This document shows, in pieces, positions 1 through 64,000 of a DNA stretch of 64,000 nucleotides (positions are counted from its first letter, which is position 1; the number at the start of each line of letters is the position of its first letter). Source of the DNA: Halopelagius longus (GTDB taxonomy: Archaea > Halobacteriota > Halobacteria > Halobacteriales > Haloferacaceae); assembly GCF_900100875.1 (NCBI RefSeq), contig NZ_FNKQ01000002.1, positions 372,001-436,000 of the forward strand. The letters are read 5' to 3'. The notes beneath the pieces were generated by a model. The model was not told where the DNA came from, did not search any database, and worked only from the letters and a program-made list of their open reading frames with translations. Both the position numbers and the translations under genes were made by a program.

Positions 1-1
1 G

Positions 2-61
2 CTACTTGAGCCCGAGAGATTCAGAGAAGAGCTGTTCGAGATGGTGCGCGCGACGGCGTAG
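2..61 (+). CDS. 3' end of an unidentified gene (partial)
   Basis: Only the last 19 codons lie in the window; the predicted protein ends in ELFEMVRATA before a TAG stop. The reading frame is open to the window edge and uses haloarchaeal codons. Its stop codon touches the stop of the convergent trmI gene at position 62, so the two genes meet tail to tail with no gap. Too little is visible to name a family. Confidence 0.5.
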   Translation, partial: LLEPERFREELFEMVRATA

Positions 62-784
62 TCACTCGTTCCGCGCGAACGTGAGATAGCCCGTGTGGCC
101 GACGCCCGCGGTAGAGGGGCGCGACCCGCGTTCGCCGAAGTCCATCTCCCGCTGGATGGTCTCGAACGTCTCCACCTCCGAGAGACCCACTTCGCGGGCG
201 GCCAGCGACGTCTCGCGACTCTGCTCGACGAACGGCGAGTAGACGGCGACGTAGCCGCCGCTTACGAGCAGTTCGGGCGCGTGGCGGACGACGTCCGCCG
301 CGTCGCCGGTGTCGAGGGTGAGGAGGTCGAACCCGCCGTCGAGTCCGTCGAGTTCCTCCGTCAGGTCGCCCGTCCGAACGTCGACGTTCCCGGCGACGCC
401 CGCCATCTCCATGTTCCCGCGGGCCACGTCGGCGAACTCCGCGTCGCGTTCGTACGTCGTCACCTCCGCGCCCATCCGGCCGAGGTACGCCGAGAGGACG
501 CCCGTGCCGGTTCCGGCGTCGAGGACGCGGTCGCCCGCCGCCGCGCCGGTGTGGCCGACGATGAGGCCGATGTCGCGCGGCATCATCGGCGCGCCGGTGC
601 GTTCGAGGTGGTTGAACAGGTCCGGGCCGCGCAGGCCGCGGACGAGGAACTCCTCGCCGAGATGCGTCTCCAGCGTATCGCCCGGTTCGGCGTCCTCGGG
701 GACGTCGAGGACGCCGAGGTCGGTGTGGAGTTCCTCGCCCGGCCCGCGAAGGTACTCTCGGTCCCCGTGGACGAGCAGGTACAC
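62..784 (-). CDS. trmI: tRNA (adenine-N1)-methyltransferase TrmI
   Basis: A 240-residue SAM-dependent methyltransferase. Archaeal TrmI methylates N1 of adenosines 57/58 in the T-loop of tRNA. An N-terminal beta domain (about 1-70) ends in the PMMPRDIG segment typical of the family. The Rossmann SAM loop DAGTGTG lies at 89-95, and YERD (111-114) is the acidic ribose-binding strand. The start is a GTG that directly follows the TAA of the upstream NAC gene, so the two are almost certainly co-transcribed and translationally coupled. The length matches archaeal TrmI. Family assignment is confident; the exact target position is known only from the family. Confidence 0.9.
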   Translation of the reverse strand: MYLLVHGDREYLRGPGEELHTDLGVLDVPEDAEPGDTLETHLGEEFLVRGLRGPDLFNHLERTGAPMMPRDIGLIVGHTGAAAGDRVLDAGTGTGVLSAYLGRMGAEVTTYERDAEFADVARGNMEMAGVAGNVDVRTGDLTEELDGLDGGFDLLTLDTGDAADVVRHAPELLVSGGYVAVYSPFVEQSRETSLAAREVGLSEVETFETIQREMDFGERGSRPSTAGVGHTGYLTFARNE

Positions 785-1198
785 TTATTCGAGCCGCGAG
801 ATAGCGGCCGCGAGGTCGCCGTTCTCGGCTTCGAGCGCGTCTCGCGCCTCGTCCTTGCCGACCTCCGCGCGCTGGGCGACGATTTTGATGTCGGAGTCGG
901 GGATCTCGGCGCCGCCCTCCGAGGCGGACTCGTCGGCTTCCGATTCGCCGCCCGCACCGGACGCCTCGACGGCCCCGGCGTCGCCGCCTTCGAGCTCTCT
1001 CGATTCGGGTTGGCCGACGATCTGGTACGTCTCTTGGCCTTGGGCGTCCATCCGCGTGACCTGCGCGTCGGAGAAGACGAGCTCCTCGTCGGCCGTCTTG
1101 ATGACGACCTCCTCGGCGTCGAGCTCCGTCACGTCGATGCCCATCTGTTTCATCATCTGTTTCATCTTCCGCGGGTTCATACCGCCTCCGCCAAACAT
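785..1198 (-). CDS. nac: Nascent polypeptide-associated complex protein (archaeal NAC)
   Basis: A 137-residue protein. Archaeal NAC forms a homodimer at the ribosomal exit and binds emerging chains. A Gly/Met-rich start ([20 protein letters not shown]) leads into a NAC beta-barrel (about 15-75), then an acidic Ser/Glu linker, and a C-terminal UBA helix bundle (about 100-137, ending in AAAISRLE). I chose the ATG at 1198 because the family begins with this Gly-rich motif; an in-frame ATG nine codons upstream is less likely. It sits directly before trmI in one transcript, with zero spacing. Confidence 0.93.
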
Positions 1199-1305
1199 AC
1201 CCGAATCGTGGGAGTCCGGTAGCAAAAGCGTGGCGAACGCTACTCGGGGGGCGGTCCGGTCGGTCGATGGACGGCGTCGGGGTCCGACTGACGCCCGCGC
1301 TCGGT

Positions 1306-1986
1306 TCAGGCATCGGCGGCGGTCCGACCGGCGCGGACGCTGACGGCCAGTCCGCTACCGACCGGCAGCAGGACCGTCTCGTACTCCGGGTCGGCCCGCA
1401 CGGCGTCGAGGTACGACGCGATGCCCTTCGTCTGTTCGTCGGGGGCGTCGAGCGATTCGCCTTCGAGGTACCGGGCGAGCGCCGCCGCGTCCGCCGGGCC
1501 GTGCGTCACGTTGTCTGCGACGACGACGCCGCCGCGGGAGACTTTCGACCGCACGGCCCGAAACGCCTCCGCGTACCGCGACTTCTGGTGGTCCACGAGG
1601 ACGGCGTCGAACGGGCCGTCGTACTCCTCGATGGCCGAGAGCGCGTCGCCCTCGCGGAACTCCGTCCGGTCGGACAGGCCCGCGCGTTCGAAGAAATCCC
1701 GGGCCATGTCGAGTTCGTCTGTGTCGTGTTCGGTGAGGACGAACTGCGCGTCCGACGCGGCCCCCTTCGAGAACCAGTAGGCGGAGTAGCCGAATCCGGA
1801 CCCGAACTCGAACACGTGCGCGGCGTCGGTGAGGCGCGCGAGGAGTCTGAGCACTCCGCCCGCCTCCCGCCCGACGATGGGGAAGCCGTGCTCGTCGGCG
1901 TAGGCGGCCATCTCAGCGTGTATCTCGTCGTGTTCCGGAGCCAACCCCCGGACGAGCCTCCGAATCGTCTCGGCGTCGTCGCTCAT
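1306..1986 (-). CDS. SAM-dependent O-methyltransferase (YrrM/CCoAOMT-like)
   Basis: A 226-residue class I methyltransferase. The SAM loop [11 protein letters not shown] is at 60-70, and the LTEHD segment is the acidic strand-2 motif. [11 protein letters not shown] strand corresponds to the substrate/metal side of the caffeoyl-CoA O-methyltransferase-like fold. The start is set at the ATG at 1986 ([10 protein letters not shown]); the upstream in-frame extension lacks family character. It is transcribed away from the divergent mutase gene. The substrate cannot be told from sequence; in haloarchaea these are generic predicted O-methyltransferases. Confidence 0.75.
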
Positions 1987-2135
1987 GGCTGACGCGTTCG
2001 ACGGGCGGCAACGTAAGCGTACGGTCGGTCCGAGCGACGGTTCGACTCCGACCACTGTCCCCTCGGAGAAAGTGTCTCTCGTCTCACCGGAAACCCGGTG
2101 TGGTGCGGCCCCTCCGTCGGGACGCCCGTCGCACA

Positions 2136-2143
2136 TCGTTAAG
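2136..2143 (+). promoter_or_regulatory. TATA-like box for the mutase gene
   Basis: The motif TCGTTAAG is centred about 27 bases before the ATG at 2167. This is the spacing for a leaderless haloarchaeal transcript. Confidence 0.4.
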
Positions 2144-2166
2144 GCGACTGACCCACATATTCGACC

Positions 2167-3846
2167 ATGTTCGACCCGGACGAGTTAGAGCGAATCCGCG
2201 ACGCCAAAGCGGAGTGGGAGGAGGAGACGCTCTCGCCGACGCTGAGTCGGTTCGGGGAACGCGAGGAGGAGTTCACCACCGACACGCGGGGGCAGTCGGT
2301 GAAGCGACTGTACACGCCCGAGGACGTGGCGGACCACGACTACCTCGCCGACGAGGGGTTCCCCGGGGAGGAACCGTACACCCGCGGCGTCTACCCGACG
2401 ATGCACCGCGGCCGCCTGTGGACGATGCGGCAGTACGCCGGATTCGGAACCGCAGAAGAGACGAACGAGCGGTACCACTACCTCATCGACAACGGGCAGA
2501 CCGGCCTCTCGGTGGCGTTCGACCTGCCGACGCAGATGGGCTACGACTCCGACGCCGAAATGGCCGCCGGCGAGGTGGGGAAGTCCGGCGTCGCCATCGA
2601 CTCCCTGCGCGACATGGAGACGCTGTTCGACGGCATCCCCTTGGACGAGGTGTCCACCTCGATGACCATCAACGCGCCCGCGTCGGTGCTGTTGGCGATG
2701 TACGTCGCCGTCGGCGACCAACAGGGCGTCCCCCGCGAGGAACTGCGCGGGACCGTCCAGAACGACATCATGAAGGAGTACATCGCGCGGAACCTCTACA
2801 TCTACCCGCCCGAGGAGTCGATGCGCATCATCACCGACGTCTTCGAGTTCTGCGCGGCGGAGACGCCGAAGTTCAACACCATCTCCATCTCGGGGTACCA
2901 CATCCGCGAGGCGGGTTCGACGGCGGCCCAAGAGGTGGCGTTCACCCTGGCGAACGGCATCGAGTACGTGCAGGCGGCCCTCGACGCCGGACAGGACGTA
3001 GACGAGTTCGCCCCCCAACTCTCCTTTTTCTTCAACGCGCACAACAACGTCTTCGAGGAGGTGGCGAAGTTCCGCGCCGCCCGGCGCATGTGGGCGAAGA
3101 TAATGGAGGATAGGTTCGGCGCGGAGAACCCCAAATCGAAGCAACTGAAGTTCCACACCCAGACCGGCGGGTCGACGCTGACGGCCCAGCAGGTGGAGAA
3201 CAACGTCGTCCGCGTCGCCTATCAGGCGATGGCGGCCGTCCTCGGCGGGACCCAGAGCCTCCACACAAACGGGAAGGACGAGGCCCTGTCGCTTCCGACG
3301 GAGAAGAGCGTGCGAACCGCGCTCCGAACCCAGCAGATTCTCGCCCACGAGTCCGGCGTCGCGGACACCATCGACCCCCTCGCGGGGAGTTACTACGTCG
3401 AGTCGCTCACCGACGAGGTGGAGGCGGAGGCGTTCGACATCATCGAAGAGATAGACGACCGCGGCGGCATGCTGGAGGCGGTGAAGTCCCAGTGGGTCCA
3501 ACGGCAGATACAGGACGTAGCGTACGAACGGCAACGCGAGATAGAGGAGGGCGAGCGAATCATCGTCGGCGTCAACGAGTTCCGCACGGACGAGGACCCC
3601 GACGCCGACGTCCAAGAGGTAGACGAGGAGGACGAGGCCCGACAACTCGACAGACTCGACGAGGTGCGGGCCGAACGCGACGACGAGGCTGTGGACGCGA
3701 CGCTCGAAGCCCTCCGGACGGCGGCGAACGGCGACGACAACCTCGTCCCCTACATCGTCGAGGCGGTGAAGGCGTACGCCACCGTCGGCGAGATATCGAA
3801 CGTCCTCCGCGAGGTGTTCGGCGAGTACCACCCGAGCCACGCGTGA
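2167..3846 (+). CDS. mmcA: Methylmalonyl-CoA mutase, large (catalytic) subunit
   Basis: A 559-residue TIM-barrel subunit of a B12-dependent acyl-CoA mutase that interconverts methylmalonyl-CoA and succinyl-CoA. The acyl-CoA-binding segment YTRGVYPTM...[10 protein letters not shown] lies near 70-97, and [13 protein letters not shown] (about 330-342) and the [10 protein letters not shown] segment near the C-terminus are family hallmarks. The protein stops after the barrel and linker and has no B12-binding DxHxxG domain, so a separate small subunit must supply it; none is in the window. The epimerase gene lies about 0.6 kb downstream, supporting the methylmalonyl-CoA assignment over isobutyryl-CoA mutase, which remains possible. 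Confidence 0.9.
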
Positions 3847-4055
3847 TATCGACTCCCGCACCACCGAAACGATGATCGTCTGACACCTCGTCGATAGGGT
3901 ACGATGTCCCTCCGCCCGTTCTGACCGCGCGCACCCGACTCGGGTCCGTCTCCGCCGCTTTCGCGGCGATGCGGACTCGCCGTGCGCCGGTTTCCGTCCC
4001 GCGACGCGTAGCGTCGCCGCCGTCCAGTAGTCGAACGACCCCTCGCCAGAGACAG

Positions 4056-4364
4056 ATGTCACGACCCGACACGGATTCGTCGTATCGCCCCCGAACGCTC
4101 GTCCCCGCCCGAGTCCTCCGCCCGTCGGACCCTTCGTCGTCCGCCGCGAAGGCGGGGTTCGTCGTCTCCGTCGCCGCCGTCGTCGTCGCCGTCGCCGCCG
4201 CCTCGTTCCCCCTCGCGGCCGTCGCAGTCGTCGCGGCGTACGCCCTCGTTCGCGCCGTCGTCGGTGCCGTCCGGCGGCGTTCCCGGCGTACCGCGGACGG
4301 CACGACGGTGAACGTCCCCGGCGTCGCAGTCGAGGTGACCGTCGCGCGGACGGACGGCGAGTAG
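4056..4364 (+). CDS. Hypothetical small membrane protein
   Basis: A 102-residue protein I do not recognise. Residues 1-30 are polar. Two Ala/Val-rich hydrophobic stretches (about 33-50 and 52-70) look like a membrane hairpin. A basic loop (VRRRSRRT) follows, and the tail has a short beta-like VNVPGVAVEVTVA segment. I preferred the ATG at 4056 to an upstream in-frame ATG at 3969, because the upstream part is Arg/Ser-rich shadow-like sequence. It lies between the mutase and epimerase genes on the same strand, but nothing links it to that pathway. Confidence 0.55.
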   Translation: MSRPDTDSSYRPRTLVPARVLRPSDPSSSAAKAGFVVSVAAVVVAVAAASFPLAAVAVVAAYALVRAVVGAVRRRSRRTADGTTVNVPGVAVEVTVARTDGE

Positions 4365-4451
4365 TCCGCCGTCCGGCGGGGTACGCCGTCCGGACGTTCA
4401 TTCGTCGCCGGAATAGAATTATGCGTGCCGCCGCCGTTAGGACGGATACCC

Positions 4452-4835
4452 ATGGAACTGGACCACGTCGGCGTCGCCGCCGCCGACGCCTCGGGGTTGG
4501 CGGCGATGTTCGGAGAACTGTTCGACGCGCCCGTCGTTCACGAGGAGGAGTTCGACGGGATGTCGGTGCTGTTTCTCGACCTCGGCGGGAGCTACTTCGA
4601 ACTGCTCGAACCGCACGAGGACGGGGCGATAGGGCAGTACCTCGACAAGCACGGGCCTGGAATCCACCACGTAGCGGTCCGGACGGACGACGTTTCGGAC
4701 GCACTCGGGAAAGCCCGGGAGGTGGGGGTAGAGCTCATAGACGAGGAACCGCGGCAGGGGGCGTGGGGGCACGAAGTGGCGTTCCTCCACCCGAACTCGA
4801 CGGGCGGCGTCCTCGTCGAGTTCGTCTCGCACTGA
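4452..4835 (+). CDS. mce: Methylmalonyl-CoA epimerase
   Basis: A 127-residue vicinal-oxygen-chelate protein that epimerises (S)- and (R)-methylmalonyl-CoA in the propionyl-CoA pathway. Its metal-ligand motifs are the N-terminal DHVGVA (His5), the central YFELLEP strand, GPGIHHVAV (His72/73) and the final LVEFVSH strand with its Glu. The length matches the family. The start is the ATG at 4452, giving the standard MELDHVGVA beginning. It follows the mutase catalytic subunit with one small gene between, a conserved functional pairing. Confidence 0.92.
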   Translation: MELDHVGVAAADASGLAAMFGELFDAPVVHEEEFDGMSVLFLDLGGSYFELLEPHEDGAIGQYLDKHGPGIHHVAVRTDDVSDALGKAREVGVELIDEEPRQGAWGHEVAFLHPNSTGGVLVEFVSH

Positions 4836-4884
4836 CCGCCGTGGGCGCGCGGTTCGCCGACGACGCGACGACTCGCAGACGGTA

Positions 4885-4893
4885 CTATATTTA
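4885..4893 (+). promoter_or_regulatory. TATA box for the MenE-like ligase gene
   Basis: CTATATTTA is centred 29 bases before the ATG at 4918, fitting a leaderless or near-leaderless haloarchaeal transcript. Confidence 0.5.
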
Positions 4894-4917
4894 CCTCCCG
4901 ACGAGAGTAGCGGACGA

Positions 4918-6624
4918 ATGCGCGACTGGCTCTCTCACCGGGTCCGAGCGTCGCCGGACGCGACGGCCCTGATACTCGCTTCGACGGGGGAATCGTGGAC
5001 CTTCGCGGAGCTCGATTCGATGGTCGAGGAGACGGCGGCCCGCCTCGCCGCACTCGGCGTCGAGTCGGGCGACCACCTCGGCGTCGTCATGGAGACGCGA
5101 GTCGCATACGTCCGATTGCTTCACGCCGCGATGCGCCTCGGGGTGACGCTGGTGCCGATGGGCGACGGGCTGACGGCGGGCGAACTCCGGTCGCAGGCGG
5201 AGACGGCGGACGTCACCGCCGTCGTCTGCGGGTCGGCCACGGAGGGCCGGGCCGTCGAGGCGGCGGGAGAGGCGCCGGTCGTCAGCGTGGACCCGCCCGC
5301 GACGGACGAGGTCAGCGCCCTCGAAGACGCCTCGCCCGAGAGCTTCGAACCCGCGTCGTGGGAACTCGACGACGCGCAACTGCTGCTTTTCACCTCCGGG
5401 ACGACGGGCGACCCGAAGGCCGTCACCCTCACGACTTTGAATCTGCTTTCGAGCGCCGTCGCCTCGGCGTTCCGACTCGGATTCGACCCGGCCGACAGGT
5501 GGTTGGTGGCGCTTTCGCTGCACCACATGGGCGGCATCGCGCCCGTGCTTCGGATGCCGCTCTACGGGATGACCGTCGTCCTCAGACCGGAGTTTCGGGC
5601 CGGACCGACGGCCGACGACATCGAACGCCACGAGGTGACCGCCGTCTCTCTGGTCCCGACGATGCTCCGCCGGATGTTGGAGAAGCGCGGAACGCTCTCG
5701 GAGTCGCTCAGGGTCGTCCTCCTCGGCGGCGCGCCCGCGTCGGCGGAGTTGATAGAGCGGTGTCGGAACTACTCCGTCCCCGTCTACCCGACGTACGGGA
5801 TGACAGAAACCGCCTCCCAGATAGCCACGGCGCGCCCGAAGGAGGCGTTCCGGAACGTCGGAACCGTGGGTCGGCCCCTCTACTGGACGGACCTCACCGT
5901 CGTAGACGAGTCGGGCGCCCCCGTCGAACGCGGCGAGACGGGCGAACTCGTCGTCTCGGGGCCGACGGTCACGCCGGGGTACTACGGCGACGAGGCGGCG
6001 ACGACCGAGGCGTTCTGCGAGTACGGCCTGAAGACGGGCGACGCGGGCTACCTCGACGCCGAGGGGCGACTGTACGTGCTCAACCGGGTGGACGACCGAA
6101 TCATCACCGGCGGCGAGAACGTCGAACCCGGCGAGGTGGTCGACGTCCTCCGCTCGCACCCCGACGTTCGCGACGCCGCCGTCGTCGGCGTCCCCGACCC
6201 CGAGTGGGGCGAACGCGTCGGCGCACTCGTCGTCCGCGACTCCGAGGAACTGACGCGGGACGGCGTAGAGGAGTACGCCCGCGAACGACTCGCGGGGTTC
6301 AAACTGCCCCGAATCGTCGCGTTCGCCGACGAACTACCCCGAACCGTCTCGGGGACGGTGAAGCGCGACGCCGTCCGCGAACGACTCGAAGCGGTCGCGG
6401 AGGACGAAGACGAAGAGACGGACGAACCGGACGACGAAACGGCGAACGGAGAATCGGAGGACGAAGACGAAGCGCCAGAGGGCGACGAATCGGACGACGA
6501 ACCGACGGACGAATCCGACGACGGAGACGAGGAATCCGACGACGGAGACGAGGATTATGAAGTACGGGACGAGGAGTCCGACGACTCACCGGACGGCGAC
6601 GCGCCCGCGGACGCGACGGAGTGA
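4918..6624 (+). CDS. AMP-forming acyl-CoA ligase, MenE-like, with long acidic tail
   Basis: A 568-residue member of the adenylate-forming superfamily. The ATP-binding loop TSGTTGDPK is at 159-167, YGMTETASQ near 295, the hinge DRIITGGENV near 390, and the catalytic lysine lies in SGTVKRDAVR near 480. The body most resembles o-succinylbenzoate-CoA ligase (menaquinone synthesis), but no other men genes are present. Neighbours are propionate and fatty-acid enzymes, so another acyl substrate is possible. After residue 495 there is a roughly 70-residue Asp/Glu-rich low-complexity tail (repeated DDGDEESDD-like units) that the family normally lacks. Confidence 0.75.
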   Translation: MRDWLSHRVRASPDATALILASTGESWTFAELDSMVEETAARLAALGVESGDHLGVVMETRVAYVRLLHAAMRLGVTLVPMGDGLTAGELRSQAETADVTAVVCGSATEGRAVEAAGEAPVVSVDPPATDEVSALEDASPESFEPASWELDDAQLLLFTSGTTGDPKAVTLTTLNLLSSAVASAFRLGFDPADRWLVALSLHHMGGIAPVLRMPLYGMTVVLRPEFRAGPTADDIERHEVTAVSLVPTMLRRMLEKRGTLSESLRVVLLGGAPASAELIERCRNYSVPVYPTYGMTETASQIATARPKEAFRNVGTVGRPLYWTDLTVVDESGAPVERGETGELVVSGPTVTPGYYGDEAATTEAFCEYGLKTGDAGYLDAEGRLYVLNRVDDRIITGGENVEPGEVVDVLRSHPDVRDAAVVGVPDPEWGERVGALVVRDSEELTRDGVEEYARERLAGFKLPRIVAFADELPRTVSGTVKRDAVRERLEAVAEDEDEETDEPDDETANGESEDEDEAPEGDESDDEPTDESDDGDEESDDGDEDYEVRDEESDDSPDGDAPADATE

Positions 6625-6661
6625 GGCCGCGGCGGCGCGGCCGCCGTAAACCACACAAACG

Positions 6662-6670
6662 ATAATTAAT
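6662..6670 (+). promoter_or_regulatory. TATA box for the fatty-acid ligase gene
   Basis: ATAATTAAT is centred 27 bases before the ATG at 6693, the expected distance for a leaderless transcript. Confidence 0.5.
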
Positions 6671-6692
6671 GATGCCGCCGTTGGTGTGAGGT

Positions 6693-8354
6693 ATGCCCGG
6701 AGCAACCGACCAGACGTTGCGGCCGTTCCTGTGGCGCGCGAGCAAACTGTTCCCCGACCGAGAAGTCGTCTCGCGGACGCACGACGGCGTCGAACGGTAC
6801 ACGTACTCGGAGTACGAGGGCCGCGTCGGTCAGTTGGCGAACGCCCTCGAGGCGGCGGGCGTCGAACGCGGCGACCGGGTAGGGACGTTCTGCTGGAACC
6901 ACCACCGACACTTCGAGACGTACTTCGGCGTCCCGTCGATGGGCGCGCAACTCCACACCATCAACCCTCTTCTGCCCGACCACCACGTCCAGTACATCGT
7001 CGAGAACGCGGCGGACGCGGTGATTTTCGTCGACCCCTCCTTGGTCGAGAAGTTAGCGGGGGCGTACGACGAGGAGGCGTTCGCCTCCGTCGAACGGTAC
7101 GTCGTGATGGGCGAGGAGGTTCCGGAGACGTCGCTGTCGCCGGTGACGGACTACGAGTCGTTCCTCGCGGAGGAGGACGACGAGTACGACTGGCCCGACC
7201 TGCCGGAGGAGCAACCCGCGGGGATGTGTTACACCTCGGGGACGACGGGGAAACCGAAGGGCGTCGAGTACACCCAACAGATGCTGTGGTCGCACACGAT
7301 GGCCACCCTCCCGGAGTCCGGACTCGACATCCGGTCTTCGGACGTGGTGATGCCCGTCGTGCCGATGTTCCACGTCAACGCGTGGGGTCTGCCCTTCTCG
7401 GCCACCGCCGCGGGCGCAAAGCACGTCTACCCCGGGCCGTCGCCGTCGCCCGAGGACCTCGCGAACCTCATCGAGGAGGAGGGCGTCACCCTCACCGCGG
7501 GCGTCCCGACGGTGTGGTTGGGACTGCTGGACTACCTGGACGAGAACGACGCGGACGTCTCCTCGTTGGACCGAATCGTCATCGGCGGGGCGGCGGCCCC
7601 CCGGTCGGTCATCCGGCGGTTCGACGAGGAGTACGACGTGGACGTGGTCCACTCGTGGGGGATGACGGAGATGGCACCTATCGGCACCGTCGCGCACCTC
7701 AAACCCGGCATGGAGTCGTGGGACGAAGCGGAACGGTACGAGAAACGGGCGAAGCAGGGCCTCCTCGCCGCCGGGCTGGAGATGCGCGTCGTCGACGACG
7801 ACGGCGAGGAGGTTCCGTGGGACGGCGAGGCGTTCGGCGAACTGTGGGTCCGCGGCCCGTGGGTGACGACGGAGTACTACGAACGCCCGGAGGCCAACGA
7901 GGAGGAGTTCGAGGGGAACTGGCTGAAGACGGGCGACGTGGTGACCGTAGACGAGGAAGGGTACGTCCAGATAGTGGACCGCGCGAAGGACGTGATCAAG
8001 TCCGGCGGCGAGTGGATATCGAGCGTCGAACTGGAGAACGCCCTCATGGCCCATGACGACGTCGCGGAGGCTACCGTCGTCGGCGTCCCGCACGAACGCT
8101 GGCAGGAACGACCCGTCGCGTTCGTCGTCCCCAAGGAGGGAATCGACCGCGAGGCCCTCCAGTCCGACCTCACGGAGATGGTCGAAGCCGACTTCCCGAA
8201 GTGGTGGGTGCCCGACGAAGTGATGTTCATAGAGGAGGTTCCGAAGACGGCCACGGGCAAGTTCGACAAGAAGGTGCTCCGGGACCGGTACGACGACGAG
8301 TCGATAGTGGCCGGGAAGTCGCCCGACGACGCCGCGCCCGCCTCGAACGACTGA
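6693..8354 (+). CDS. Long-/medium-chain fatty-acid--CoA ligase
   Basis: A 553-residue adenylate-forming enzyme that activates a carboxylic acid with ATP and CoA. The P-loop TSGTTGKPKG is at 181-190. VVHSWGMTEM (about 325) is the aromatic-acid-binding A5 motif, DRAKDVIKSGGEWIS (about 430) the hinge, and KTATGKFDKK carries the C-terminal catalytic lysine. The family of FadD/AlkK-type ligases has this length. It has its own promoter and is followed by an acyl-CoA dehydrogenase, so it likely feeds beta-oxidation. Chain-length preference cannot be read from sequence. Confidence 0.88.
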   Translation: MPGATDQTLRPFLWRASKLFPDREVVSRTHDGVERYTYSEYEGRVGQLANALEAAGVERGDRVGTFCWNHHRHFETYFGVPSMGAQLHTINPLLPDHHVQYIVENAADAVIFVDPSLVEKLAGAYDEEAFASVERYVVMGEEVPETSLSPVTDYESFLAEEDDEYDWPDLPEEQPAGMCYTSGTTGKPKGVEYTQQMLWSHTMATLPESGLDIRSSDVVMPVVPMFHVNAWGLPFSATAAGAKHVYPGPSPSPEDLANLIEEEGVTLTAGVPTVWLGLLDYLDENDADVSSLDRIVIGGAAAPRSVIRRFDEEYDVDVVHSWGMTEMAPIGTVAHLKPGMESWDEAERYEKRAKQGLLAAGLEMRVVDDDGEEVPWDGEAFGELWVRGPWVTTEYYERPEANEEEFEGNWLKTGDVVTVDEEGYVQIVDRAKDVIKSGGEWISSVELENALMAHDDVAEATVVGVPHERWQERPVAFVVPKEGIDREALQSDLTEMVEADFPKWWVPDEVMFIEEVPKTATGKFDKKVLRDRYDDESIVAGKSPDDAAPASND

Positions 8355-8362
8355 CAGTCACC

Positions 8363-8389
8363 GTCGCGCTACTCTCCGGAGAGCGCGAC
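8363..8389. repeat. GC-rich inverted repeat between ligase and dehydrogenase genes
   Basis: GTCGCGCT (8363-8370) pairs with AGCGCGAC (8382-8389), and the 11-base loop is itself rich in the CTCTCCGGAG palindrome. It begins just after the ligase stop at 8354. It could be an RNA 3'-end hairpin, but archaeal termination mainly needs a T-tract, which is not obvious here. Confidence 0.35.
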
Positions 8390-8450
8390 TGTCGTGGCGT
8401 TTCCCGCCGAACAAACGGTAAACTCGTTTTGCGGTTTTCGCAGTTCCATG

Positions 8451-8460
8451 GATTATTTTA
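8451..8460 (+). promoter_or_regulatory. TATA box for the acyl-CoA dehydrogenase gene
   Basis: GATTATTTTA is centred about 27 bases before the ATG at 8483. This supports that ATG as the start of a leaderless message. Confidence 0.5.
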
Positions 8461-8482
8461 CGTTAGGAATCCACTCTCGGCC

Positions 8483-9631
8483 ATGGAACTTCTCGACGAC
8501 ACCGTCGTTCCGGAACACGCCCGAGACGTGAAACAGGAGGCGCGAGAGTTCGCGGAGGAGCACATCGCGCCGAACGCGCAGGAGTACTTCGACTCGGCGG
8601 AGTACCCCTGGGACATTCTGGAGGCGGGGATGGACGCCGGCTTGGTCGCCCAAGACATCGGCGAGGAGTACGGCGGACGCGGGTTCGACCTCCAGCAGAT
8701 TCTCGCCATCAACGAGGAGTTCTACCGCGCCGACGCCGGTATCGCCCTGACCCTGATGCTCGCGTCGTTCGGATGCGAGATAGTCGAACAGTACGGCACC
8801 GAGGACCAGAAGGAGGAGTACCTCCGCCCCGTGGCCGAGAACGACCAGATTTCGGGGCTGGCCGTCTCCGAACCGCAGACGGGGTCGGACATGGCCGGGA
8901 TGACGACGAAAGCCGAGAAGACCGACGAGGGGTACGTCCTCAACGGCGAGAAGTACTGGGTCGGAAACGCCGTCGAAGCCGACTGGCTCACCGTCTACGC
9001 GAAGACGGGCGAGGGCGAGGACCGCTACTCCAACTACTCGATGTTCATCGTCCCGACGGACGCCGAGGGCTACGAGGCAGAACACATCCCCGAGAAGATG
9101 GGCATGCGCGCCTCCAAGCAGGGACACATCGTCTTCGACGACTGCGTGGTGCCCGAGGAGAACCTCATCGGCACGGAGGGCGGCGGGTTCTACATGCTCG
9201 CGGAGTTCTTCAACCACGGGCGCGTCGTCGTCGGCGGCCACGGACTCGGACTCGCCGCGGCGGCCATAGAGGCGACGTACGAGTTCGTCCACGACAGGGA
9301 GGCGTTCGGGCGCAACATCGCCGACTTCCAAGCGACCCAACACACCCTCGCGGAGATGCGCATGGAGTTCGAAGCCGCGCGCGCACTCAACTGGCGCGCC
9401 GCCGAGAAAGTCCAGAACGGCGAGGACGCCGGGTTCTGGGCGGCGGCCTGTAAGACCAAATCCACCGAGACGGCGACGGACTGTTCCGAACGCGGGATGC
9501 AACTCCACGGCGGCCGCTCCATCCTCTCGGAACGCCGCATCGCCCGCGTCTTCCGCGACGCTCGCATCCCGGTCATCTACGAGGGCGCAAACGAGATTCA
9601 GCGCAACCTCATCTACCGGCAGTGGACCTGA
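8483..9631 (+). CDS. acd: Acyl-CoA dehydrogenase
   Basis: A 382-residue FAD enzyme that oxidises acyl-CoA to trans-2-enoyl-CoA. It has the usual N-terminal helical, central beta (SEPQTGSDMAGM; NGEKYWVGNA) and C-terminal helical domains. The signature GMQLHGGRS is near 333. Glu367 in IYEGANEIQ is in the position of the catalytic base of short/medium-chain enzymes. The start follows a well-spaced TATA box; an open frame runs further upstream but that part is non-coding. It follows the acyl-CoA ligase, so it probably serves beta-oxidation. Confidence 0.93.
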   Translation: MELLDDTVVPEHARDVKQEAREFAEEHIAPNAQEYFDSAEYPWDILEAGMDAGLVAQDIGEEYGGRGFDLQQILAINEEFYRADAGIALTLMLASFGCEIVEQYGTEDQKEEYLRPVAENDQISGLAVSEPQTGSDMAGMTTKAEKTDEGYVLNGEKYWVGNAVEADWLTVYAKTGEGEDRYSNYSMFIVPTDAEGYEAEHIPEKMGMRASKQGHIVFDDCVVPEENLIGTEGGGFYMLAEFFNHGRVVVGGHGLGLAAAAIEATYEFVHDREAFGRNIADFQATQHTLAEMRMEFEAARALNWRAAEKVQNGEDAGFWAAACKTKSTETATDCSERGMQLHGGRSILSERRIARVFRDARIPVIYEGANEIQRNLIYRQWT

Positions 9632-9742
9632 GGGCGGCCTGAACTCGCGTCTCCGTTCCCTTTTCGACTCGCACCGTCCTCCGGAGCGTCCGCTACCGTC
9701 TCGCCGACCAACAGTTATCCCTCGGGCAACCGAACCGCCGCC

Positions 9743-10549
9743 ATGGTCGACGCGAGCATCAGACTCCTCGACAGGGGGCGAGTCGTCGCCGACGCGGGGT
9801 TCGTCCTCGACGGGCACACGATGGGCACCGCGGCGAACCCGAACCCCGACCACGAGATGCGGGAGTTCGTCGTCTGGAGCGCGGTGATAGACCACCCCGA
9901 GGGGACGTACCTCTGGGACACGGGGTCGCACCCGGACGCCGGGGACGGGTACTGGCCCGACCCGTTGTACGCGACGTTCCAACACGTCGACGCCGACGAA
10001 CACCCCTTGGAGGACGATTTGGCGGCGGCGGGCTACTCCCCATCCGACGTCGACGCCGTGGTGACGAGTCACCTCCATCTCGACCACGCGGGCGGCCTCG
10101 CGGCGTTCGAGGGGACGGACGTGCCGGTGTACGTCCACGAGGACGAACTGAAGTACGCCTACTACTCCGCGAAGACGGACGAGGGCTCCATCGCCTACCT
10201 CGCCGACGACTTCGACCGGGACCTGAACTGGCGCGTCGTCCACCGGCACCGCCGCACCCTCGCGGAGGATTTCGAGTTGCTCCACCTGCCGGGGCACACC
10301 CCCGGCGTGATGGGCGCGCGAATCGACCTGCCGGAGGAGACGGTCCTCGTCGCGGGCGACGAGTGCTACGTAGACGAGAACTACGCCGGGGAGGTTCCCC
10401 TCGGGCCCGGCCTGCTTTGGTCCGAACGCGACTGGTTCGAGAGCCTTCGAACGCTGAAAGAGATAGCGCGCCGCACCGGCGCGGACGTACTGTACGGCCA
10501 CGACAAGCACCGGTTCGAGTCGTTCGGCGACGGCTGGAATCTGTCGTGA
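9743..10549 (+). CDS. Metallo-beta-lactamase-fold hydrolase, AHL-lactonase-like
   Basis: A 268-residue MBL-fold protein. The di-metal motif HLHLDH is at 110-115. A later His lies in the LPGHTPG loop (about 184), the bridging Asp in VAGDE, and the last His in YGHDKHRF near the C-terminus. The order and the region around HTPGVMG resemble N-acyl-homoserine-lactone lactonases (AttM/AiiA group). Haloarchaea carry many such proteins without proven quorum-quenching roles, so the real substrate may be another lactone or ester. It has no obvious operon partner. Confidence 0.75.
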   Translation: MVDASIRLLDRGRVVADAGFVLDGHTMGTAANPNPDHEMREFVVWSAVIDHPEGTYLWDTGSHPDAGDGYWPDPLYATFQHVDADEHPLEDDLAAAGYSPSDVDAVVTSHLHLDHAGGLAAFEGTDVPVYVHEDELKYAYYSAKTDEGSIAYLADDFDRDLNWRVVHRHRRTLAEDFELLHLPGHTPGVMGARIDLPEETVLVAGDECYVDENYAGEVPLGPGLLWSERDWFESLRTLKEIARRTGADVLYGHDKHRFESFGDGWNLS

Positions 10550-10852
10550 GTCCCGGAGTGAACGACGGACGGGGGCGAGACGTCCGAACGCCCCGCCCCC
10601 GAACTCCGTCGCCGCGTCGCACGAAGCACGCGACTCGTTTTGGGCGAACGCCGTCGACCCCCGCCGAGGACGCCAGATTCGACGGCGGAGTACCTGCGGT
10701 CCGACGTGGAGTACGAAGGCGACGACGAGGGCGTCCAGACGCCTCCATCGTAGTAAGTTTTCGCGTCCTTCAGGCGTCTCTACTCGTTCCCTAACGGCTT
10801 AGGCTGTCCATCTATCCTCCGAAGGCTTGTATACTGTAGTGAGGTATCAATC
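10550..10852. other. 303-base intergenic region without a secure gene
   Basis: The distal end holds a TATA-like TTGTATACT (about 10827-10835) for the zinc protein at 10853. A short frame ending at 10753 reads as an acidic peptide (EYLRSDVEYEGDDEGVQTPPS) with no convincing start codon; it may be a gene remnant. I see no RNA gene here. Confidence 0.4.
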
Positions 10853-11053
10853 ATGTCCAAAAGCAAATCGGGCCTCACCGAACTGACCGAGTACTGCGAC
10901 CGGTGTGACGCCCACACTCCCCACGAAGTCTCGATCACCCTCAAGACCGAGAGCTCGAAGCAGGTCAACCAAGAGTTCTCGCGGGAGCCTTACCGGGCGA
11001 CGAAGTGCGTCCACTGCGGTGAAGAGACGCTGCAGCGGATGAACGACGCCTGA
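10853..11053 (+). CDS. Small putative zinc-ribbon protein
   Basis: A 66-residue protein. A CxxC pair at Cys15/Cys18 and a second at Cys52/Cys55 (KCVHCGEE) give a four-cysteine zinc ribbon with a beta-hairpin between. The sequence looks like a widespread haloarchaeal family of unknown function (DUF7835-type, from memory). A TATA-like box about 22-26 bases upstream suggests a leaderless message. It precedes a receiver protein but is separated by about 125 bases, so no functional link is shown. Confidence 0.8.
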   Translation: MSKSKSGLTELTEYCDRCDAHTPHEVSITLKTESSKQVNQEFSREPYRATKCVHCGEETLQRMNDA

Positions 11054-11177
11054 CAACTCGATGGACGTTTCCGGGCTATCAGGTCGAACCGATTCCCCCG
11101 ACTCCGACCGCGACTGAACCTCCCATCTGCGACCCCGATTCGGTGACCGTCGCTTCCGCGACGGAGACTCCGCACGG

Positions 11178-11585
11178 ATGACCGACTCCCCCGACGGCAC
11201 GCCGACGGACGAACGAACTGTTCTCGTTGCGGACGACGAGGCCGCACTCACCGACAGCCTCGCCGTTTGGCTATCCGACGAGTACGCGGTCCGAACAGCG
11301 TACTCGGGCCGCGAAGCGATCGACGCCTACGACTCGACGGTCGACGCCGTCGTTCTCGACCGTCGGATGCCCGGTCTCTCGGGCGAACAGGTGTTCGAAC
11401 GACTGCGCGACCGACCGGGCGATACGCGAGTCGCGTTACTCACGGCGACCGACCCCGACTTTTCCCGCGAGGACGGCGACGCTCCCCAGTTCGACGAGTA
11501 TCTCACGAAACCGGCGACGAAAGAGGAGGTACTGGCGGCGGTCGAACGACTCCTCGAACGGTCGTCGCCGTCCCGTTCGGGGTGA
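11178..11585 (+). CDS. Stand-alone response-regulator receiver protein
   Basis: A 135-residue CheY-like receiver domain and nothing else. The acidic pocket is Asp19/Asp20 (VADDE), the phospho-acceptor Asp61 (VVLDRRMPG) and the conserved lysine Lys111 (LTKPAT). Its sequence is closely similar to the receiver of the large regulator encoded convergently 6 bases away, especially around the LDRRMP site. With no output domain it may act as a phosphate sink or through protein contacts. The cognate kinase could be the histidine kinase at 13.5-15.9 kb; this is inference from proximity. Confidence 0.85.
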   Translation: MTDSPDGTPTDERTVLVADDEAALTDSLAVWLSDEYAVRTAYSGREAIDAYDSTVDAVVLDRRMPGLSGEQVFERLRDRPGDTRVALLTATDPDFSREDGDAPQFDEYLTKPATKEEVLAAVERLLERSSPSRSG

Positions 11586-11591
11586 GTGCGG

Positions 11592-13367
11592 TCAGTCGCT
11601 CCGCGCGCGTTCGTCGCCCGCGTCGGGACTCGTCTCGTCGAAGAACGTCTCTATCAGTTTTCGCTCGCCCGAGCGCAGGTGCTCGTGGAACGTCGGCGCG
11701 GAGATGTCGAGCGACGCCGCCACCTCTTCGGCGGTGCTCCCCCGGGGCCACTCGAAGTAGCCCGAGACGAACGCCGTCTCCAACACGTCCCGCTGGCGGT
11801 CGGTGAGTTTGTTCTCCAGTTCGTGGCGGAACGCGTCCGTCGATTGGACCGAGCGCTCGACCTCTCGCTTGGCGACGACGCTGATTTCGGAGAACGAGCG
11901 CTGAACGGCGTCGATGAGCGCTCTGAGGTCGGCGTCGGGCGCGACGGTGGCGACGACGGTACCGTGGCCGTCGGTGACCGACAGCGTGTTCACGTCCGCC
12001 CCGAACGAGACGAACGTCACGAGCACCGCCGAGTCGGTTATCTCCCACTCGAACAGCGTCTCGGAACCGTTCTGCGTGACGATGCGGGCGCGTTCGACCG
12101 CCGGGTGCTTCGTCGCCTCCTCCAACAGCGACTCGCTGTCGACGCCGTCGGCGGCGACGTAGCAGGCGACGCTGTCGTTCGACTCCGGGGCGAACCCTTT
12201 CAGGGTGAGCGTCCCGCCGAGTCGCCGCGTCAGTTCGACGAACAGGTCGTCGTCGTCGTCGTGTTCGAACTCCAGTTCGACCGCCGTGTCGCCGTAGAGG
12301 AGTCGCTTCGACTCGGCGGCGTTGATGCCGTTGCCGATGCTCCGCCCGAGTTGTTCGAACACCTCGACGTGTTCCTCGAAGAACTCCGAGGGGCCGTCGG
12401 CGTAGACGACCAGCGCACCGTACGTCGTATCGCGGTACAGGACGGGGACGACGATGGCGGCGACGGGAGTCTCGGGGGCGTGCTCGGACGGGAACGCCGC
12501 CTCGCGGTGCTCGTCCGTGATTCGCTCGACGACCCTGACCGTCTTCGACTCGACGGCGTCGCGCACGAGGGGGCGCACCGTCTCGGAGAGGTCGCTCAGT
12601 CGGGCGGCGTCCACGCCGGCGGCGGCCCGGGAACTCACGTCGTCCATCGCTCGGTTGTAGCGGGCTATCCACGCGCCCCGATAGGACTCCTCGTCGGCCA
12701 CGGAGAGACAGACCGTCTCCTCTATCTCCTCGCGCGTCGTCGCGTCGACTATCGCTCGGTCCACCTGCCGCAACAGGTCGTTGACGTGGTGGAGGTGGTC
12801 GAGCTGTCGCTGGCGGAGCGCTATCTCGTCCGCGCGTTCGTCCCGGAGCGACTCGACGTGCGCGCGGAGCGATTCGAGCGTCTTTGGGTCCCGCAGTTCG
12901 TCGGCGTCCCGGCTCTCCAGTACCGTCTCGGTGGACTCCAACGCGAAGAACCGCTGGACCTCGTCTTCGAAGTTCGACCGGACGAGCAGTTCCTCGACCG
13001 TCTCTCGGACGTCCGTCTTGGTGACGGGCTTGACGAGGTAGTCGTCGAACTGCATGTCGACGATGTCGGTGTCGGGTTCGACGGCGGTCATCATCGCGAT
13101 GCGGCAGTCTAACCCGCGCTCCTCGATGGATTCGAGGACGTCGTCGCCGGAGACGGTCGGCATGCGCCTGTCGAGGAGGACGACGTCCACGGTTTCGTCC
13201 GCCGCGTCGAGGGCCTCCTGTCCGCCGTACGCGACGCGAACATCGTAGTCGTCGCGTAGCCAGTACTCGCACGTGTCCGCCAAGTCTTCGTCGTCGTCAA
13301 CGACGAGAACGACCGGCGTCGCCGATTGGTCTTCGCTCTCCGGACTCGGCGAACGCTTGGTGGACAT
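11592..13367 (-). CDS. Response regulator with HalX, GAF/Bat and HTH-10 domains
   Basis: A 591-residue transcription regulator. Domains in order: receiver (20-118; Asp66 acceptor in LLDRRMP, Lys113), HalX helical linker (about 118-185), GAF-like/bacterio-opsin-activator region (about 195-500), and a C-terminal HTH-10 DNA-binding domain (about 520-575; LTDRQRDVLETA start and STAEEVAASLDIS helices). This layout is typical of haloarchaeal Bat-like regulators that respond to redox, light or other cues. It is transcribed in the same direction as the upstream histidine kinase gene and converges on a receiver-only paralogue. Target genes are unknown. Confidence 0.88.
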   Translation of the reverse strand: MSTKRSPSPESEDQSATPVVLVVDDDEDLADTCEYWLRDDYDVRVAYGGQEALDAADETVDVVLLDRRMPTVSGDDVLESIEERGLDCRIAMMTAVEPDTDIVDMQFDDYLVKPVTKTDVRETVEELLVRSNFEDEVQRFFALESTETVLESRDADELRDPKTLESLRAHVESLRDERADEIALRQRQLDHLHHVNDLLRQVDRAIVDATTREEIEETVCLSVADEESYRGAWIARYNRAMDDVSSRAAAGVDAARLSDLSETVRPLVRDAVESKTVRVVERITDEHREAAFPSEHAPETPVAAIVVPVLYRDTTYGALVVYADGPSEFFEEHVEVFEQLGRSIGNGINAAESKRLLYGDTAVELEFEHDDDDDLFVELTRRLGGTLTLKGFAPESNDSVACYVAADGVDSESLLEEATKHPAVERARIVTQNGSETLFEWEITDSAVLVTFVSFGADVNTLSVTDGHGTVVATVAPDADLRALIDAVQRSFSEISVVAKREVERSVQSTDAFRHELENKLTDRQRDVLETAFVSGYFEWPRGSTAEEVAASLDISAPTFHEHLRSGERKLIETFFDETSPDAGDERARSD

Positions 13368-13532
13368 CAGATACAGTAGCCACTCCCCCTACGAGTAAAT
13401 ATCTGGCCATAAATCGAACAGAGTTTATCGGCTGACTGTCTGTCTCCCGTGAGAGAACGTCGCCGCCGACCCGCGAGTTTTCGAGCGTCGTAAACGGGAC
13501 GTACGGGCGCCAGATTGGCGCTCAGCGACGGT

Positions 13533-15878
13533 TCAGGCTGTCGGGAGCGACACCGTAAACACCGCGCCTTCGGGGTCGTTGTCCCCGACGGTGATGGTGC
13601 CGCCGTAACAGTCTATCAGTTCTTTCACGAGGAAGAGACCGAACCCGCCGCCGGGCGTCGAGAGTTCTTCGACGCTCTTGTCGACGATTCGCTCCTTGGC
13701 CTCGTCCGAAACGCCCGGGCCGTTGTCGGCGACGCGAACTTCGACGTACTCCTCGCCGGGGGCGACCGACACCGTCACCCGAGGTTCGTCTTTATCGTTG
13801 TGCTGGACGGCGTTCGTCAGGAGGTGTTCGAACACCGTCGAGAGGAGTTCGTCGGCCATCACCTCCACCTCGGGGATGGGACCGTCGGTGGCGACGGTGG
13901 CGCGGTCGTACTCGTCGTCTATCGCCTCCAGTTCGTGTGCGAGCGTCGAGCCGAGTTCGACCGGTTCGAGGTTGTGCGACTCCTGTCCGACCGCCCGCGT
14001 GAACGACCGCATCGTCTCTACGAGGTCCGCCATCTCCTCGACCCGGTCGCGGAGCGTTTCGAGGTGCGTCTGGCCGTCTTCGGGGACGAAGTCGCCGAGG
14101 ATGTCGGCCCGCGCGCTCACGACGTTCAGCCCGTTGAGGAGGTTGTGCCTGAGGACGCGGTTGACGAACTCGATTCGCTCGCGTTCGCGCCGCAGTTCGT
14201 GTTCCCGCCGCTTTCGCTCCGTGATGTCGCGCCCTTCGAGGACGAGAAGCACCACCTCGCCCGTCTCGTCGGTCACTGGCGTGATGGAGACGTCGACGGT
14301 CGCCTCGTTTTCGCTGTCCGGCGCGCCCGCGTTCGTCTCGAACCGGACGAACTCGCCGGCGGCGGCCCACCTGATGGCGTCGCGCAGTCCGGCCACCTCG
14401 TCGTCTCCCCCCCACCACGGAACCTCCCAGAAGGGGTGGCCGATGAGGTCGTCGCGGTCCGTCGCGGCGAACTGCACCGCCGCGTCGTTCACCTTGACGA
14501 CGGTTCCGTCGGGTTCCAACAGGCCCATGAACTGGAACGTCTTGTTGAACACCGCCTCCAGACGGCGTTCGCGGCGCTTCCGGTCGGTCATGTCGCGGAC
14601 GACTTTGATGTACCCGCGGAGGTTCCCCTCCTCGTCGGTCAGCGCCGTGATGGCGACGGACGCCCAGAACCGCGACCCGTCCTTCCGGACGCGCCACCCC
14701 TCGTGGTTGGCCTGCCCCTCCTCGGCGGCGCGTTCGAGCAGTTCCGCCGGGAGGTCCTCCTCCCTGTACTCTTCGGGGTAGAACGTCGAGAAGTGCCGAC
14801 CGAGTATCTCGTGTTCCTCGTAGCCCTTTATCTCCTCGGCGCCGCGGTTCCAACTCGCGACGTGGCCCTCGGCGTCCAGACGGAAGATGGCGTACTCCTC
14901 TACGTCCTTCACCAACGCGGAGAACTCCTCGCGGCGGCGGCGCAGTTCGCGTTCGCGCTCCCGCCGTTCCACCGTGTGGACGGCGTGAGCCACGGTGTCC
15001 GCCAGCCTGTCTAACGGTCCGGCGTCGTCGCGCGGTTCGGCGAACGCGTTCTCGCGTCCGGCGTACAGGCCGAGGATGCCGTACGTCCGGTCGTCGTACC
15101 GCAACGGGAGGCAGGCACAGGAGCGGTACCCGCGTTCGAGTGCGGCCTCGCGCCACGGTTCGAACTCCGGGTCCGTCTCGATGCTGTGCGACACCTGCAC
15201 CTCGCCGGTGGTCGCCGCGCGCCCCGCCGGGCCCCGCCCCGTCTCGGAGTCGTCGGCGGTGATGGTCACCTCGTCGAGGTAGCCGTCCTCGTGTCCGGCC
15301 CACGCCGAGGGGATGAGTTCCTCGCCCGACCCCTCGAAGCGCCCGGCCCACGCGAACCGAAGCGACGTCGTCTCGACGAGGCGGCTACACACCATCTGCT
15401 CGATGTGGGTCCGAGATACCGCCTCCTCCGTCGCGTTGCTGACGTCGGCGACGACGTGGGTGAACGTCTCGAGCAGGTCGAGTCGGTCGCGTTGGACCTC
15501 TATCCGCCGCTCCCGTTCGCGTTGCGCCGTCACGTCCCGGAAGTAGACGGTAAGTCCCGTCTCGGAGGGGAACGCGTTCACCTCGAACCACGTCTCGAGG
15601 GGGGCGTAGTACTCGGTGAACGTCACCTCCTCCATCTCCCGTAGCGCGCGTTCGTACTGTCGCTGGAACTCCGTCCCCGTCGCGCCGGGGAACTCCTCCC
15701 AGACGACCGACCCGAGGAGGTCGGACTCGTCGCGTTCGAGCAACCGCTGGGCCTTCTCGTTCAGGTAGGTGAACCGAAACTCCGAGTCGAGGGCGAAGAC
15801 GGCGTCCGACACTCGGTCGAGGTGTTCACGGACGTCCGTATCGAGGCGTCTCTCCGGGTCGTTTCGAGAATCTTCCAT
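13533..15878 (-). CDS. PAS/GAF sensor histidine kinase
   Basis: A 781-residue soluble kinase with no membrane segment. Domains: PAS (about 15-120), GAF (about 130-295), PAS (about 310-425), PAS (about 430-550), then the phospho-acceptor helix with RHNLLNGLN (His near 578) and an ATPase domain with N-box LLTNAVQHND (Asn near 689), DNGPG and GGGFGLFLV. The HNLLNG form of the H-box is the usual haloarchaeal one. The start is the ATG at 15878; a GC-rich upstream extension is unlikely. It lies 165 bases from the HTH-10 regulator gene, same strand, and likely phosphorylates it or the receiver protein. Confidence 0.9.
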   Translation of the reverse strand: MEDSRNDPERRLDTDVREHLDRVSDAVFALDSEFRFTYLNEKAQRLLERDESDLLGSVVWEEFPGATGTEFQRQYERALREMEEVTFTEYYAPLETWFEVNAFPSETGLTVYFRDVTAQRERERRIEVQRDRLDLLETFTHVVADVSNATEEAVSRTHIEQMVCSRLVETTSLRFAWAGRFEGSGEELIPSAWAGHEDGYLDEVTITADDSETGRGPAGRAATTGEVQVSHSIETDPEFEPWREAALERGYRSCACLPLRYDDRTYGILGLYAGRENAFAEPRDDAGPLDRLADTVAHAVHTVERRERERELRRRREEFSALVKDVEEYAIFRLDAEGHVASWNRGAEEIKGYEEHEILGRHFSTFYPEEYREEDLPAELLERAAEEGQANHEGWRVRKDGSRFWASVAITALTDEEGNLRGYIKVVRDMTDRKRRERRLEAVFNKTFQFMGLLEPDGTVVKVNDAAVQFAATDRDDLIGHPFWEVPWWGGDDEVAGLRDAIRWAAAGEFVRFETNAGAPDSENEATVDVSITPVTDETGEVVLLVLEGRDITERKRREHELRRERERIEFVNRVLRHNLLNGLNVVSARADILGDFVPEDGQTHLETLRDRVEEMADLVETMRSFTRAVGQESHNLEPVELGSTLAHELEAIDDEYDRATVATDGPIPEVEVMADELLSTVFEHLLTNAVQHNDKDEPRVTVSVAPGEEYVEVRVADNGPGVSDEAKERIVDKSVEELSTPGGGFGLFLVKELIDCYGGTITVGDNDPEGAVFTVSLPTA

Positions 15879-16084
15879 GGTTCTTCGGCGGCGACGTTCG
15901 CACGCACCGTCGTCCATCGAAAGACGAGGGCAGAGGCATTTACCGCTTTCCCCGCATCCGACGAGAGCCCTAACGACGTAGGCATCCGACTTACCGGAAA
16001 CTCCGCCGTCGATACGAACGAGTATGTTCGTCAGATCGACCCCCGACGACGCACTGGTCGTACGAGCGACGGTTACGACGCTTC

Positions 16085-16091
16085 GGGAGGT
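16085..16091 (+). promoter_or_regulatory. Shine-Dalgarno-like site deciding a GTG start
   Basis: GGGAGGT lies about 8 bases before the GTG at 16100, supporting initiation there for a 52-residue zinc protein. Confidence 0.45.
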
Positions 16092-16099
16092 GCCTCACC

Positions 16100-16258
16100 G
16101 TGCCTGAGTGCCAGAACTGCGGGTCGTTCGTGACGCAGAACTACGTCAGGGTGTTCGCGCCGCAGGACAACGACGACCCGCGCGTCTGTCCCCACTGCGA
16201 GGACATGATGCGCGACGGGTCGGACGTCCGCGAGGCGCGGTCCAAGCGGGTGACGTAA
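16100..16258 (+). CDS. 52-residue zinc-finger protein (DUF7563-like)
   Basis: A short protein with CxxC at Cys4/Cys7 (ECQNCGSF) and Cys30/Cys33 (VCPHCEDM), forming a likely treble-clef or ribbon zinc site. The central VRVFAP segment and the basic DVREARSKR end match a family I recall across haloarchaea (DUF7563-type; from memory). It starts with GTG, preceded by a strong GGAGGT site. The function is unknown; such mini zinc proteins are common and sometimes influence stress or biofilm phenotypes in haloarchaea. Confidence 0.82.
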   Translation: MPECQNCGSFVTQNYVRVFAPQDNDDPRVCPHCEDMMRDGSDVREARSKRVT

Positions 16259-16421
16259 CGGACGACGACGACGCGCGGACCTCCCGCCGCGCCGAACTGT
16301 TCTTCCCCCTTTCGTTGCGCGCAACCTCCCCCCTATTGTAACGATCTCGGAGCCCCAAATTTCGCGTCTGATTGCACGAAGCGGGCATCTTACCTGTGTT
16401 GAGCACGTACGTGTACATCCG

Positions 16422-16691
16422 ATGAAGAAGAACGAACTGGTCCACTATCACGCCCTGCTCAGGGAGATATCCACGGACTTCGCGGACCGGGGCATCGTCA
16501 CGCGCGACGACTTCGACGAGTACAGGCGACTCGACGTGTCGCCGGTGGCGCTTCGAGCGTCGCGCGACGACCACGAGGAGGCGGTCCTGCTGCTGGCCGA
16601 GGTTCTCTCTCGCGCCGCGGAGCGGTCCACCGACGAGGCGACTCCGGGCACCGAGTCGTCCGCCGACGAGCGTCCCGTTCCCTCCTGGTGA
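16422..16691 (+). CDS. UPF0058 family protein
   Basis: An 89-residue acidic helical protein beginning MKKNELVHYHALLREI, the usual start of the UPF0058 family. The core (1-65) is followed by a Ser/Glu/Asp-rich disordered tail. Function is unknown. It lies about 105 bases before the MutS-like ATPase gene on the same strand. A CACGTACGTG palindrome sits about 25 bases upstream of the start. Confidence 0.85.
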   Translation: MKKNELVHYHALLREISTDFADRGIVTRDDFDEYRRLDVSPVALRASRDDHEEAVLLLAEVLSRAAERSTDEATPGTESSADERPVPSW

Positions 16692-16798
16692 GGCCTCTTC
16701 TCCGCCGTTTCGGCCGGGTAGTGGCGACGCCGTCCATCGCGCGACCAGTTCCGCCGCGGACGGGCAACCTACAAGACCCGGCCCGAGTAGTTCTGGAT

Positions 16799-18562
16799 AT
16801 GCGACTTGAGGACTACTGGGGGGTCGGTCCGAAGACGAGCGAACGCCTCGCGGAGACGCTGGGCGTCGAACGGGCCGTCGAAGCGATAGAGGAGTCCGAC
16901 ATCCGCGCGCTCTCGGAGGCGGGCATCCCGCGCGGGCGGGCCGTCCGCATCCTCCGCCGAGCGAACGGCGCGGCGGGGATGGAGGCTCTCGGAACGCGCG
17001 ACGCGCGCGACGTCTACGACGACCTGTTGACGCTCGCGAGTCAGTACGCCGTCACCGAACACGCGGCGGACCGCATCCGCGTCACGACGCCGTTGGAGGA
17101 CGAGGACGCTCGGGAGGACCGCCTCGACAGGGTTCTCGCCGCCCGAGACGCGTGGGCGTCGCTCGACGACGACGCCCGAGAGGCCGTCCTCGACGCCTTC
17201 GCGGAGTACGACGAGGCGGGGGGGACCGACCGCGCCGCCGTCGAAACGGCGCTGACGCTCCGCGAAGCGGGTCTCCGCGGGCGGACGTTCGACACCCTCG
17301 ACGGCGTAGACGACGATGCGCTCCGCGACGCCGCGGGCGCACTCGGGTACGTGAACGAAGACGGCACCGTCGCCGAGGGGGCCGACGAGGAACTCGACCG
17401 CCTGCGGGAGACGCTGGCGTCCGTCGAATCGCTGGAGAGCGGTGCCTTGGACGTGCTCGAATCCGTCCGCGCCCGCGGCGTCCAGAGCCTCGACGAGTTC
17501 CGGTCGGCGTTCGTCGAGTACGTCGCACAGGAGACGGAACTCCGCCGAGGACGAATCGAGTCCGCCGCCGCCGAGGACGCCTACGACGAGGCGGACTTCG
17601 CCAGCGCGTCGCTGCGAACGCTGGTCGAAGAACTCGAAGCCGACGTGGCGGAACGCGAGGCCGACGTCGCCGCCGACCTGCGGGAGGACGTGGAGTCGGC
17701 CCGCGAGGACGTGGACGCGGCGGTGGAAGCCGTCTCCGACATCGCTTTCGAGCTCTCCTTGGGTCGGTTCGCCGTCGAACACGACTTACACCGCCCGAAA
17801 CTCGTCGAGGACGGCCTCGCCGTCGCCGGGGCGCGCAACCTCGCGCTCTCGGGCGACGTGCAGTCGGTCACCTACGGCGTCGGGACGCACGGACTCGCCG
17901 ACGACGCCGGCGGCGCGGACGACGCGCCGCGTCCGCCGTCGGGCGACCGGGTGACCGTCCTCACCGGGGCGAACAGCGGCGGGAAGACGACGCTCTTGGA
18001 GACGCTCTGTCAGGTGACGCTGCTCGCGATGATGGGGATGCCCGTCCCCGCCGAACGCGCCGAAGTCGGTTCGTTCGACAGCGTGGTGTTCCACCGCCGG
18101 CACGCCAGCTTCAACGCGGGCGTCCTCGAATCGACGCTGAAGTCCATCGTCCCGCCCCTCTCCTCGGAGGACCGCACGCTCATGCTCGTAGACGAGTTCG
18201 AGGCCATCACGGAGCCGGGACGGGCCGCCGACCTGCTCAACGGACTGGTGGACCTCACGGTCGAACAGGACGCACTCGGCGTCTACGTCACCCACCTCGC
18301 CGACGACTTAGACCCGCTCCCGCCTGAGGCCCGCATCGACGGCATCTTCGCGGAGGGGTTGACCGAGGACCTCGCCCTCCGCGTCGACTACCAACCGCGG
18401 TTCGGCACCGTCGGCAAGTCCACGCCGGAGTTCATCGTCTCCCGCCTCGTCGCCAACTCCCGAGACAGGGCGGAACGCCGCGGCTTCGAGGCGCTGGCGG
18501 CCGCCGTCGGCGAGGAGGCTGTCCAGCGAACGCTCTCGGACGCGGAGTGGACGGAGTCCTGA
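16799..18562 (+). CDS. MutS-like (MutS5/MutS2-type) ATPase
   Basis: A 587-residue protein of the MutS ABC-ATPase superfamily. The N-terminus has helix-hairpin-helix motifs (YWGVGPKTSERL; LSEAGIPRGRAVRIL). A helical lever region (about 150-330) leads to the ATPase with Walker A GANSGGKTT (about 390-398) and Walker B LMLVDEFEA (about 460-468), then THLADDL. It lacks the MutS mismatch-reading domain I and the C-terminal Smr nuclease domain of MutS2. Haloarchaeal homologues are called MutS-like or MutS5; a role in recombination or junction processing is more likely than classic mismatch repair. Confidence 0.85.
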   Translation: MRLEDYWGVGPKTSERLAETLGVERAVEAIEESDIRALSEAGIPRGRAVRILRRANGAAGMEALGTRDARDVYDDLLTLASQYAVTEHAADRIRVTTPLEDEDAREDRLDRVLAARDAWASLDDDAREAVLDAFAEYDEAGGTDRAAVETALTLREAGLRGRTFDTLDGVDDDALRDAAGALGYVNEDGTVAEGADEELDRLRETLASVESLESGALDVLESVRARGVQSLDEFRSAFVEYVAQETELRRGRIESAAAEDAYDEADFASASLRTLVEELEADVAEREADVAADLREDVESAREDVDAAVEAVSDIAFELSLGRFAVEHDLHRPKLVEDGLAVAGARNLALSGDVQSVTYGVGTHGLADDAGGADDAPRPPSGDRVTVLTGANSGGKTTLLETLCQVTLLAMMGMPVPAERAEVGSFDSVVFHRRHASFNAGVLESTLKSIVPPLSSEDRTLMLVDEFEAITEPGRAADLLNGLVDLTVEQDALGVYVTHLADDLDPLPPEARIDGIFAEGLTEDLALRVDYQPRFGTVGKSTPEFIVSRLVANSRDRAERRGFEALAAAVGEEAVQRTLSDAEWTES

Positions 18563-18596
18563 CGGCGCGAGAAAACGAGCGAACGTCCGCGGACGC

Positions 18597-18833
18597 TCAG
18601 CGGTACTCTTCGAGGCCGACGAACGCGTCTTGGTTCGCCGTCAACCACGACTGCATCCGGTCGCGACAACTCTCTCGCCGGGGGTACAGCGTACATCGGT
18701 CCGGGCGGCCGTCGTACCTGACGACGACGCTGTGGAGGGCGAAATCTCGCCCGTCGATTGCTCGGTCGCCGACGGCTTCGTCGGCTGACCGCGATTCGGG
18801 CGTCCAAGTTGAGTCTGCGGATGAGTCGGACAT
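18597..18833 (-). CDS. Small conserved haloarchaeal protein
   Basis: A 78-residue protein. A polar N-terminal half (1-35) precedes a compact core with FALHSVVVRYDGRPDRCTLY and a C-terminal helix (MQSWLTANQDAFVGLEEYR). I recall similar short proteins in haloarchaea (DUF7511-like), but I cannot assign a function. The two cysteines are not arranged as a zinc site. It faces the MutS-like gene tail to tail, with a 34-base gap. Confidence 0.6.
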   Translation of the reverse strand: MSDSSADSTWTPESRSADEAVGDRAIDGRDFALHSVVVRYDGRPDRCTLYPRRESCRDRMQSWLTANQDAFVGLEEYR

Positions 18834-19063
18834 CACGGGGGTCCTCGTTCGTACCTCCGCCACGGAGAGTACATAACCTCTGCTAAGTCAACTCTATAGA
18901 CACCACCACGGTTATCGAGACGACCGAAGCCGTCCGGAACGTCCCCAAACCGCGACACCGGGCCGCCTCGGGTTCCGGCGGATCCGTGCCGAACGCCGGG
19001 AGAGAGGCAAGTACCGCCGCCTGAGACGGAGTGAAGTGGCCCCGAACGTACTCCCCGAGAGCG

Positions 19064-19270
19064 ATGGTGGACCCTACCTCGGACCTCGGCGAAGGCGTAG
19101 ACGAGAGTGACGCACACGAGTGTGCGAACTGCGGCGAGACGATACTGCAGTCGCCGACCCATCGGGTCGTGACGTGGGTCGAAGACGGCGAGGCGCGACA
19201 CCGACACTTCTGCTCCGAGGAGTGCCGGGCGGCCTACGACGCCGAGTCGGACGACCCGGCCGACGAGTAG
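19064..19270 (+). CDS. Small TRASH-like zinc-finger protein
   Basis: A 68-residue protein with CxxC at Cys20/Cys23 (CANCGETI) and FCSEEC at Cys50/Cys54. The Cys-x2-Cys...Cys-x3-Cys spacing and the following RAAYDA helix are like TRASH/MYM treble-clef zinc fingers, often metal-sensing or protein-binding. The N-terminus is acidic. The stop lies 8 bases from the convergent helicase gene. No DNA-binding domain is attached, so function is open. Confidence 0.78.
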   Translation: MVDPTSDLGEGVDESDAHECANCGETILQSPTHRVVTWVEDGEARHRHFCSEECRAAYDAESDDPADE

Positions 19271-19277
19271 GGGCGAC

Positions 19278-21626
19278 TCACTCGACGGACGACCAGAACC
19301 GTTCGACGCCGAACCCGAGCATGTCGGGGCTGACCGGTTGGAACTCCTCGCGTTCGTCCGGCGGGAAGTACTCGCGGACGCCGTTCCACGACTCCCGGGC
19401 GTAGCGGGCGTCCACGAACGCGCGGATGCCGGTTTCGTCCGCCCCGCGGATGACGCGTCCGATGGCCTGTCGCGCCTTCCTGACCGCCGGGACGGTCAAC
19501 GCGGCCTCGAAGCCGTCGCCGAACTTCCGGTCGTACGCCGTCTTCAGCGCCCGCGTCCGCGGACTCGACGTGTTGATGATCGGGACGCCGCAGACGACGG
19601 CCGCCGACAGGCGGTCGCCGCGGTAGTCGACGCCCTCCGTGAGCGTCCCGCGCAGACTCGTCACCAACACCTTCTGCTCGCCGCCGAAGAAGTCCGCCTT
19701 CAACTGCTCCGTCGCGCCGTCGTCGCTGGCCTCGTCCAAGAGGACGGGCTTCTCGAGGCGCGACTCCAACGCCCCGGCCATCCACTCCGCCTCGGCGTAA
19801 CTCGGCATCCCGACGAGGACGTTCCCCGGCGACCGAGCGACGTCGGAGACGGCGTCCACGTACGCCCGGCGCGTCTCGTTGTCCTCGCCCGGCGGGCCGC
19901 GATTCTCGTAGGTGAACTTCGGCACGTCCACGGCGAAGGACGCACGATTTTCCTCGGGGAACGAGAGCCCGTACGTCCGTTCGACCACCGGCCGGTCGGA
20001 CGATTCCAGAGCGTTCAGCCCGGTCACCTCCTTGAACACGTCCAAGGGGGCGAGCGTCGCGGACATCAGCACGCCGCCGCCGAACTCGCCGAGTCGTTCG
20101 GCGATGGCGTCGCCGGGGACGCAGTTGTGAAGCGAGAGGTGGGCGTTGTACGCGCGCCGCCACGAGTCCGGCCGCGCCGTCTCGTCCCACGTCCGGTCGA
20201 GCGTTATCTCCCGGAAGTACGTCTCGTGGTCCTGCCGCGCCCAGTTGGCGAGGGTCCGTCCGACCGGAAGCGACGCGCGCCGCTTGTCCTCCTCTTCGAC
20301 TTCGTTCAGGACCCGGGCGACCACCGCGCCGACCGACTCCGCGCGAATCCACGTCCCCTCGTCGTAACCCGCCTCATCGGCCCACTCGGTTATCTCGTCC
20401 ACCTGGGGGGTCTCGGGGTCTCTGAGCGGAATCTCGTCGTCATCGAGTCGGGTGAGGTCCGCGCGCCAGTCCGGCGTCGTCCGGTCGAGGTGGGCCGTCA
20501 CCCGCCGGTCGAGTTCCTCGCGCAGGTCCCGCAGGAAGTCGCGCACCTCCTCTAACTCCCGCAGGGTCACGTCGGCGTCTTCGAGTTCGCCGCGGACGAG
20601 TTCGGCGTCCTCGACGCCTTTCCCCTTATCGTCGAACGTCAGCGGTTGAATCACGCGCGTCAGTTCGTTCTCGGCGTCGCGGAGGGTGGCGTCGCCCACG
20701 CCGTCGCTGACGAGTTCGCGCACGCGCGGTTCGAGCATGTGCGCCTCGTCGCAGACGACGAACGTCGAATCGTCCACCAACGCGCCCGTGAACGACCCGA
20801 CGGTCGTCGGGTCGAACGCGTGGTAGTAGTTTCCGACGACGACTTCGACGTGCGGGAGGACCGCCCCCATCGCGGAGTGGGGGCAGGTCCCGTACCCGGC
20901 GGCGAGGCGGACGAGTTCCTCGGTGTCCACCAGTCCGAGTTCGGTCACGTCGAACGGCACCGCCTCTATCGGGTCGCCGTCCTCCGGCAGGTCGTCCAGA
21001 AACGTCGCGTAGAACGGGCAGAACTCGGTGCCGTCGTAGTCGCCCGTCTCGGGGAGGTACGGCGTCGGTTCGCCCGCCGTCTCCAGATACGTCGGCCCGC
21101 CGTCGTTCCCGGAGTCGATGAGGCCCGTCTGGGCCGCCTGCGCCTCGCCGACGAGGGCGGAGGTGGAGGTGACGCCGCCGTCGCCGACGAGATTGCGCGT
21201 TCGCTCCCGCAGGCCCTCACAGCGGTCGTACACGGTCTGGTCGTCGATGCCGGCGACGTTCTCCCTGCTGTAGGGGCAGACGTCCGCCTTCCCGACCATC
21301 GTCAGGCCGGAGACGGGCCGCCAGTCGTCGGGGAGGTTCTCGTTTATCGTCCGCAGGTCGGCCTCGAACTGGCGCAGTTGCTGTTTGACGCTCGTCAGGA
21401 CGAGGACGCGTTCGTACTTCGAGTCGGGGTCCCGAACCCTGTCGATGCCCGCGGTAAGCGCGAGCATCGTCTTCCCCGTTCCGCACGCGCCCTCCACGAC
21501 GAGGAACCCGTCGTCGTCCGCCGCCTCGGCGGCGGCCTCGATACCGTCGGCTTGCTCTTCGTACGCTTCCGGATGGCCGAAGACCGCCTGCCAACTCACG
21601 TTCGCCCCTCGCGCCCCCGTGGTCAT
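19278..21626 (-). CDS. rad3: Rad3/XPD/DinG-type ATP-dependent DNA helicase
   Basis: A 782-residue superfamily 2 helicase. Walker A GACGTGKT is at 46-53, and VCDEAHML is the DEAH box. Four cysteines between motifs I and II (VCPYS, DRCEG, FCPFY, TCPHS) are placed to hold the 4Fe-4S cluster of XPD-like helicases. C-terminal motifs include SATLAP, the GTLTEGVDYRG segment and QAIGRVIRG (motif VI). Known family members unwind DNA 5' to 3' in repair. A 56-base gap separates it from the winged-helix gene upstream, so the two may be co-transcribed. Confidence 0.92.
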   Translation of the reverse strand: MTTGARGANVSWQAVFGHPEAYEEQADGIEAAAEAADDDGFLVVEGACGTGKTMLALTAGIDRVRDPDSKYERVLVLTSVKQQLRQFEADLRTINENLPDDWRPVSGLTMVGKADVCPYSRENVAGIDDQTVYDRCEGLRERTRNLVGDGGVTSTSALVGEAQAAQTGLIDSGNDGGPTYLETAGEPTPYLPETGDYDGTEFCPFYATFLDDLPEDGDPIEAVPFDVTELGLVDTEELVRLAAGYGTCPHSAMGAVLPHVEVVVGNYYHAFDPTTVGSFTGALVDDSTFVVCDEAHMLEPRVRELVSDGVGDATLRDAENELTRVIQPLTFDDKGKGVEDAELVRGELEDADVTLRELEEVRDFLRDLREELDRRVTAHLDRTTPDWRADLTRLDDDEIPLRDPETPQVDEITEWADEAGYDEGTWIRAESVGAVVARVLNEVEEEDKRRASLPVGRTLANWARQDHETYFREITLDRTWDETARPDSWRRAYNAHLSLHNCVPGDAIAERLGEFGGGVLMSATLAPLDVFKEVTGLNALESSDRPVVERTYGLSFPEENRASFAVDVPKFTYENRGPPGEDNETRRAYVDAVSDVARSPGNVLVGMPSYAEAEWMAGALESRLEKPVLLDEASDDGATEQLKADFFGGEQKVLVTSLRGTLTEGVDYRGDRLSAAVVCGVPIINTSSPRTRALKTAYDRKFGDGFEAALTVPAVRKARQAIGRVIRGADETGIRAFVDARYARESWNGVREYFPPDEREEFQPVSPDMLGFGVERFWSSVE

Positions 21627-21682
21627 ATCGGTGTCGGTGACTGGCCTCGCCTTCCTACTTCAACGTCCGGCGGAGCGACCGG

Positions 21683-22132
21683 TCACTCCTCCCGCGGGGC
21701 GTCGGCGGCGGAATCAGAATCGGAGTCGGCGGACGGAAGGATGCCGAGCGATTCGACGAACCGGTCGAGTCGGTCCAGAAGCGGCGACTTGTCGTCCGCG
21801 CCGCCGACGCAGACGACGAACGCGTCGTCGGTCGGCGCGTACACCTTCATCTCGCGGCCCTTCACCGAGTAGCACGTGTCCGCGACGCGGACGAGGTTCG
21901 CGTCCCGAAGGTTGTCGAGGTGGTGGCGGACGTTCTGGAGGGAGGTGTCCACGCTGTCGGCGAGTTCGGACGCCGTCGCCGGGTTTCGCTGGAGGGCGGC
22001 GAGCGTCGAACGCGCCGTCTCCGAGGAGAGACAGCAGATGAGTCGCTCCGCCTCGTCGTCGTCGAGCCAGAGTACGCGGAGGTTCCCGTCCTCGTTCGAG
22101 ACGTCGATATCCGACGGGAGGGGCGTCGACAT
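21683..22132 (-). CDS. Winged-helix transcriptional regulator (ArsR-like)
   Basis: A 149-residue regulator. A winged helix-turn-helix spans about 30-100: ERLICCLSSETARSTLAAL helices, ATASELADSVDTS turn region, SLQNVRHHLDNL recognition helix and a wing with YSVKGREMKVYAP. The rest is a short sensor-like segment with VVCVGG and an acidic tail. The start is set at 22132 because a TATA-like GTTTACAAC lies 27 bases before it. A cluster of CCGGTCAC half-sites lies further upstream, and one more copy overlaps its own stop codon. Regulated genes could include itself, the MFS transporter upstream or rad3 downstream. Confidence 0.8.
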   Translation of the reverse strand: MSTPLPSDIDVSNEDGNLRVLWLDDDEAERLICCLSSETARSTLAALQRNPATASELADSVDTSLQNVRHHLDNLRDANLVRVADTCYSVKGREMKVYAPTDDAFVVCVGGADDKSPLLDRLDRFVESLGILPSADSDSDSAADAPREE

Positions 22133-22154
22133 ATCGTTCGGTTCATATCTCTCG

Positions 22155-22163
22155 GTTGTAAAC
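22155..22163 (-). promoter_or_regulatory. TATA box of the winged-helix regulator gene
   Basis: On the minus strand GTTTACAAC is centred 27 bases before the ATG at 22132, consistent with a leaderless transcript. Confidence 0.45.
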
Positions 22164-22201
22164 ATTTCGGAGCGAATACGCGAAGAAGGCGTCGCCGTAC
22201 G

Positions 22202-22252
22202 CCGGTTACGTCTCCCGTGACCGGTCCGGTCACCGGTCACTTGTCCGGTCAC
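22202..22252. promoter_or_regulatory. Cluster of CCGGTCAC half-sites (putative operator)
   Basis: Exact CCGGTCAC occurs at 22226-22233, 22233-22240 and 22245-22252. Its inverse GTGACCGG at 22217-22224 makes a 17-base palindrome GTGACCGGTCCGGTCAC (22217-22233), and a degenerate CCGGTTAC lies at 22202-22209. The cluster sits 40-95 bases upstream of the regulator's TATA box, where archaeal activators bind, and just after the MFS transporter stop. A further exact copy is at 21679-21686. Confidence 0.5.
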
Positions 22253-22261
22253 GGACTCTTT

Positions 22262-23437
22262 CTACGGCGGCGCGTCCTCCGCGCCGGGGAGTCGTCCGGA
22301 GAGGTACAGCGCAGTCAGGAGAGCGACGACGACGACGAGAACGCCGGCGAACGCGCGGAACACCTCGTCGAACCCGTACCCCGCCCCCGTGAGGAAGCCG
22401 ACGGCTCCGCTCCCGTTGGCTTCCAGAAGGAGCGACGCGCCACTGAACACCGCGTACGTGCTCCCCCGAACGTCCTCGGGGAGCGTCCCGAGGAGCCACG
22501 CGTCAAGGGCCGGAAAGAGGCTGTGGACGGTGTAGCCGACGACGACGGTGACGAGGAGCACCGGCACGAATCCCCGTACCGCGGTCAAAGCGAACAGCGA
22601 GGCGACGTAGGCGGCCATCGTCGCGAGGATGTACGGAATCCGCGGGAGGCGGTCCGCGAGGCTCCCCGAGAGCCAGAACGCCGGGACGCCCGCCGCGAAG
22701 ACGGCGGTGAGCATCGTGCTCGCGGTGTTCTGCGTGAACGACTTCGCCTCGACGAGATACGAGACGTAGAAGTTGAACAGCCCCTGCCAGACGAACCCGG
22801 CGGTGGCGATGACGAGCATCCCCGTGAGGATGAGTCGCCAGTGGCCAAGCGCGCCCGCGAAGTTGCGGTCCGCGCCCGTTCCGGGCGTGCCGTCCATCCG
22901 CCGAACCGTCGCGTAGACGAGGAGCGTAGCCACCGCGGCCCCCGCGGCGAGGAGCCAGAACGTCGCTCGCCACGACGCGGTGGCGAGAAAGAGGACGGCC
23001 ATCGGCGCGGCGGCGACGGCGGCGAGTTGCGAGGCGGTGCCGTGGATGCCGATGGTCCGCCCGACGGCGTCCGGGTAGAGTTCGCCCACGAGGGGGACGG
23101 CGGCGACGAAGTACGCCCCGGAGGCGACGCCGATGGCGAACGCGCCGACCTGGAGCATCAGAATCGACGCCGCGGAGGCGACGAACGCCGCGGCGGCGGT
23201 GAGAAGCGCGCCGGTGGCGAGGACGACGCGGTGGCGCGGAACGCGCGTCAGCAGGTAGCCCACGGGGATGCGCGGCAACGCCGTGCCGACCCAGACGAGC
23301 GTCGTCACCACGCCCACCGTCGCGGGGCCGACGCCGAACTGCGATTGGAACGTCTCGACGAGCGGTGCGAACGCCGTCCGACCCAGGTTGACGAGAAACA
23401 CCAGTCCGCAGAGCGTTCCGAACAGTCGTCGCGTCAC
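22262..23437 (-). CDS. MFS transporter
   Basis: A 391-residue major facilitator protein with about 12 hydrophobic segments. LVFLVNLGRTAFAPL starts the first helix, and the inter-helix loop after helix 2 (VGTALPRIPVGYLL) resembles the MFS loop 2-3 motif. I chose the GTG at 23437 because it directly precedes the first helix and avoids overlap with the divergent small gene; a longer frame reaches 23629 but its extra part looks non-coding. Substrate is unknown. A regulator gene and a half-site cluster follow it, so it may be under that regulator's control. Confidence 0.78.
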   Translation of the reverse strand: MTRRLFGTLCGLVFLVNLGRTAFAPLVETFQSQFGVGPATVGVVTTLVWVGTALPRIPVGYLLTRVPRHRVVLATGALLTAAAAFVASAASILMLQVGAFAIGVASGAYFVAAVPLVGELYPDAVGRTIGIHGTASQLAAVAAAPMAVLFLATASWRATFWLLAAGAAVATLLVYATVRRMDGTPGTGADRNFAGALGHWRLILTGMLVIATAGFVWQGLFNFYVSYLVEAKSFTQNTASTMLTAVFAAGVPAFWLSGSLADRLPRIPYILATMAAYVASLFALTAVRGFVPVLLVTVVVGYTVHSLFPALDAWLLGTLPEDVRGSTYAVFSGASLLLEANGSGAVGFLTGAGYGFDEVFRAFAGVLVVVVALLTALYLSGRLPGAEDAPP

Positions 23438-23546
23438 GGCCCGCGGTTCGTCCGACCCGGTGAGTAATGTTGCGAAAGCGGACACTGACGGGAGCGAGCG
23501 TCGAACCGGCGAGGGACTGAATACGTCTCGCTCCGTACTCTCGCCT

Positions 23547-23747
23547 ATGAGAGATATCGGCCTCGGCAAACACGGCGCGGTACTGCTCGCCGTCCTGTTC
23601 GTCGTCCTCCTCGCGGAGGACGCGCTCATCTGGCTCCGAAGCGGGGCCGTCCCCGGCGTCGAGTTCTTCGCGGGGACGTTGGCGGTGCTCGCGGTGACCG
23701 CCGTCGCGGTGTACGAGGCGAACCGCCACCCGCCGGTCCGCCGGTGA
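23547..23747 (+). CDS. Small two-helix membrane protein
   Basis: A 66-residue protein with two hydrophobic stretches (about 10-28 and 36-56) separated by a short loop, ending in basic PPVRR. The start ATG at 23547 is divergent from the MFS gene, 109 bases away. I do not recognise the family; length and pattern fit the many small haloarchaeal membrane proteins. A promoter is not obvious. Confidence 0.6.
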   Translation: MRDIGLGKHGAVLLAVLFVVLLAEDALIWLRSGAVPGVEFFAGTLAVLAVTAVAVYEANRHPPVRR

Positions 23748-23785
23748 GCGCTCGGAGAGAATAGTCCGGCGCGGGGCCGAGCCGG

Positions 23786-24028
23786 TTACGACTGGAACGG
23801 CTCCTCGTCGCGGTGGTTGTCGATATTCTCCTGTTCTTCGGCCTCCTGCTCGCGCATCTCGTCTTCCTCGTCAGGTTCCTCCTCCTCTCGGTCTGCGTCC
23901 ACCTCTTCGGACTCCTCCGGCGACGACGCACCGGCGTCGCCGCCGCCTTCGACCGATACGCCGTGGCCCTCCTCGTCTTCGACGTCCGGGTCGCGGTCGG
24001 TGACGTCCGCCTCGGTGTCGTCGGACAT
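23786..24028 (-). CDS. Short highly acidic protein of unknown function
   Basis: An 80-residue protein, more than one third Asp plus Glu, with few hydrophobic residues and so probably disordered. It starts MSDDTEADVTDRD and ends NIDNHRDEEPFQS; the QENIDNHRDEEPF end looks more conserved-like than the rest. It is divergent from nnr with a 144-base gap. No function can be given. Its low complexity means it could be a non-coding open frame, but it has an ATG and haloarchaeal composition. Confidence 0.5.
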   Translation of the reverse strand: MSDDTEADVTDRDPDVEDEEGHGVSVEGGGDAGASSPEESEEVDADREEEEPDEEDEMREQEAEEQENIDNHRDEEPFQS

Positions 24029-24140
24029 AGTCGAATCGACGGGCGAGACGTGGTTAGGTGTGGCGGCCGCGCGACTCCGAGGGTGGGGAGGAGCCGCTCG
24101 AACCGCCCGACCGCGCCGCGACGCCCGCCGGACACCTCCC

Positions 24141-24147
24141 CTTTTAC
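24141..24147 (+). promoter_or_regulatory. TATA-like box for nnr
   Basis: CTTTTAC is centred about 29 bases before the ATG at 24173. Confidence 0.35.
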
Positions 24148-24172
24148 CACGCCGCCGACCGAACGGTCGAGC

Positions 24173-25606
24173 ATGATATCGAGCGAGCGAATGGCCGCGG
24201 TGGACGAGAACGCCGAATTCCTCGGCGTCCCGCGGAAACAGCTCATGGAGTCGAGCGGAAACGCCGTCGCGCGGGCGGTGCGCCGCGTCGCCGACCCCGA
24301 CTCCTCGGTGGCCATCGTCGCGGGGCGCGGCAACAACGGCGGCGACGCGTTCGTCGCGGCCCGCTTTCTGGACGAGTACGACCCGACCGTCCACCTCCTC
24401 GGCCGCCCCGAGACGATTTCGACGGACATCGCCCGCGAGAACTGGGACGCCCTCGTCGCCGCCGAGTACGACGTTCGGACGGTGACCGACTCGAAATCGC
24501 TCGACCTCGGCGACCCCGACGTGGTGGTGGACGCCATGCTCGGGACGGGCGTCACCGGCGAACTCCGGGAACCGGAGGCGACGGCCGCCGAGGCCACCGA
24601 CGCCCTCGACGCGACGGTCGTCTCGGTGGACGTGCCCTCGGGCCTCGACGCCGACACGGGCGAACGGGCCGACGCGGCCGTCTCCGCTGACCACGTCGTC
24701 ACCTTCCACGACGAGAAGCCCGGCCTCTCCGAACTGGACGCCGAGGTGACCGTCGCGGACATCGGCATCCCGGCGGCCGCGGAACTGTTCGTCGGACCGG
24801 GCGACCTGCGCACCGTCCGTCGGGGCGTCCGCGGCGGCGACTCGCGCGTGTTCGTCGTCGGCGGCGGCCCGTACACCGGCGCGCCCGCCCTCGCCGGGCA
24901 GGCCGCCCTCCGCGCGGGGGCCTCCCTCTCGTTCGTCGCCGCGCCGGAGAAAGTAGCCGGGCAGATACAGGGCTACGCGGAGGACCTCATCGTACAGGAC
25001 TACCCGGGCGACCACCTCACGCCCGACCAAGTGGACGGCCTCGTGGGGACGGCCCACGACTACGACGACGTGGTGGTCCTCGGTCCGGGACTCGGCGACG
25101 ACGACGAGACGTTAGAGGCCGCACGGCGGTTCCTCGAATCGTTCGAGGGCGAGGCGGTGGTCGACGCCGACGCCCTCCCCGTCGTGCCGGAGGTGGACAC
25201 CGACGCAACCCTCGTCTGCACGCCGAACCGCAAGGAACTGGCCAAGATGGGCGGCCCCGACGTCGAGGGGCCGTTGCGGGACGCCCGCGACGACATCGAG
25301 GCGTTCGCGGCCGACGTCGGCCACGTCGTCGTGGCGAAGGCGGCGGAGGACGTGGTCACGGACGGCGAGCGAACGCGAATCGTTCGCGCGGGCACGCCCG
25401 CGATGGCAGTGGGCGGCACCGGCGACACCCTCGCGGGTGTGATAGCGGGCCTCCTCGGCACGCAGGACCCGTTCGACGCGGCGTGCGCCGGTCCGTTCGT
25501 CAACGGCCGCGCGGCCGAACGCCTCGACGCGGAACGCGGCGACGGCCTCCTCGCGTCGGACCTCTTGGACGCCATCCCGCGGGCGTTGTGGGGTGACGAG
25601 TCGTGA
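24173..25606 (+). CDS. nnr: Bifunctional NAD(P)HX epimerase/dehydratase
   Basis: A 477-residue fusion that repairs hydrated NADH and NADPH. The N-terminal YjeF-like epimerase (about 1-210) has GRGNNGGDAF at 51-60, DAMLGTGVTG and the DVPSGLDADTG loop. The C-terminal ribokinase-like ADP-dependent dehydratase (about 215-477) has VLGPGLGDDDE, CTPNRKEL and GGTGDTLAGVIAGLL. The length is as expected for the fused form. Its TGA overlaps the GTG start of moaC by four bases, so the two genes are translationally coupled. Confidence 0.93.
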   Translation: MISSERMAAVDENAEFLGVPRKQLMESSGNAVARAVRRVADPDSSVAIVAGRGNNGGDAFVAARFLDEYDPTVHLLGRPETISTDIARENWDALVAAEYDVRTVTDSKSLDLGDPDVVVDAMLGTGVTGELREPEATAAEATDALDATVVSVDVPSGLDADTGERADAAVSADHVVTFHDEKPGLSELDAEVTVADIGIPAAAELFVGPGDLRTVRRGVRGGDSRVFVVGGGPYTGAPALAGQAALRAGASLSFVAAPEKVAGQIQGYAEDLIVQDYPGDHLTPDQVDGLVGTAHDYDDVVVLGPGLGDDDETLEAARRFLESFEGEAVVDADALPVVPEVDTDATLVCTPNRKELAKMGGPDVEGPLRDARDDIEAFAADVGHVVVAKAAEDVVTDGERTRIVRAGTPAMAVGGTGDTLAGVIAGLLGTQDPFDAACAGPFVNGRAAERLDAERGDGLLASDLLDAIPRALWGDES

Positions 25607-26136
25607 GCGACGACGACAGGGTGGACGCGATGCCGGACGAGGACGGAAACGGCGCGGAGAGCGACGACCTGACGCACGTCGACGAGGCGGGGAACGCCCA
25701 GATGGTGGACGTGGGGGCGAAACCGGACGCCCGGCGGCGCGCCGTCGCCCGCGGCACCCTCTCTCTCACCGCCTCCACCGTCGCCGCCGTCCGCGACGAC
25801 GAAATCGGCAAGGGCGACGTGTTGGCGACGGCGCGAATCGGCGCGATTCAGGCGGTGAAACACACGTGGGAGACGATTCCCATGTGCCACCAGATACCCA
25901 TCACGAACGTCGAGACGACGTTCGACGTTGGGGAGACGGAGATAACCCTCACCGTCGCCGTCGAGACGACGGGCAAGACCGGATGCGAGATGGAGGCGCT
26001 CGAAGGCGTCACCACCGGTCTGAACGTCGTCTGGGACATGGTGAAAGCGGCGGAGAAAGACGCAGAGGGACAGTATCCGGACACGCGAATCGGCGAGGTG
26101 CAGGTGGTCAGGAAAGAAAAGCGGACGAACGAGTAG
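25603..26136 (+). CDS. moaC: Cyclic pyranopterin monophosphate synthase MoaC
   Basis: A 177-residue enzyme of molybdenum cofactor synthesis that makes cyclic pyranopterin monophosphate with MoaA. Signature motifs are PMCHQIP (about 93-99) and KTGCEMEALEGV (125-136). The first 25 residues are a family-atypical acidic extension. The GTG start overlaps the nnr stop (GTGA); an internal ATG at 25630 is the alternative. Other moa genes are not in the window. The stop lies 7 bases from the convergent hflX. Confidence 0.92.
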   Translation: MSDDDRVDAMPDEDGNGAESDDLTHVDEAGNAQMVDVGAKPDARRRAVARGTLSLTASTVAAVRDDEIGKGDVLATARIGAIQAVKHTWETIPMCHQIPITNVETTFDVGETEITLTVAVETTGKTGCEMEALEGVTTGLNVVWDMVKAAEKDAEGQYPDTRIGEVQVVRKEKRTNE

Positions 26137-26143
26137 GGCGCGA

Positions 26144-27469
26144 CTACGGCGAATCGACGACGCCGTCGGTCTCCGCGCGCCGGAGGTCGGCCGCCTTCGA
26201 GCGGGCTTTCTCCACGATGGCCGGTTGGGCCTCGAACTCCAAGAACACCTGCTGGCCCTCGTACTCCTCCGCTTCGACGTGGCCGTGGTCGTGGACCCAC
26301 GAGACGAGGCTCATCGCGTCGTCGTTCATCGGGAGGAGCAGACGCTCCTCCTCCCACGGCGGCAGTTCGTGTTCGATTCGGTCGCAGAGTTCCTCGACGT
26401 TCTCGCCGGTGAGGCCGGAGACGACCACCGGGTTCGGGGCGAGTGCGCTGAGCGCGTTCGTCTTCTCTTCGAGTTCGTCCTCGTCGAGTTTGTCGCACTT
26501 GTTCAGCACCGTCACGATGGGCGCTTCGTTTCGCTCGTACAGCGTGTCGTGGCAGGTGACGAGTTTCTCGCGCATCTCCTCGACGGGTTCGGAGGCGTCC
26601 ACGACGAGGAGGACGAGGTCCGCGCGGTAGACGGAGTCGAGCGTGGACTTGAACGACTCGACCAGCCAGTGCGGAAGGTCGGAGATGAACCCGACGGTGT
26701 CGGTCAGGAGGACGTTCCGCGTCCCCGTGTCCGCGCGGCGCGTCGTCGTCCCGAGCGTCGTGAACAGGCGGTCCTCGGACTCGGCGGTCGTCTCCAAGTC
26801 GGGGTGTAACTCGTCGTTCTGCCCGACTTCGAGGTCCTCGGCGAGTCGTTGCATCAGCGTGGACTTCCCGGCGTTCGTGTACCCCGCGAGGGCCACGAGG
26901 TCGAACCCGGACTCGCGGCGTTGCTCCCGCCGGGTCTCCTCCTTGTCGGCGATGGAGTCGAGTTCGCGCTTGATGCGGGAAATCTGCGCTTTGATGTCCT
27001 GTTCGCGCGACTGGTCGTACTCGCCGAGACCCATGAACCCCGGCCGTTCGTCGCGTTTCGCCAGCGACGCCTTCGCCTCCGCGCGCGGCAGTTCGTACCG
27101 GAGTTCCGCGAGTTCGACCTGCAGTTGGGCCTTGCGCGTGTTGGCTCGCTGGCCGAATATCTCCAAGATGAGCGTGAAGCGGTCGATGACCTCGGTCCCC
27201 TCGGGGAGCTTCGCCCCGATGTTGAACGTCTGGTAGGGACCGAGTCGGTTATCGACGATGACCGCCGCCGCGTCCGTTTCGGCCATGAGCGCCGCTAACT
27301 GCTCGACTTTACCCTCGCCGAAGTGGAACGCGGCGTCCTCCTCTCGAGTCTGCGTGAGTTCGCCGACCACGTCGTACCCGGCGGCGCGCGCGAGGTCGGT
27401 TATCTCCGAGAGGTCGGCCGTCCCGGAGTCCACCCGCTTTGCGACGACGGCTCTCGTTCCGTGACTCAT
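26144..27469 (-). CDS. hflX: GTPase HflX
   Basis: A 441-residue ribosome-associated GTPase. The N-terminal HflX domain (about 1-170) has IIVDNRLGPYQTFNIG-like sequence (VIVDNRLGPYQTF). A coiled-coil (LAELRYELPRAEA) precedes the G domain with GYTNAGKST (G1), DTVGFISDLP (G3) and NKCDKL (G4). The C-terminal part carries the short EGQQVFLEF-like domain. The start is the ATG at 27469 (MSHGTRAVVAKR). Family members bind the 50S subunit and act under stress. It converges on moaC, which is a common haloarchaeal arrangement. Confidence 0.93.
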   Translation of the reverse strand: MSHGTRAVVAKRVDSGTADLSEITDLARAAGYDVVGELTQTREEDAAFHFGEGKVEQLAALMAETDAAAVIVDNRLGPYQTFNIGAKLPEGTEVIDRFTLILEIFGQRANTRKAQLQVELAELRYELPRAEAKASLAKRDERPGFMGLGEYDQSREQDIKAQISRIKRELDSIADKEETRREQRRESGFDLVALAGYTNAGKSTLMQRLAEDLEVGQNDELHPDLETTAESEDRLFTTLGTTTRRADTGTRNVLLTDTVGFISDLPHWLVESFKSTLDSVYRADLVLLVVDASEPVEEMREKLVTCHDTLYERNEAPIVTVLNKCDKLDEDELEEKTNALSALAPNPVVVSGLTGENVEELCDRIEHELPPWEEERLLLPMNDDAMSLVSWVHDHGHVEAEEYEGQQVFLEFEAQPAIVEKARSKAADLRRAETDGVVDSP

Positions 27470-27773
27470 ATGACCACCCGGTCGGCCCTCGACGACCCGA
27501 CCGTGGTCGGTAATCTTGCATGCACGGTTCGGTTCGAACGTTGGGTATCGACGCACTTGAACCCTCCTCGGGCGCCGTCGAACGGACGGAGAGACGAGAT
27601 GTTACTCACGCACCTCCGTTCGAGCCGCACCGTGTGACACGCTAACCATGGGCTGGGATTGCGCGCCGAACGCCTTGTATGTTCTCGCTCGTCGGTCGTC
27701 CGTCTGACAAGTCCGACTGCGTGACGGTCACGTTCCCACAAACGACTTATACTGAGACGAGTGAGAGTGCGGT
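27470..27773. other. 304-base intergenic region upstream of hflX and the FUN14 gene
   Basis: It holds the promoters of two divergent genes: a TATA-like box for the FUN14 gene near its right end and an AGATTACC-like box for hflX near 27510-27520 on the minus strand. I see no tRNA cloverleaf and no coding frame with family character. Confidence 0.4.
27746..27752 (+). promoter_or_regulatory. TATA box for the FUN14 gene
   Basis: CTTATAC is centred about 25 bases before the ATG at 27774, fitting a leaderless transcript. Confidence 0.45.
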
Positions 27774-28106
27774 ATGTCCGACCCGTTGCAACTGTCACTC
27801 GACCCGACCGCTCTCGGCATCGACTTCGGAAGCGGTGCCGTCATCGGCGGCGTCATCGGCTTCGCGGCCAAGAAGATAGCGAAGCTAGTCGCCGTCATCG
27901 TCGGCGTCGAACTCGCCGTGTTCAAGTTCCTCGAATCGCGGGGGATCCTCACCGTCGACTGGGAACGCCTCTCGGCGGGTCTGGTCTCGAAGACGCAGGA
28001 CGCCGCGGCGGGGACGCCCCCGGATTGGATATCCAGCATCCTCTCTACGCTCTCCATCTCGGCGGGCTTTACGGGCGGTTTCCTCGTCGGCTTCAAGAAG
28101 GGATAG
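27774..28106 (+). CDS. FUN14 family membrane protein
   Basis: A 110-residue protein. A Gly-rich first membrane segment (GAVIGGVIGFAAKKIAKLVA) and a second (VAVIVGVELAVFKFLESRGI) match the FUN14 pattern, with a third near the C-terminus (ISAGFTGGFLVGFKKG). FUN14 proteins are mitochondrial outer-membrane proteins in eukaryotes; the archaeal role is not known. It stands alone with a clear leaderless promoter. Confidence 0.82.
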   Translation: MSDPLQLSLDPTALGIDFGSGAVIGGVIGFAAKKIAKLVAVIVGVELAVFKFLESRGILTVDWERLSAGLVSKTQDAAAGTPPDWISSILSTLSISAGFTGGFLVGFKKG

Positions 28107-28207
28107 TTCGCGCGCGCCTCGGTCGAACGGCTCTTTTCTCGGTTCGAATCGACCCGCCGGCGCGGAGGCGCCGAACGGAGGCGGGCCGTCCGCCCCGACG
28201 CGTCCGA

Positions 28208-28933
28208 CTACCGCGTCTTCAGGTCGTCTTTGTCCTTGACGATTCGCGTCTCCGCTTCGCCGGAGGTCATGTCGTTGACCATATCGAAGAAGTCGTTCTG
28301 CATCCCGGCGGGGAACGTGACGACGCCGACCCACGACCCGTCGTTCTGCCACTCCTCGCGGTCTAGAGAGCCGTACTCGCGGACCTGTGCCTGCGTCTTC
28401 CCGGCGTACTCCGCGGGTATCTGGACGGCTATCGTCACCTCGTCGAAGCGGATGGGGATGACCGGCCGGAGTGCGTCGAGGGCGTCGTCGACCTGCGATT
28501 CGACCTTCTCCATCGGGTCCACCTTGAACCCGGCCTCCTCCAAGGCGCGTTCGATGCGTTCCGGCGGGTGCGGCGCGTTGTCCATCTGCGGGTTGACCGC
28601 GTTCCGCGCGATGCGGTTTATGAGCTGTTTTCGCTTCTGCTCCTGCATCTCGCGGCGTTGCTCGGCGGTGATCTGTATCTCGCCGCGCTTGACGACTTCC
28701 GGGATAATCTCCATGGGGTCGGTCGTCCCGAACACCTCCTCTAAGTCGTTCTCGGCGGGCCTGTCGCCGCGTGAGGCGTCCTCGAACACGTCCTCGGCGG
28801 CGATGACGTCCTCCAACTCCCCGTCGAACTCGTCGCGCTTGATGTCGAGGGCCGCGTCGGGGTCGATGAGAACCTCGAACCGTTCGCCGTGGGATTCGAG
28901 TCGGGCGGTGACCGCCTCGTCGAGTGATATCAT
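28208..28933 (-). CDS. Ribosome maturation protein SBDS
   Basis: A 241-residue protein of the Shwachman-Bodian-Diamond family, which helps release an anti-association factor from the 50S subunit. Three domains are visible: N-terminal FYSH (about 1-95; [30 protein letters not shown]), the central helical domain ([17 protein letters not shown]...[11 protein letters not shown]) and the C-terminal ferredoxin-like domain ([13 protein letters not shown] onward). The start at 28933 gives the standard MISLDEAV beginning; an upstream in-frame extension is not family-like. Confidence 0.93.
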
Positions 28934-29048
28934 ACGGGAAGATACACCTCCCGAATTAAAAAGGCCTCCCCGATTCGACCGCGGGGCGGCGACGTTCGCC
29001 GCGGCCGGGGTGCGAAGCGCTATATCGCCCGGCGTCCTCCGCACCGCT

Positions 29049-29384
29049 ATGAGTAGCGAATCGGCGTCCGACGCCCCCGAAACCGACCTCGAAGAGCGCA
29101 TCGAACTGTTCATGCGGCGCAACTTCCCCCAGATTCAGATGCACGGCGGGGACGCCGGCGTCGAGGCCGTAGACGGAGACACCGGCGAGGTGTGGATTTC
29201 GCTCACCGGCGCGTGTTCCGGGTGCGGCATCTCGCCGATGACCATCCAAGCGCTGAAGTCGCGGATGGTCGCCGAGTTCGAGGAGGTGTCCGAAGTCCAC
29301 GCCTCCACCGGCGACCCGTTCGACTACGAGGCTGACGCCGAGAGCGACCCCTTCGAGCGGAGTCGTTCCGACGCGCCGTTCTGA
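29049..29384 (+). CDS. NifU C-terminal-domain (Nfu-type) Fe-S protein
   Basis: A 111-residue Fe-S scaffold or carrier. The CxxC motif is at Cys56/Cys59 in [12 protein letters not shown], preceded by the [15 protein letters not shown] strand typical of Nfu proteins. N- and C-terminal ends are acidic and disordered. It likely helps mature Fe-S proteins such as the Rad3 helicase or ThiC, but the window shows no suf genes. It is divergent from the SBDS gene, 115 bases apart. Confidence 0.9.
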
Positions 29385-29507
29385 CGCCCCGACCGGCCTC
29401 TTTTCGATACCGTAGGCAGTGTTTACCGTCGCGTACGCGCGGCGAACCGGTCGTATATGCGACGTTTACTTATGTCCCTTCGGGGGGACGCTCGGACCGA
29501 GACGAGG

Positions 29508-29690
29508 ATGACACGGAGTCGAACGCGGCCCGACGAGGGGTCGAACGGAGGAGTAATCGAGCAGTACTACCACGTCGTCTGCCACGACTGTCGGGTGGAG
29601 TCGCTCGAAGTAAACGCGGAGGACGCGCGCGAGATGGCGGACCGGCACGACGAGAAGACCGGTCACAGCGTCACCGTCGGTCGCCTGTAA
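29508..29690 (+). CDS. Small haloarchaeal CxxC protein
   Basis: A 60-residue protein containing YYHVVCHDCRVE with one CxxC pair, followed by an EDAREMADRHDEKTGH helix and the VTVGRL end. One CxxC and two later histidines could bind zinc, as in C2H2-like fingers. The start is uncertain: in-frame ATGs at 29457 and 29472 would add 17 or 12 residues. I chose 29508 because a TTTACTTA box lies just over the usual distance upstream. The function is unknown. Confidence 0.65.
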   Translation: MTRSRTRPDEGSNGGVIEQYYHVVCHDCRVESLEVNAEDAREMADRHDEKTGHSVTVGRL

Positions 29691-29729
29691 TCCGCGCGGC
29701 GACGGCGACGAGTCGGCGGGAGAAGGCGC

Positions 29730-30068
29730 TCAGTTCGAGAGTTGGTCGATTATCTCGACGAGGTCGTCTTTGTCCTGCACGCCGATGACCTGCTTGGCTT
29801 GGTCGCCGTTGTGGTAGAACTGGAGCGTCGGCACAGAGCGGATGCCCTGCTCTTGGGCGAGTTCCTGCAGTTCGTCGATGTCCACCTTCAGGACGGCGGC
29901 GTCCGTCTCGGCGGCGATCTCCTCGACCGTCGGTTCCAGCATCTTGCACGGACCGCACCAGTCCGCGTAGTAGTCGACGAGAACGACGTCGTTGTCGGAG
30001 ACGAGTTCGTCGAGGTGGTCCGCGCTCTCGACGTGGACGGGCGAGCCAGTAGATTCCGGTGTGCTCAT
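29730..30068 (-). CDS. trxA: Thioredoxin
   Basis: A 112-residue thiol-disulfide oxidoreductase with the classic active site WCGPC (Cys38, Cys41) and the cis-proline loop SVPTL. A short acidic extension (1-15) precedes the fold. The length is normal. It is a stand-alone gene; a reductase is not in the window. Thioredoxins reduce cytoplasmic disulfides such as those of ribonucleotide reductase. Confidence 0.95.
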   Translation of the reverse strand: MSTPESTGSPVHVESADHLDELVSDNDVVLVDYYADWCGPCKMLEPTVEEIAAETDAAVLKVDIDELQELAQEQGIRSVPTLQFYHNGDQAKQVIGVQDKDDLVEIIDQLSN

Positions 30069-30193
30069 ACCACCACGTACAGTCGGGACCGCCTTAACTA
30101 TTGAGCGTCTCTGTTCGGCGTTCGCACGACCGCTGGTCGAGGCTCCCGTCGTGGTGCGACGCGTCGCCGTCGTACGTCGGCGTCCGTTCGCGC

Positions 30194-30856
30194 CTACGCC
30201 ACGTCGTACGAGAGCAGAACGCCGTCGTCGAGGCGTTCCACCTCGCGCAGCGAGAGGGTCGGAAACTCCTCGACGAACCCCTCGCCGTCGGCCAACGTGG
30301 GCGCGTCGCGCCCGCCGATCACTATCGACCCGACGTAGACGCGGAGTTCGTCCGCCACGCCCTCCTCGAAGAGCGAGAAGATGACTTCCCCGCCGCCTTC
30401 GACCATCACCGACTCGACGCCGCAGGTTTCGAGCGACTCGAACGCCTCCGAGAAGGAGACGCGGTCCGCCCCGGCGACGACGACGGTCGCCCCCGCGGAT
30501 TCGAGCGCCTCGATTCGGTTCTCGGGGGCGGCCTCCGAGACGAGGACGTACGTGTCCGCCGCGCCGTCGAGGATGCGGGCGTCCGTCGGCGTCCGTCCGC
30601 GGGAGTCCGCGACGACGCGGGCCGGGTTCGCCGGCCGTCCATCGGCCTGCCGGGTCGCCCGAAGCGACTGCCCGTCTACGGTGAGGTGAGGGTCGTCCGC
30701 GAGGACGGTCCCGACGCCGACGAGGACGGCGTCGTTTTCCGCGCGGACGCGGTCCACGCGGGCGAAGTCCTCATCGCCGCTTATCTCCACCTGTTCGCGC
30801 CGCCTGTTCGACAGTTTCCCGTCCACGCTCGCGGCGGCGTTGACGACGACGTGCAT
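30194..30856 (-). CDS. Diaminohydroxyphosphoribosylaminopyrimidine reductase (archaeal)
   Basis: A 220-residue RibD C-terminal-domain/DHFR-like enzyme of archaeal riboflavin and F420 synthesis. It reduces the ribosylaminopyrimidinone phosphate before deamination. Motifs: NAAASVDGKL near the start, DAVLVGVGTVLADDPHLTV (NADPH side), and VMVEGGGEVIFSLF, the family signature. The start is the ATG at 30856 (MHVVVNAAAS). The N-terminal deaminase domain of bacterial RibD is absent, as in archaea. Confidence 0.9.
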   Translation of the reverse strand: MHVVVNAAASVDGKLSNRRREQVEISGDEDFARVDRVRAENDAVLVGVGTVLADDPHLTVDGQSLRATRQADGRPANPARVVADSRGRTPTDARILDGAADTYVLVSEAAPENRIEALESAGATVVVAGADRVSFSEAFESLETCGVESVMVEGGGEVIFSLFEEGVADELRVYVGSIVIGGRDAPTLADGEGFVEEFPTLSLREVERLDDGVLLSYDVA

Positions 30857-30920
30857 GCGCGAACGTGGTACGGTCGGCGTATTCGACTTTCGGTCGCGGG
30901 GGCTCAGAACGGTCACGAAT

Positions 30921-30927
30921 TATATAA
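30921..30927 (+). promoter_or_regulatory. Strong TATA box for the glycosyltransferase gene
   Basis: A perfect TATATAA is centred about 29 bases before the ATG at 30953. Confidence 0.55.
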
Positions 30928-30952
30928 GCCACCGTGTCATTGTGGCGCACAT

Positions 30953-32002
30953 ATGTCGCCGAAAATTCTGATGCTCGGATGGGGGTTCCCTCCGAACGTG
31001 AGTGGCGGACTCGACACCCACGTCGGAGAGTTGTTCGACGGTCTGCAGGCGAGAGGAACCGACATCGAGTTGGTGCTCCCCGCCGAGTACGCGCCGGAGG
31101 ACCGCGAGGGAATCGTCGGCGTTCCGACCGGCGACGGCGACATCATCACCCGCATCGGCCGTCTCAGTTCGACCTTCGCCGAACGCGCCGAGGACGCGGA
31201 CATCGTCCACACCCACGACTGGTTCGGCTACGGCCCGGGTTCGCGCGCGAACTCCAACGACGACGCCGACGTGGAGTGGGTGACGACGTTTCACTCGCTG
31301 TCGTCGGACCGGAACATCGACCCGCCGAAACGGGAGAAGGAGACCGAACGGCGCGTCGTGGACCGCTGTGACCACCTACTCGCGGTGAGCGAACTCCTCG
31401 CGAACAAGGTCGACGAGGAGTACGGGCGGAAGCCGGAGGTCATCTACAACGGCTTCTCCACCGTCGAGACGACCGGACGCGACCTGAAGGAGGAACTCGG
31501 CATCGACGGTCACATGGTGTTCTTCGTGGGGCGACACACGGACCAGAAGGGAATCGCCCACCTCGTCTACGCCCTCGACAGACTCCGCCGCGACGACGTG
31601 ACCCTCGTGATGGGCGGGTCCGGCCACCTCACGGACCAACTGAAGCGGTTCGCGGAACTGCTGGGCGTCGAAGACCGGATAGAGTGGGTGGGCTACGTCC
31701 CCGAGGAGGAACTCGGCGACTACTACGCCTCGGCGGACCTGTTCGTCTCGCCCTCCCTGTCGGAACCGTTCGGCATCACCATCGTCGAAGCCCTCTCCGT
31801 GGGGACGCGCGTCGTCGCCACCGAGAGCGGTGCCGCGGAGGTGCTACCGGACGACTGCGTCATCGAGGTGGACCCCGACTCCCGGTCCATCGCCGAGGGC
31901 ATCGAGTACGGCCTCTCGTTGGAGGGGCCGCCGGAGTACGAACCGCTGACGTGGGACGAAGTGGTGGACCAGACCGTCGAGTTCTACGAGCGAATCGCCT
32001 GA
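30953..32002 (+). CDS. GT4-family glycosyltransferase
   Basis: A 349-residue GT-B enzyme. It begins with the glycogen-synthase-like Gly-rich loop (LGWGFPPNVSGGLDTHV). HTHDWFG (about 83-89) lies in the N-terminal domain. The C-terminal donor-binding domain has FFVGRHTDQKG and the E-x7-E motif in EPFGITIVEAL. Sugar donor and acceptor are unknown; roles in glycogen-like polymer, glycolipid or exopolysaccharide synthesis are possible. It has a strong leaderless promoter and no glycan-pathway neighbours. Confidence 0.85.
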   Translation: MSPKILMLGWGFPPNVSGGLDTHVGELFDGLQARGTDIELVLPAEYAPEDREGIVGVPTGDGDIITRIGRLSSTFAERAEDADIVHTHDWFGYGPGSRANSNDDADVEWVTTFHSLSSDRNIDPPKREKETERRVVDRCDHLLAVSELLANKVDEEYGRKPEVIYNGFSTVETTGRDLKEELGIDGHMVFFVGRHTDQKGIAHLVYALDRLRRDDVTLVMGGSGHLTDQLKRFAELLGVEDRIEWVGYVPEEELGDYYASADLFVSPSLSEPFGITIVEALSVGTRVVATESGAAEVLPDDCVIEVDPDSRSIAEGIEYGLSLEGPPEYEPLTWDEVVDQTVEFYERIA

Positions 32003-32006
32003 GGGG

Positions 32007-32453
32007 TCACCGCAGGACGCGAACGTCCGTCACGGGTTCGGGGTGGCGGATGCGGTAGCCGTCCGAAGTCGGAACGAGGCCCTCGCTGGGGAGAGTCTGC
32101 CGCGCGGGTTGGTACGGACTGTCCGAGTCCGCAGACTGGTACGGGCTGTCGGACTCCGCGGACTGATAGGGGCTGTCGGAACTCACCGATTGGTAGGGGC
32201 TGTCCGACTGCGCCGACTGGTACGGGCTGTCCGAACTCGCCGACTGGTGGGGACTGTCGTCGCGTTCGCGCGCGCCCCGTCGGAAGTCCTCCGGCGGCAG
32301 GTAGATTCGCTCGCCGGACTCCGAACGGACGATGACCGCGGTGTCCCTGTCGCCGCGCATCGTTATCTCCGTCGTCCCGTCCTCGATGTTGACGGTGAAC
32401 GTGACGGACTCCTCGTCGTCGTCGCCCTCGCCCTCGTCGGGTGACGCTGTCAT
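32007..32453 (-). CDS. Hypothetical protein with Ser-Pro-Tyr nonapeptide repeats
   Basis: A 148-residue protein. The N-terminal 60 residues form a beta-rich segment (VTFTVNIEDGTTEITMRG, AVIVRSESGERIYLPPED), which looks conserved-like. Residues about 66-118 are six copies of a nine-residue unit with consensus DSPYQSAxS, first copy DSPHQSAS. The end is PTSDGYRIRHPEPVTDVRV. I do not recognise a function. It converges on the glycosyltransferase (4-base gap) and is divergent from rpa. A TTAGCA/TGCTAAG box lies 30 bases upstream of the start. Confidence 0.72.
   Translation of the reverse strand: MTASPDEGEGDDDEESVTFTVNIEDGTTEITMRGDRDTAVIVRSESGERIYLPPEDFRRGARERDDSPHQSASSDSPYQSAQSDSPYQSVSSDSPYQSAESDSPYQSADSDSPYQPARQTLPSEGLVPTSDGYRIRHPEPVTDVRVLR
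32116..32262. repeat. 27-base tandem repeat inside the Ser-Pro-Tyr repeat gene
   Basis: Units of 27 bases start at 32116, 32143, 32170, 32197, 32224 and 32251 (the last partial); each begins with a form of GGGCTGTCCGA. They code on the minus strand for the DSPYQSAxS units. Copies differ by several silent and replacement changes. Confidence 0.8.
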
Positions 32454-32515
32454 ACGTTGCCGAGTGGCGGCCCCGACACTTAGCAGTTCGTGCCGTCGGA
32501 CCCCTTCCGGGAACC

Positions 32516-32523
32516 CTTTTTAG
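32516..32523 (+). promoter_or_regulatory. TATA-like box for the rpa operon
   Basis: CTTTTTAG is centred about 28 bases before the ATG at 32548. Confidence 0.45.
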
Positions 32524-32547
32524 GGTACGGGAGCCAACTTTCTACCG

Positions 32548-33819
32548 ATGGACGTAGACGACCATGCCGAGGAACTCGCCTCCACCCTCGGCGTAGACAA
32601 AGCGGAGGTCAAATCCGACCTACAGAACCTGTTAGAGTACAGCGTCCCGATAGACGAGGCGAAACAGAGCATCCGGCGCAAGCACGGCGGCGGCGACGGC
32701 GGCGGGAGTTCGCCCGCCTCGAAGGACGTGGCGGACATCACCACCGAGGACGGCAACGTCACCGTCACCGTGCGCGTGTTGACCGTCGGCCGACGCTCGA
32801 TTCGCTATCAGGGCGAAGAACAGACCATCCGAGAGGGCGAACTCGCGGACGAGACGGGGAAGATATCCTACACCGCGTGGGAGGACTTCGGCTTCGAAGC
32901 CGGCGACTCCGTCACCGTCGGCAACGCCGGCGTCCGCGAGTGGGACGGCGAACCGGAACTGAACCTCGGTTCCAGTTCCACCGTCGCCGTCGAGACGACG
33001 CCCGTCGAGACGCCGTACGAGGTGGGCGGCGAAACCGACCTCGTGGACGTCCGCGCGGGCGACCGCGGCCGGACCGTGGAGGTTCGCGTCCTCGAATCCG
33101 AGGAACGGACCATCGACGGCCGCAACGGCGAGACGCTCATCCGGTCGGGCGTCGTGGCAGACGAGACGGGCCGCCTCCCCTTCACCGACTGGGGCGCGCG
33201 CTCGGACCTGCGGGAGGGCGCGGACCTGCGGTTCGAGGACGTGTACGCCCGCGAGTTCCGCGGCGTCCCCCAAGTCAACCTCTCGGAGTTCACCACCGTC
33301 ACGCCGTTGGGCCGCGACGTCGAAGTCAACGAGTCGGCCCCGCGGATGAAAATCGGCGAGGCCGTCGGGTCCGGCGGGATGTTCGACGTGGAGGTGACCG
33401 GTAACCTGCTGGAAGTCCGCGACGGGTCCGGCCTCATCGAACGCTGTCCCGACTGCGGGCGCGTCCTCCAGAACGGCCAGTGTCGCTCCCACGGCGACGT
33501 CGAGGGCGAGGACGACATGCGCGTGAAGGCCATCCTCGACGACGGCACCGGCACCGTCACCGTCGTCTTAGACCGAGAGTTGACCGAGACGCTGTACGGC
33601 GGCACGATGGAAGAGGCGATGGAACAGGCCCGCGAGGCGATGGACAAGGAAGTCGTCGCCGACGACATCCGCGACGCCGTCGTCGGGCGGGAGTTCCGCG
33701 TCCGCGGCAACCTCTCGGTGGACGACTACGGCGCGAACCTCGAAGCCACCGAGTTCGAGGAGACGGACGAGGACCCCGCAGACCGTGCGGCCGCCCTCCG
33801 CGAGGAGGTGGGCGCATGA
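32548..33819 (+). CDS. rpa1: Replication protein A (RPA), single-stranded DNA-binding
   Basis: A 423-residue RPA with a short N-terminal helical segment (1-55), three predicted OB folds (about 60-155, 165-260, 270-400) and a zinc motif CPDCGRVLQNGQCRSHG within the third. It binds single-stranded DNA in replication and repair. The gene order rpa, rpa-associated protein, phosphoesterase is the same as the rpa1-rpap1-rpe operon known in Haloferax volcanii. Its stop overlaps the next gene's ATG (ATGA), so the operon is translationally coupled. Confidence 0.92.
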   Translation: MDVDDHAEELASTLGVDKAEVKSDLQNLLEYSVPIDEAKQSIRRKHGGGDGGGSSPASKDVADITTEDGNVTVTVRVLTVGRRSIRYQGEEQTIREGELADETGKISYTAWEDFGFEAGDSVTVGNAGVREWDGEPELNLGSSSTVAVETTPVETPYEVGGETDLVDVRAGDRGRTVEVRVLESEERTIDGRNGETLIRSGVVADETGRLPFTDWGARSDLREGADLRFEDVYAREFRGVPQVNLSEFTTVTPLGRDVEVNESAPRMKIGEAVGSGGMFDVEVTGNLLEVRDGSGLIERCPDCGRVLQNGQCRSHGDVEGEDDMRVKAILDDGTGTVTVVLDRELTETLYGGTMEEAMEQAREAMDKEVVADDIRDAVVGREFRVRGNLSVDDYGANLEATEFEETDEDPADRAAALREEVGA

Positions 33820-35726
33820 GCGTCGTCGAGAACCGCCGCGAGGTGGCCCACCGCATGTTCGCCGCCGAGTTCGACGACGCGTCGTTCTCGTACTCCGAGG
33901 GCGACGAGGAACGCGCGCCGAACTACGTCGTAACGCCGACCGGCGCGCGGGTGAACCGCCTCTTCGCCGTCGGCGTCCTCACCGAGGTGGAGAACGTAAA
34001 CGAGGAGGTCCTCCGCGGGCGCGTCGTGGACCCCTCGGGCGCGTTCGTCACCTACGCCGGGCAGTACCAACCCGAGGCGATGGCCTTCCTCGATCAAGCC
34101 TCTCCGCCCGCGTTCGTCTCCCTGACGGGGAAAGCGCGGACGTACGAACCAGAGGATTCGGACCGCGTGTTCACCTCCGTCCGCCCCGAGAGCATCAACG
34201 ACGTGGACGCCGACACGCGCGACCGGTGGGTCGTCTCCGCGGCGGAGGCCACCCTCGAACGCGTCGCGACGTTCGCCGAGGCGTTGGAGATGGACGAACG
34301 CGGCGACGACCTGCGCCGCGCCCTCGAAGCCCGCGGCGTCGAATCGACGCTGGCGACGGGCATCCCGATGGCCATCGAACACTACGGGACGACCGAACAC
34401 TACCTCGAAGCCCTCAGACGCCTCGCCGTCGAGGCGTTGGAACTCGTCTCCGGCGACGTCGACTCCGTCGGCAGCCTCGACGTCGAACCCGGCGAGGAGG
34501 GACCGAACACGCTGGGTCCGCTTCCGGAACTCGACCTCGACGAGTACTCGCCCGTCGCAACCGAGGCGGAGGCGACGACGCCCGAGGAAGGTGCGGCGGC
34601 GGAGGCGGACGCTGCCGACGGCCCGGACGCCGACGACCTGACCGCCGACGAGGAGACGGTCGAGTCCACCGTCGAGGACACCGAGGGCCTCGCGGGATCC
34701 GACGCCGTCTCCGAGGAGGACGTGGCGGCGGCGGACGAGTCGGCCGCGGACGTGCGGACGGCCGACGACGCGGAGGCGACGACCGACGCGGAGGCGACGG
34801 CGGCCGACTCGATGGACGCCGACTCGCTGACCTCCGGCGCCGACGAGGAGTCTCTCGCGGACTCGGCGGCGGACGAAGGGCCCGAGTCCACTCCCGAACC
34901 CGTCCCCGACGCGGGCGAGGAGACGGACGACGAACCCGAACCCACCCCCGAACCCGCGGGCGACGCGGCGTCGGTCGTCGAGGACGACGACGCGCCGACC
35001 GACCCCGAACCGGTCCCCTCGGACTCCGATTCGACCGACGACCTCGGCGACTTCGGGGCGGACGAACCGACCGCTGAGACCGACACCGACGCCGAGGCGA
35101 CGGACGAGTTGGGCGACTTCGGCGGCGACGCCTCGCCGACCGGCGAGTCCGACGAACTGACCGCGAACGGCACCGACGCGGACTCGGAGTCGGCCGACGA
35201 GGCGGCCGCCTCCCCCTCGACCGACGAGATGTACGAGATGGACGAGGAGGAACGCCGGCAGGTCGAAGAGGAGTTCGGCACCGAATTCTCCACCGGTACG
35301 GAGGTCGATTCGCCCGGCGAGGCGGATATCGACGTGCCGGACGCTGACGAGTTGGGCGAAGGCCCGGCCGCCGGCGGCGTCGACGCCGAGACGGCGACCG
35401 ACGTCGAGTCCGAGTCCGTCGAGACGGCCGACCCCGACGAGACCGAGACGGTCGACGCCGACGAGGCGGAGGCCGACGAAGCCGACGCCGTCGAGGAGTC
35501 CGAGGCGGAACCGGAGGCGGACCTCGAAGACGTCGACCTCGAAGACGCCGCCGTCGAAGTGATGTCCGACCTCGACGACGGCGACGGCGCGGACCGAGAG
35601 GAGGTCGTCGCCGCCGTCGTCGACCGGTACGGCGCGGACCCCGGCGACGTCGAGGACGCCATCGAGGACGCGTTGATGGGCGGGAAGTGCTACGAACCCG
35701 CCGAAGGCACGCTGAAGTCCATCTGA
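33816..35726 (+). CDS. rpap1: RPA-associated protein (RPAP1-like)
   Basis: A 636-residue protein. An N-terminal OB-fold-like domain (about 1-220; NYVVTPTGARVNRLF, LRGRVVDPSGAFVTYAGQ) corresponds to the RPA32-like partner of RPA. Residues about 230-570 are an extremely acidic, Asp/Glu/Thr/Ala/Pro-rich disordered linker. The C-terminus (about 580-636; DREEVVAAVVDRYGADPGDVEDAIEDAL) is a predicted winged helix like the RPA32 C-terminal domain. Known haloarchaeal RPAPs bind only their own RPA. It overlaps rpa by four bases. Confidence 0.88.
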   Translation: MSVVENRREVAHRMFAAEFDDASFSYSEGDEERAPNYVVTPTGARVNRLFAVGVLTEVENVNEEVLRGRVVDPSGAFVTYAGQYQPEAMAFLDQASPPAFVSLTGKARTYEPEDSDRVFTSVRPESINDVDADTRDRWVVSAAEATLERVATFAEALEMDERGDDLRRALEARGVESTLATGIPMAIEHYGTTEHYLEALRRLAVEALELVSGDVDSVGSLDVEPGEEGPNTLGPLPELDLDEYSPVATEAEATTPEEGAAAEADAADGPDADDLTADEETVESTVEDTEGLAGSDAVSEEDVAAADESAADVRTADDAEATTDAEATAADSMDADSLTSGADEESLADSAADEGPESTPEPVPDAGEETDDEPEPTPEPAGDAASVVEDDDAPTDPEPVPSDSDSTDDLGDFGADEPTAETDTDAEATDELGDFGGDASPTGESDELTANGTDADSESADEAAASPSTDEMYEMDEEERRQVEEEFGTEFSTGTEVDSPGEADIDVPDADELGEGPAAGGVDAETATDVESESVETADPDETETVDADEAEADEADAVEESEAEPEADLEDVDLEDAAVEVMSDLDDGDGADREEVVAAVVDRYGADPGDVEDAIEDALMGGKCYEPAEGTLKSI

Positions 35727-35733
35727 GGCGACG

Positions 35734-36531
35734 ATGGCATCCGCGCGTCGCACCGGCCCGTTGGTCGAACCCGTCTCCGGCGAACCCGCGGCCGTCGCCG
35801 ATATCGGCGGCGACCGCGCACTCGTCGTCGCGGACTACCACGCCGGCATCGAGGCGGGCCTCCGGTACGAACGCGGCGTCGAACTCGACAGCAACGCCGA
35901 CGTTCGGCGCGCCCGAATCGAGTCGCTCCTCGACCGGACGGACCCCGACAGACTCGTCGTCCTCGGCGACTTGGGGCACCGCATCGGCGACCCGAAGGGC
36001 GACGAGGAGGGCGAACTCGCCGGGTTCGCCGAGGCGGTGACCGACCGCGTCCCCGTCACCCTCGTCCGCGGCAACCACGACGGCGGCATCGAGGAGCGAC
36101 TGGCCCCCGAGTACGCCGACCGGTTCGCCGTCACCGACGGGGCGGGCGTCCGCCTCGGCGACGTGGGGTTCGTCCACGGCCACCGGTGGCCCGCGCGGGA
36201 GGTGCTGGAGGCCGAGGTGGTCTGCTCGGCGCACGAACACCCCGCCGTCAGACTCGAAGATTCGGTCGGCGGCGGGCGCAAGGAACGCGCGTGGTTGCGC
36301 GGCCCCCTCCGGCCCGAACCGTTCGCCGAGAACCTCGGAATCGACGTCTCGGAACTCGACTGGAAGTCGCCCGAACTCGTCGTCTTCCCGGCGTTCAACG
36401 ACCGGTCGGGCGGAACGTGGGTCAACGTCGAGGGGCAGGGCTTCCTCTCGCCGTTCCTCCCCGACGCTTTCCTGTCGGCGGACGCGTACCTCCTCGACGG
36501 GACGCGCCTCGGGGCGTACGACTCGTTCTGA
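35734..36531 (+). CDS. rpe: RPA-operon metallophosphoesterase (RPE)
   Basis: A 265-residue calcineurin-like phosphoesterase. Dimetal motifs are DYHAG near residue 34, GDLGH near 75, GNHD near 112, and VHGH plus AHEHP in the second half. It is the third gene of the rpa operon, 7 bases after rpap. In Haloferax this phosphoesterase is linked genetically with RPA1. Its substrate, nucleic acid end or phosphoprotein, is not known from sequence. Confidence 0.9.
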   Translation: MASARRTGPLVEPVSGEPAAVADIGGDRALVVADYHAGIEAGLRYERGVELDSNADVRRARIESLLDRTDPDRLVVLGDLGHRIGDPKGDEEGELAGFAEAVTDRVPVTLVRGNHDGGIEERLAPEYADRFAVTDGAGVRLGDVGFVHGHRWPAREVLEAEVVCSAHEHPAVRLEDSVGGGRKERAWLRGPLRPEPFAENLGIDVSELDWKSPELVVFPAFNDRSGGTWVNVEGQGFLSPFLPDAFLSADAYLLDGTRLGAYDSF

Positions 36532-36622
36532 ACCGACGGCCGTCCCGGCAGACGCTTTTTGGAGACTGATTGTCACGCTCGACGGCAACACCGCATTTCC
36601 GTCCGCCGGGAGTGCGACCGAT

Positions 36623-36748
36623 ATGAGACTCTCGACGATAGTCATGGTTCTCGGCGTACTGCTTTTCGTCCTCCCGGTGCCCGTCACGTTCATCGTCGGC
36701 GGTATCGTCTTCCTCGCGGGCGCGGCGATGCGTCTCCTCGGCAAGTAA
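36623..36748 (+). CDS. 41-residue membrane micro-protein
   Basis: A short protein of MRLSTIVMVLGVLLFVLPVPVTFIVGG followed by a second hydrophobic part ending LLGK, shown here in brief: two close hydrophobic helices (about 5-20 and 22-37) and one lysine at the end. ATG start and TAA stop are clear. Similar tiny two-helix proteins are widespread in haloarchaea, but I cannot name a function. It lies between rpe and the Lhr-type helicase gene, same strand. Confidence 0.6.
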   Translation: MRLSTIVMVLGVLLFVLPVPVTFIVGGIVFLAGAAMRLLGK

Positions 36749-36819
36749 CCGCTCGCCGTTCGACCGGCCGAGACGCCGAGAGCGGTGCGCTTAATCCGCT
36801 CGCGCCGCTAGCGGAGACG

Positions 36820-39666
36820 ATGCAAAACGGGCCGTCCGCGCAGGGTATGGACGCGTTCACGTTCTTGGGCGACACCGTCCGCGACGCGCTATCGAAGCGA
36901 GGATTCACCACGCCCACGGAGCCGCAGCGTCGGGCGATTCCGCCCCTCGCTTCGGGGAAGAACGCGCTCGTCATCGCCCCCACCGGAACCGGGAAGACGG
37001 AGACGGCGATGCTCCCCGTCCTGAACGCCATTGTCGAATCCCCCGACGAGAACCGGGAGGGACTGTCGGCGCTGTACATCACGCCGCTTCGCGCCCTGAA
37101 CCGCGACATGCGGGAGCGACTGGAGTGGTGGGGCGAGGAGTTGGACGTGGAGATAGACGTCCGCCACGGCGACACCACCCAGTACCAACGGCAGAAGCAG
37201 GCGAACGACCCGCCGGACGTGTTGGTGACGACGCCGGAGACGCTACAGGCGATGCTGACCGGGAAGAAACTCCGGAAGGCGCTCTCGGACGTTCGACACG
37301 TCGTCGTCGACGAGGTGCACGAACTCGCCTCGGCCAAGCGCGGCGCGCAGTTGACTATCGGCCTCGAACGCCTGCGGGAACTCGCCGGACCGTTCCAGCG
37401 AATCGGCCTCTCGGCCACCGTCGGGTCGCCCGAGGAGGTGGGGCGGTTCCTCACCGGCGACCGGTCCTTCGAGGTGGTCGAGGTGGACGTCGCGAGCAAG
37501 GTGGACTTCACCGTCGTCCACCCGGAGGTGACCCGCGAGGACGAGACGCTGTCGGGCGAACTCGCCACCGACGCCGAGATAGCGAGCCACGTCCGCGTCG
37601 TCCGCGATTTGGTGGAAGAGCACGAATCGACGCTCGTGTTCGTCAACACCCGACAGACAGCCGAAGCGCTCGGGTCGCGGGTGAAGAAACTCGGCGCGCC
37701 CATCGAAGTCCACCACGGGTCGCTCTCGAAGGACGTGCGAATCGACGTGGAGGACCGGTTCAAGGCGGGCGAACTCGACGCCCTCGTCTGCACGTCGTCG
37801 ATGGAACTCGGCATCGACGTGGGGCGGGTGGACCACGTCGTCCAGTACGGCAGTCCGCGCGAGGTGTCGCGCCTCCTGCAACGCGTCGGCCGGGCGGGGC
37901 ACCGCCGCGACGAGGTGTCCCGCGGCACCATCGTCACCTCGGACCCGGACGACACCCTCGAAGCCCTCGCCATCGCCCGCCGCGCCGAGGCCGGAGAGGT
38001 CGAACCCGCGCACATCCACCACGGCAGTCTCGACACCGTCGCCAACCAAATCGTCGGCATCGTCATGGACACGGGCGAGGCGTCCGCGCGGAAGGCGTAC
38101 GAACTCGTCACCTCGGCCTACCCGTTCCGAGATTTGAGCGAGGAGAAGTTCCGCGAAATCGTCCGCGAACTCCAGAGCAACCGCCTCCTGTGGGTGGACG
38201 AGGAGAAGGACCTCTTGGAGAAGTCCGGCGGGACGTGGCAGTACTTCTACGCCAACCTGTCGATGATACCCGACGAGGAGACGTACGACGTCCACGACAT
38301 GTCCTCGCGGCGGCAGATAGGCACCCTCGACGAGCGATTCGTCGTCAACTTCGCGGAACCCGGGGCGTCGTTCATCCAACGCGGCGAGATGTGGCGCATC
38401 AACGACATCGACGACGACGAGGCGCGGGTGAACGTCACGCCCATCGAGGACCCCGCCGGCGAGGTGCCGTCGTGGACCGGGTCGGAGATTCCGGTCCCCG
38501 AATCCGTCGCCGGCGAAGTCGGCGAGATACGCGAGATAGCGGCACGGCAGTTCGAGGCGGGAGCCGACCGGTCGGCCGTCGCCCGGGACGTACTGACGCG
38601 CTACCCGACCGACGAGTACACCCTCTCGGAGGCGCTGAAGCCGATAGAGCGGCAGGTGGAGGCGGGCCACCCCATCCCGACGGCCGACCGCCTCGTCCTC
38701 GAAGGCCAAGCGCGGCGCGTCGTCCTCAACTCCTGTCACGGCCACCGCGTGAACGAGACGCTCGGCCGACTGCTCGCGGCCCTCGTCGGCCAGCGAACCG
38801 GGTCGTCGGTCGGTATCGAGGTGGACCCCTACCGCGTCTCCTTCGAGGTGCCGCCGAAGGTGTCCGTCCACGAGTTCGTCGAGGTGTTCGAGGCGACGGA
38901 CCCCGACCACGTCGAGGGACTGCTGGAACTCGCCTTGAAGCACTCCGACTCGCTGAAGTTCACCCTCGCGCAGGTGGCCGCGAAGTTCGGCGCGCTGAAG
39001 CGCTACCGGGGGAACAAGCGCTTCGGCGCGGACCGACTCGTCGCCGCCCTCGAAGAGACGCCCGTCTACGACGAGGCGGTCCGGGAGGTGTTCCACGTCG
39101 ATTTGGCCGTCCCGGAGACGACGGCCCTCCTCCGCCGAATCGGCGAGGGGGAGGTGGAACTCACCACCGCCCGCGAACGCACGCCCATCGGAATCGACGG
39201 GAGTTCGAGCGGACGCGACTTCCTCGTGCCCGAGAACGCCGACGCGAGCGTCATCGAGGCCATCAAGGAGCGAATCCAGAACGACCGGGTCATCCTGCTG
39301 TGTCTCCACTGTAAAGACTGGAAGCGGAAGACGAAGGTGCGGCGCGTCCCCGAGGAACCCGAGTGCCCGGAGTGCGGCGCGACGCGCATCGCCTGCCTCA
39401 ACCCCTGGGACGAGGAGACGGTGAAAGCCGTCCGCGCGACGGAGAAAGACGACGAACAGGAGCGACTGACCCGACGCGCGTATCGCTCCGCCAGCCTCGT
39501 CCAGAGTCACGGCAAGCAGGCGGTCGTCGCCTTGGCCGCCCGCGGCGTCGGCCCGCAGAACGCCGCCCGAATCATCGCCAAACTCCGCGAGGACGAGGCC
39601 GACTTCTACCGCGACATCCTCCAACAGGAGCGTCAGTACGCGCGGACGCAGTCGTTCTGGGACTGA
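36820..39666 (+). CDS. lhr: Lhr-type ATP-dependent DNA/RNA helicase
   Basis: A 948-residue superfamily 2 helicase. Motif I is APTGTGKTE (about 54-62), motif Ia TPLRALN, motif II DEVHE, motif III SATVGS, and the second RecA domain has FVNTRQTAE, SSMELGIDVG and QRVGRAGHRR. After the core come winged-helix and Lhr-core domains, then a C4 zinc motif (LCLHCKDW...CPECGATRI) near 830-855. Archaeal Lhr enzymes unwind forked DNA in repair. The start at 36820 is preferred; a second ATG at 36847 is possible. Confidence 0.9.
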   Translation: MQNGPSAQGMDAFTFLGDTVRDALSKRGFTTPTEPQRRAIPPLASGKNALVIAPTGTGKTETAMLPVLNAIVESPDENREGLSALYITPLRALNRDMRERLEWWGEELDVEIDVRHGDTTQYQRQKQANDPPDVLVTTPETLQAMLTGKKLRKALSDVRHVVVDEVHELASAKRGAQLTIGLERLRELAGPFQRIGLSATVGSPEEVGRFLTGDRSFEVVEVDVASKVDFTVVHPEVTREDETLSGELATDAEIASHVRVVRDLVEEHESTLVFVNTRQTAEALGSRVKKLGAPIEVHHGSLSKDVRIDVEDRFKAGELDALVCTSSMELGIDVGRVDHVVQYGSPREVSRLLQRVGRAGHRRDEVSRGTIVTSDPDDTLEALAIARRAEAGEVEPAHIHHGSLDTVANQIVGIVMDTGEASARKAYELVTSAYPFRDLSEEKFREIVRELQSNRLLWVDEEKDLLEKSGGTWQYFYANLSMIPDEETYDVHDMSSRRQIGTLDERFVVNFAEPGASFIQRGEMWRINDIDDDEARVNVTPIEDPAGEVPSWTGSEIPVPESVAGEVGEIREIAARQFEAGADRSAVARDVLTRYPTDEYTLSEALKPIERQVEAGHPIPTADRLVLEGQARRVVLNSCHGHRVNETLGRLLAALVGQRTGSSVGIEVDPYRVSFEVPPKVSVHEFVEVFEATDPDHVEGLLELALKHSDSLKFTLAQVAAKFGALKRYRGNKRFGADRLVAALEETPVYDEAVREVFHVDLAVPETTALLRRIGEGEVELTTARERTPIGIDGSSSGRDFLVPENADASVIEAIKERIQNDRVILLCLHCKDWKRKTKVRRVPEEPECPECGATRIACLNPWDEETVKAVRATEKDDEQERLTRRAYRSASLVQSHGKQAVVALAARGVGPQNAARIIAKLREDEADFYRDILQQERQYARTQSFWD

Positions 39667-39741
39667 CTCGCGGACGCGCCGGATACGATAGTCAGTAACA
39701 CACGTCAGGGTTTTATCACTTCTCGGCGAGACGCTCTCCCC

Positions 39742-40455
39742 ATGCCGGACGACGCACTCGGCGCGGCGATGTTGGACTACCTCCGCGGCGACTACGACGG
39801 GTCCTGCGTCCACTACGACCCCGAGAGGGGGGAGACGTGGGACGCGAACGTCGAGTCGTTCTACTTCGCGCCGTCCGAGGTGTGGTCGGCGTCGCTTCGG
39901 TCACTCGTAGACGGCCTCCGGACGCCCGTCCTCGACGTGGGGTGCGGCGCGGGGAACCACGCGCTCGTCGTTCAAAATCGGGGGACCGTGGTCGGGTTCG
40001 ACGCGAGTCCGAAGGCGGTTCGTGCGGCGCGCGAACGCGGCGTCGAGCACGCGTTCGTCGCGGATATGTTCCGGATGCCGGTCGCGTCCGACCGCTTCGA
40101 GACGGCGTTCGTCAACGGGACGCAGGCGACGCTTGCGTCCTCGCGGGCGGAACTGGTCTCCGTTCTGGACGCACTCGCCCGCGTGACGACGGCGACTGGC
40201 GAGGCGGTCGTAGACTCGTACGACCCCGCCGACGCCGACCGGTCGCACGGGCACCGGCCGACCGACGAGGCGGGCGTCGGCCGCCGAACCTTCCGCGTCG
40301 AGTACCGCGGGCGCGGACTCGTCGGGCCGCGACTCGACTTTCGGACGTTCTCGCCGGGCGAACTCCGCGCGGCGTGCGCGCAGACGGCGTGGACCGTCGG
40401 CGAGGTGGCGTACGACGGCGACGCGGGGTACTACCGGGCACGACTGCAGAAGTGA
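39742..40455 (+). CDS. SAM-dependent methyltransferase
   Basis: A 237-residue class I methyltransferase with the SAM loop VLDVGCGAGNHAL (about 63-75), the acidic strand end VGFDAS and VADMFRMPVASDRF (motif post-II). The C-terminal part YRGRGLVGPRLDFRTFSPGEL resembles small-molecule methyltransferases. Substrate is unknown. It stands alone, with 75 bases to the upstream helicase gene. Confidence 0.75.
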   Translation: MPDDALGAAMLDYLRGDYDGSCVHYDPERGETWDANVESFYFAPSEVWSASLRSLVDGLRTPVLDVGCGAGNHALVVQNRGTVVGFDASPKAVRAARERGVEHAFVADMFRMPVASDRFETAFVNGTQATLASSRAELVSVLDALARVTTATGEAVVDSYDPADADRSHGHRPTDEAGVGRRTFRVEYRGRGLVGPRLDFRTFSPGELRAACAQTAWTVGEVAYDGDAGYYRARLQK

Positions 40456-40510
40456 GTGGTACCCTCCCCTCGCAAACACGCTTAACGCGGCCCCGCTTGT
40501 AGCGGACCCC

Positions 40511-41623
40511 ATGACCCGTCTGCCATCGGACCGTTCGCGCATCGCGTGGTGGGGACTGACGGCGACGCTCGCGCTGTTTCTCGTCTTCGCGGTGTACCAG
40601 TTCATCGGCACCGTCGCCCTCGCGATATTCGTCTACTACGGGACGCGCCCCGTGTTTCACCGCCTCCGACCGTACCTCGCGTCTGACGAACACGCCGCGT
40701 CGGCGACGGTGTTCCTCCTCGCGGTTCCGGTCTTCGCACTCCTCGCGTACTTCGTTCTGATCGGTCTCAGCGAAGTCGGTGCCGTCGCCGCGCAGTACGA
40801 GCAAGTTCTCGGACCGTTCGTCGACGTGGACGCGTTGCGGTCGAACCCGGTCGAGACGGTACGTTCGGCGGTTCAGAGTTCCGGCGGCGGAACCGGCGAG
40901 GAAGCGCTCACGGCCGCGATGGAGACGCTCGGCGCGGCGACGACGGCGGTGATGCACCTGTTCTTCGCGCTTCTCGTCGCCTACTATCTCCTCCGGGAGG
41001 GGCGGAACGTCGACGGGTGGTTCCGCTCGGAGGTGGCCGACGAGGACTCCGCGGGGTACGCCTACGCCACCGCCGTCGACACCGACCTCGAAACCGTCTA
41101 CTTCAGCACCACCCTGCTCGTGTTCGTCGTCGGCATCCTCTCGGGTGTCATCTACAACGGCTACAACCTCGTCGCGCCGCAGGCCGTCTCGATACCTCTG
41201 CCGACGGCGTTCGCCCTCGCGACCGGTCTGGCGACGCTGATTCCGCTGGTCGTCGGAAAAGTCGTCTACGTCCCGTTGGTCGGCTACCTCGCGTTCTCCG
41301 CCGTCCAAACCGACGGGTCGTTGCTCGTCTACCCGGCCGTGCTGTTGGTCGTCGCGTTCATCTTCCTCGATTTCGTTCCGCTGACGTTCGTCCTCCCGAA
41401 ACTGGCCGGTCGGAGCACCCACACCGGCTTGGTCCTGTTCGGCTACATCGGCGGGCCGATGCTGTTCGGGTGGTACGGACTGTTCCTCGGCCCACTCATC
41501 GTCGTCCTCTCGGTCCAAGTCGTCCGCCTCGTGTTCAGCGAGTTGATTCACGGACAACCGGTCACGCCGCACGTCACCGCCGCGCGGTCTATCGGGTCGG
41601 ACCCGCCGTCGAACGACGACTGA
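40511..41623 (+). CDS. AI-2E family (PerM/YdiK-like) transporter
   Basis: A 370-residue membrane protein with about eight membrane helices. Two N-terminal helices (around 20-45) lead to a long periplasmic-side region. YGTRPVFHRLRPYL, and further on SGVIYNGYNLVAPQAVS and LIPLVVGKVVYVP, resemble AI-2 exporter family proteins. Some family members export autoinducer-2, others antiport Na+/H+; in haloarchaea the substrate is unknown. It is followed by the convergent cdc48 gene. Confidence 0.85.
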   Translation: MTRLPSDRSRIAWWGLTATLALFLVFAVYQFIGTVALAIFVYYGTRPVFHRLRPYLASDEHAASATVFLLAVPVFALLAYFVLIGLSEVGAVAAQYEQVLGPFVDVDALRSNPVETVRSAVQSSGGGTGEEALTAAMETLGAATTAVMHLFFALLVAYYLLREGRNVDGWFRSEVADEDSAGYAYATAVDTDLETVYFSTTLLVFVVGILSGVIYNGYNLVAPQAVSIPLPTAFALATGLATLIPLVVGKVVYVPLVGYLAFSAVQTDGSLLVYPAVLLVVAFIFLDFVPLTFVLPKLAGRSTHTGLVLFGYIGGPMLFGWYGLFLGPLIVVLSVQVVRLVFSELIHGQPVTPHVTAARSIGSDPPSNDD

Positions 41624-41643
41624 CGAACTCGCGCGAAACGGGG

Positions 41644-43809
41644 TTACGCCGCCGGCCCCGACGGTCGAACCGAGTCGAGGGCGGCGTCGAAGTGCTCCCG
41701 CCGGATGCGTACCTCGTCGGCGTGGTCGTTCGCCGCCTCGCCCTCGTAGGCCGAGGCCACCTCCTCGATCGCGCGCATCGCCGCCTCGCGGCACACCGCC
41801 GCCACGTCCGCGCCGGAGTAGCCTTCCATCCGCCCCGCCAGTTCGTCGAGGTCAACCTCCTCTGCGACGGGTTTCTCGCGGGTGTGGACGCCGAGGATGG
41901 CGCGCCGCGCCTCCGCGTCGGGAGCGGGGACTTCGACGTGCGATTCGAGGCGGCCCGGCCGCAGGAGCGCGGGGTCCAACGCGTCCTTGCGGTTCGTCGC
42001 CGCGAGGACGACGAGGTTCGGGTTGTCCGCCAGTCGGTCGAGTTCGGTCAACAGTTGGGAGACGACGCGTTCGGTGACGCCGGAGTCGCCGCCCATCGAG
42101 TCGCGGTTCGTCGCGATGGCGTCTATCTCGTCGAAGAAGATGATGGCCGGGGCGGCCTGTCGCGCCCGTTCGAACACCTCGCGGACGGACTTCTCGGACT
42201 CGCCGACGTAGCGGTCCAGAAGTTCGGGGCCGCGGACGTGGATGAAGTTGACGCCGCTCTCGCCCGCGATAGCGCGCGCCAGCAGGGTCTTCCCGGTTCC
42301 CGGCGGGCCGTGGAGAAGCACGCCAGAGGGCGCGTCCGTGTTCGCCGCATCGAACAACGGCGCGTACGTCAGCGGCCACGTCACGGCGCGTTCGAGCGTT
42401 CCCTTCGCCTCCTCCAGTCCGCCCACCTCGTCGAACGTCGTCGTCGGCGACTCGGCGACGAACTCCCGCATCGCCGAGGGTTCGACCGACGCCATCGCGG
42501 ACTCGAAGTCGGCGGCCGTCACCTCCAACTCGGTCAAAGACTCCGGGGCGTCGGCCGTCTCCGCGCGCCGAGAGCGTCGCAGGGCGGTCATCGCCGCCTC
42601 CTTCGCCAGCGATTCGAGGTCCGCGCCGACGAACCCGTGGGTCCGGGCGGCGAGCCGCTCTAAATCGACGTTCTCCGCGAGGGGCATCCGGCGGGTGTGG
42701 ACGTCGAGAATCTCCCGTCGGCCGCGTTCGTTCGGCACGCCTATCTCTATCTCGCGGTCGAACCGCCCGCCGCGGCGCAGGGCCGGGTCGAGCGTGTCGA
42801 CGCGGTTCGTCGCGCCGATGACGATGACGTCGCCGCGGGCGTCCAACCCGTCCATCAAAGAGAGGAGTTGGCCGACGATGCGGTTCTCCACATCGCCGCC
42901 GTCCTCTCGCTTTCCGGCGATGGAGTCTATCTCGTCGAAGAAGACGATGGCCGGGGCGTTCTCTCTGGCCTCCTCGAAGCGTTCGCGCAGTTTCTCCTCG
43001 GACTCGCCCTTGTACTTCGACATTATCTCCGGGCCGGAGATGGTGAGGAAGGTGGCGTCAACCTCGTTCGCGACGGCCTTGGCGATGAGCGTCTTCCCCG
43101 TCCCCGGCGGACCGTGAAGCAGGACGCCCTTCGGCGGGTCGATGCCGAGGTGGGCGAACACCTCCGGTTCCGAGAGGGGCAGTTCTATCATCTCCCGCAC
43201 GAGGTCCAGTTCCTCGTCCAGTCCGCCGATGTCCTCGTACGTCACGCCCGTCGACGGCTGTTCCTCCTCGGTAGCGGACCCGACGGAGGCGACGACGCGT
43301 TCGACGCGCCCCCGCCTGACGAGTTCGAGCCTCGTCGATTGGGTGATCCGGACCATCCCGTCGGGGTTCGTCTCCGAGACGACGAACGGGTCCCCGCTGA
43401 GCCGTTCGAAGTGAATCTGACCGCCCGCCTGTATCGGGCGGTCCTGCAGGCTGGTCTTGATGAGGTCGACCGCCCGGTCCTCGTTTTCGAAGGCCACGTC
43501 GTCGGGCATCGCCAGCGTGACGGACCGCGCGTCCTCGACGTCCACCTTCGAGACGCGGACGGACTCGTCTATCTTCGCGCCGGCGTTGGCCCGCGTGTCG
43601 GCGTCGATGAGGACGACGCCCTCGGGGACGGTGCTGCCGGCGGGCCACACCTTCGCCACCGTCTCGCGCGACCCCTCGACGATAACGGTGTCGCCGCTGA
43701 GGACGCCGAGTTTACGACGCGTCGCCTCCGGAAGGCGGGCGATTCCTCGCCCGGCGTCCCGTTTCTCCGCGCCGCGGACGGTCAGCGTCAGGCCCTCCTC
43801 GTCGGTCAT
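41644..43809 (-). CDS. cdc48: Cdc48-family AAA+ ATPase
   Basis: A 721-residue tandem AAA+ unfoldase of the p97/VAT family. The N-domain (about 1-190) is a double-psi barrel. Two AAA modules follow, each with Walker A GPPGTGKT (about 233-240 and 505-512) and Walker B FFDEID, plus arginine-finger regions (DPALRRGGRFDREIEIG; DPALLRPGRLESHVEVP). It extracts or unfolds proteins, often for the proteasome. The acidic C-terminus seen in some VAT proteins is short here. A TATA-like box lies 27 bases upstream. Confidence 0.94.
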   Translation of the reverse strand: MTDEEGLTLTVRGAEKRDAGRGIARLPEATRRKLGVLSGDTVIVEGSRETVAKVWPAGSTVPEGVVLIDADTRANAGAKIDESVRVSKVDVEDARSVTLAMPDDVAFENEDRAVDLIKTSLQDRPIQAGGQIHFERLSGDPFVVSETNPDGMVRITQSTRLELVRRGRVERVVASVGSATEEEQPSTGVTYEDIGGLDEELDLVREMIELPLSEPEVFAHLGIDPPKGVLLHGPPGTGKTLIAKAVANEVDATFLTISGPEIMSKYKGESEEKLRERFEEARENAPAIVFFDEIDSIAGKREDGGDVENRIVGQLLSLMDGLDARGDVIVIGATNRVDTLDPALRRGGRFDREIEIGVPNERGRREILDVHTRRMPLAENVDLERLAARTHGFVGADLESLAKEAAMTALRRSRRAETADAPESLTELEVTAADFESAMASVEPSAMREFVAESPTTTFDEVGGLEEAKGTLERAVTWPLTYAPLFDAANTDAPSGVLLHGPPGTGKTLLARAIAGESGVNFIHVRGPELLDRYVGESEKSVREVFERARQAAPAIIFFDEIDAIATNRDSMGGDSGVTERVVSQLLTELDRLADNPNLVVLAATNRKDALDPALLRPGRLESHVEVPAPDAEARRAILGVHTREKPVAEEVDLDELAGRMEGYSGADVAAVCREAAMRAIEEVASAYEGEAANDHADEVRIRREHFDAALDSVRPSGPAA

Positions 43810-43831
43810 ACCCGGCCCTTGGGTGGGCCCT

Positions 43832-43841
43832 TTCTTTATCT
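43832..43841 (-). promoter_or_regulatory. TATA-like box for cdc48
   Basis: On the minus strand GATAAAGAAA is centred about 28 bases before the ATG at 43809. Confidence 0.45.
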
Positions 43842-43928
43842 TTCCGCGCTGACGCGACGCGCCGCGCGACGTCCTCGAATATCTGAATTTCTGGACGAAT
43901 TTTTATGGTACGATAGCGAACAGCCGGT

Positions 43929-44063
43929 ATGGTATCTACGACCGAACGAGACGATATGACGTGGTACCAGTGCGACGGGTGCGGGTTGCTGTTCGACACG
44001 AAGCAGGAGGCGGAACAACACGAGGGCAACTGCGACACGGAGAGTCCGTCGTACCTCCAGTAA
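43929..44063 (+). CDS. 44-residue C2H2-like zinc protein (DUF7128-like)
   Basis: A very short protein. Cys15 and Cys18 (YQCDGCGLLF) and His31 plus Cys35 (EQHEGNC) make a C2HC zinc finger. The MTWYQC...GLLF...EQHEGNC pattern is one I recall in a haloarchaeal family (DUF7128-type; from memory). The start ATG at 43929 follows an AATTTTTATGG TATA-like stretch about 27 bases upstream, so the message is probably leaderless. Function is unknown. Confidence 0.8.
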   Translation: MVSTTERDDMTWYQCDGCGLLFDTKQEAEQHEGNCDTESPSYLQ

Positions 44064-44106
44064 GGCGAGGGTTCCTCGCACCCCGGCCCGTCGCCCCCGA
44101 CGCCGA

Positions 44107-44337
44107 CTACAGGTCGTCGAGCAGTCGTTCCGCGTGGTCCGACGACTGGGCGCGCTTCCAGCGGACTTTCGCGGCCGACCCGTAGGAGAGTTCCTCCCTG
44201 AGGACGTCCGGGAGGAGTCCGGCCGTCGCTTCCAGTACCTCCCCGGACTCGTCGCCGAACTCGACGACGCCGTAGGCGTCGGGCGTCTCGCCGACCGTCG
44301 AACGCGTCAGCGGTCGCCAGCGCTTTCGGAGCGACAT
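44107..44337 (-). CDS. Small haloarchaeal protein (DUF7508-like)
   Basis: A 76-residue protein starting MSLRKRWRPLTRST. The middle YGVVEFGDESGEVLEATAG and the end AAKVRWKRAQSSDHAERLL fit a conserved haloarchaeal family that resembles a GIY-YIG-like beta-strand start, though no catalytic residues are clear. Its ATG shares one base with the TGA of the upstream gene (TGATG), so translation is coupled. Function is unknown. Confidence 0.68.
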   Translation of the reverse strand: MSLRKRWRPLTRSTVGETPDAYGVVEFGDESGEVLEATAGLLPDVLREELSYGSAAKVRWKRAQSSDHAERLLDDL

Positions 44338-44768
44338 CAGTCCTCCTTGACGAACTCGTAGGAGTCCTCCCCCCAGTCGTCCTCGGCGAAGACGAAGACG
44401 CGCCCGCGCGCCTCCTCGGGGTCGGCCTCCACCTCGGTCCGCATCCCGCCGACGCGGCGGGCCGTGACGCCGGGGAATATCTCCTCTTCCTCGCCCTTCT
44501 CTAAGATGACGCGCCCGACGCCCGTCGATTCGAGGATGTCGTCGTGCGTCTTGAGGTCGTTGACGTACACCATCACGCCCTCCGTCTCCGTCGGGTCCGT
44601 GACGAGGATGTGCACCTGCTTGCCGGGACTCGTCGTGAGCGTCCCGTCGACTTTCTCGGGGACGCCCCGGTAGAGCGTCGTCCGACCGTCGGTGTACTCG
44701 ACTTCCACCCCGTGTTCGAGGAGTTCGACGCCGAGGGTGCTCGGCGCTACGTCGTTGCGCGCGCTCAT
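44337..44768 (-). CDS. DUF5796 family protein
   Basis: A 143-residue beta-rich protein. It begins MSARNDVAPSTLGVEL, which I recall as the DUF5796 family in haloarchaea (from memory). Strands such as VEVEYTDGRTTLYRGVPE, QVHILVTDP and GVMVYVNDLKTHDDIL are followed by an acidic RVFVFAEDDWGEDSYE end. It is the first gene of a two-gene coupled unit with the 76-residue protein. Function is unknown. Confidence 0.8.
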   Translation of the reverse strand: MSARNDVAPSTLGVELLEHGVEVEYTDGRTTLYRGVPEKVDGTLTTSPGKQVHILVTDPTETEGVMVYVNDLKTHDDILESTGVGRVILEKGEEEEIFPGVTARRVGGMRTEVEADPEEARGRVFVFAEDDWGEDSYEFVKED

Positions 44769-44896
44769 ACCCGCACGTTGGCGCGGGCCGGTGAAAAGGT
44801 GCGCGATGGGGCGCGTCGGGCGGTTCGCCGCGACTGGGAGACGGCCAAATCCGCACCCACCGCTACACCTTTCCGTTCGCTCGCGTCCCTACTGGT

Positions 44897-45748
44897 ATGC
44901 ACGGCCGCGCAGTAGCGCTCGGTGCGGGAACGGTCCTGAACGCCCTCGCGACGGGCGTCGGGTCCGCCTTCGCCATCGACGCCGAGACGACGGCGACGGT
45001 GGAACTCGACGACTCCGGCACCGTCACCGGTGAGGTGGCGGAGGACGCCGACGCGGACACCCGCCTGATAGAACGGTGCGTCGAACTCGCCGTCGAACGT
45101 TACGGCGACGGCGAGGCGTACGGCGGCCGCGTCCGCACGGAGAGCGAGGTGCCGATGGCCGCGGGGCTGAAAAGTTCCAGCGCCGCCGCGAACGCGTCCG
45201 TCTTGGCTACCGCCGCCGCCCTCGGCGCCGACCCCGACAGGGTGGAGGCTTGCCGACTCGGCGTCCGCGCCGCCCGCGAAACCGGCGTCGCCGTCACCGG
45301 AGCGTTCGACGACGCCTCCGCGTCGATGCTCGGCGGCGTCACCGTGACGGACAACCGCGAGGACGAACTCCTCGCCCGCGACGAAGTCGAGTGGGACGTT
45401 CTCGTGTGGACGCCCGAGGAACGCGCCTACAGCGCCGACGCCGACGTGGAACGCTGCGAGAACGTCGCCCCGATGGCCGAACTGGTGGCCGACCTCGCGG
45501 TGGAGGGCCGCTACGCCGAGGCGATGACGGTGAACGGACTGGCGTTCTCCGCCGCTCTCGGCTTCCCGGCGGACCCCGCCGTCGAGGCGATGCCGCACGC
45601 GGCGGGCGTCTCTCTCTCGGGGACCGGACCGAGCGTCGTCGCGGTGGGCGACCGCTCGGACCTCGAACGGGTGCGGGACCTCTGGGACCGACGCGACGGC
45701 CGGACGCGACTGCTGACGACTCGAACGGACGGAGCACGCACACTATGA
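44897..45748 (+). CDS. aroK: Archaeal (GHMP-type) shikimate kinase
   Basis: A 283-residue GHMP kinase that phosphorylates shikimate in aromatic amino-acid synthesis, unrelated to bacterial AroK. The N-terminal GTVLNALATGVGSAFAID and the ATP loop VPMAAGLKSSSAAANA (about 85-100) are the GHMP signatures; VSLSGTGPSVVAVG (near 240) is the third motif. The TGA overlaps the ATG of chorismate mutase by four bases, so both shikimate-pathway genes are coupled. Confidence 0.93.
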   Translation: MHGRAVALGAGTVLNALATGVGSAFAIDAETTATVELDDSGTVTGEVAEDADADTRLIERCVELAVERYGDGEAYGGRVRTESEVPMAAGLKSSSAAANASVLATAAALGADPDRVEACRLGVRAARETGVAVTGAFDDASASMLGGVTVTDNREDELLARDEVEWDVLVWTPEERAYSADADVERCENVAPMAELVADLAVEGRYAEAMTVNGLAFSAALGFPADPAVEAMPHAAGVSLSGTGPSVVAVGDRSDLERVRDLWDRRDGRTRLLTTRTDGARTL

Positions 45749-46056
45749 CACGAAACACGGACGCAGACGACACGCGACGACCGGACGAGATGACCTTAGA
45801 CGAACTGCGCGAGGAGATAGAGGACATCGACCGCGAGATAGTCGAACTCATCGCCCGCCGGACGTACGTCGCCGAAACCGTCGCGCAGGTGAAAGAAGAG
45901 CGGGACCTGCCGACGACCGACGAGGGGCAGGAAGAGCAGGTGATGCAACGCGCCGGCGAGAACGCCGAACGGTTCGACGTGGACTCGAATCTGGTGAAGG
46001 CCGTCTTCCGACTGCTCATCGAACTGAACAAGGTCGAACAGCGGGAATCGCGGTAG
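45745..46056 (+). CDS. aroQ: Chorismate mutase (AroQ type)
   Basis: A 103-residue all-helical enzyme converting chorismate to prephenate. The AroQ core is LDELREEIEDIDREIVELIARR (here split: LREEIEDIDREIVELI near 22-37) with VAETVAQVKEERDLPTTD and the C-terminal LIELNKVEQ helix. The ATG overlaps the aroK stop (ATGA). It is a stand-alone mutase, without a fused prephenate dehydratase or dehydrogenase domain. Confidence 0.93.
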   Translation: MTRNTDADDTRRPDEMTLDELREEIEDIDREIVELIARRTYVAETVAQVKEERDLPTTDEGQEEQVMQRAGENAERFDVDSNLVKAVFRLLIELNKVEQRESR

Positions 46057-46280
46057 TCAAAGACAGGTTTCGGAACTTCTATCCCCGATCAGAAAACAGG
46101 GAGCGTCCGGCTACTGTTCAGCGGATTCGCCGTTGGGTTGGCGAGCGGAAAATATCCGGTTGCCGTGGGTATTGGCTGTTTGGTCCGACGATCTCTCTCG
46201 CCAACGGGGGAAGTACGTCTTCACTGACGCCGAGCAACTGCGAGAGGTCGGTCATGCTGATGACGAATGAATCAGGAATA

Positions 46281-46869
46281 TCAAGAGCGTGGTCGCCACC
46301 TCCGTCGAGAGAGATACGCAACGCCAGCGACCACTGCGGCGACACCGATGAGAGCATAGATTTCCACCTCACTCAACGACCGAGCGGCCTCTCCGAGGGC
46401 GAGCACCAAGACGGCTTCGAGGAAGTACCTCCCGCCCCGCCAGCGACGCCGCAAGGTACGAGCGAAGGTCGAGTCCGAGGACGCCCGACGCCACCGACAG
46501 GAGTTCGTACCCTTCGGGGATGGGAGCGAACGCACCGAACCCGAGGGTTGCGAGTCCGTACCGGTCGAAGTAGGCTTCAGCGCGTTCGACCCGCGTACCG
46601 CTAAAGTGTGACTCGAGGACGGGCCGACCGCCTTTCCGCCCGAGGAAGAATCCGATCGACCCAGCGAATACCGATCCCGCAGTTGCGACGGCAGCGTAGC
46701 CGAAGGCAAACGTCGGGTTAGCGACTGCAAGTGGGATGAGTACGAGGTCCGGCGGGACGGGTAATAGAAAGAATTCCAAGAACGCGACCGCGAACAGTCC
46801 GGGGATACCGAGTGATATGAACAGATCGCGAGATAGTTCGATTGACCGGAGCGTATCGATCGGATACAT
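46281..46869 (-). pseudogene. DedA/VTT-domain membrane protein, frameshifted
   Basis: From the ATG at 46869 the frame encodes a VTT/DedA start: FLEFFLLPVPPDLVLIPLA, GSIGFFLGRKGG and the FDRYGLATLGFGAFAPIPEG motif. After SYLAASLAGR (near 46435) this frame runs into basic non-family sequence and stops at 46369. The plus-one frame continues with the expected GGRYFLEAVLVLALG and two more helices to a stop at 46281. A loss of five bases in a GGGCGGGGCGGG run would explain it. DedA proteins help move lipids and maintain membranes; this copy is probably inactive unless the shift is a sequencing error. Confidence 0.72.
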
Positions 46870-46938
46870 ACTTGGTTACTACGCCCTTGAGGTGTCAGGA
46901 GACGAAAGAGTCCGCGGTGGAATCGGCACGTTTCGCGG

Positions 46939-47364
46939 TCAAAGACGTTGTACGATCTGTGCGCCAACGTTCATCAACCGACCGCGTTCGGCGGACGTGA
47001 ACTCGTACGGCTCCGGTTTGGCGATTCCGATGGTCCCTTCGAGCGTGCCGTCCGACCCCAAGATCGGAGCAGCGATAGAGCCCTCCATCATCGTCTCGCG
47101 CGCACCGGGTTCGGCGACGCCGGAGTCGTCCGTCTGCAAGTTGCACACCTGTACCGGTTCCCGCCGCTCCGCCGCCAACCCCGCCATCCCCTTCCCGATC
47201 GGGACCGTCTCGATCTTTGCGAGGACGGGGTTCGGGATGCCTTCGTGAGCCACGAGCTTGAGCTCGCCTTCTTCTGCCCGGTGGAGGGTTCCCGAGACGC
47301 AGTCGAACTCCTCGAGGACGTCGCGCAGAAGTGCCGCCACGGCATCGTCGTTCTCCGGCGTCAT
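46939..47364 (-). CDS. GAF-domain protein
   Basis: A 141-residue single GAF domain. DCVSGTLHRAEEGELKLVAHEG, GKGMAGLAAERREPVQVCNL and GSIAAPILGSDGTLEGTIG are typical strands. There is no output domain and no clear redox pair of cysteines as in free methionine sulfoxide reductase. The start is the ATG at 47364. It lies between the sugar dehydrogenase and the DedA relic on the same strand, all in a less GC-rich segment. Ligand and role are unknown. Confidence 0.75.
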   Translation of the reverse strand: MTPENDDAVAALLRDVLEEFDCVSGTLHRAEEGELKLVAHEGIPNPVLAKIETVPIGKGMAGLAAERREPVQVCNLQTDDSGVAEPGARETMMEGSIAAPILGSDGTLEGTIGIAKPEPYEFTSAERGRLMNVGAQIVQRL

Positions 47365-47422
47365 AGCGGGGAGTCCTCCGTTTTCGCGGACTGTAGGTAG
47401 TGCATGGCTGTAGTCTCCCTGT

Positions 47423-48991
47423 TCAGGACGCGGTCGGGGTGACTCTCCAGACTGTGCCGGTCTTCCGGTCCCATTCGACCGGGAAGTGGCCTTGCGCGAT
47501 TCGGTTACGGTTGATTCGCTGGACACCGAAGTCCACGATGTACATGGCACCGTCGGGACCGAACTTCACGTCGTAGGGGCGCTCGAGTCCCTCTCCGTGG
47601 CGCCCTTGGTGCGACGCCGGCCCCGGCTCTGCGTTCTGGACGAACGGGCGCACCTTCTGTTGGCTGTCGCCTTCCGTGTCGATAACGACGACTCGGCTCC
47701 CCGCGGGCTTATCTCGGAGCGCGTTCGTCACCCACGAGAGGTCACCGTATTCGGGGACGAACAGCTGGTCGGTGTACTCGCCCCAGCCTGCGGGTGCGAT
47801 GTCCGGCTTGGACGGTGACGCGTTCACCTCGTGGAGGCCCGCTACGAGCGACTTGTCCGGCGGTTGGAGACCGCTGGCTTCGTGGTCGATCAGGAACGAT
47901 AGCTCTTCAGGTTGCCGTTCGCCGTCGATATACTGCGGCGCGATCGTCGAGGAGGTCGGTCTGTACTTCGGGCTCGTGACGGGGTCCATGTTGGCCGTGA
48001 AATCGGGCCAGCCGTACCACACGCCTTCTCGGACTCGGTACGTAGCGTCGTAGTTGTCGGCGATGGGCCTCCCGGGAGCGTTGTCGTAGCCGTTTTCTGC
48101 GACGAACATCTCGCCCCGTCTGTTCCACGCGATGCCGATTGCGTTTCGGAGCCCCCACACGAGAGGTTCGACAGTGTCCTCCGCGTTTTCGGGATCGAAG
48201 GCGAGGATCGATCCGCCGCACTTATTCCGTCCCTCGATCACCTGACCGGGTTCCGTTTCGGTTCCGAACGGGACGAACGCCCCCGTCCGCACGGTACCCG
48301 ACGAGTCGTCCCGGAAATCAGCGAGCTCGATGTTGACGCCCCTGAGAACGATGTCCTCGGCGGCGGTCGGATGGCCGTCGGGGGCCTTCTGCACGAACGG
48401 GATCATGTTCTGGTCCATGAACCCGGAGTTACCCCCGATACCGACGCAGACGTACATCCGCCCGTCTCTACCGACTCGGACGTCGTTGGGCTGATGGTCC
48501 GACTTGCTGTCGACGATGCCGCCGAGTATCTGCGTGCGCTCCCCGTCCGGCGTCACCCTCGACACCGCTCCGGATAGGTCCTCTTCCCGGTGGGTGATGT
48601 AGAAGGCACCGTCGTGCCAGGTCATCCCCGAAATGGCGGGGTAGATATCTCCGTCCAGATTGACAACTTCCGTCGCCTCTCCACCTTCTAGACGGAGTAT
48701 CCGCGCCGAGGCATCGTCCTCGTCGAGAAACGTACCGCCCGCTTCAGCCACGTACGTGCTTCCCTCATCGTCCCAGGTGACGGAGGTTGGGAAAGTGAGC
48801 CCGTCGGTCACTTTTTCGATCTCGTAGCCGTCCGGAAGCCGGATCAACGGGAAACGTGAGGAGGATTTCAGACGCCAACTGGCCCACCGGTGGCGTATCG
48901 CCTCACGCTGTTGATTAAGCAACGTCGATCCGACGCTGAGGCTTCCGGCCACCGCTGACCTGATCAGACCGCGGGATGGTTGTTTTTCCAT
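47423..48991 (-). CDS. PQQ-type sugar (sorbosone/glucose-like) dehydrogenase
   Basis: A 522-residue six-bladed beta-propeller protein of the soluble glucose/sorbosone dehydrogenase family. RLPDGYEIEKVTDGLTFPTSV starts the propeller (shown split: LPDGYEIEKV, LTFPTSVTWD). VWGLRNAIGIAW, MFVAENGYDN and GVWYGWPDF are family motifs, and NDVRVGRDGRMYVCVG is a blade repeat. The N-terminal 40 residues have a weak hydrophobic part (SAVAGSLSVGSTLL) that might act as a signal or anchor. Whether PQQ is made by this organism is unclear. The start ATG at 48991 is preferred to one at 49036. Confidence 0.78.
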   Translation of the reverse strand: MEKQPSRGLIRSAVAGSLSVGSTLLNQQREAIRHRWASWRLKSSSRFPLIRLPDGYEIEKVTDGLTFPTSVTWDDEGSTYVAEAGGTFLDEDDASARILRLEGGEATEVVNLDGDIYPAISGMTWHDGAFYITHREEDLSGAVSRVTPDGERTQILGGIVDSKSDHQPNDVRVGRDGRMYVCVGIGGNSGFMDQNMIPFVQKAPDGHPTAAEDIVLRGVNIELADFRDDSSGTVRTGAFVPFGTETEPGQVIEGRNKCGGSILAFDPENAEDTVEPLVWGLRNAIGIAWNRRGEMFVAENGYDNAPGRPIADNYDATYRVREGVWYGWPDFTANMDPVTSPKYRPTSSTIAPQYIDGERQPEELSFLIDHEASGLQPPDKSLVAGLHEVNASPSKPDIAPAGWGEYTDQLFVPEYGDLSWVTNALRDKPAGSRVVVIDTEGDSQQKVRPFVQNAEPGPASHQGRHGEGLERPYDVKFGPDGAMYIVDFGVQRINRNRIAQGHFPVEWDRKTGTVWRVTPTAS

Positions 48992-49196
48992 ACCTATCCT
49001 CACTCGATGGGTGAGAACAGTCGATATCCACGTCATTAACTCTTGTGACAGTCATTCTCACACAATGTGGCGAATAACACCCATACTGGGGTGTAGTCCG
49101 CCTCCACGACACACGACTTCGCTCTCGTCGGGACCGCCGTCGCTCGGGCGACGTAGTACGCCTTCTCGGACGACACCCGCGTCGCCGCCGACCGAA

Positions 49197-49520
49197 TCAG
49201 TCCCGTTCGTCGTCCCCGCCGGGGAGTCGGCGGACCGCCTTCTCCCACCGCTCTCGGGCCGCCTGTCCGGGGTCGCCGAACGGGTCGTACGTGATGTCTT
49301 CGGCCGTTCCGAGGTGGTTCCCCCCGTCGCCGTCGGCCGACCGCCGCGCGCCGATCACTATCGCGACCACGAGCAACGCGAACAGGAGACCCAGCAGGGC
49401 GCCCGCGGCGTCCCCGAGGGACGGAACCACGAAGAACAGGGCAAGCAGAAGCGCGACCAGTTGGAACGCGTAGAGGATGCGGCTGAGCCAGCCGCCGGAA
49501 ATATCGATGCTGCGTCCCAT
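49197..49520 (-). CDS. Hypothetical membrane protein
   Basis: A 107-residue protein. Two hydrophobic helices (about 14-33 and 37-57) are followed by a polar acidic tail with NHLGTAEDITYDPFGDPGQAARERWEKAV. The tail motif is somewhat like those seen in other haloarchaeal small membrane proteins. No function can be given. It lies at the edge of the less GC-rich segment but has normal composition. Confidence 0.65.
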   Translation of the reverse strand: MGRSIDISGGWLSRILYAFQLVALLLALFFVVPSLGDAAGALLGLLFALLVVAIVIGARRSADGDGGNHLGTAEDITYDPFGDPGQAARERWEKAVRRLPGGDDERD

Positions 49521-49669
49521 CTCTCCCGGAGAACCGGACCGCAGACGAATAATGTTTTTGAAACGACGAGTGGTGGCTCAGCGGGAAATCACCGCCGAGG
49601 ACGACGCCGTCCTGCGACGACCGACCGAAGACGGACGGCGAAGCGGGGCAGAGTCCGGCTTTCGCTCGC

Positions 49670-50386
49670 TCAGAGGCGGATGCCGCCGTCCACGACGAGC
49701 GTCTCGCCGGCAATCGCCGACGTGGTGGCGAACGTTCGGACGACCTCCGCGACTTCCTCGGGCGCGACGAGTCGGTCTATCGGCGACGCCTCCCGGGTCG
49801 CCGGTCGGCGCTCCTCCGCGAACATCTCCGTTCGCACCGGGCCGGGCGCGACCGCGTTCGCGAAGATACCGTCCTCGGTGTACTGCTTCGCGAGGGACTT
49901 CGTGAGTCCGAGCAGACCGCTCTTGGACGCGCCGTACGCCACGTCCGTCGGACTCCCGTCCGTCCCGGCCGTCGAGGAGACGTTCACGATTCGCCCCTCG
50001 CCGCGGTCGCGCATCTCGGGGAGGACGGCCCGCGCGCAGTAGACCGCACCTTCGAGGTTCACGCGGAGCGTCTGTTGAATCGCCTCGTCAGACGCCGTCT
50101 CCAGTCGGGCCCCGCGCAACACGCCCGCGTTGTTGACGAGGACGCCGATTTCGCCGAGTTCGTCGCGCGCGTGATCGACCATCCGCTCGACGTCGTCGGG
50201 GTCGCTGACGTCACACTGGTGAATTATCGCGTCCCGACCGTCGCCTCTGACGTCCTCGGCGACGGCCGCCGCGCTCTCGCGGTCGCTGTGGTAGTGGACG
50301 ACGACGTCGTGGTCCCGCCCGAGTTCGCGCACTATCGAACGTCCGATACCGCCGCTGGCGCCGGTGACGAGTGCAGTTGGTGCCAT
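49670..50386 (-). CDS. Short-chain dehydrogenase/reductase (FabG-like)
   Basis: A 238-residue Rossmann enzyme. The NAD(P) loop TGASGGIGRS is at about 8-17, NNAGVL near 85, the catalytic YGASK near 151-155 with Ser (VSSTAG) before it, and VAPGPVRTEM after. The C-terminal end ITGETLVVDGG-like (IAGETLVVDGG) is the SDR signature. It is most like 3-oxoacyl-ACP reductase; since archaea make isoprenoid lipids the real substrate is open. The start ATG at 50386 (MAPTALVTG) sits directly before the fold. Confidence 0.85.
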   Translation of the reverse strand: MAPTALVTGASGGIGRSIVRELGRDHDVVVHYHSDRESAAAVAEDVRGDGRDAIIHQCDVSDPDDVERMVDHARDELGEIGVLVNNAGVLRGARLETASDEAIQQTLRVNLEGAVYCARAVLPEMRDRGEGRIVNVSSTAGTDGSPTDVAYGASKSGLLGLTKSLAKQYTEDGIFANAVAPGPVRTEMFAEERRPATREASPIDRLVAPEEVAEVVRTFATTSAIAGETLVVDGGIRL

Positions 50387-50420
50387 CCCTCCCCCTGTTC
50401 TCGCGCGACGCAAAAAGTAG

Positions 50421-51956
<1,536 letters not shown>

Positions 51957-52057
51957 GAGCGACCGCTCTCGGACGCTCTCGGACACTCTCGCCGCGCCGG
52001 GTTCGACCGGACGAAGATATATCTCCGACGGCGCGCGATTGACATCAGCGAAAACTC

Positions 52058-52417
52058 ATGCTCCCGATACGAACCCGCCGAGTGACGTATCCCGGACGGT
52101 GGTGGATTCCGGTTCTGGCGATTCCCGTCCTGTTTCTCCTCTGGCTTTCGGTCGAACTGACGAACATCGCGTTCGGGCCGTCTCTCGGCGGGCACGTCTC
52201 GGGATATCTCGGGGACGCGGCGTCGGCGATAGTCGCCGTCAGTTACGCGCTCTCCCTGTTCGCGCCGTTCGCGCTCTACCACGACCGCAGGTACGTGAGC
52301 GAACACTCCGAGTGGACGCCGACGCTGCTCTACCTGTTCGTCTTCGTTCCGCTCCTGAACGTGCCGCTCGCATCCCTCTATCTGGTCCGGCGGCATCGAG
52401 TCGTGGACACTCCGTAG
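52058..52417 (+). CDS. Hypothetical membrane protein
   Basis: A 119-residue protein with three hydrophobic helices (about 15-35, 52-72 and 90-108). Between helices two and three is the polar YHDRRYVSEHSEWTPT loop. The first segment WWIPVLAIPVLFLLWLSVEL is very hydrophobic. I do not recognise the family. It converges on the next gene with a 10-base gap. Confidence 0.65.
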   Translation: MLPIRTRRVTYPGRWWIPVLAIPVLFLLWLSVELTNIAFGPSLGGHVSGYLGDAASAIVAVSYALSLFAPFALYHDRRYVSEHSEWTPTLLYLFVFVPLLNVPLASLYLVRRHRVVDTP

Positions 52418-52427
52418 CTCGTTCTCT

Positions 52428-53012
52428 CTACTCTTCGATATCGAGCGAGAACCCCCACTCGAACTCGTCCCACGCGGCGTCCGTCCGAGGGTCCGGCGGG
52501 AACGACTCCTCGAACCGGTACTCCCCCGCGGGGAGACAGCCGTCGCTCTCGGACCGGACGCTGACCCACTCGTCCGTCGTGGCCGCCAGTATCTCCCGTT
52601 CCGGATGGCGGAGCACCGCGTACTCGGTCCGAACGCGCTCGCCCGCATCGAGCGTCCGCCACCGCAGAACGTCGTGGCGGACGAAGCGGACGGGGTTCGT
52701 CTGCCAGCACCCGTCGACCGGTCGGTCGGGGAGTATCTCTTCGTCGGTTCCGAGGGCGTGGCGTCGAACCGCCGCGTCGCTCGGAACGAGGACCAGCAGG
52801 CCGTCGCCTTCGCTCCATATCTCGGAGAAGGGTGGTATCGGGCCGAACCCGACGGTCTGTTCCGTCGAGGAGCGGTTCTCGAAGGTGACGCGAATCCGGG
52901 CGGGGGCGTCGGGCGAGAAGTCCCGTCCCTTCTCGACGCCGAGTCGGAACGGGGCGTCCCTCGGTTGCTGGTCGGCGGCGACGGCGACGTTCGGATACCG
53001 TTCGGAGGGCAT
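52428..53012 (-). CDS. Hypothetical beta-rich protein
   Basis: A 194-residue protein. RIRVTFENRSSTEQTVGFG and PPFSEIWS resemble an immunoglobulin-like or BsuPI-type beta-sandwich domain, continuing through GLLVLVPSDAAV and RTEYAVLRHP. The C-terminal SCFP-like GCLPAGEYRFEESF closes the sandwich. The start is uncertain: the ATG at 53012 is used, but the frame is open upstream to 53309, overlapping the divergent permease, so a short missing N-terminal signal cannot be excluded. Confidence 0.55.
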   Translation of the reverse strand: MPSERYPNVAVAADQQPRDAPFRLGVEKGRDFSPDAPARIRVTFENRSSTEQTVGFGPIPPFSEIWSEGDGLLVLVPSDAAVRRHALGTDEEILPDRPVDGCWQTNPVRFVRHDVLRWRTLDAGERVRTEYAVLRHPEREILAATTDEWVSVRSESDGCLPAGEYRFEESFPPDPRTDAAWDEFEWGFSLDIEE

Positions 53013-53198
53013 ACCCGTCGAGAGTGGGCGTCCGAGGCCGTAACAGTACGGGACGAAGCGCCGCCCGTCGGCGGTGCCGCGAGGGTGACCGTCTCGCCCG
53101 CGCCGCGCCGACGGAGAGAGTAACAGAACGTACGAATTACGTCGTTTCCGACCGATTCCGCCCCCAGCGATAAAGGACCGACGCCCGATATCATTTAT

Positions 53199-54644
53199 AT
53201 GGCCGGTGTCTCCGAGCAGACGGACGTTGGACGGGACGGGGCCGCGAACCGGGACGGCGAGACTCCGGTCGTCGAACGGCCCGAAACCGCCGACGAGGCG
53301 ACCGTCCACGAGGAGGGGACGGAACTCGAACGCACCATCGGCGTGCGGGGCGGAATCGCCATCGGCGTCGGGACCATGATCGGCGCGGGCATCTTCGTGT
53401 TCCCCGGCATCGCCGCCGGGCAGGCCGGCCCCGCCGCGGCCGGGTCGTTCGCCATCGGCGCCGTCGTCGCACTTCTGGTCGCCTTACCCACCTCGGAACT
53501 CGCGACGGCGATGCCCCGAAGCGGCGGCGGCTACTACTTCATCTCGCGGGGCATGGGGTCGCTGTTCGGCGCTATCGTCGGCCTCTCGCTTTGGTTCGGC
53601 TTGGTGTTCGCCTCCGCGTTCTACCTCGTCGGGTTCGGCTTCTACGCGGAGGCCGTCCTCACCAGACTGGGCGTCTCGCTCGGCGGATTCGACATCGTCG
53701 TCCCGTTGGCGCTCCTCTTCGGCGCGTTCCTGACCGCACTGAACGTCACCGGGACGGAGAACGCGGCGAAACTCCAGAACGGCGTGGTCGGGATTTTGTT
53801 GGTCATCATCGTCGGCTTCCTCACGTTCGGCGGCCTCTCGGCGCTCGGGTTCGTCGGCGACCCCGAACCCATCAGCGAACCGTTCCTGTCGCAGGGGGCG
53901 TTTCCGGTGTTGACCACCGCCGCGTTGGTGTTTACGTCCTACCTCGGGTTCGCGCAGGTGGCCACCGTCGCCGGCGAAATCAAACAGCCGGGGAAGAACC
54001 TCCCGCTGGCGATGGTCGGGTCCGTCCTCATCGTCGGCGTACTGTACGTGGCGACTATCTTCGTCGCTGTCAGCGCATTCGGCAGCGAACGCCTCTCGAC
54101 GCTCGGGGAGACGGCGATGGTGACCGTCGCGGAGAGCTTCATGGGACCGTTCGGGGCGTTCGTCATCCTCGTCGGCGGGTTGCTCGCGACGGTGTCGAGC
54201 GCGAACGCGTCGATTCTCAGCACCTCGCGCGCGATTTACGCGGTGAGCAAGGACGCGCTCCTGCCGCGCGCCGCGAGTCGAATCAACCTGACGTACGGCA
54301 CCCCGCACGTCGCACTCGGGATGGCCGGCGGCCCGATTCTCGCGCTCATCCTCTTAGGCGAGGTGGACGTCCTCGCGGAAGTCGCCTCCTTCCTCCACCT
54401 CGTCATGTACGGACTGATGTGCGTCGCACTCCTCGCGCTTCGCCGCGACGAACCCGACTGGTACGACCCCGACTTCCGCGTCCCCGGCTATCCGGTCGTT
54501 CCCGTCCTCGGCGGATTGGCGAGTTTCGCGCTCATCGGGTTCATGCAACCCGCCTCGCAACTAATCGGGGCCGCGATAATGCTTCTCTCCGCGGGCTGGT
54601 ACCTCTATTACGCTCGCGACGTGAAACTCAAGGGGGTACTCTAA
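53199..54644 (+). CDS. APC-family amino-acid permease
   Basis: A 481-residue transporter with about 12 membrane helices. A hydrophilic acidic N-terminus (1-45) precedes [15 protein letters not shown], the APC first-helix motif, and [13 protein letters not shown], the loop typical of cationic amino-acid carriers. It is followed by a UspA gene whose ATG overlaps its TAA by one base. In many haloarchaea such permeases are fused to UspA domains; here the domains are separate genes. The substrate is likely an amino acid. Confidence 0.9.
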
Positions 54645-55378
54645 TGTCAGACACCGACTGGACGGTACTCGTGCCGTTGGAAGTCCTCGAAGGCGAGACG
54701 GTCCCCGCCTCCGTCGTCGAGTTGCTATCGACGCTCTCCGTCGTCGCTCTGGGGTACCACGTGCTGCCCGAACAGACCCCGCCGGGGCAGGCGCGGATGC
54801 AGTACGAGGACCGAGCGCAGGCGATACTCGAAGACGTGGCGAGCGACTTCCGCGAGGCCGGAAGCGCCTGCGAGACCCGCCTCGTGTTCACCCACGACGA
54901 GGAACAGACGCTGAACCGCGTCGCCGACGAGACGGGGTGCGGAGCGATACTCGTCCCGAACCCCTCCTCCCGCGTCGAACGGGTGCTCGTCCCCGTCCGC
55001 GGGGAGGTGGACGTCGCCCGCGTCACGGCGTTCGTCGCGTCGATGCTCGGCGGCCGCGACATCGAGGTGACGCTCTACCACGTCGCCGACGACGAGTCGT
55101 CCGAACCGGCGGGTCGGTCGATGGTGGAGGACGCGGCGACGCGACTACGGGACCGCGGCGTCGCGTCCGGCGCAATCGGGACGGACGTCGCCGTCTCCGG
55201 CACGCCGGTCCGAACTATCGCGGCGGCGGCCGCCGACCACGACGTCGTCGTCATGGGCGAGAGCGAACCGTCGCTCCGGTCGTTCCTCTTCGGCGAGACG
55301 GCCGACCAAGTCGCCGCCGAGTCGCTCGGTCCGGTGGTCGTCGTCAGGCGCGCGGGCGACTCGGACGCCGGGGAGTGA
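54644..55378 (+). CDS. UspA-family protein (two-domain, non-canonical)
   Basis: A 244-residue protein with two tandem Usp-like folds (about 1-105 and 110-240). The second ends VVVMGESEPSLRSFLFG-ETAD (shown split), without the G-x2-G-x9-G-S/T loop of ATP-binding UspA. The first retains the ILVPNP strand. It overlaps the permease stop by one base, so it is coupled and may regulate the transporter, as the fused forms suggest. Confidence 0.82.
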   Translation: MSDTDWTVLVPLEVLEGETVPASVVELLSTLSVVALGYHVLPEQTPPGQARMQYEDRAQAILEDVASDFREAGSACETRLVFTHDEEQTLNRVADETGCGAILVPNPSSRVERVLVPVRGEVDVARVTAFVASMLGGRDIEVTLYHVADDESSEPAGRSMVEDAATRLRDRGVASGAIGTDVAVSGTPVRTIAAAAADHDVVVMGESEPSLRSFLFGETADQVAAESLGPVVVVRRAGDSDAGE

Positions 55379-55439
55379 CCGACTCGCGGGGTCGTGCGGG
55401 TGCACGAGGTGGAGAAACGACGCCGGCGCGCGTCGGGAC

Positions 55440-56138
55440 TCACTCTCTGATGACGACCACTGGGAGGTGAGTCTGGTCGGCGATGGTCTGGTACGTGTTG
55501 CCGAAGACCCGCTCGAAGGTGGGCTCTCCCGTCTCGCCCATCACGATGAGGTCGTAGTCGCGCGACTTCTGACTTATCTCGAACGGCGGGTCGTCGGACT
55601 CGACCACCTCCGTGTCGATGGAGAACTTCGAGAACCCGGCGTCGACCAGCCTGTCTTTCAGCGAGGAGAGCATCTCCTCTTTCTCGTCTACGTCGCCCGC
55701 GTCGGTGACGTTTAAAAGCGTCGTGTGGTGGATGACGTCCTCGTCAAGCGTCCCGACGAACTCGGCGATGGACTCGGCGAACGTCTCGTCGCGGACGGCG
55801 ATGAGGACTCTGCCGAGGTGCGTAATCGGGTTCGGAACCAACAGCGCGTCCACGTCCCGTTCTTCGGCGACTGCCGTCGGCGTCCCTTCCAAGTTCTGCC
55901 CGACGACCAGTTCGACCTCCGCGGTTTCGCCGGTGCGGACGAACTGGTGGGCCAGCGAGTACAGCGTGTAGTTCGCCTCGATTTCGCGTCGCTGCCGTTC
56001 GTCGGGGTCCACGTCGTTGGGCATCTCGTAGAGGCCGAGGAGGATGACTCGACAGGAGGTGAACCCGCCCACGAAGGAGGACGGAAGCGGGTCGGGGTCG
56101 GGGAATTCGATGGGGACCAGAAGCGTCGGAGAGGACAT
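55440..56138 (-). CDS. UspA-family protein (two-domain, non-canonical)
   Basis: A 232-residue protein of the same tandem Usp layout as its convergent neighbour at 54644-55378. DALLVPNPITHLGRVLIAVRD is its central link (split: DALLVPNP, LGRVLIAVRD), and the end IVMGETGEPTFERVFG lacks the canonical ATP loop. The two genes are likely paralogues. The start at 56138 (MSSPTLLVPIEF) is family-like; the upstream in-frame part is Arg-rich shadow. Its role may be transporter-linked signalling. Confidence 0.8.
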   Translation of the reverse strand: MSSPTLLVPIEFPDPDPLPSSFVGGFTSCRVILLGLYEMPNDVDPDERQRREIEANYTLYSLAHQFVRTGETAEVELVVGQNLEGTPTAVAEERDVDALLVPNPITHLGRVLIAVRDETFAESIAEFVGTLDEDVIHHTTLLNVTDAGDVDEKEEMLSSLKDRLVDAGFSKFSIDTEVVESDDPPFEISQKSRDYDLIVMGETGEPTFERVFGNTYQTIADQTHLPVVVIRE

Positions 56139-56273
56139 TGTTAAATCACCTACGCCGAGGTACGGGCGACGTAGTGAAGTGTTTTTTCGATTAGACGAAC
56201 GGGGGTTCCGGCGACGGCACCGACCCTGCGGCGGTCGCGAAGATTTTTCTCGGTGGAACGGGAGGCGCACACG

Positions 56274-56480
56274 ATGCTGAAAGAGGTCCAGTTCGACGGC
56301 AGAGAACTCCGCGCTTTGTCGGGAGTCAGCGTGGTCTTCTTCGGCTTCGTCTACTTCTTCTACGTCGGCCTCGCGACCCTCGATAACGGCGTCTTCCTCG
56401 CCGTCACGGTTCTGTTAGGTGTCGTCTTCGCGTACATGGTGGCGAGCGTCGTCAACACGCTTCTGCGACGCGAGGAGTAG
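56274..56480 (+). CDS. Small two-helix membrane protein
   Basis: A 68-residue protein starting MLKEVQFDGRELRAL, followed by two hydrophobic helices (about 18-37 and 41-61) and ending LLRREE. The start is uncertain: an in-frame ATG at 56253 would add seven residues. I do not recognise a family. It lies between a UspA gene and a HAD hydrolase gene. Confidence 0.6.
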   Translation: MLKEVQFDGRELRALSGVSVVFFGFVYFFYVGLATLDNGVFLAVTVLLGVVFAYMVASVVNTLLRREE

Positions 56481-56544
56481 GGCGGCGAGTCACCTGTGCT
56501 ATTTGGTCCCAAGGTACTTCGACTCTCGGGGCGTGCAACCGACC

Positions 56545-57228
56545 ATGTCCTTCGACCCGGATGCAACCGAGACCATCGCGTTCGACTCCTACGGGACCAT
56601 CGTGGACGTCACGGCGGTGGCGGAACCGCTCTCGGAGCACGTCGAGTCTCCCGAGGCCGTCTCGAAACTCTGGCGGAACCGGTCGCTTCTGTACGCGACG
56701 GTCGGGAACGCCATCGGGGAGTACGACTCGTTCTTCGAGATGAACCGCCACGCCCTCCGGTACGCCCTCCAGACGCTGGGAGTCGACCTCTCGGAGGAGG
56801 AACGCGAGGAGGTGCTCTCGACGTACCACGAACTGCCGGTGTTCGACGACGTTCACGAGGGGATGGAACGACTGCACGACGCGGGCTACGACCTCTACGT
56901 CGTCTCCAACGGCAGCGAGGAGATGCTCGAATCGATGGTCGACCACGCGGACCTCGGCGACCTGATAGCGGAGACGGTGAGCGCCGACGAGATCCAGCAG
57001 TTCAAACCCGACCCCGGCCTGTACGAACACGCCGCCGACAGAATCGGGACGCCGATAGAAGAGATAACGTTCGTCGCCGCGGGGTGGTGGGACGTGCCGG
57101 GGGCGATGAACGCCGGGATGCAGGGCGTCTGGGTGAACCGGCAGGACACGCTCTGGGGTCCGTACGAGGCGGACCCCGACCTGACCGTCGAGACGTTCGT
57201 CGAGTTCGCCGACGAACTCGGGGTCTGA
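56545..57228 (+). CDS. HAD hydrolase, haloacid-dehalogenase type II
   Basis: A 227-residue HAD enzyme of the L-2-haloacid dehalogenase group. Motif I is FDSYGTIVD with nucleophile Asp (about 12), motif II VVSNGS, motif III Lys in QQFKPDPGLY, motif IV FVAAGWWDVPGA. SYGT instead of the more usual VFGT still keeps the nucleophile. Family members remove halogens from 2-haloacids or act as phosphatases; the natural substrate here is not known. Confidence 0.88.
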   Translation: MSFDPDATETIAFDSYGTIVDVTAVAEPLSEHVESPEAVSKLWRNRSLLYATVGNAIGEYDSFFEMNRHALRYALQTLGVDLSEEEREEVLSTYHELPVFDDVHEGMERLHDAGYDLYVVSNGSEEMLESMVDHADLGDLIAETVSADEIQQFKPDPGLYEHAADRIGTPIEEITFVAAGWWDVPGAMNAGMQGVWVNRQDTLWGPYEADPDLTVETFVEFADELGV

Positions 57229-57246
57229 CGGCGCGGTTCGCCCCGC

Positions 57247-57795
57247 TTACTCGGATTCGCCGAAAACTTCGACGACCTGCTCGCAGTACGCGTCGAGGTC
57301 GTCCGGTTTCCGACTCGTCACCAACCGCCCGTCGGTGACGACTTCCTCGTCGACCCACTCGCCGCCCGCGTTTCGGATGTCGGTCTGGAGGCTCGGGTAC
57401 GAGGTGAGCGTCCGCCCCTCCACGACGTCGGCCTCGACGAGCACCCACGGACCGTGACAGATGGCTCCGACCGGCTTCTCGGACTCGAAGAACTCGCGGA
57501 CGAACGACACCGTTCCCTCGTCGCCGCGGAGTTTGTCCGCCCCGACGGTGCCGCCGGGGACGAGCAACGCGTCGTAGTCGTCCGCGGAAACGTCGGAGAC
57601 GGCTTTCTCCACCTCGTACGTCCCGGCCGAGTTCAGGTCGCTCTCGACGGTCTGGGCCTCGCCCGCCTCCGGACCGACCGCGTCCACGTTCGCCCCGGCG
57701 TCTTCGACGGCCTGCCGCGGTTCGGTGAACTCCACCTCTTCGGTCCCCGCGGGCGCGAGAAGAATCGCCACGTTCGTGTCGTCGAGTGCAGTCAT
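57247..57795 (-). CDS. DJ-1/PfpI-family protein
   Basis: A 182-residue DJ-1/PfpI fold. The nucleophile elbow is AICHGPW with Cys113-His114; a Glu near residue 20 (AGTEEVEF) completes the triad. The segment DALLVPGGTVGADKLR is typical of the family. Its bacterial and archaeal relatives act as proteases, glyoxalases or deglycases. The start at 57795 (MTALDDTNVAILL) is family-like. Confidence 0.88.
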   Translation of the reverse strand: MTALDDTNVAILLAPAGTEEVEFTEPRQAVEDAGANVDAVGPEAGEAQTVESDLNSAGTYEVEKAVSDVSADDYDALLVPGGTVGADKLRGDEGTVSFVREFFESEKPVGAICHGPWVLVEADVVEGRTLTSYPSLQTDIRNAGGEWVDEEVVTDGRLVTSRKPDDLDAYCEQVVEVFGESE

Positions 57796-57890
57796 GGTCT
57801 CGTTTCGAAACTGCGCTTCGACTCCCCTAAGTCGTGTGGCGAACCGTTCTTCCCCCCGACGACGCCGCGGCGACGGCGTCGCGGGCGGAC

Positions 57891-58232
57891 TCACCCGTCG
57901 GTGTCGGCGCGGACGAGCAGTTGGCGTCGGAGGCGTCGCACGTCCCGTCGCTCTCGGTCCCGCCACGGTTTGAACAGGAGGAGGAGCGCTCGCCGTCGGA
58001 GAAACCGATCGAGGTAGGCGACGCTCGCGTCCGAGAGGGCGACCGTCCGGAGGGTCGCGTCCGTCTCCGCCGCGTCACCCAGTTGGGTCTCGATGGACCG
58101 CCGCAGTTCGTAGACGTACTCCCACTCCTCGGACCGGGAGCGGAGGGCGTACATCGCCTTGTTCTCCCGCGAACGCAACCAGTTACAGAGGACGTACCAC
58201 TCTTCGGACTCCAACGTAATCTCGCGGGGCAT
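57891..58232 (-). CDS. Hypothetical protein
   Basis: A 113-residue protein beginning MPREITLESEEWYVLCNWL, which has a domain-like start with a predicted helical core. The C-terminal third (RFLRRRALLLLFKPWRDRERRDV) is basic and may bind nucleic acid or membrane. I do not recognise a family, and no motifs are clear. It is divergent from the PHP phosphoesterase gene. Confidence 0.6.
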   Translation of the reverse strand: MPREITLESEEWYVLCNWLRSRENKAMYALRSRSEEWEYVYELRRSIETQLGDAAETDATLRTVALSDASVAYLDRFLRRRALLLLFKPWRDRERRDVRRLRRQLLVRADTDG

Positions 58233-58298
58233 CGTCTCGGGACCCCTGCTACCGGGGCCGAAAGTATTGGTATTGTGGCCGCGCTACCTCGAAGCCCT

Positions 58299-59015
58299 AT
58301 GGCCGGCGATGTCACCGTCGCTATCGACCCGCACGTCCACTCGGAGGGGTCCTACGACGGCCGCGAACCGGTGGAGTTGCTCCTCGAACAGGCCGACGAC
58401 ATCGGACTGGACGGCATCGTCGTCACCGACCACGACGAGATAGACGAGTCGCTCCGGGCCGCCGAGCTAGCCCCCGAGTACGGCCTCGTCGGCATCCCGG
58501 GCGTCGAAGTCTCCACCGCCGCGGGGCACGTCCTCGCCATCGGCGTCGAAGAACGCCCCGACCCCCGACGGCCGTTCGACGAGACGGTCGAGACCATCCG
58601 CGAGTCGGGCGGCGTCGCCGTCGTCCCCCACCCGTTCCAGCGCACCCGCCACGGCGTCCGAAAGCGGCGAATCACGGACTGCGACGCCGTCGAGGTGTTC
58701 AACTCGTGGGTGTTCACCGGCTACCGGAACCGCCGGGCGAAGCGGTTCGCCGAGAACGAGGGCTACCCCGGCGTCGCCGCCAGCGACGCCCACTCTGCTG
58801 GGTATCTCGGGCGCGCGTTCACGGAGTTCGCGATTCCCGACGCCGAGTCGAAAGCCGAAGTGGACGGCGACGACGTGGTGGAGGCGATGGACGACGACAG
58901 CGCGGAGGTGCACGGCCGCCGTCAACCCCTCCTGCGGAGCGCGCACCACTACCTCGTCGGCGCGGGGCGGAAGACGGGGTGGGCGCTCCGACGACGCGCG
59001 CCGAACCTGCTGTGA
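58299..59015 (+). CDS. PHP-domain metal-dependent phosphoesterase
   Basis: A 238-residue PHP protein. DPHVHSEGS (about 10-18) and VVTDHDE (about 41-47) supply metal ligands, GVEVSTAAGHVLAIG is the next conserved strand, VVPHPFQRTRHG carries a His ligand, and AASDAHSAGYLG the last Asp-His pair. The sequence resembles histidinol-phosphatase-like and nucleotide-cleaving YciV-type enzymes. Substrate is unknown. Confidence 0.88.
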   Translation: MAGDVTVAIDPHVHSEGSYDGREPVELLLEQADDIGLDGIVVTDHDEIDESLRAAELAPEYGLVGIPGVEVSTAAGHVLAIGVEERPDPRRPFDETVETIRESGGVAVVPHPFQRTRHGVRKRRITDCDAVEVFNSWVFTGYRNRRAKRFAENEGYPGVAASDAHSAGYLGRAFTEFAIPDAESKAEVDGDDVVEAMDDDSAEVHGRRQPLLRSAHHYLVGAGRKTGWALRRRAPNLL

Positions 59016-59155
59016 CCGCCCGGCCGTGCGAACGTCTACACGTCGCGGACGGAGAGATAACTGGGAGTTGGCTCAATCTGGACGTGTTGGGCGCCCTCCG
59101 GCAGACCGGTCGCTCGCCGCTCTGAGACGGCGGAAAAATCAGGCACTGCGGCGCG

Positions 59156-59713
59156 GTGCGACGCTTCTTCGGTCACTCGGTATTCTCGTACTACGCGTGC
59201 GACCCCCACGAGGCGATGGGGATGAAGGGGGCCGTCGTCGTCGGAAACGCCGCGACCGGAAAGCGACTCGCGGTCGAACCGGACTACGGCGAGTGGTTCG
59301 CGGAGACCGAAAACTACGCGGCGACCCTCGATGCGACCGGACAGGACGTCGTCCGCATCGCCGTCGGTGCACCCGGAAACGGCGGCGCGCACGACGTCTC
59401 CGACCCCGACCACGGCATCGATAGCGGTCTGCGGGAGGAGGTGGGGTCCGTCTACTCGCTCACGTTCGACGGTAACGGCGTCAGCAAGTACCGGTGCACG
59501 TCCGGGCCGGCGAGTGCGATGCGCGGGGCCATCGTCGTCGGCGACCCGACGGCCGGGACGATAACCGTCCCCGAGGACGCTCTCATCGTCGGCGGCGGAC
59601 TCGGCGCGGCGGCGCTTTCGCCCGTCGCCTTCGCCGTCGCCCTGAAAGTCCTCGGCACGGACGAACGACCGCCCGAGACGGAGGAGCGGACCGAACGCGG
59701 CGACGGGAACTGA
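59156..59713 (+). pseudogene. Decayed halocyanin-like (blue copper) gene
   Basis: The 185-residue frame, beginning with GTG, opens with SYYACDPHEAMGMKGAVVVG, the copper-binding end of a halocyanin, without the domain before it. A second halocyanin-like unit follows (YGEWFAETENYAATLDATGQ), but the middle that normally holds the strand before the first His is missing. Its end YRCTSGPASAMRGAIVVG has Cys and Met but not the second His. A hydrophobic helix near 145-165 remains. I read it as fused, partly deleted remnants of two blue-copper domains, probably non-functional. Confidence 0.65.
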
Positions 59714-59740
59714 CCGAGCCTTACTCCGCTCGGTTTCCGG

Positions 59741-60745
59741 TCAGATGCCGCGAACCGTCTCGATAGCGCCGAGCGTTTCGAGCGTCATCCACGCGAGAAA
59801 CAGTAGGTACAGGACGAGAAGCCCGTACGCTTCGGGGTCCGTGAGTTCGAGGTGGGTGCGGGTCACGATGACGAACACGAGCGTCGCGAACGCGAGAAAG
59901 CCCATCATCGGGACGGCGGCGAGGAAACTGACCGTCGTCGGTCCCGCGAGGAGGACGCCGACGGGGATGGCCACGAGGAGGTTGAACGTGTTGCTCCCGA
60001 GGACGTTCGTGAGGCTGGTGACGCTCTCGTCGACCTGCGCCGCGCGCACGCTGACGAACGCGTCCGGGAGACTCGTCGCGGCGGCGATGACCGTCAGTCC
60101 CCACAGGAAACTCGGCGTGTTAAATATCTCCCCGAAGCCGAGGGCGGCGCGGACGATGCCCTCGACGCCGACGGTGATGAGGAGAAGCGAGACGGCCAGC
60201 GCTCCCACCTCGCGGGGGACGTTCACGCGGACGGGTTCCGCGATGTAGTCGCGGGCGTCCTGGTACTGGAGGAAGACGTAGATGCCGTACGTGGCGAGGG
60301 GCATCAGGACGAGCGCCGGGGTGAGGATGGCCTCGGCGTTCGTCCCGCCGGGGACGTACGTCGCGCCGAGGGCGAACGTGATGAACAGGACGAGGACGCT
60401 TATGATGTAGAACTGCGCGTCCTTGTGGACGATGTCGCGCGTCGTCTCCAACTGCTCGCTGGCGAGTGCGGACGCGGCCGGGATGACCAGCAGGTTGAAG
60501 ATGGCGCTCCCGACGATGGCTCCGACGCCGAGTCCGAACTCGCCGTGGAGCAGGGTGCTGAGCACGACCGAACTCAGTTCCGGAAAGCTCGACCCGATGG
60601 CGACGACGACCGCGCCGTGGACGGCCACCGGCAGGCCGAAGTGTTTGCTGAGGCGCTCTGCGGCGCGTTCGAGCAGTTCGCTCCCCTTCCAGATGACGCC
60701 CGTCGAGACGACGGCCAACGCGAGGTAGGCGAACAGTCCGTTCAC
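59741..60745 (-). CDS. Calcium/sodium antiporter-like (CaCA) protein
   Basis: A 334-residue membrane protein of the cation/Ca2+ exchanger family with ten or eleven helices. The two inverted alpha repeats are VVVAIGSSFPELSSVV and VIAAATSLPDAFVSV, each followed by GSAIFNLL or GSNTFNLL, the hallmark of the family. I chose the GTG at 60745, as a TATTTTA box lies about 27 bases upstream; an ATG at 60802 is possible. It likely exchanges Ca2+ for Na+ or K+. Confidence 0.88.
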   Translation of the reverse strand: MNGLFAYLALAVVSTGVIWKGSELLERAAERLSKHFGLPVAVHGAVVVAIGSSFPELSSVVLSTLLHGEFGLGVGAIVGSAIFNLLVIPAASALASEQLETTRDIVHKDAQFYIISVLVLFITFALGATYVPGGTNAEAILTPALVLMPLATYGIYVFLQYQDARDYIAEPVRVNVPREVGALAVSLLLITVGVEGIVRAALGFGEIFNTPSFLWGLTVIAAATSLPDAFVSVRAAQVDESVTSLTNVLGSNTFNLLVAIPVGVLLAGPTTVSFLAAVPMMGFLAFATLVFVIVTRTHLELTDPEAYGLLVLYLLFLAWMTLETLGAIETVRGI

Positions 60746-60848
60746 GACGTGGCCCGTCTCGGCACTCGGTAAAATACGTGTTCGATTCCCGTCGAGAGCC
60801 ACGATCGGTCGCCCCGCGGCGGCGGTGCGGACTCGAAACCCCCGCCAG

Positions 60849-60856
60849 CATATTAG
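60849..60856 (+). promoter_or_regulatory. TATA box for the canonical UspA gene
   Basis: CATATTAG is centred about 28 bases before the ATG at 60881 and favours it over the ATG at 60872. Confidence 0.4.
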
Positions 60857-60880
60857 TTCTCTCCGGTCTCTATGCTACCT

Positions 60881-61303
60881 ATGTACGATGCCATACTCGT
60901 TCCGACCGACGGAAGCGAGGCGGCGATGGACGCGGCGAAGCACGCGTACAGCCTCGGCGAACGGTACGACGCGACGGTTCACGTCCTCTCGGTCGTCACG
61001 AACAGCGAAAGCGCCACGATAGTCGGACAAGGCGACGAGAAGCTGGACACGCTCCGCGAACGCGGGACCGACTCGACGCGACGCATCGTCGAAGAGGCCC
61101 TCTCGCGGGACGTCGACGCCGTCGGCGCGGTCGAAATCGGGACCCCCGACCGGACGATTCTCGGCTACGCGGAGGAGAACGACATCGACGTCATTGTGAT
61201 GAGCACCCACGCTCGGTCCGGCGTCGGCCGGTTTCTCAGAGGGAGCGTCACCGAACAGGTCATCCGCGACGGGGAGACCCCCGTTCTCGCGATACAGCGG
61301 TAG
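60881..61303 (+). CDS. Universal stress protein UspA, ATP-binding type
   Basis: A 140-residue single Usp domain: MYDAILVPTDGSEAAMDA at the start, and the ATP loop MSTHARSGVGRFLRGSVTE near the end, which fits G-x2-G-x9-G-S/T spacing. Unlike the two Usp proteins at 54.6-56.1 kb it looks able to bind ATP. The start at 60881 gives the usual MYDAILVPTDGS. It has a good leaderless promoter, so it is probably separately induced. Confidence 0.93.
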   Translation: MYDAILVPTDGSEAAMDAAKHAYSLGERYDATVHVLSVVTNSESATIVGQGDEKLDTLRERGTDSTRRIVEEALSRDVDAVGAVEIGTPDRTILGYAEENDIDVIVMSTHARSGVGRFLRGSVTEQVIRDGETPVLAIQR

Positions 61304-61380
61304 TAGAGTACGTGTCGGACGGCGGAGGGGAGCGTTCGAGAACGTAAATCAAGCCTCCCTCGACCCCGTAGCCGCCGCTA

Positions 61381-62634
61381 ATGGACACCGTCCGGTTGAA
61401 CGAACGCGAGTTCCACCACATGCTTCTGGTCGCCGCCGTCTTGGGCGTCGGCGTCGGCCTCGTCGCCACCGGTTTCCGTCTCGTCTGGCTCTTCGTCAAG
61501 CACCACCTCTGGGAGGCGTTGGCCGCGCCGTACTGGCGCGTCCCGGTCAGCGTCGTCGCGGGCATCCTCATCGGCGCTATCCTCTATGCGACGTTCTACC
61601 CGGGGGCGCTCTCCACCCTCGTCCAGCAGTTCCACGCCGAGGGGCGCGTCGAACTCGAAGAGAACGTCCCCATCATCCCCGTCGGTCTCGTCGGTCTGGT
61701 CGCCGGGCAGAACGCCGGCCCCGAGGGCGTGATGTCGGTCGTCGGCGGGTCGTTCGGGACGTACGTCTCCGAACTGTTCGAGTTCGAGAACTCCACGAAG
61801 TTGCTGACCCTCGCGGGGATGGGTGCGGGGTTCGGGGCGATTCTGGGCGCGCCCATCGGCGGCGCACTGCTCTGGTTAGAACTCCCCCACGAACGCGGAC
61901 TGGAGTACTACGAAGCCATCGTCCCCACGTTCGTCGCCTCGTTCGCCGGCTACCTCACCGAAGTTACCCTCGGCGGAATGGAACTGTTCCCCGCGTGGAG
62001 GACGGCGTCTATCATGCCGCTGACCCCCGCGCAGTTGGGATGGGCCGTCGCCGTCGGTCTCCTCTGTATCCCGTTCGGACTGGTGTACTCGAAGACGTTC
62101 TCGGCGATAGGACGGCTGTTTCGCCGGCTGTCGCTCGCCGTCTACGTCCGAACGACGCTCGCCGGCGGCGTCATCGGTGTGCTCGGGTGGCTCGTTCCGC
62201 TGTCGTACTTCTACGGCGGTTCGAAGATGAACGTCCTGTTGGAACGGGGTGCGTCGCTCGGTCCCGAGGGGTTGATGCTCACGCTCGCCGCGGTGATGGT
62301 CGCCGCCGGGTTCACGATTCACGGCAACTGGATCGGCGGCCTCATCATCCCGCACATGTTCATGGGGGCGCTCGTCGGTCAAGCGGCGGCGTTGGTCGTT
62401 CCCGGCCTCTCGCCCGTGTTGGCGACGCTCGCGGGGATGGCCGCGTTCAACTCCGTCGTGACGGGGACGCCGCTTTCCTCGGCGCTCATCGCCATCGCAC
62501 TCACGGACGGAGCGAGCATCACGCCGGTGTTCCTCGCATCGCTCGTGGCGTTCGGAGCGAGTCCGTCCGTGCGGTTCCTCGACGAAGCCGCGCCGCGCTC
62601 CGAGTCTCCGAACTTCCACATCTCCGACGACTGA
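61381..62634 (+). CDS. ClC-family chloride channel/transporter
   Basis: A 417-residue membrane protein of the ClC family with about ten helices. QNAGPEGVMSVVGG is the GxEGP-like selectivity motif in modified form (GPEG). GAGFGAILGAPIGGALLWLE matches the ClC helix before the pore, and FTIHGNWIGGLIIPHMFMG the later GxFxP-like region. The external-gate Glu is Glu in GPEG; proton coupling cannot be judged. It has no CBS domain, so it is a short form. Confidence 0.85.
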   Translation: MDTVRLNEREFHHMLLVAAVLGVGVGLVATGFRLVWLFVKHHLWEALAAPYWRVPVSVVAGILIGAILYATFYPGALSTLVQQFHAEGRVELEENVPIIPVGLVGLVAGQNAGPEGVMSVVGGSFGTYVSELFEFENSTKLLTLAGMGAGFGAILGAPIGGALLWLELPHERGLEYYEAIVPTFVASFAGYLTEVTLGGMELFPAWRTASIMPLTPAQLGWAVAVGLLCIPFGLVYSKTFSAIGRLFRRLSLAVYVRTTLAGGVIGVLGWLVPLSYFYGGSKMNVLLERGASLGPEGLMLTLAAVMVAAGFTIHGNWIGGLIIPHMFMGALVGQAAALVVPGLSPVLATLAGMAAFNSVVTGTPLSSALIAIALTDGASITPVFLASLVAFGASPSVRFLDEAAPRSESPNFHISDD

Positions 62635-62705
62635 CCGCTCCGCGCGACGAGCGCTCGAACCGTTTCGGTCAGAGTGTTGAACAGGGCGGGGAACGACGGA
62701 GAGGT

Positions 62706-63245
62706 ATGAACCGGCGGCGAGTGGGGACGAGCCTGTACGCGGGGGTTCTGTTCAGCATCCTCGGGCTCGTCGGATGGGTGAGCGGACACCCGTTCATCTT
62801 CCCGAGTCTCGGACCGTCGGCGTTCATCCTCGCGTTCGAACGTCGCGGCGAACGGACGAGGACGTACCGAATCGTCGGTGGACACCTCATCGGTTGCGTC
62901 TGCGGACTGTTCGCCTACTGGCTCCTCGCCGCGGGGACGGTGCTCACGACGTCCCCGCCCGGACTCTCTGTGGAAGGCCTTCGACTCGCCGCGAGCGGGT
63001 TTCTCTCCGTCGTCCTGACGAGTTGGGGGATGATAGCGACCGATACGAAGCACGCGCCGGCCTGCGCGACGACGCTCATCGTCTCGCTCGGATTGCTCTC
63101 GTCTCTGACCGAAGTCGCCATCATCGTCGCGAGCGTCGTTATCCTCGTCGAAGCGCACTTGGGCGTGTTGTGGGCGTTCGAGCGGATAGTCGGCGACGCT
63201 TCCGTACCGTCCGCGGCGGGCGACGACGTCGAATCGACGGAGTGA
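62706..63245 (+). CDS. HPP family membrane protein
   Basis: A 179-residue protein with about four helices. The HPF motif is in GHPFIFPSLGPSAFIL (about 27-42), the family signature being the HPP-like proline pair and SLGPSA. HLIGCVCGLFAYWLLAAG and KHAPACATTLIVSLG follow. HPP proteins have been linked with nitrite transport in plants, but haloarchaeal function is unknown. It follows the ClC gene by 71 bases. Confidence 0.85.
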   Translation: MNRRRVGTSLYAGVLFSILGLVGWVSGHPFIFPSLGPSAFILAFERRGERTRTYRIVGGHLIGCVCGLFAYWLLAAGTVLTTSPPGLSVEGLRLAASGFLSVVLTSWGMIATDTKHAPACATTLIVSLGLLSSLTEVAIIVASVVILVEAHLGVLWAFERIVGDASVPSAAGDDVESTE

Positions 63246-63274
63246 CCGAAGGGGCACGCGCGACGGAGGGGCCT

Positions 63275-64000
63275 TCACTGTTCCTGTTCGGGCGTCGTGA
63301 ACGGAATCGTCGCCGCCGTCCGCTTCGTGACGGTGGCGATGCGGAGGATGTACGCGAACAGGACCGAGAGGGGGATGAGACCGACAGTCACCACCGCGGG
63401 GACCAACAGAGGGACGACGAACGACGGGACGGACGCCCCCGACGAGGCGGTGAACAGGAACAAGCCGGACGCGACGACGGTCACCGAGGGGAGTCCGACG
63501 TAGAACAGGCGACGCGACAGTTCAGCGAGTTGCTGTTGGAGGTAGATGGACTTGAAGTACTGCCGCGCGACGTCGATACGCTGGAGGTCGTCGATGAGCC
63601 TGTCTATCGCCTCCTTCACGTGCCCCGGGAGGCTGTCGCCGTGCTTCGATTTGATCCGGCGGAGGTGGTTGATATCTCTCGCGTAGTTGGTGGTGAGCGT
63701 CGCAGAGAGGACGTGGAACGTCGACGCGTCCGACTCTTGGAGGAGCCCGTCCGTCTGGTCTAACTGCTCGGTCACCCGCGATACGGCGGCGTCGACTTCG
63801 CCGTACACCTGGTCGTTCGTCTCCGCGATGGAGAGGCCGCCCAACTCCTGGGCCGCCTTCCGCGTGTTCTCGACGACCAACTGGAGGAAGCCCAGGGGCT
63901 CCACCGGGGCGATTCGCCCGGCGGCGTCCTCGACGTCCGTCCGGTAGTCGATGACGCCCTCCATCTGCGACTCCAGTTCGTCGGGCGTGCCTAACTCCCG
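63275..64000 (-). CDS. Membrane protein of unknown function (5' end outside the window)
   Basis: The frame is open through the window edge, so at least 241 residues are coded here and the start is missing. The first part is a long helical region (about residues 1-150 of the visible part; QLDQTDGLLQESDAS, RRIKSKHGDSLPGHVKEAI), then two membrane helices (YVGLPSVTVVASGLFLF; VVPLLVPAVVTVGLIPLSVLFAY) and a TPEQEQ end. I do not recognise the family. It converges on the HPP gene with a 29-base gap. Confidence 0.6.
   Translation of the reverse strand, partial: RELGTPDELESQMEGVIDYRTDVEDAAGRIAPVEPLGFLQLVVENTRKAAQELGGLSIAETNDQVYGEVDAAVSRVTEQLDQTDGLLQESDASTFHVLSATLTTNYARDINHLRRIKSKHGDSLPGHVKEAIDRLIDDLQRIDVARQYFKSIYLQQQLAELSRRLFYVGLPSVTVVASGLFLFTASSGASVPSFVVPLLVPAVVTVGLIPLSVLFAYILRIATVTKRTAATIPFTTPEQEQ

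Follow-up and report, generated by a model that had tools for sequence, protein, structure and literature searches.

A rare tandem palindrome as a predicted operator upstream of an ArsR-like regulator gene in Halopelagius longus

The tandem palindrome and its rarity

A tandem palindrome of the form (GTGA-N9-TCAC)-N2-(GTGA-N9-TCAC), located at positions 22217-22252 upstream of the gene for an ArsR-like winged-helix regulator in Halopelagius longus, very probably represents a conserved transcription-factor operator controlling this gene, a prediction made from sequence comparison and independent of the identity of the binding protein. In the window (the whole 64-kb stretch of DNA analyzed), the first unit (unit A, 22217-22233) is a perfect 17-bp palindrome, GTGACCGGTCCGGTCAC, which can be read as GTGACCGG-T-CCGGTCAC, and a 2-bp CG spacer (22234-22235), which sets a 19-bp period, separates it from a second 17-bp unit (unit B, 22236-22252, plus strand), GTCACTTGTCCGGTCAC, that carries one mismatch to GTGA-N9-TCAC. 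Exact copies of the 8-mer CCGGTCAC occur on the plus strand at 22226-22233, 22233-22240, and 22245-22252, with an inverted copy on the minus strand at 22217-22224. Together with a degenerate half-site, CCGGTTAC (22202-22209, plus strand), these are the elements that the initial annotation had grouped into a cluster of half-sites, and all of them were found in place. The degenerate half-site falls outside the conserved tandem and is probably incidental.

It is the tandem palindrome, and not the 8-mer, that forms the meaningful unit. The initial annotation had proposed a genome-wide count of CCGGTCAC, taking an even scatter at the expected frequency as evidence against an operator, and for the 8-mer this is what a pattern search of the genome, set against simulated genomes modelled on the window, returned: nine copies in the window for 7.5 expected, and 272 copies scattered over the 3.87-Mb genome for 366-433 in ten order-4 simulated genomes. 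This lack of enrichment makes the 8-mer count misleading, and it was dropped as a measure. The further exact copy at 21679-21686, which overlaps the stop codon of the ArsR-like gene and had been counted into the system as lying before rad3, is a single word explained by the scattered 8-mer. What does stand out is clustering, with four copies in 36 bp in the window and a maximum of two in the simulated genomes (n = 10).

The tandem itself is rare. Allowing up to one mismatch, a pattern search recovered exactly three instances in the genome and none with the reversed pattern as a control, for a mean expectation of 0.07 per genome in 15 simulated genomes. The three sites lie at C2:2405 (no mismatches), in the window (one mismatch), and at C5:199721 (one mismatch), and the existence of only three such double sites implies a very small regulon. 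The tandem GTGA-N9-TCAC operator family was defined in this analysis from sites at an orc1/cdc6 locus described below, and the window tandem shows both dyads and the 2-bp spacer, with one mismatch among the 16 fixed bases. The stricter pattern GTGAYC-N5-GRTCAC occurs four times in the genome, unit A being one of these and two others falling inside coding sequence. Furthermore, a matrix built from 13 orc-locus sites, all of them from genomes other than that of the window, scores the array at 22217-22252 with 31.5 bits, the next unrelated site in the window with 5.8, and the katG-side tandem at C5 with 29, and a matrix derived from Halobellus promoters again places 22217-22233 as the top site in the window. 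Rarity, conservation before orthologues, and matrices from other genomes hence all bear out the initial suggestion of a specific operator-like array, as a prediction.

Genomic context and conservation

The ArsR-like gene (21683-22132, minus strand) encodes a 149-aa winged-helix protein (HTH_20/HTH_5) that scores above cut-off with PF12840 (47 bits) and PF01022 (32.2 bits) and, with 33.2 bits, below the cut-off of 55 for the curated metalloregulator model NF033788. Its core promoter, CTCCGAAATGTTTAC (22158-22172, minus strand), is BRE/TATA-like, and the same CCGAA..TTTA block precedes its orthologues. Measured from the TTTA box (22159-22162), the tandem spans 55-93 bp upstream, with a 54-bp gap before unit A, so that the 40-95 bases given by the initial annotation were roughly correct. 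A 14-bp imperfect direct repeat, CATATCGTTCGGTT/CATATCTCTCGGTT, is also seen at the regulator start codon (22130-22157). Downstream of the regulator lies a gene for a Rad3/DinG-type helicase (19278-21626, minus strand), and upstream an MFS transporter gene (22262-23437, minus strand, start codon uncertain), with the array just 3' of its stop codon. The order nnr, MFS, ArsR-like regulator, rad3-type helicase (19278-25606) is widely kept in the family, and in Halobellus the MFS gene is absent between nnr and the regulator.

In 12 Halobellus species, the promoter of the regulator gene carries the element GTGAYC-N5-GRTCAC-RC-GTGAY-N6-GTGTGTC, the last base of which varies once. Positions 1-4, 6, 12, 14-17, 19-23, and 30-35, comprising GTGA, TCAC, CGTGA, and GTGTGT, are invariant across the 12 species, loop positions 7-11 vary, and the element is placed at -80 relative to the ATG in every species measured and lies 14 bp ahead of the TTTA box. 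The conservation near orthologues that the initial annotation had asked for is thus present in Halobellus and decayed in the only same-genus relative compared (G001), where a single unit, GTGACCGGGTATCTCAC, is left. It does not extend to the other genera examined, no such element being detected in the promoters of regulator orthologues from Haloplanus, Halolamina, Halogranum, Haloprofundus, Halogeometricum limi, and a Haloferax-like genus (g9) that appears to be Haloferax itself. A lone palindrome in G095, a Halobellus-genus genome lacking the ArsR-like gene, looked coding and was left out of the comparison.

Outside the regulator promoter, a search of 392 genomes returned the perfect tandem once in each of 14 family genomes; the only other matches were three near-identical, coding-like sequences from one distant family. 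Where the surroundings were read, the family site sits in the gap where a FilR1_middle/HVO_A0261_N winged-helix gene, which is adjoined by a TBP gene, converges tail-to-tail with orc1/cdc6, and it is followed about 17 bp on by TATAAG. Imperfect versions in five further genomes (G009, G022, G042, G045, and G026) bring the orc-side tandem to seven genera in total, and the 2-bp spacing between units is common to the 14 perfect tandems and the 12 Halobellus promoters. In the genome of the window, the orc-side tandem lies at C2:2405-2440 (L145 2332-2367) and has no mismatches, while the third tandem (C5:199721-199756; L075 1482-1517; one mismatch) is located between the 3' end of katG, encoding catalase-peroxidase, and a gene for a 271-aa membrane protein. 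The combination of tandem and TATAAG in the gap between the winged-helix gene, here termed HVO_1726-type, and orc1/cdc6 resembles a promoter for an unannotated transcript antisense to the orc 3' end. For this transcript region, Rfam searches matched only 16S rRNA at the locus ends, and consensus folding revealed no covariation and hence no sign of a structured RNA.

These distributions refine what the tandem can be expected to control. The initial reading of an operator for the neighboring regulator stands insofar as the element precedes the orthologous gene in Halobellus and in the same genus; an assignment to that gene alone is not supported, since the same tandem lies beside a different regulator and orc1/cdc6 in seven genera. 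Control of the MFS transporter, also proposed initially, is unlikely, because the site lies 3' of the MFS gene and Halobellus keeps the site without it.

Mode of action and candidate binders

The tandem is presumably bound by a dimeric winged-helix protein, and its two adjoining 17-bp dyads with a 19-bp period would be expected to seat this protein as two neighboring dimers, with the array as a putative operator in front of the ArsR-like gene's promoter. CsmR-like positive regulators of haloarchaea have been inferred to act just upstream of the BRE/TATA (PMC13286277). The Halobellus and orc-locus tandems stop 14-17 bp short of a TATA-like box, a comparable placement, and by this analogy binding just upstream of the BRE/TATA, as at 14 bp in Halobellus, would activate rather than repress transcription. 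This spacing, 14 bp in Halobellus and about 17 bp at the orc locus, characterizes the other copies and forms no part of the family definition; the window tandem, 54 bp from its TTTA box, departs from it. By matrix score, the window array is moreover oriented opposite to that of Halobellus and lies 40 bp further from the TATA box, and this distance and reversed orientation make the effect of the window tandem less certain.

Two readings dispense with a transcription factor altogether. Given the location of the array just 3' of the MFS stop codon, and the potential of unit A to fold, the palindromes might fold into an RNA hairpin that serves the MFS transcript as a terminator or 3'-UTR element. 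However, in 5 of the 12 distinct Halobellus sequences positions 5 and 13 (C vs. A) no longer pair, whereas the halves keep GTGAYC and GRTCAC, no U-run follows the array, and the Halobellus element exists where the MFS gene does not. The independent variation of positions 5 and 13 indicates that base pairing is not what is conserved, pointing to a DNA operator, and the absence of covariation between half-sites largely refutes the RNA hairpin, which we consider extremely improbable. A role as ORB-like repeats for Orc1/Cdc6 appears hardly more credible. One conserved copy does adjoin orc1/cdc6 and an AT-rich stretch, but in haloarchaea ORBs contain a G-string, and the usual place of an origin is upstream of orc (PMC3528665; PMC4595724), whereas no tandem copy has a G-string, the orc-locus copy is 3' of orc, and the copies in the window and in Halobellus promoters are not beside orc. 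The tandem was accordingly not assigned to the ORBs, lacking both the G-string and the origin position at an orc gene.

Within the operator reading, the most likely binder is the HVO_1726-type FilR1/HVO_A0261 winged-helix protein, with the ArsR-like gene as its target, and the ArsR-like product itself is a close second, a ranking that reflects judgement and not computation. The former assignment is tentative. In several genera the 3' end of the HVO_1726-type gene directly adjoins the most conserved tandem. The recognition helix of its product is CARETAQR in 22 of 23 orthologue loci, with CARETAHR in G022, although overall identities range over 45-100%, and it differs in a 30% paralogue. The gene is present in 23 of the 24 genomes tested, and the exception, G034, also lacks the perfect tandem, although gene and site could there have been lost in a single deletion. 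Against this assignment, the site adjoins the 3' end of the gene and not its promoter, and in Halobellus the gene is present with no site within its 1.5-kb flanks. Autoregulation is common among ArsR-type repressors, and it is conceivable, if somewhat doubtful, that the ArsR-like protein recognizes the array in the promoter of its own gene, with the other two tandems as its remaining targets. The element lies upstream of the ArsR-like gene in the genus of the window and in 12 Halobellus species, and the gene, like that of the HVO_1726-type protein, occurs in the element-bearing genomes where it was looked for, in its case in every one. Most genera, however, keep the gene in nnr-(MFS)-regulator-rad3 order behind a promoter without the element, several of these retain the element at the orc locus, and the core promoter lies clear of the array. 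The well-conserved ArsR-like recognition helix, near TS(L/I/V)QN(V/A/I)RHHL almost throughout, speaks for the ArsR-like protein, but it is equally conserved where the promoter has no site. That some other protein binds the tandem seems rather unlikely. More speculative still, and improbable, is a scheme in which one winged-helix protein at the three tandems drives transcripts including that of the ArsR-like regulator and, from promoters in 3' gaps, antisense transcripts into orc1/cdc6 and katG, so coupling the TBP/orc neighborhood to a second regulator.

Significance and relation to known systems

Binding sites are known for few haloarchaeal regulators. The rare, sharply defined tandem operator predicted here is kept in several genera and links an ArsR-like gene, a TBP-HTH-orc1/cdc6 neighborhood, and a catalase-peroxidase neighborhood, marking a small, unreported set of predicted co-regulated genes. 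The object is of an ordinary kind, yet the literature searched yielded no paper on the tandem motif or on HVO_A0261, and within that literature both motif and regulon are unreported. Furthermore, the tandem provides a directly testable motif for an uncharacterized regulator, HVO_1726, in a tractable laboratory organism. In the portion of the report on Haloferax volcanii drawn on here, the HVO_1726 locus comprises an orc paralogue, an HTH gene, and a TBP paralogue, a transposon insertion in HVO_1726 leads to hypermotility, and no operator or binding motif is described for the locus (PMC7824242).

As far as that portion goes, the HVO_1726 locus shares its gene arrangement with the locus that bears the most conserved tandem (PMC7824242), whereas the window site belongs to another locus. 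As in ArsR/HTH_20 systems with dyad operators, a dyad is found here near a gene with HTH_5/HTH_20 domains, but two dyads form a strict 19-bp tandem that lies upstream of the core promoter and not over it, and the protein falls under the curated metalloregulator cut-off (33.2 vs. 55). A parallel in placement is the CsmR site, TATCA-N4-TGATA, which is semi-palindromic and, like the Halobellus element, lies directly upstream of the BRE/TATA (PMC13286277); the tandem described here differs from it in sequence, in its longer dyad spacing, in its tandem arrangement, and in occupying three genomic sites instead of dozens.

Follow-up and report, generated by a model that had tools for sequence, protein, structure and literature searches.

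At positions 32007-32453 of the window, by which we mean the whole stretch of 64,000 nucleotides from Halopelagius longus analyzed here, a short minus-strand gene encodes a protein with a tandem Ser-Pro-Tyr repeat and lies divergent from rpa. The locus raises the question of whether this protein serves replication or transcription, as could be read from an earlier note on this DNA that placed the gene next to the RPA operon and likened its repeats to the tail of RNA polymerase II, whether the repeats are functionless, or whether the gene has another partner altogether. The open reading frame starts with ATG and comprises the following parts.

32007-32453, minus strand: DUF7510 (PF24350) protein, open reading frame of 148 residues; member of the family by Pfam (E value 1.1e-46, 157.9 bits against a cut-off of 27).
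32301-32405, minus strand: N-terminal half of the folded core (residues ~17-51, ending ...GERIY); AlphaFold2 strands with high pLDDT, invariant columns in the 45- and 57-member alignments.
32097-32258, minus strand: six 27-base units of the form D-S-P-[Y/H]-Q-x-x-x-x, the disordered arm with its Tyr motifs; frame reading, Tandem Repeats Finder and a pLDDT of ~51.
32013-32084, minus strand: C-terminal half of the folded core (residues ~124-147, within GLVPTSDGYRIRHPEPVTDVRVL); AlphaFold2 strands, invariant columns in the 45- and 57-member alignments.

The Ser-Pro-Tyr nonapeptide protein announced in the earlier note is real, since the 148-residue gene holds six 27-base units, all in frame. Read frame by frame on the minus strand, these are, in order, DSPHQSASS, DSPYQSAQS, DSPYQSVSS, DSPYQSAES, DSPYQSADS and DSPYQPARQ. 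Five units thus carry DSPYQ and one DSPHQ; the number given in the note was correct, and its consensus DSPYQSAxS needs amending for the first unit, which has His in place of Tyr, and for the last, which diverges after DSPYQ. Tandem Repeats Finder detected the 27-base period at 32110-32258 (5.5 copies, score 154, 76% matches). The coding pattern D-x-P-Y-Q occurs 11 times in the host genome; five matches are these units, and the other six are singletons. The Pfam match to DUF7510 is broken into two segments by an arm longer than that of the model, and no NCBIfam model matched the 148-residue protein. A separate tandem array, GAC/GAA-rich and with units of 21, 27 and 63 bases, was seen at 6398-6585, far from the DUF7510 gene.

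We modeled the protein with AlphaFold2 from an alignment of 57 sequences, in which the row of the window begins at 32450, so that the initiator Met is missing from the model. The N- and C-terminal parts came together in a compact beta domain with 48 residues at a pLDDT of at least 90, and the same strands were predicted for a short version from Haloarcula. The repeats, at a pLDDT of ~51, lie between the folded halves, so that the arm is predicted to be a long disordered insertion, in agreement with the disordered character proposed earlier. The core is predicted to be a small Ig-like beta-sandwich with the repeats inserted between its two halves. VIA-align matched the core to Ig-like domains at a Z of 5-6 (best 5.5 and 5.9), cytokine/interferon receptors and designed or de novo proteins equally among them; we claim no fold family, because these values lie in the range that the tool calls common. 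The carbohydrate-binding modules 6a6c, 2cwr and 5dhe were among the nearest folds, weakly and unspecifically: the CBM56 structure 6a6c scored a Z of 5.1-5.5 (rmsd 2.4, 61 aligned), level with interferon receptors. The best Foldseek E value was 0.25. When solved relatives were sought by sequence, the profile retrieved two matches (E 0.78-0.87) and the single protein retrieved none; a PHROGs search returned no viral relative.

A perfect 27-base period invites the explanation that the repeats are a neutral product of slippage without function. The sister species G063 carries five units against six here, and the difference is exactly one nine-residue unit, in frame. Slippage in copy number, which the earlier note had thought possible between strains, is therefore supported between species only, by an in-frame step of one unit. 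The substitution pattern runs against neutrality. Between two species of the same genus (g1), the repeat region gave a dS of 1.02 and a dN of 0.069 (dN/dS 0.067, compared with 0.148 for the N-terminal core), and among the six units within the gene the differences were mostly synonymous (dS 1.33, dN 0.19); the values come from simple Nei-Gojobori-type counting over short segments (43, 45 and 29 codons), and only their direction is to be trusted. The repeats are under strong purifying selection. The high dS and low dN indicate that the units either are of long standing or change quickly at silent positions, while their protein sequence is maintained. In addition, the motif persists in 27 genera with spacers that differ by lineage, and none of the 130 arms compared is free of Tyr. 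On the dN/dS values and the conservation of the motif we rejected neutral expansion, to which we give next to no likelihood. As a separate observation, the last 29 codons of the gene (32010-32096, minus strand) showed a pS of 0.16 against the sister species (L002), compared with 0.52-0.56 elsewhere, possibly because a signal near the ends of the convergent genes is constrained and possibly by chance.

DUF7510 was found in 153 of 391 Halobacteria genomes, and a single-protein search found it in 135 of the 170 genomes of the taxonomic family. Among 90 genomes drawn from the phylum there were six matches, all in the order of the window. Haloferax volcanii, included as a control genome, has a match to the family. 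For comparison we used 130 loci, one per genome, made up of the best-scoring matches plus nearly all other genera, 27 genera in all; the large genus g21 was represented by 11 genomes only, and G058, G096 and G158, for example, were left out. Alignments were made on subsets of 45, 57 and 49 sequences, and N-termini are approximate, start codons having been picked by rule.

The linkers of these 130 loci hold 551 tyrosines, 473 of them in the motif [ST]PY. This is not chance, because 200 shuffles gave a mean of 17.7 and a maximum of 27. An acidic residue stands within three positions before 423 of the 473 motifs. Where the Pro is lost, leaving S-A or S-S, the Tyr is kept (43 of the 551 cases), and no other residue of the motif is replaced less readily. 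Exact SPY occurs 0 to 8 times per arm at a spacing of 4-42 residues, and arms with zero exact SPY carry T-P-Y or S-x-Y forms. Nine-residue arrays differ by lineage (SPYQSAxSD here, SPYEGIPND in Halorhabdus), and such lineage-specific spacers suggest repeated expansion of one core motif. Relatives across 27 genera thus retain the motif, rather than lacking the repeats or carrying broken frames as the earlier note would have expected of a neutral array; one fragment row among those listed (G109) showed an internal stop, and the same gene was intact in the class-wide search. The repeats could be modification or binding sites, as had been suspected from the window alone. Two side observations concern the arms and their records. 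Arms in genus g55 (L114, L120, L127, L128) are long and acidic and abound in Thr/Ser; they hold few SPY, and SPYS replaces SPYQ. Two records named Halobellus captivus have very different DUF7510 proteins, that of ZY8 (L193, NZ_RDQE01000005.1) being of the Halorubrum type and that of ZY21 (L141) of the Halobellus type; the name of the ZY8 record may be wrong.

We then considered the divergent neighbor.

32548-33819, plus strand: RPA (PRK07218), divergent neighbor, judged to lie outside the system; NCBIfam NF005554 at 651.9 bits, adjacent in 57 of 130 loci only.

The spacing of about 95 bases reported for the two genes is accurate, the gap to the rpa start being 94 bases. Downstream of RPA follow a further same-strand open reading frame to 35726, a phosphoesterase-like gene and an Lhr-like helicase. 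A regulator linked to RPA or to transcription, with a repeat like the RNA polymerase II tail, would draw on this adjacency, which recurs within 1 kb in 13 of the 27 genera, all of one family; three more loci (g5, g11) have RPA 1.5 to 3.1 kb away, outside the 1-kb count. However, RPA is universal (391/391 genomes) and DUF7510 is not, 14 of the 27 genera have no RPA adjacency, and we saw no link to RNA polymerase. We therefore rejected the RPA link on synteny and phyletic pattern and regard such a regulator as very improbable. The C-terminal tail of RNA polymerase II is built of YSPTSPS heptads, which terminate the largest subunit. Like the DUF7510 arm, it is a disordered, Ser/Pro/Tyr-rich tandem repeat. 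Unlike it, the DUF7510 unit is a nine-residue DSPYQSAxS, which stands off the polymerase, on a separate 148-residue protein and in other genomic company. With a period of nine rather than seven and no fusion to RNA polymerase, the identity with this tail was also rejected.

The gene on the other side of DUF7510 proved to be a far more constant companion.

30953-32002, plus strand: GT4 glycosyltransferase, tail-to-tail partner; Pfam Glycos_transf_1 at 1.4e-29, best NCBIfam model glgA_Coryne at 1.6e-26, below its cut-off.

Its stop codon ends 4 bases before that of DUF7510. Pfam and NCBIfam scans, run on 31058-32002 with the first 35 residues omitted, detected PF00534 (1.4e-29) and PF13439 (1.7e-14), which places the enzyme in the GT1/GT4 class. 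Its sequence contains the stretch EPFGITIVE, which we take to be the E-x7-E motif of the retaining GT4 class. Against the model for GlgA/GlgM-type glycogen synthase (TIGR02149), the enzyme scored 93.3 bits and its Haloarcula ortholog 97.8, below the cut-off of 302.4. A convergent GT4 was present within 1.5 kb in 124 of the 130 loci and in 26 of the 27 genera; in 113 of these 124 it lay within 150 bases, with a median gap of 52.5 bases as judged from tblastn ends. Moreover, the genomes with DUF7510 and those with the GT4 at E<=1e-70 were the same 153 of 391. This threshold is not arbitrary, because in 26 genomes negative for DUF7510, searched for the GT4 at E 0.001, the best match was 2e-32 or weaker, one of them having none. 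Genera g34, g44, g49 and g61 each include genomes with both genes and genomes with neither, and gains or losses were therefore concordant. In g23 the two genes are apart and both retained; in G160 of this genus, the GT4 is at 1734167 and DUF7510 at 1903435, ~170 kb away and beside MalA at 1903906. Correlation of distances did not discriminate between the neighbors (partial r of the DUF7510 core 0.50 with the GT4 and 0.38 with RPA).

Further evidence on the pathway came from the surroundings of the pair, which we compared in 30 loci, the annotation covering some of the conserved clusters. Loci without RPA had, in varying combinations, a 1,500-residue GH15 + Glucodextran_N protein, MalA (NF041321, 988 bits against a cut-off of 875), a GH77 4-alpha-glucanotransferase and a sugar nucleotidyltransferase; Halobellus-type loci (g19) depart from this pattern, with neither RPA nor alpha-glucan enzymes next door. 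A Halarchaeum plasmid shows the order GH15, malA, DUF7510 (annotated as hypothetical), a small hypothetical gene, GT4 and malQ, and a plasmid of Haloarcula rara has GH15, DUF7510, GT4 and GH77 within 20 kb. The small gene on the Halarchaeum plasmid (L215:12478-12987, plus strand) encodes a hypothetical protein of ~169 residues with a hydrophobic N-terminus.

The full-length GH15 pair was present in 33 of 37 DUF7510-positive genomes (G110 being counted though in two pieces; G219, G275, G283 and G320 lack it) compared with 4 of 35 negative ones. MalA exceeded its cut-off in 154 of 391 genomes, and among the matches listed it did so without DUF7510 in G004, G005, G284 and G324. The sugar nucleotidyltransferase was found in 72 of 72 genomes, and its co-occurrence is therefore uninformative. 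The genome from which the window comes carries genes for the GH15 double-domain protein and for MalA divergently side by side at C2:21200-27908, on the same contig as the DUF7510-GT4 pair and ~375 kb from it. DUF7510 and the GT4 thus belong to an alpha-glucan gene module. The MalA of Haloarcula japonica is described as cytosolic (PMC7490331) and as acting on amylose and starch and less on glycogen (PMC7490331, PMC11239784), and an NDP-sugar pyrophosphorylase of the same species is said to make GDP-glucose (PMC11046441). Halophilic archaea are stated to prefer PHA over glycogen (PMC8116748).

We thus propose that DUF7510 is probably a dedicated, non-catalytic partner of the GT4, which would build an intracellular glycogen-like alpha-glucan in haloarchaea. 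The Ig-like core would form a fixed platform, probably a binding surface for the GT4 or the glucan, and the flexible arm would present a variable number of acidic-S/T-P-Y motifs, whose tyrosines would be engaged by the GT4 or by the growing glucan. The physical contact between the two proteins, the reaction and its product are the parts of this proposal that we infer. Several points speak against this proposal: the glycogen-synthase match of the GT4 is far below the cut-off (93 vs 302 bits), MalA and GH15 are imperfectly tied to DUF7510, the correlation of distances did not single out the GT4, the fold matches of the core are weak and unspecific, and halophilic archaea are said to favor PHA.

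As a non-covalent scaffold, DUF7510 would bind glucan through its core, in the manner of a carbohydrate-binding module, and its Tyr motifs would each offer a docking point to the GT4 (or amylase), so that several enzyme molecules would be concentrated on the particle and the tyrosines would never bear sugar. Docking would be well served by short multivalent motifs that vary in number (up to 8 SPY) and in spacing (4-42 residues), and the nearest folds include the three carbohydrate-binding modules 6a6c, 2cwr and 5dhe, although at a Z of 5-6 these are tied with interferon receptors and de novo proteins. A mere scaffold would, however, be expected to be lost at times while the enzyme stays, and a genome with the GT4 only was seen in 0 of 153 cases. 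This obligate pairing suggests that DUF7510 is a substrate or a subunit and not a scaffold that could be dispensed with, and we rate the scaffold as rather unlikely. Less likely again is a phospho-switch, in which the motif would be a kinase site and phosphorylation of its Ser or Tyr would control the GT4 or MalA. The acidic residue before the S in 423 of 473 motifs and the conserved S/T-P-Y core do resemble a kinase consensus; yet the annotated conserved clusters of the 30 neighborhoods contained no kinase gene, and Ser-Pro becomes S-A or S-S before a retained Tyr in 43 of 551 cases. A search of the open-licence PMC literature found no phosphopeptide data, none of the 20 matches listed being a haloarchaeal study.

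Returning to the partner of an alpha-glucan-building GT4, many freely spaced motifs with an ever-present Tyr would fit independent acceptor or docking points. We tentatively consider the arm tyrosines as covalent acceptors; we give such use a slight edge over non-covalent docking, on the grounds that the pairing is obligate and that Tyr is the part of the motif hardest to replace. In a bolder and somewhat more doubtful form, DUF7510 would be an independently evolved archaeal counterpart of glycogenin, a non-catalytic primer whose S/T-P-Y tyrosines are glucosylated by the GT4. Each Tyr would then start one alpha-glucan chain, and lineages would tune the number of chains by gaining or losing nine-residue units.

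Glycogenin is the self-glucosylating GT8 primer of eukaryotic glycogen. The likeness would be one of working only, both being proteins with tyrosine acceptors that accompany a glycogen synthase; unlike glycogenin, DUF7510 has many tyrosines on a disordered arm, and its partner would be a GT4. A Pfam scan for a GT8 or other catalytic domain, with E values up to 1 admitted, returned only DUF7510 and a weak match to SPATA3, and DUF7510 is therefore not a glycogenin but at most works like one. Serine-rich-repeat adhesins are secreted bacterial proteins that GtfA/GtfB glycosylate with GlcNAc on Ser/Thr. They too pair a disordered repeat protein with a GT4-type enzyme, but the DUF7510 module looks intracellular and its conserved residue is Tyr. 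Among other archaea, Methanoculleus and Picrophilus have uncharacterized GT4 genes within their glycogen clusters; a 2024 review suspects that the Methanoculleus enzyme is a glycogen synthase (PMC11046441). As in the haloarchaeal pair, a GT4 stands beside alpha-glucan enzymes in an archaeon, but the review's account of these clusters describes no DUF7510-like partner.

PF24350 is a family known by name only, and its tie to a GT4 and to alpha-glucan is new here. DUF7510 is named in no open-licence PMC full text, and a phrase search of the same texts found no Ser-Pro-Tyr repeat proteins in Halobacteria. In Haloferax volcanii, we infer that HVO_1339 is DUF7510 and HVO_1340 the GT4, flanked by HVO_1341, which is arfC (PMC8305020); the first two appear in no main text of open-licence PMC papers.

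How prokaryotes, which lack glycogenin, initiate a glycogen chain is a standing question. According to the 2024 review, glycogen-storing bacteria have yielded no homologue of glycogenin and the haloarchaeal synthase is not yet characterized; the review also asks whether archaea have glycogenin-like proteins (PMC11046441). Because that question has been posed, the pair deserves direct testing in Haloferax volcanii: the GT4 and the Tyr-repeat protein offer a concrete two-gene candidate, the DUF7510 half of which is present in this genetically tractable species. Overall, a misleading link to replication and transcription is replaced, and a Pfam family of unknown function is assigned to a pathway, in which it would probably assist the making of alpha-glucan in haloarchaea.
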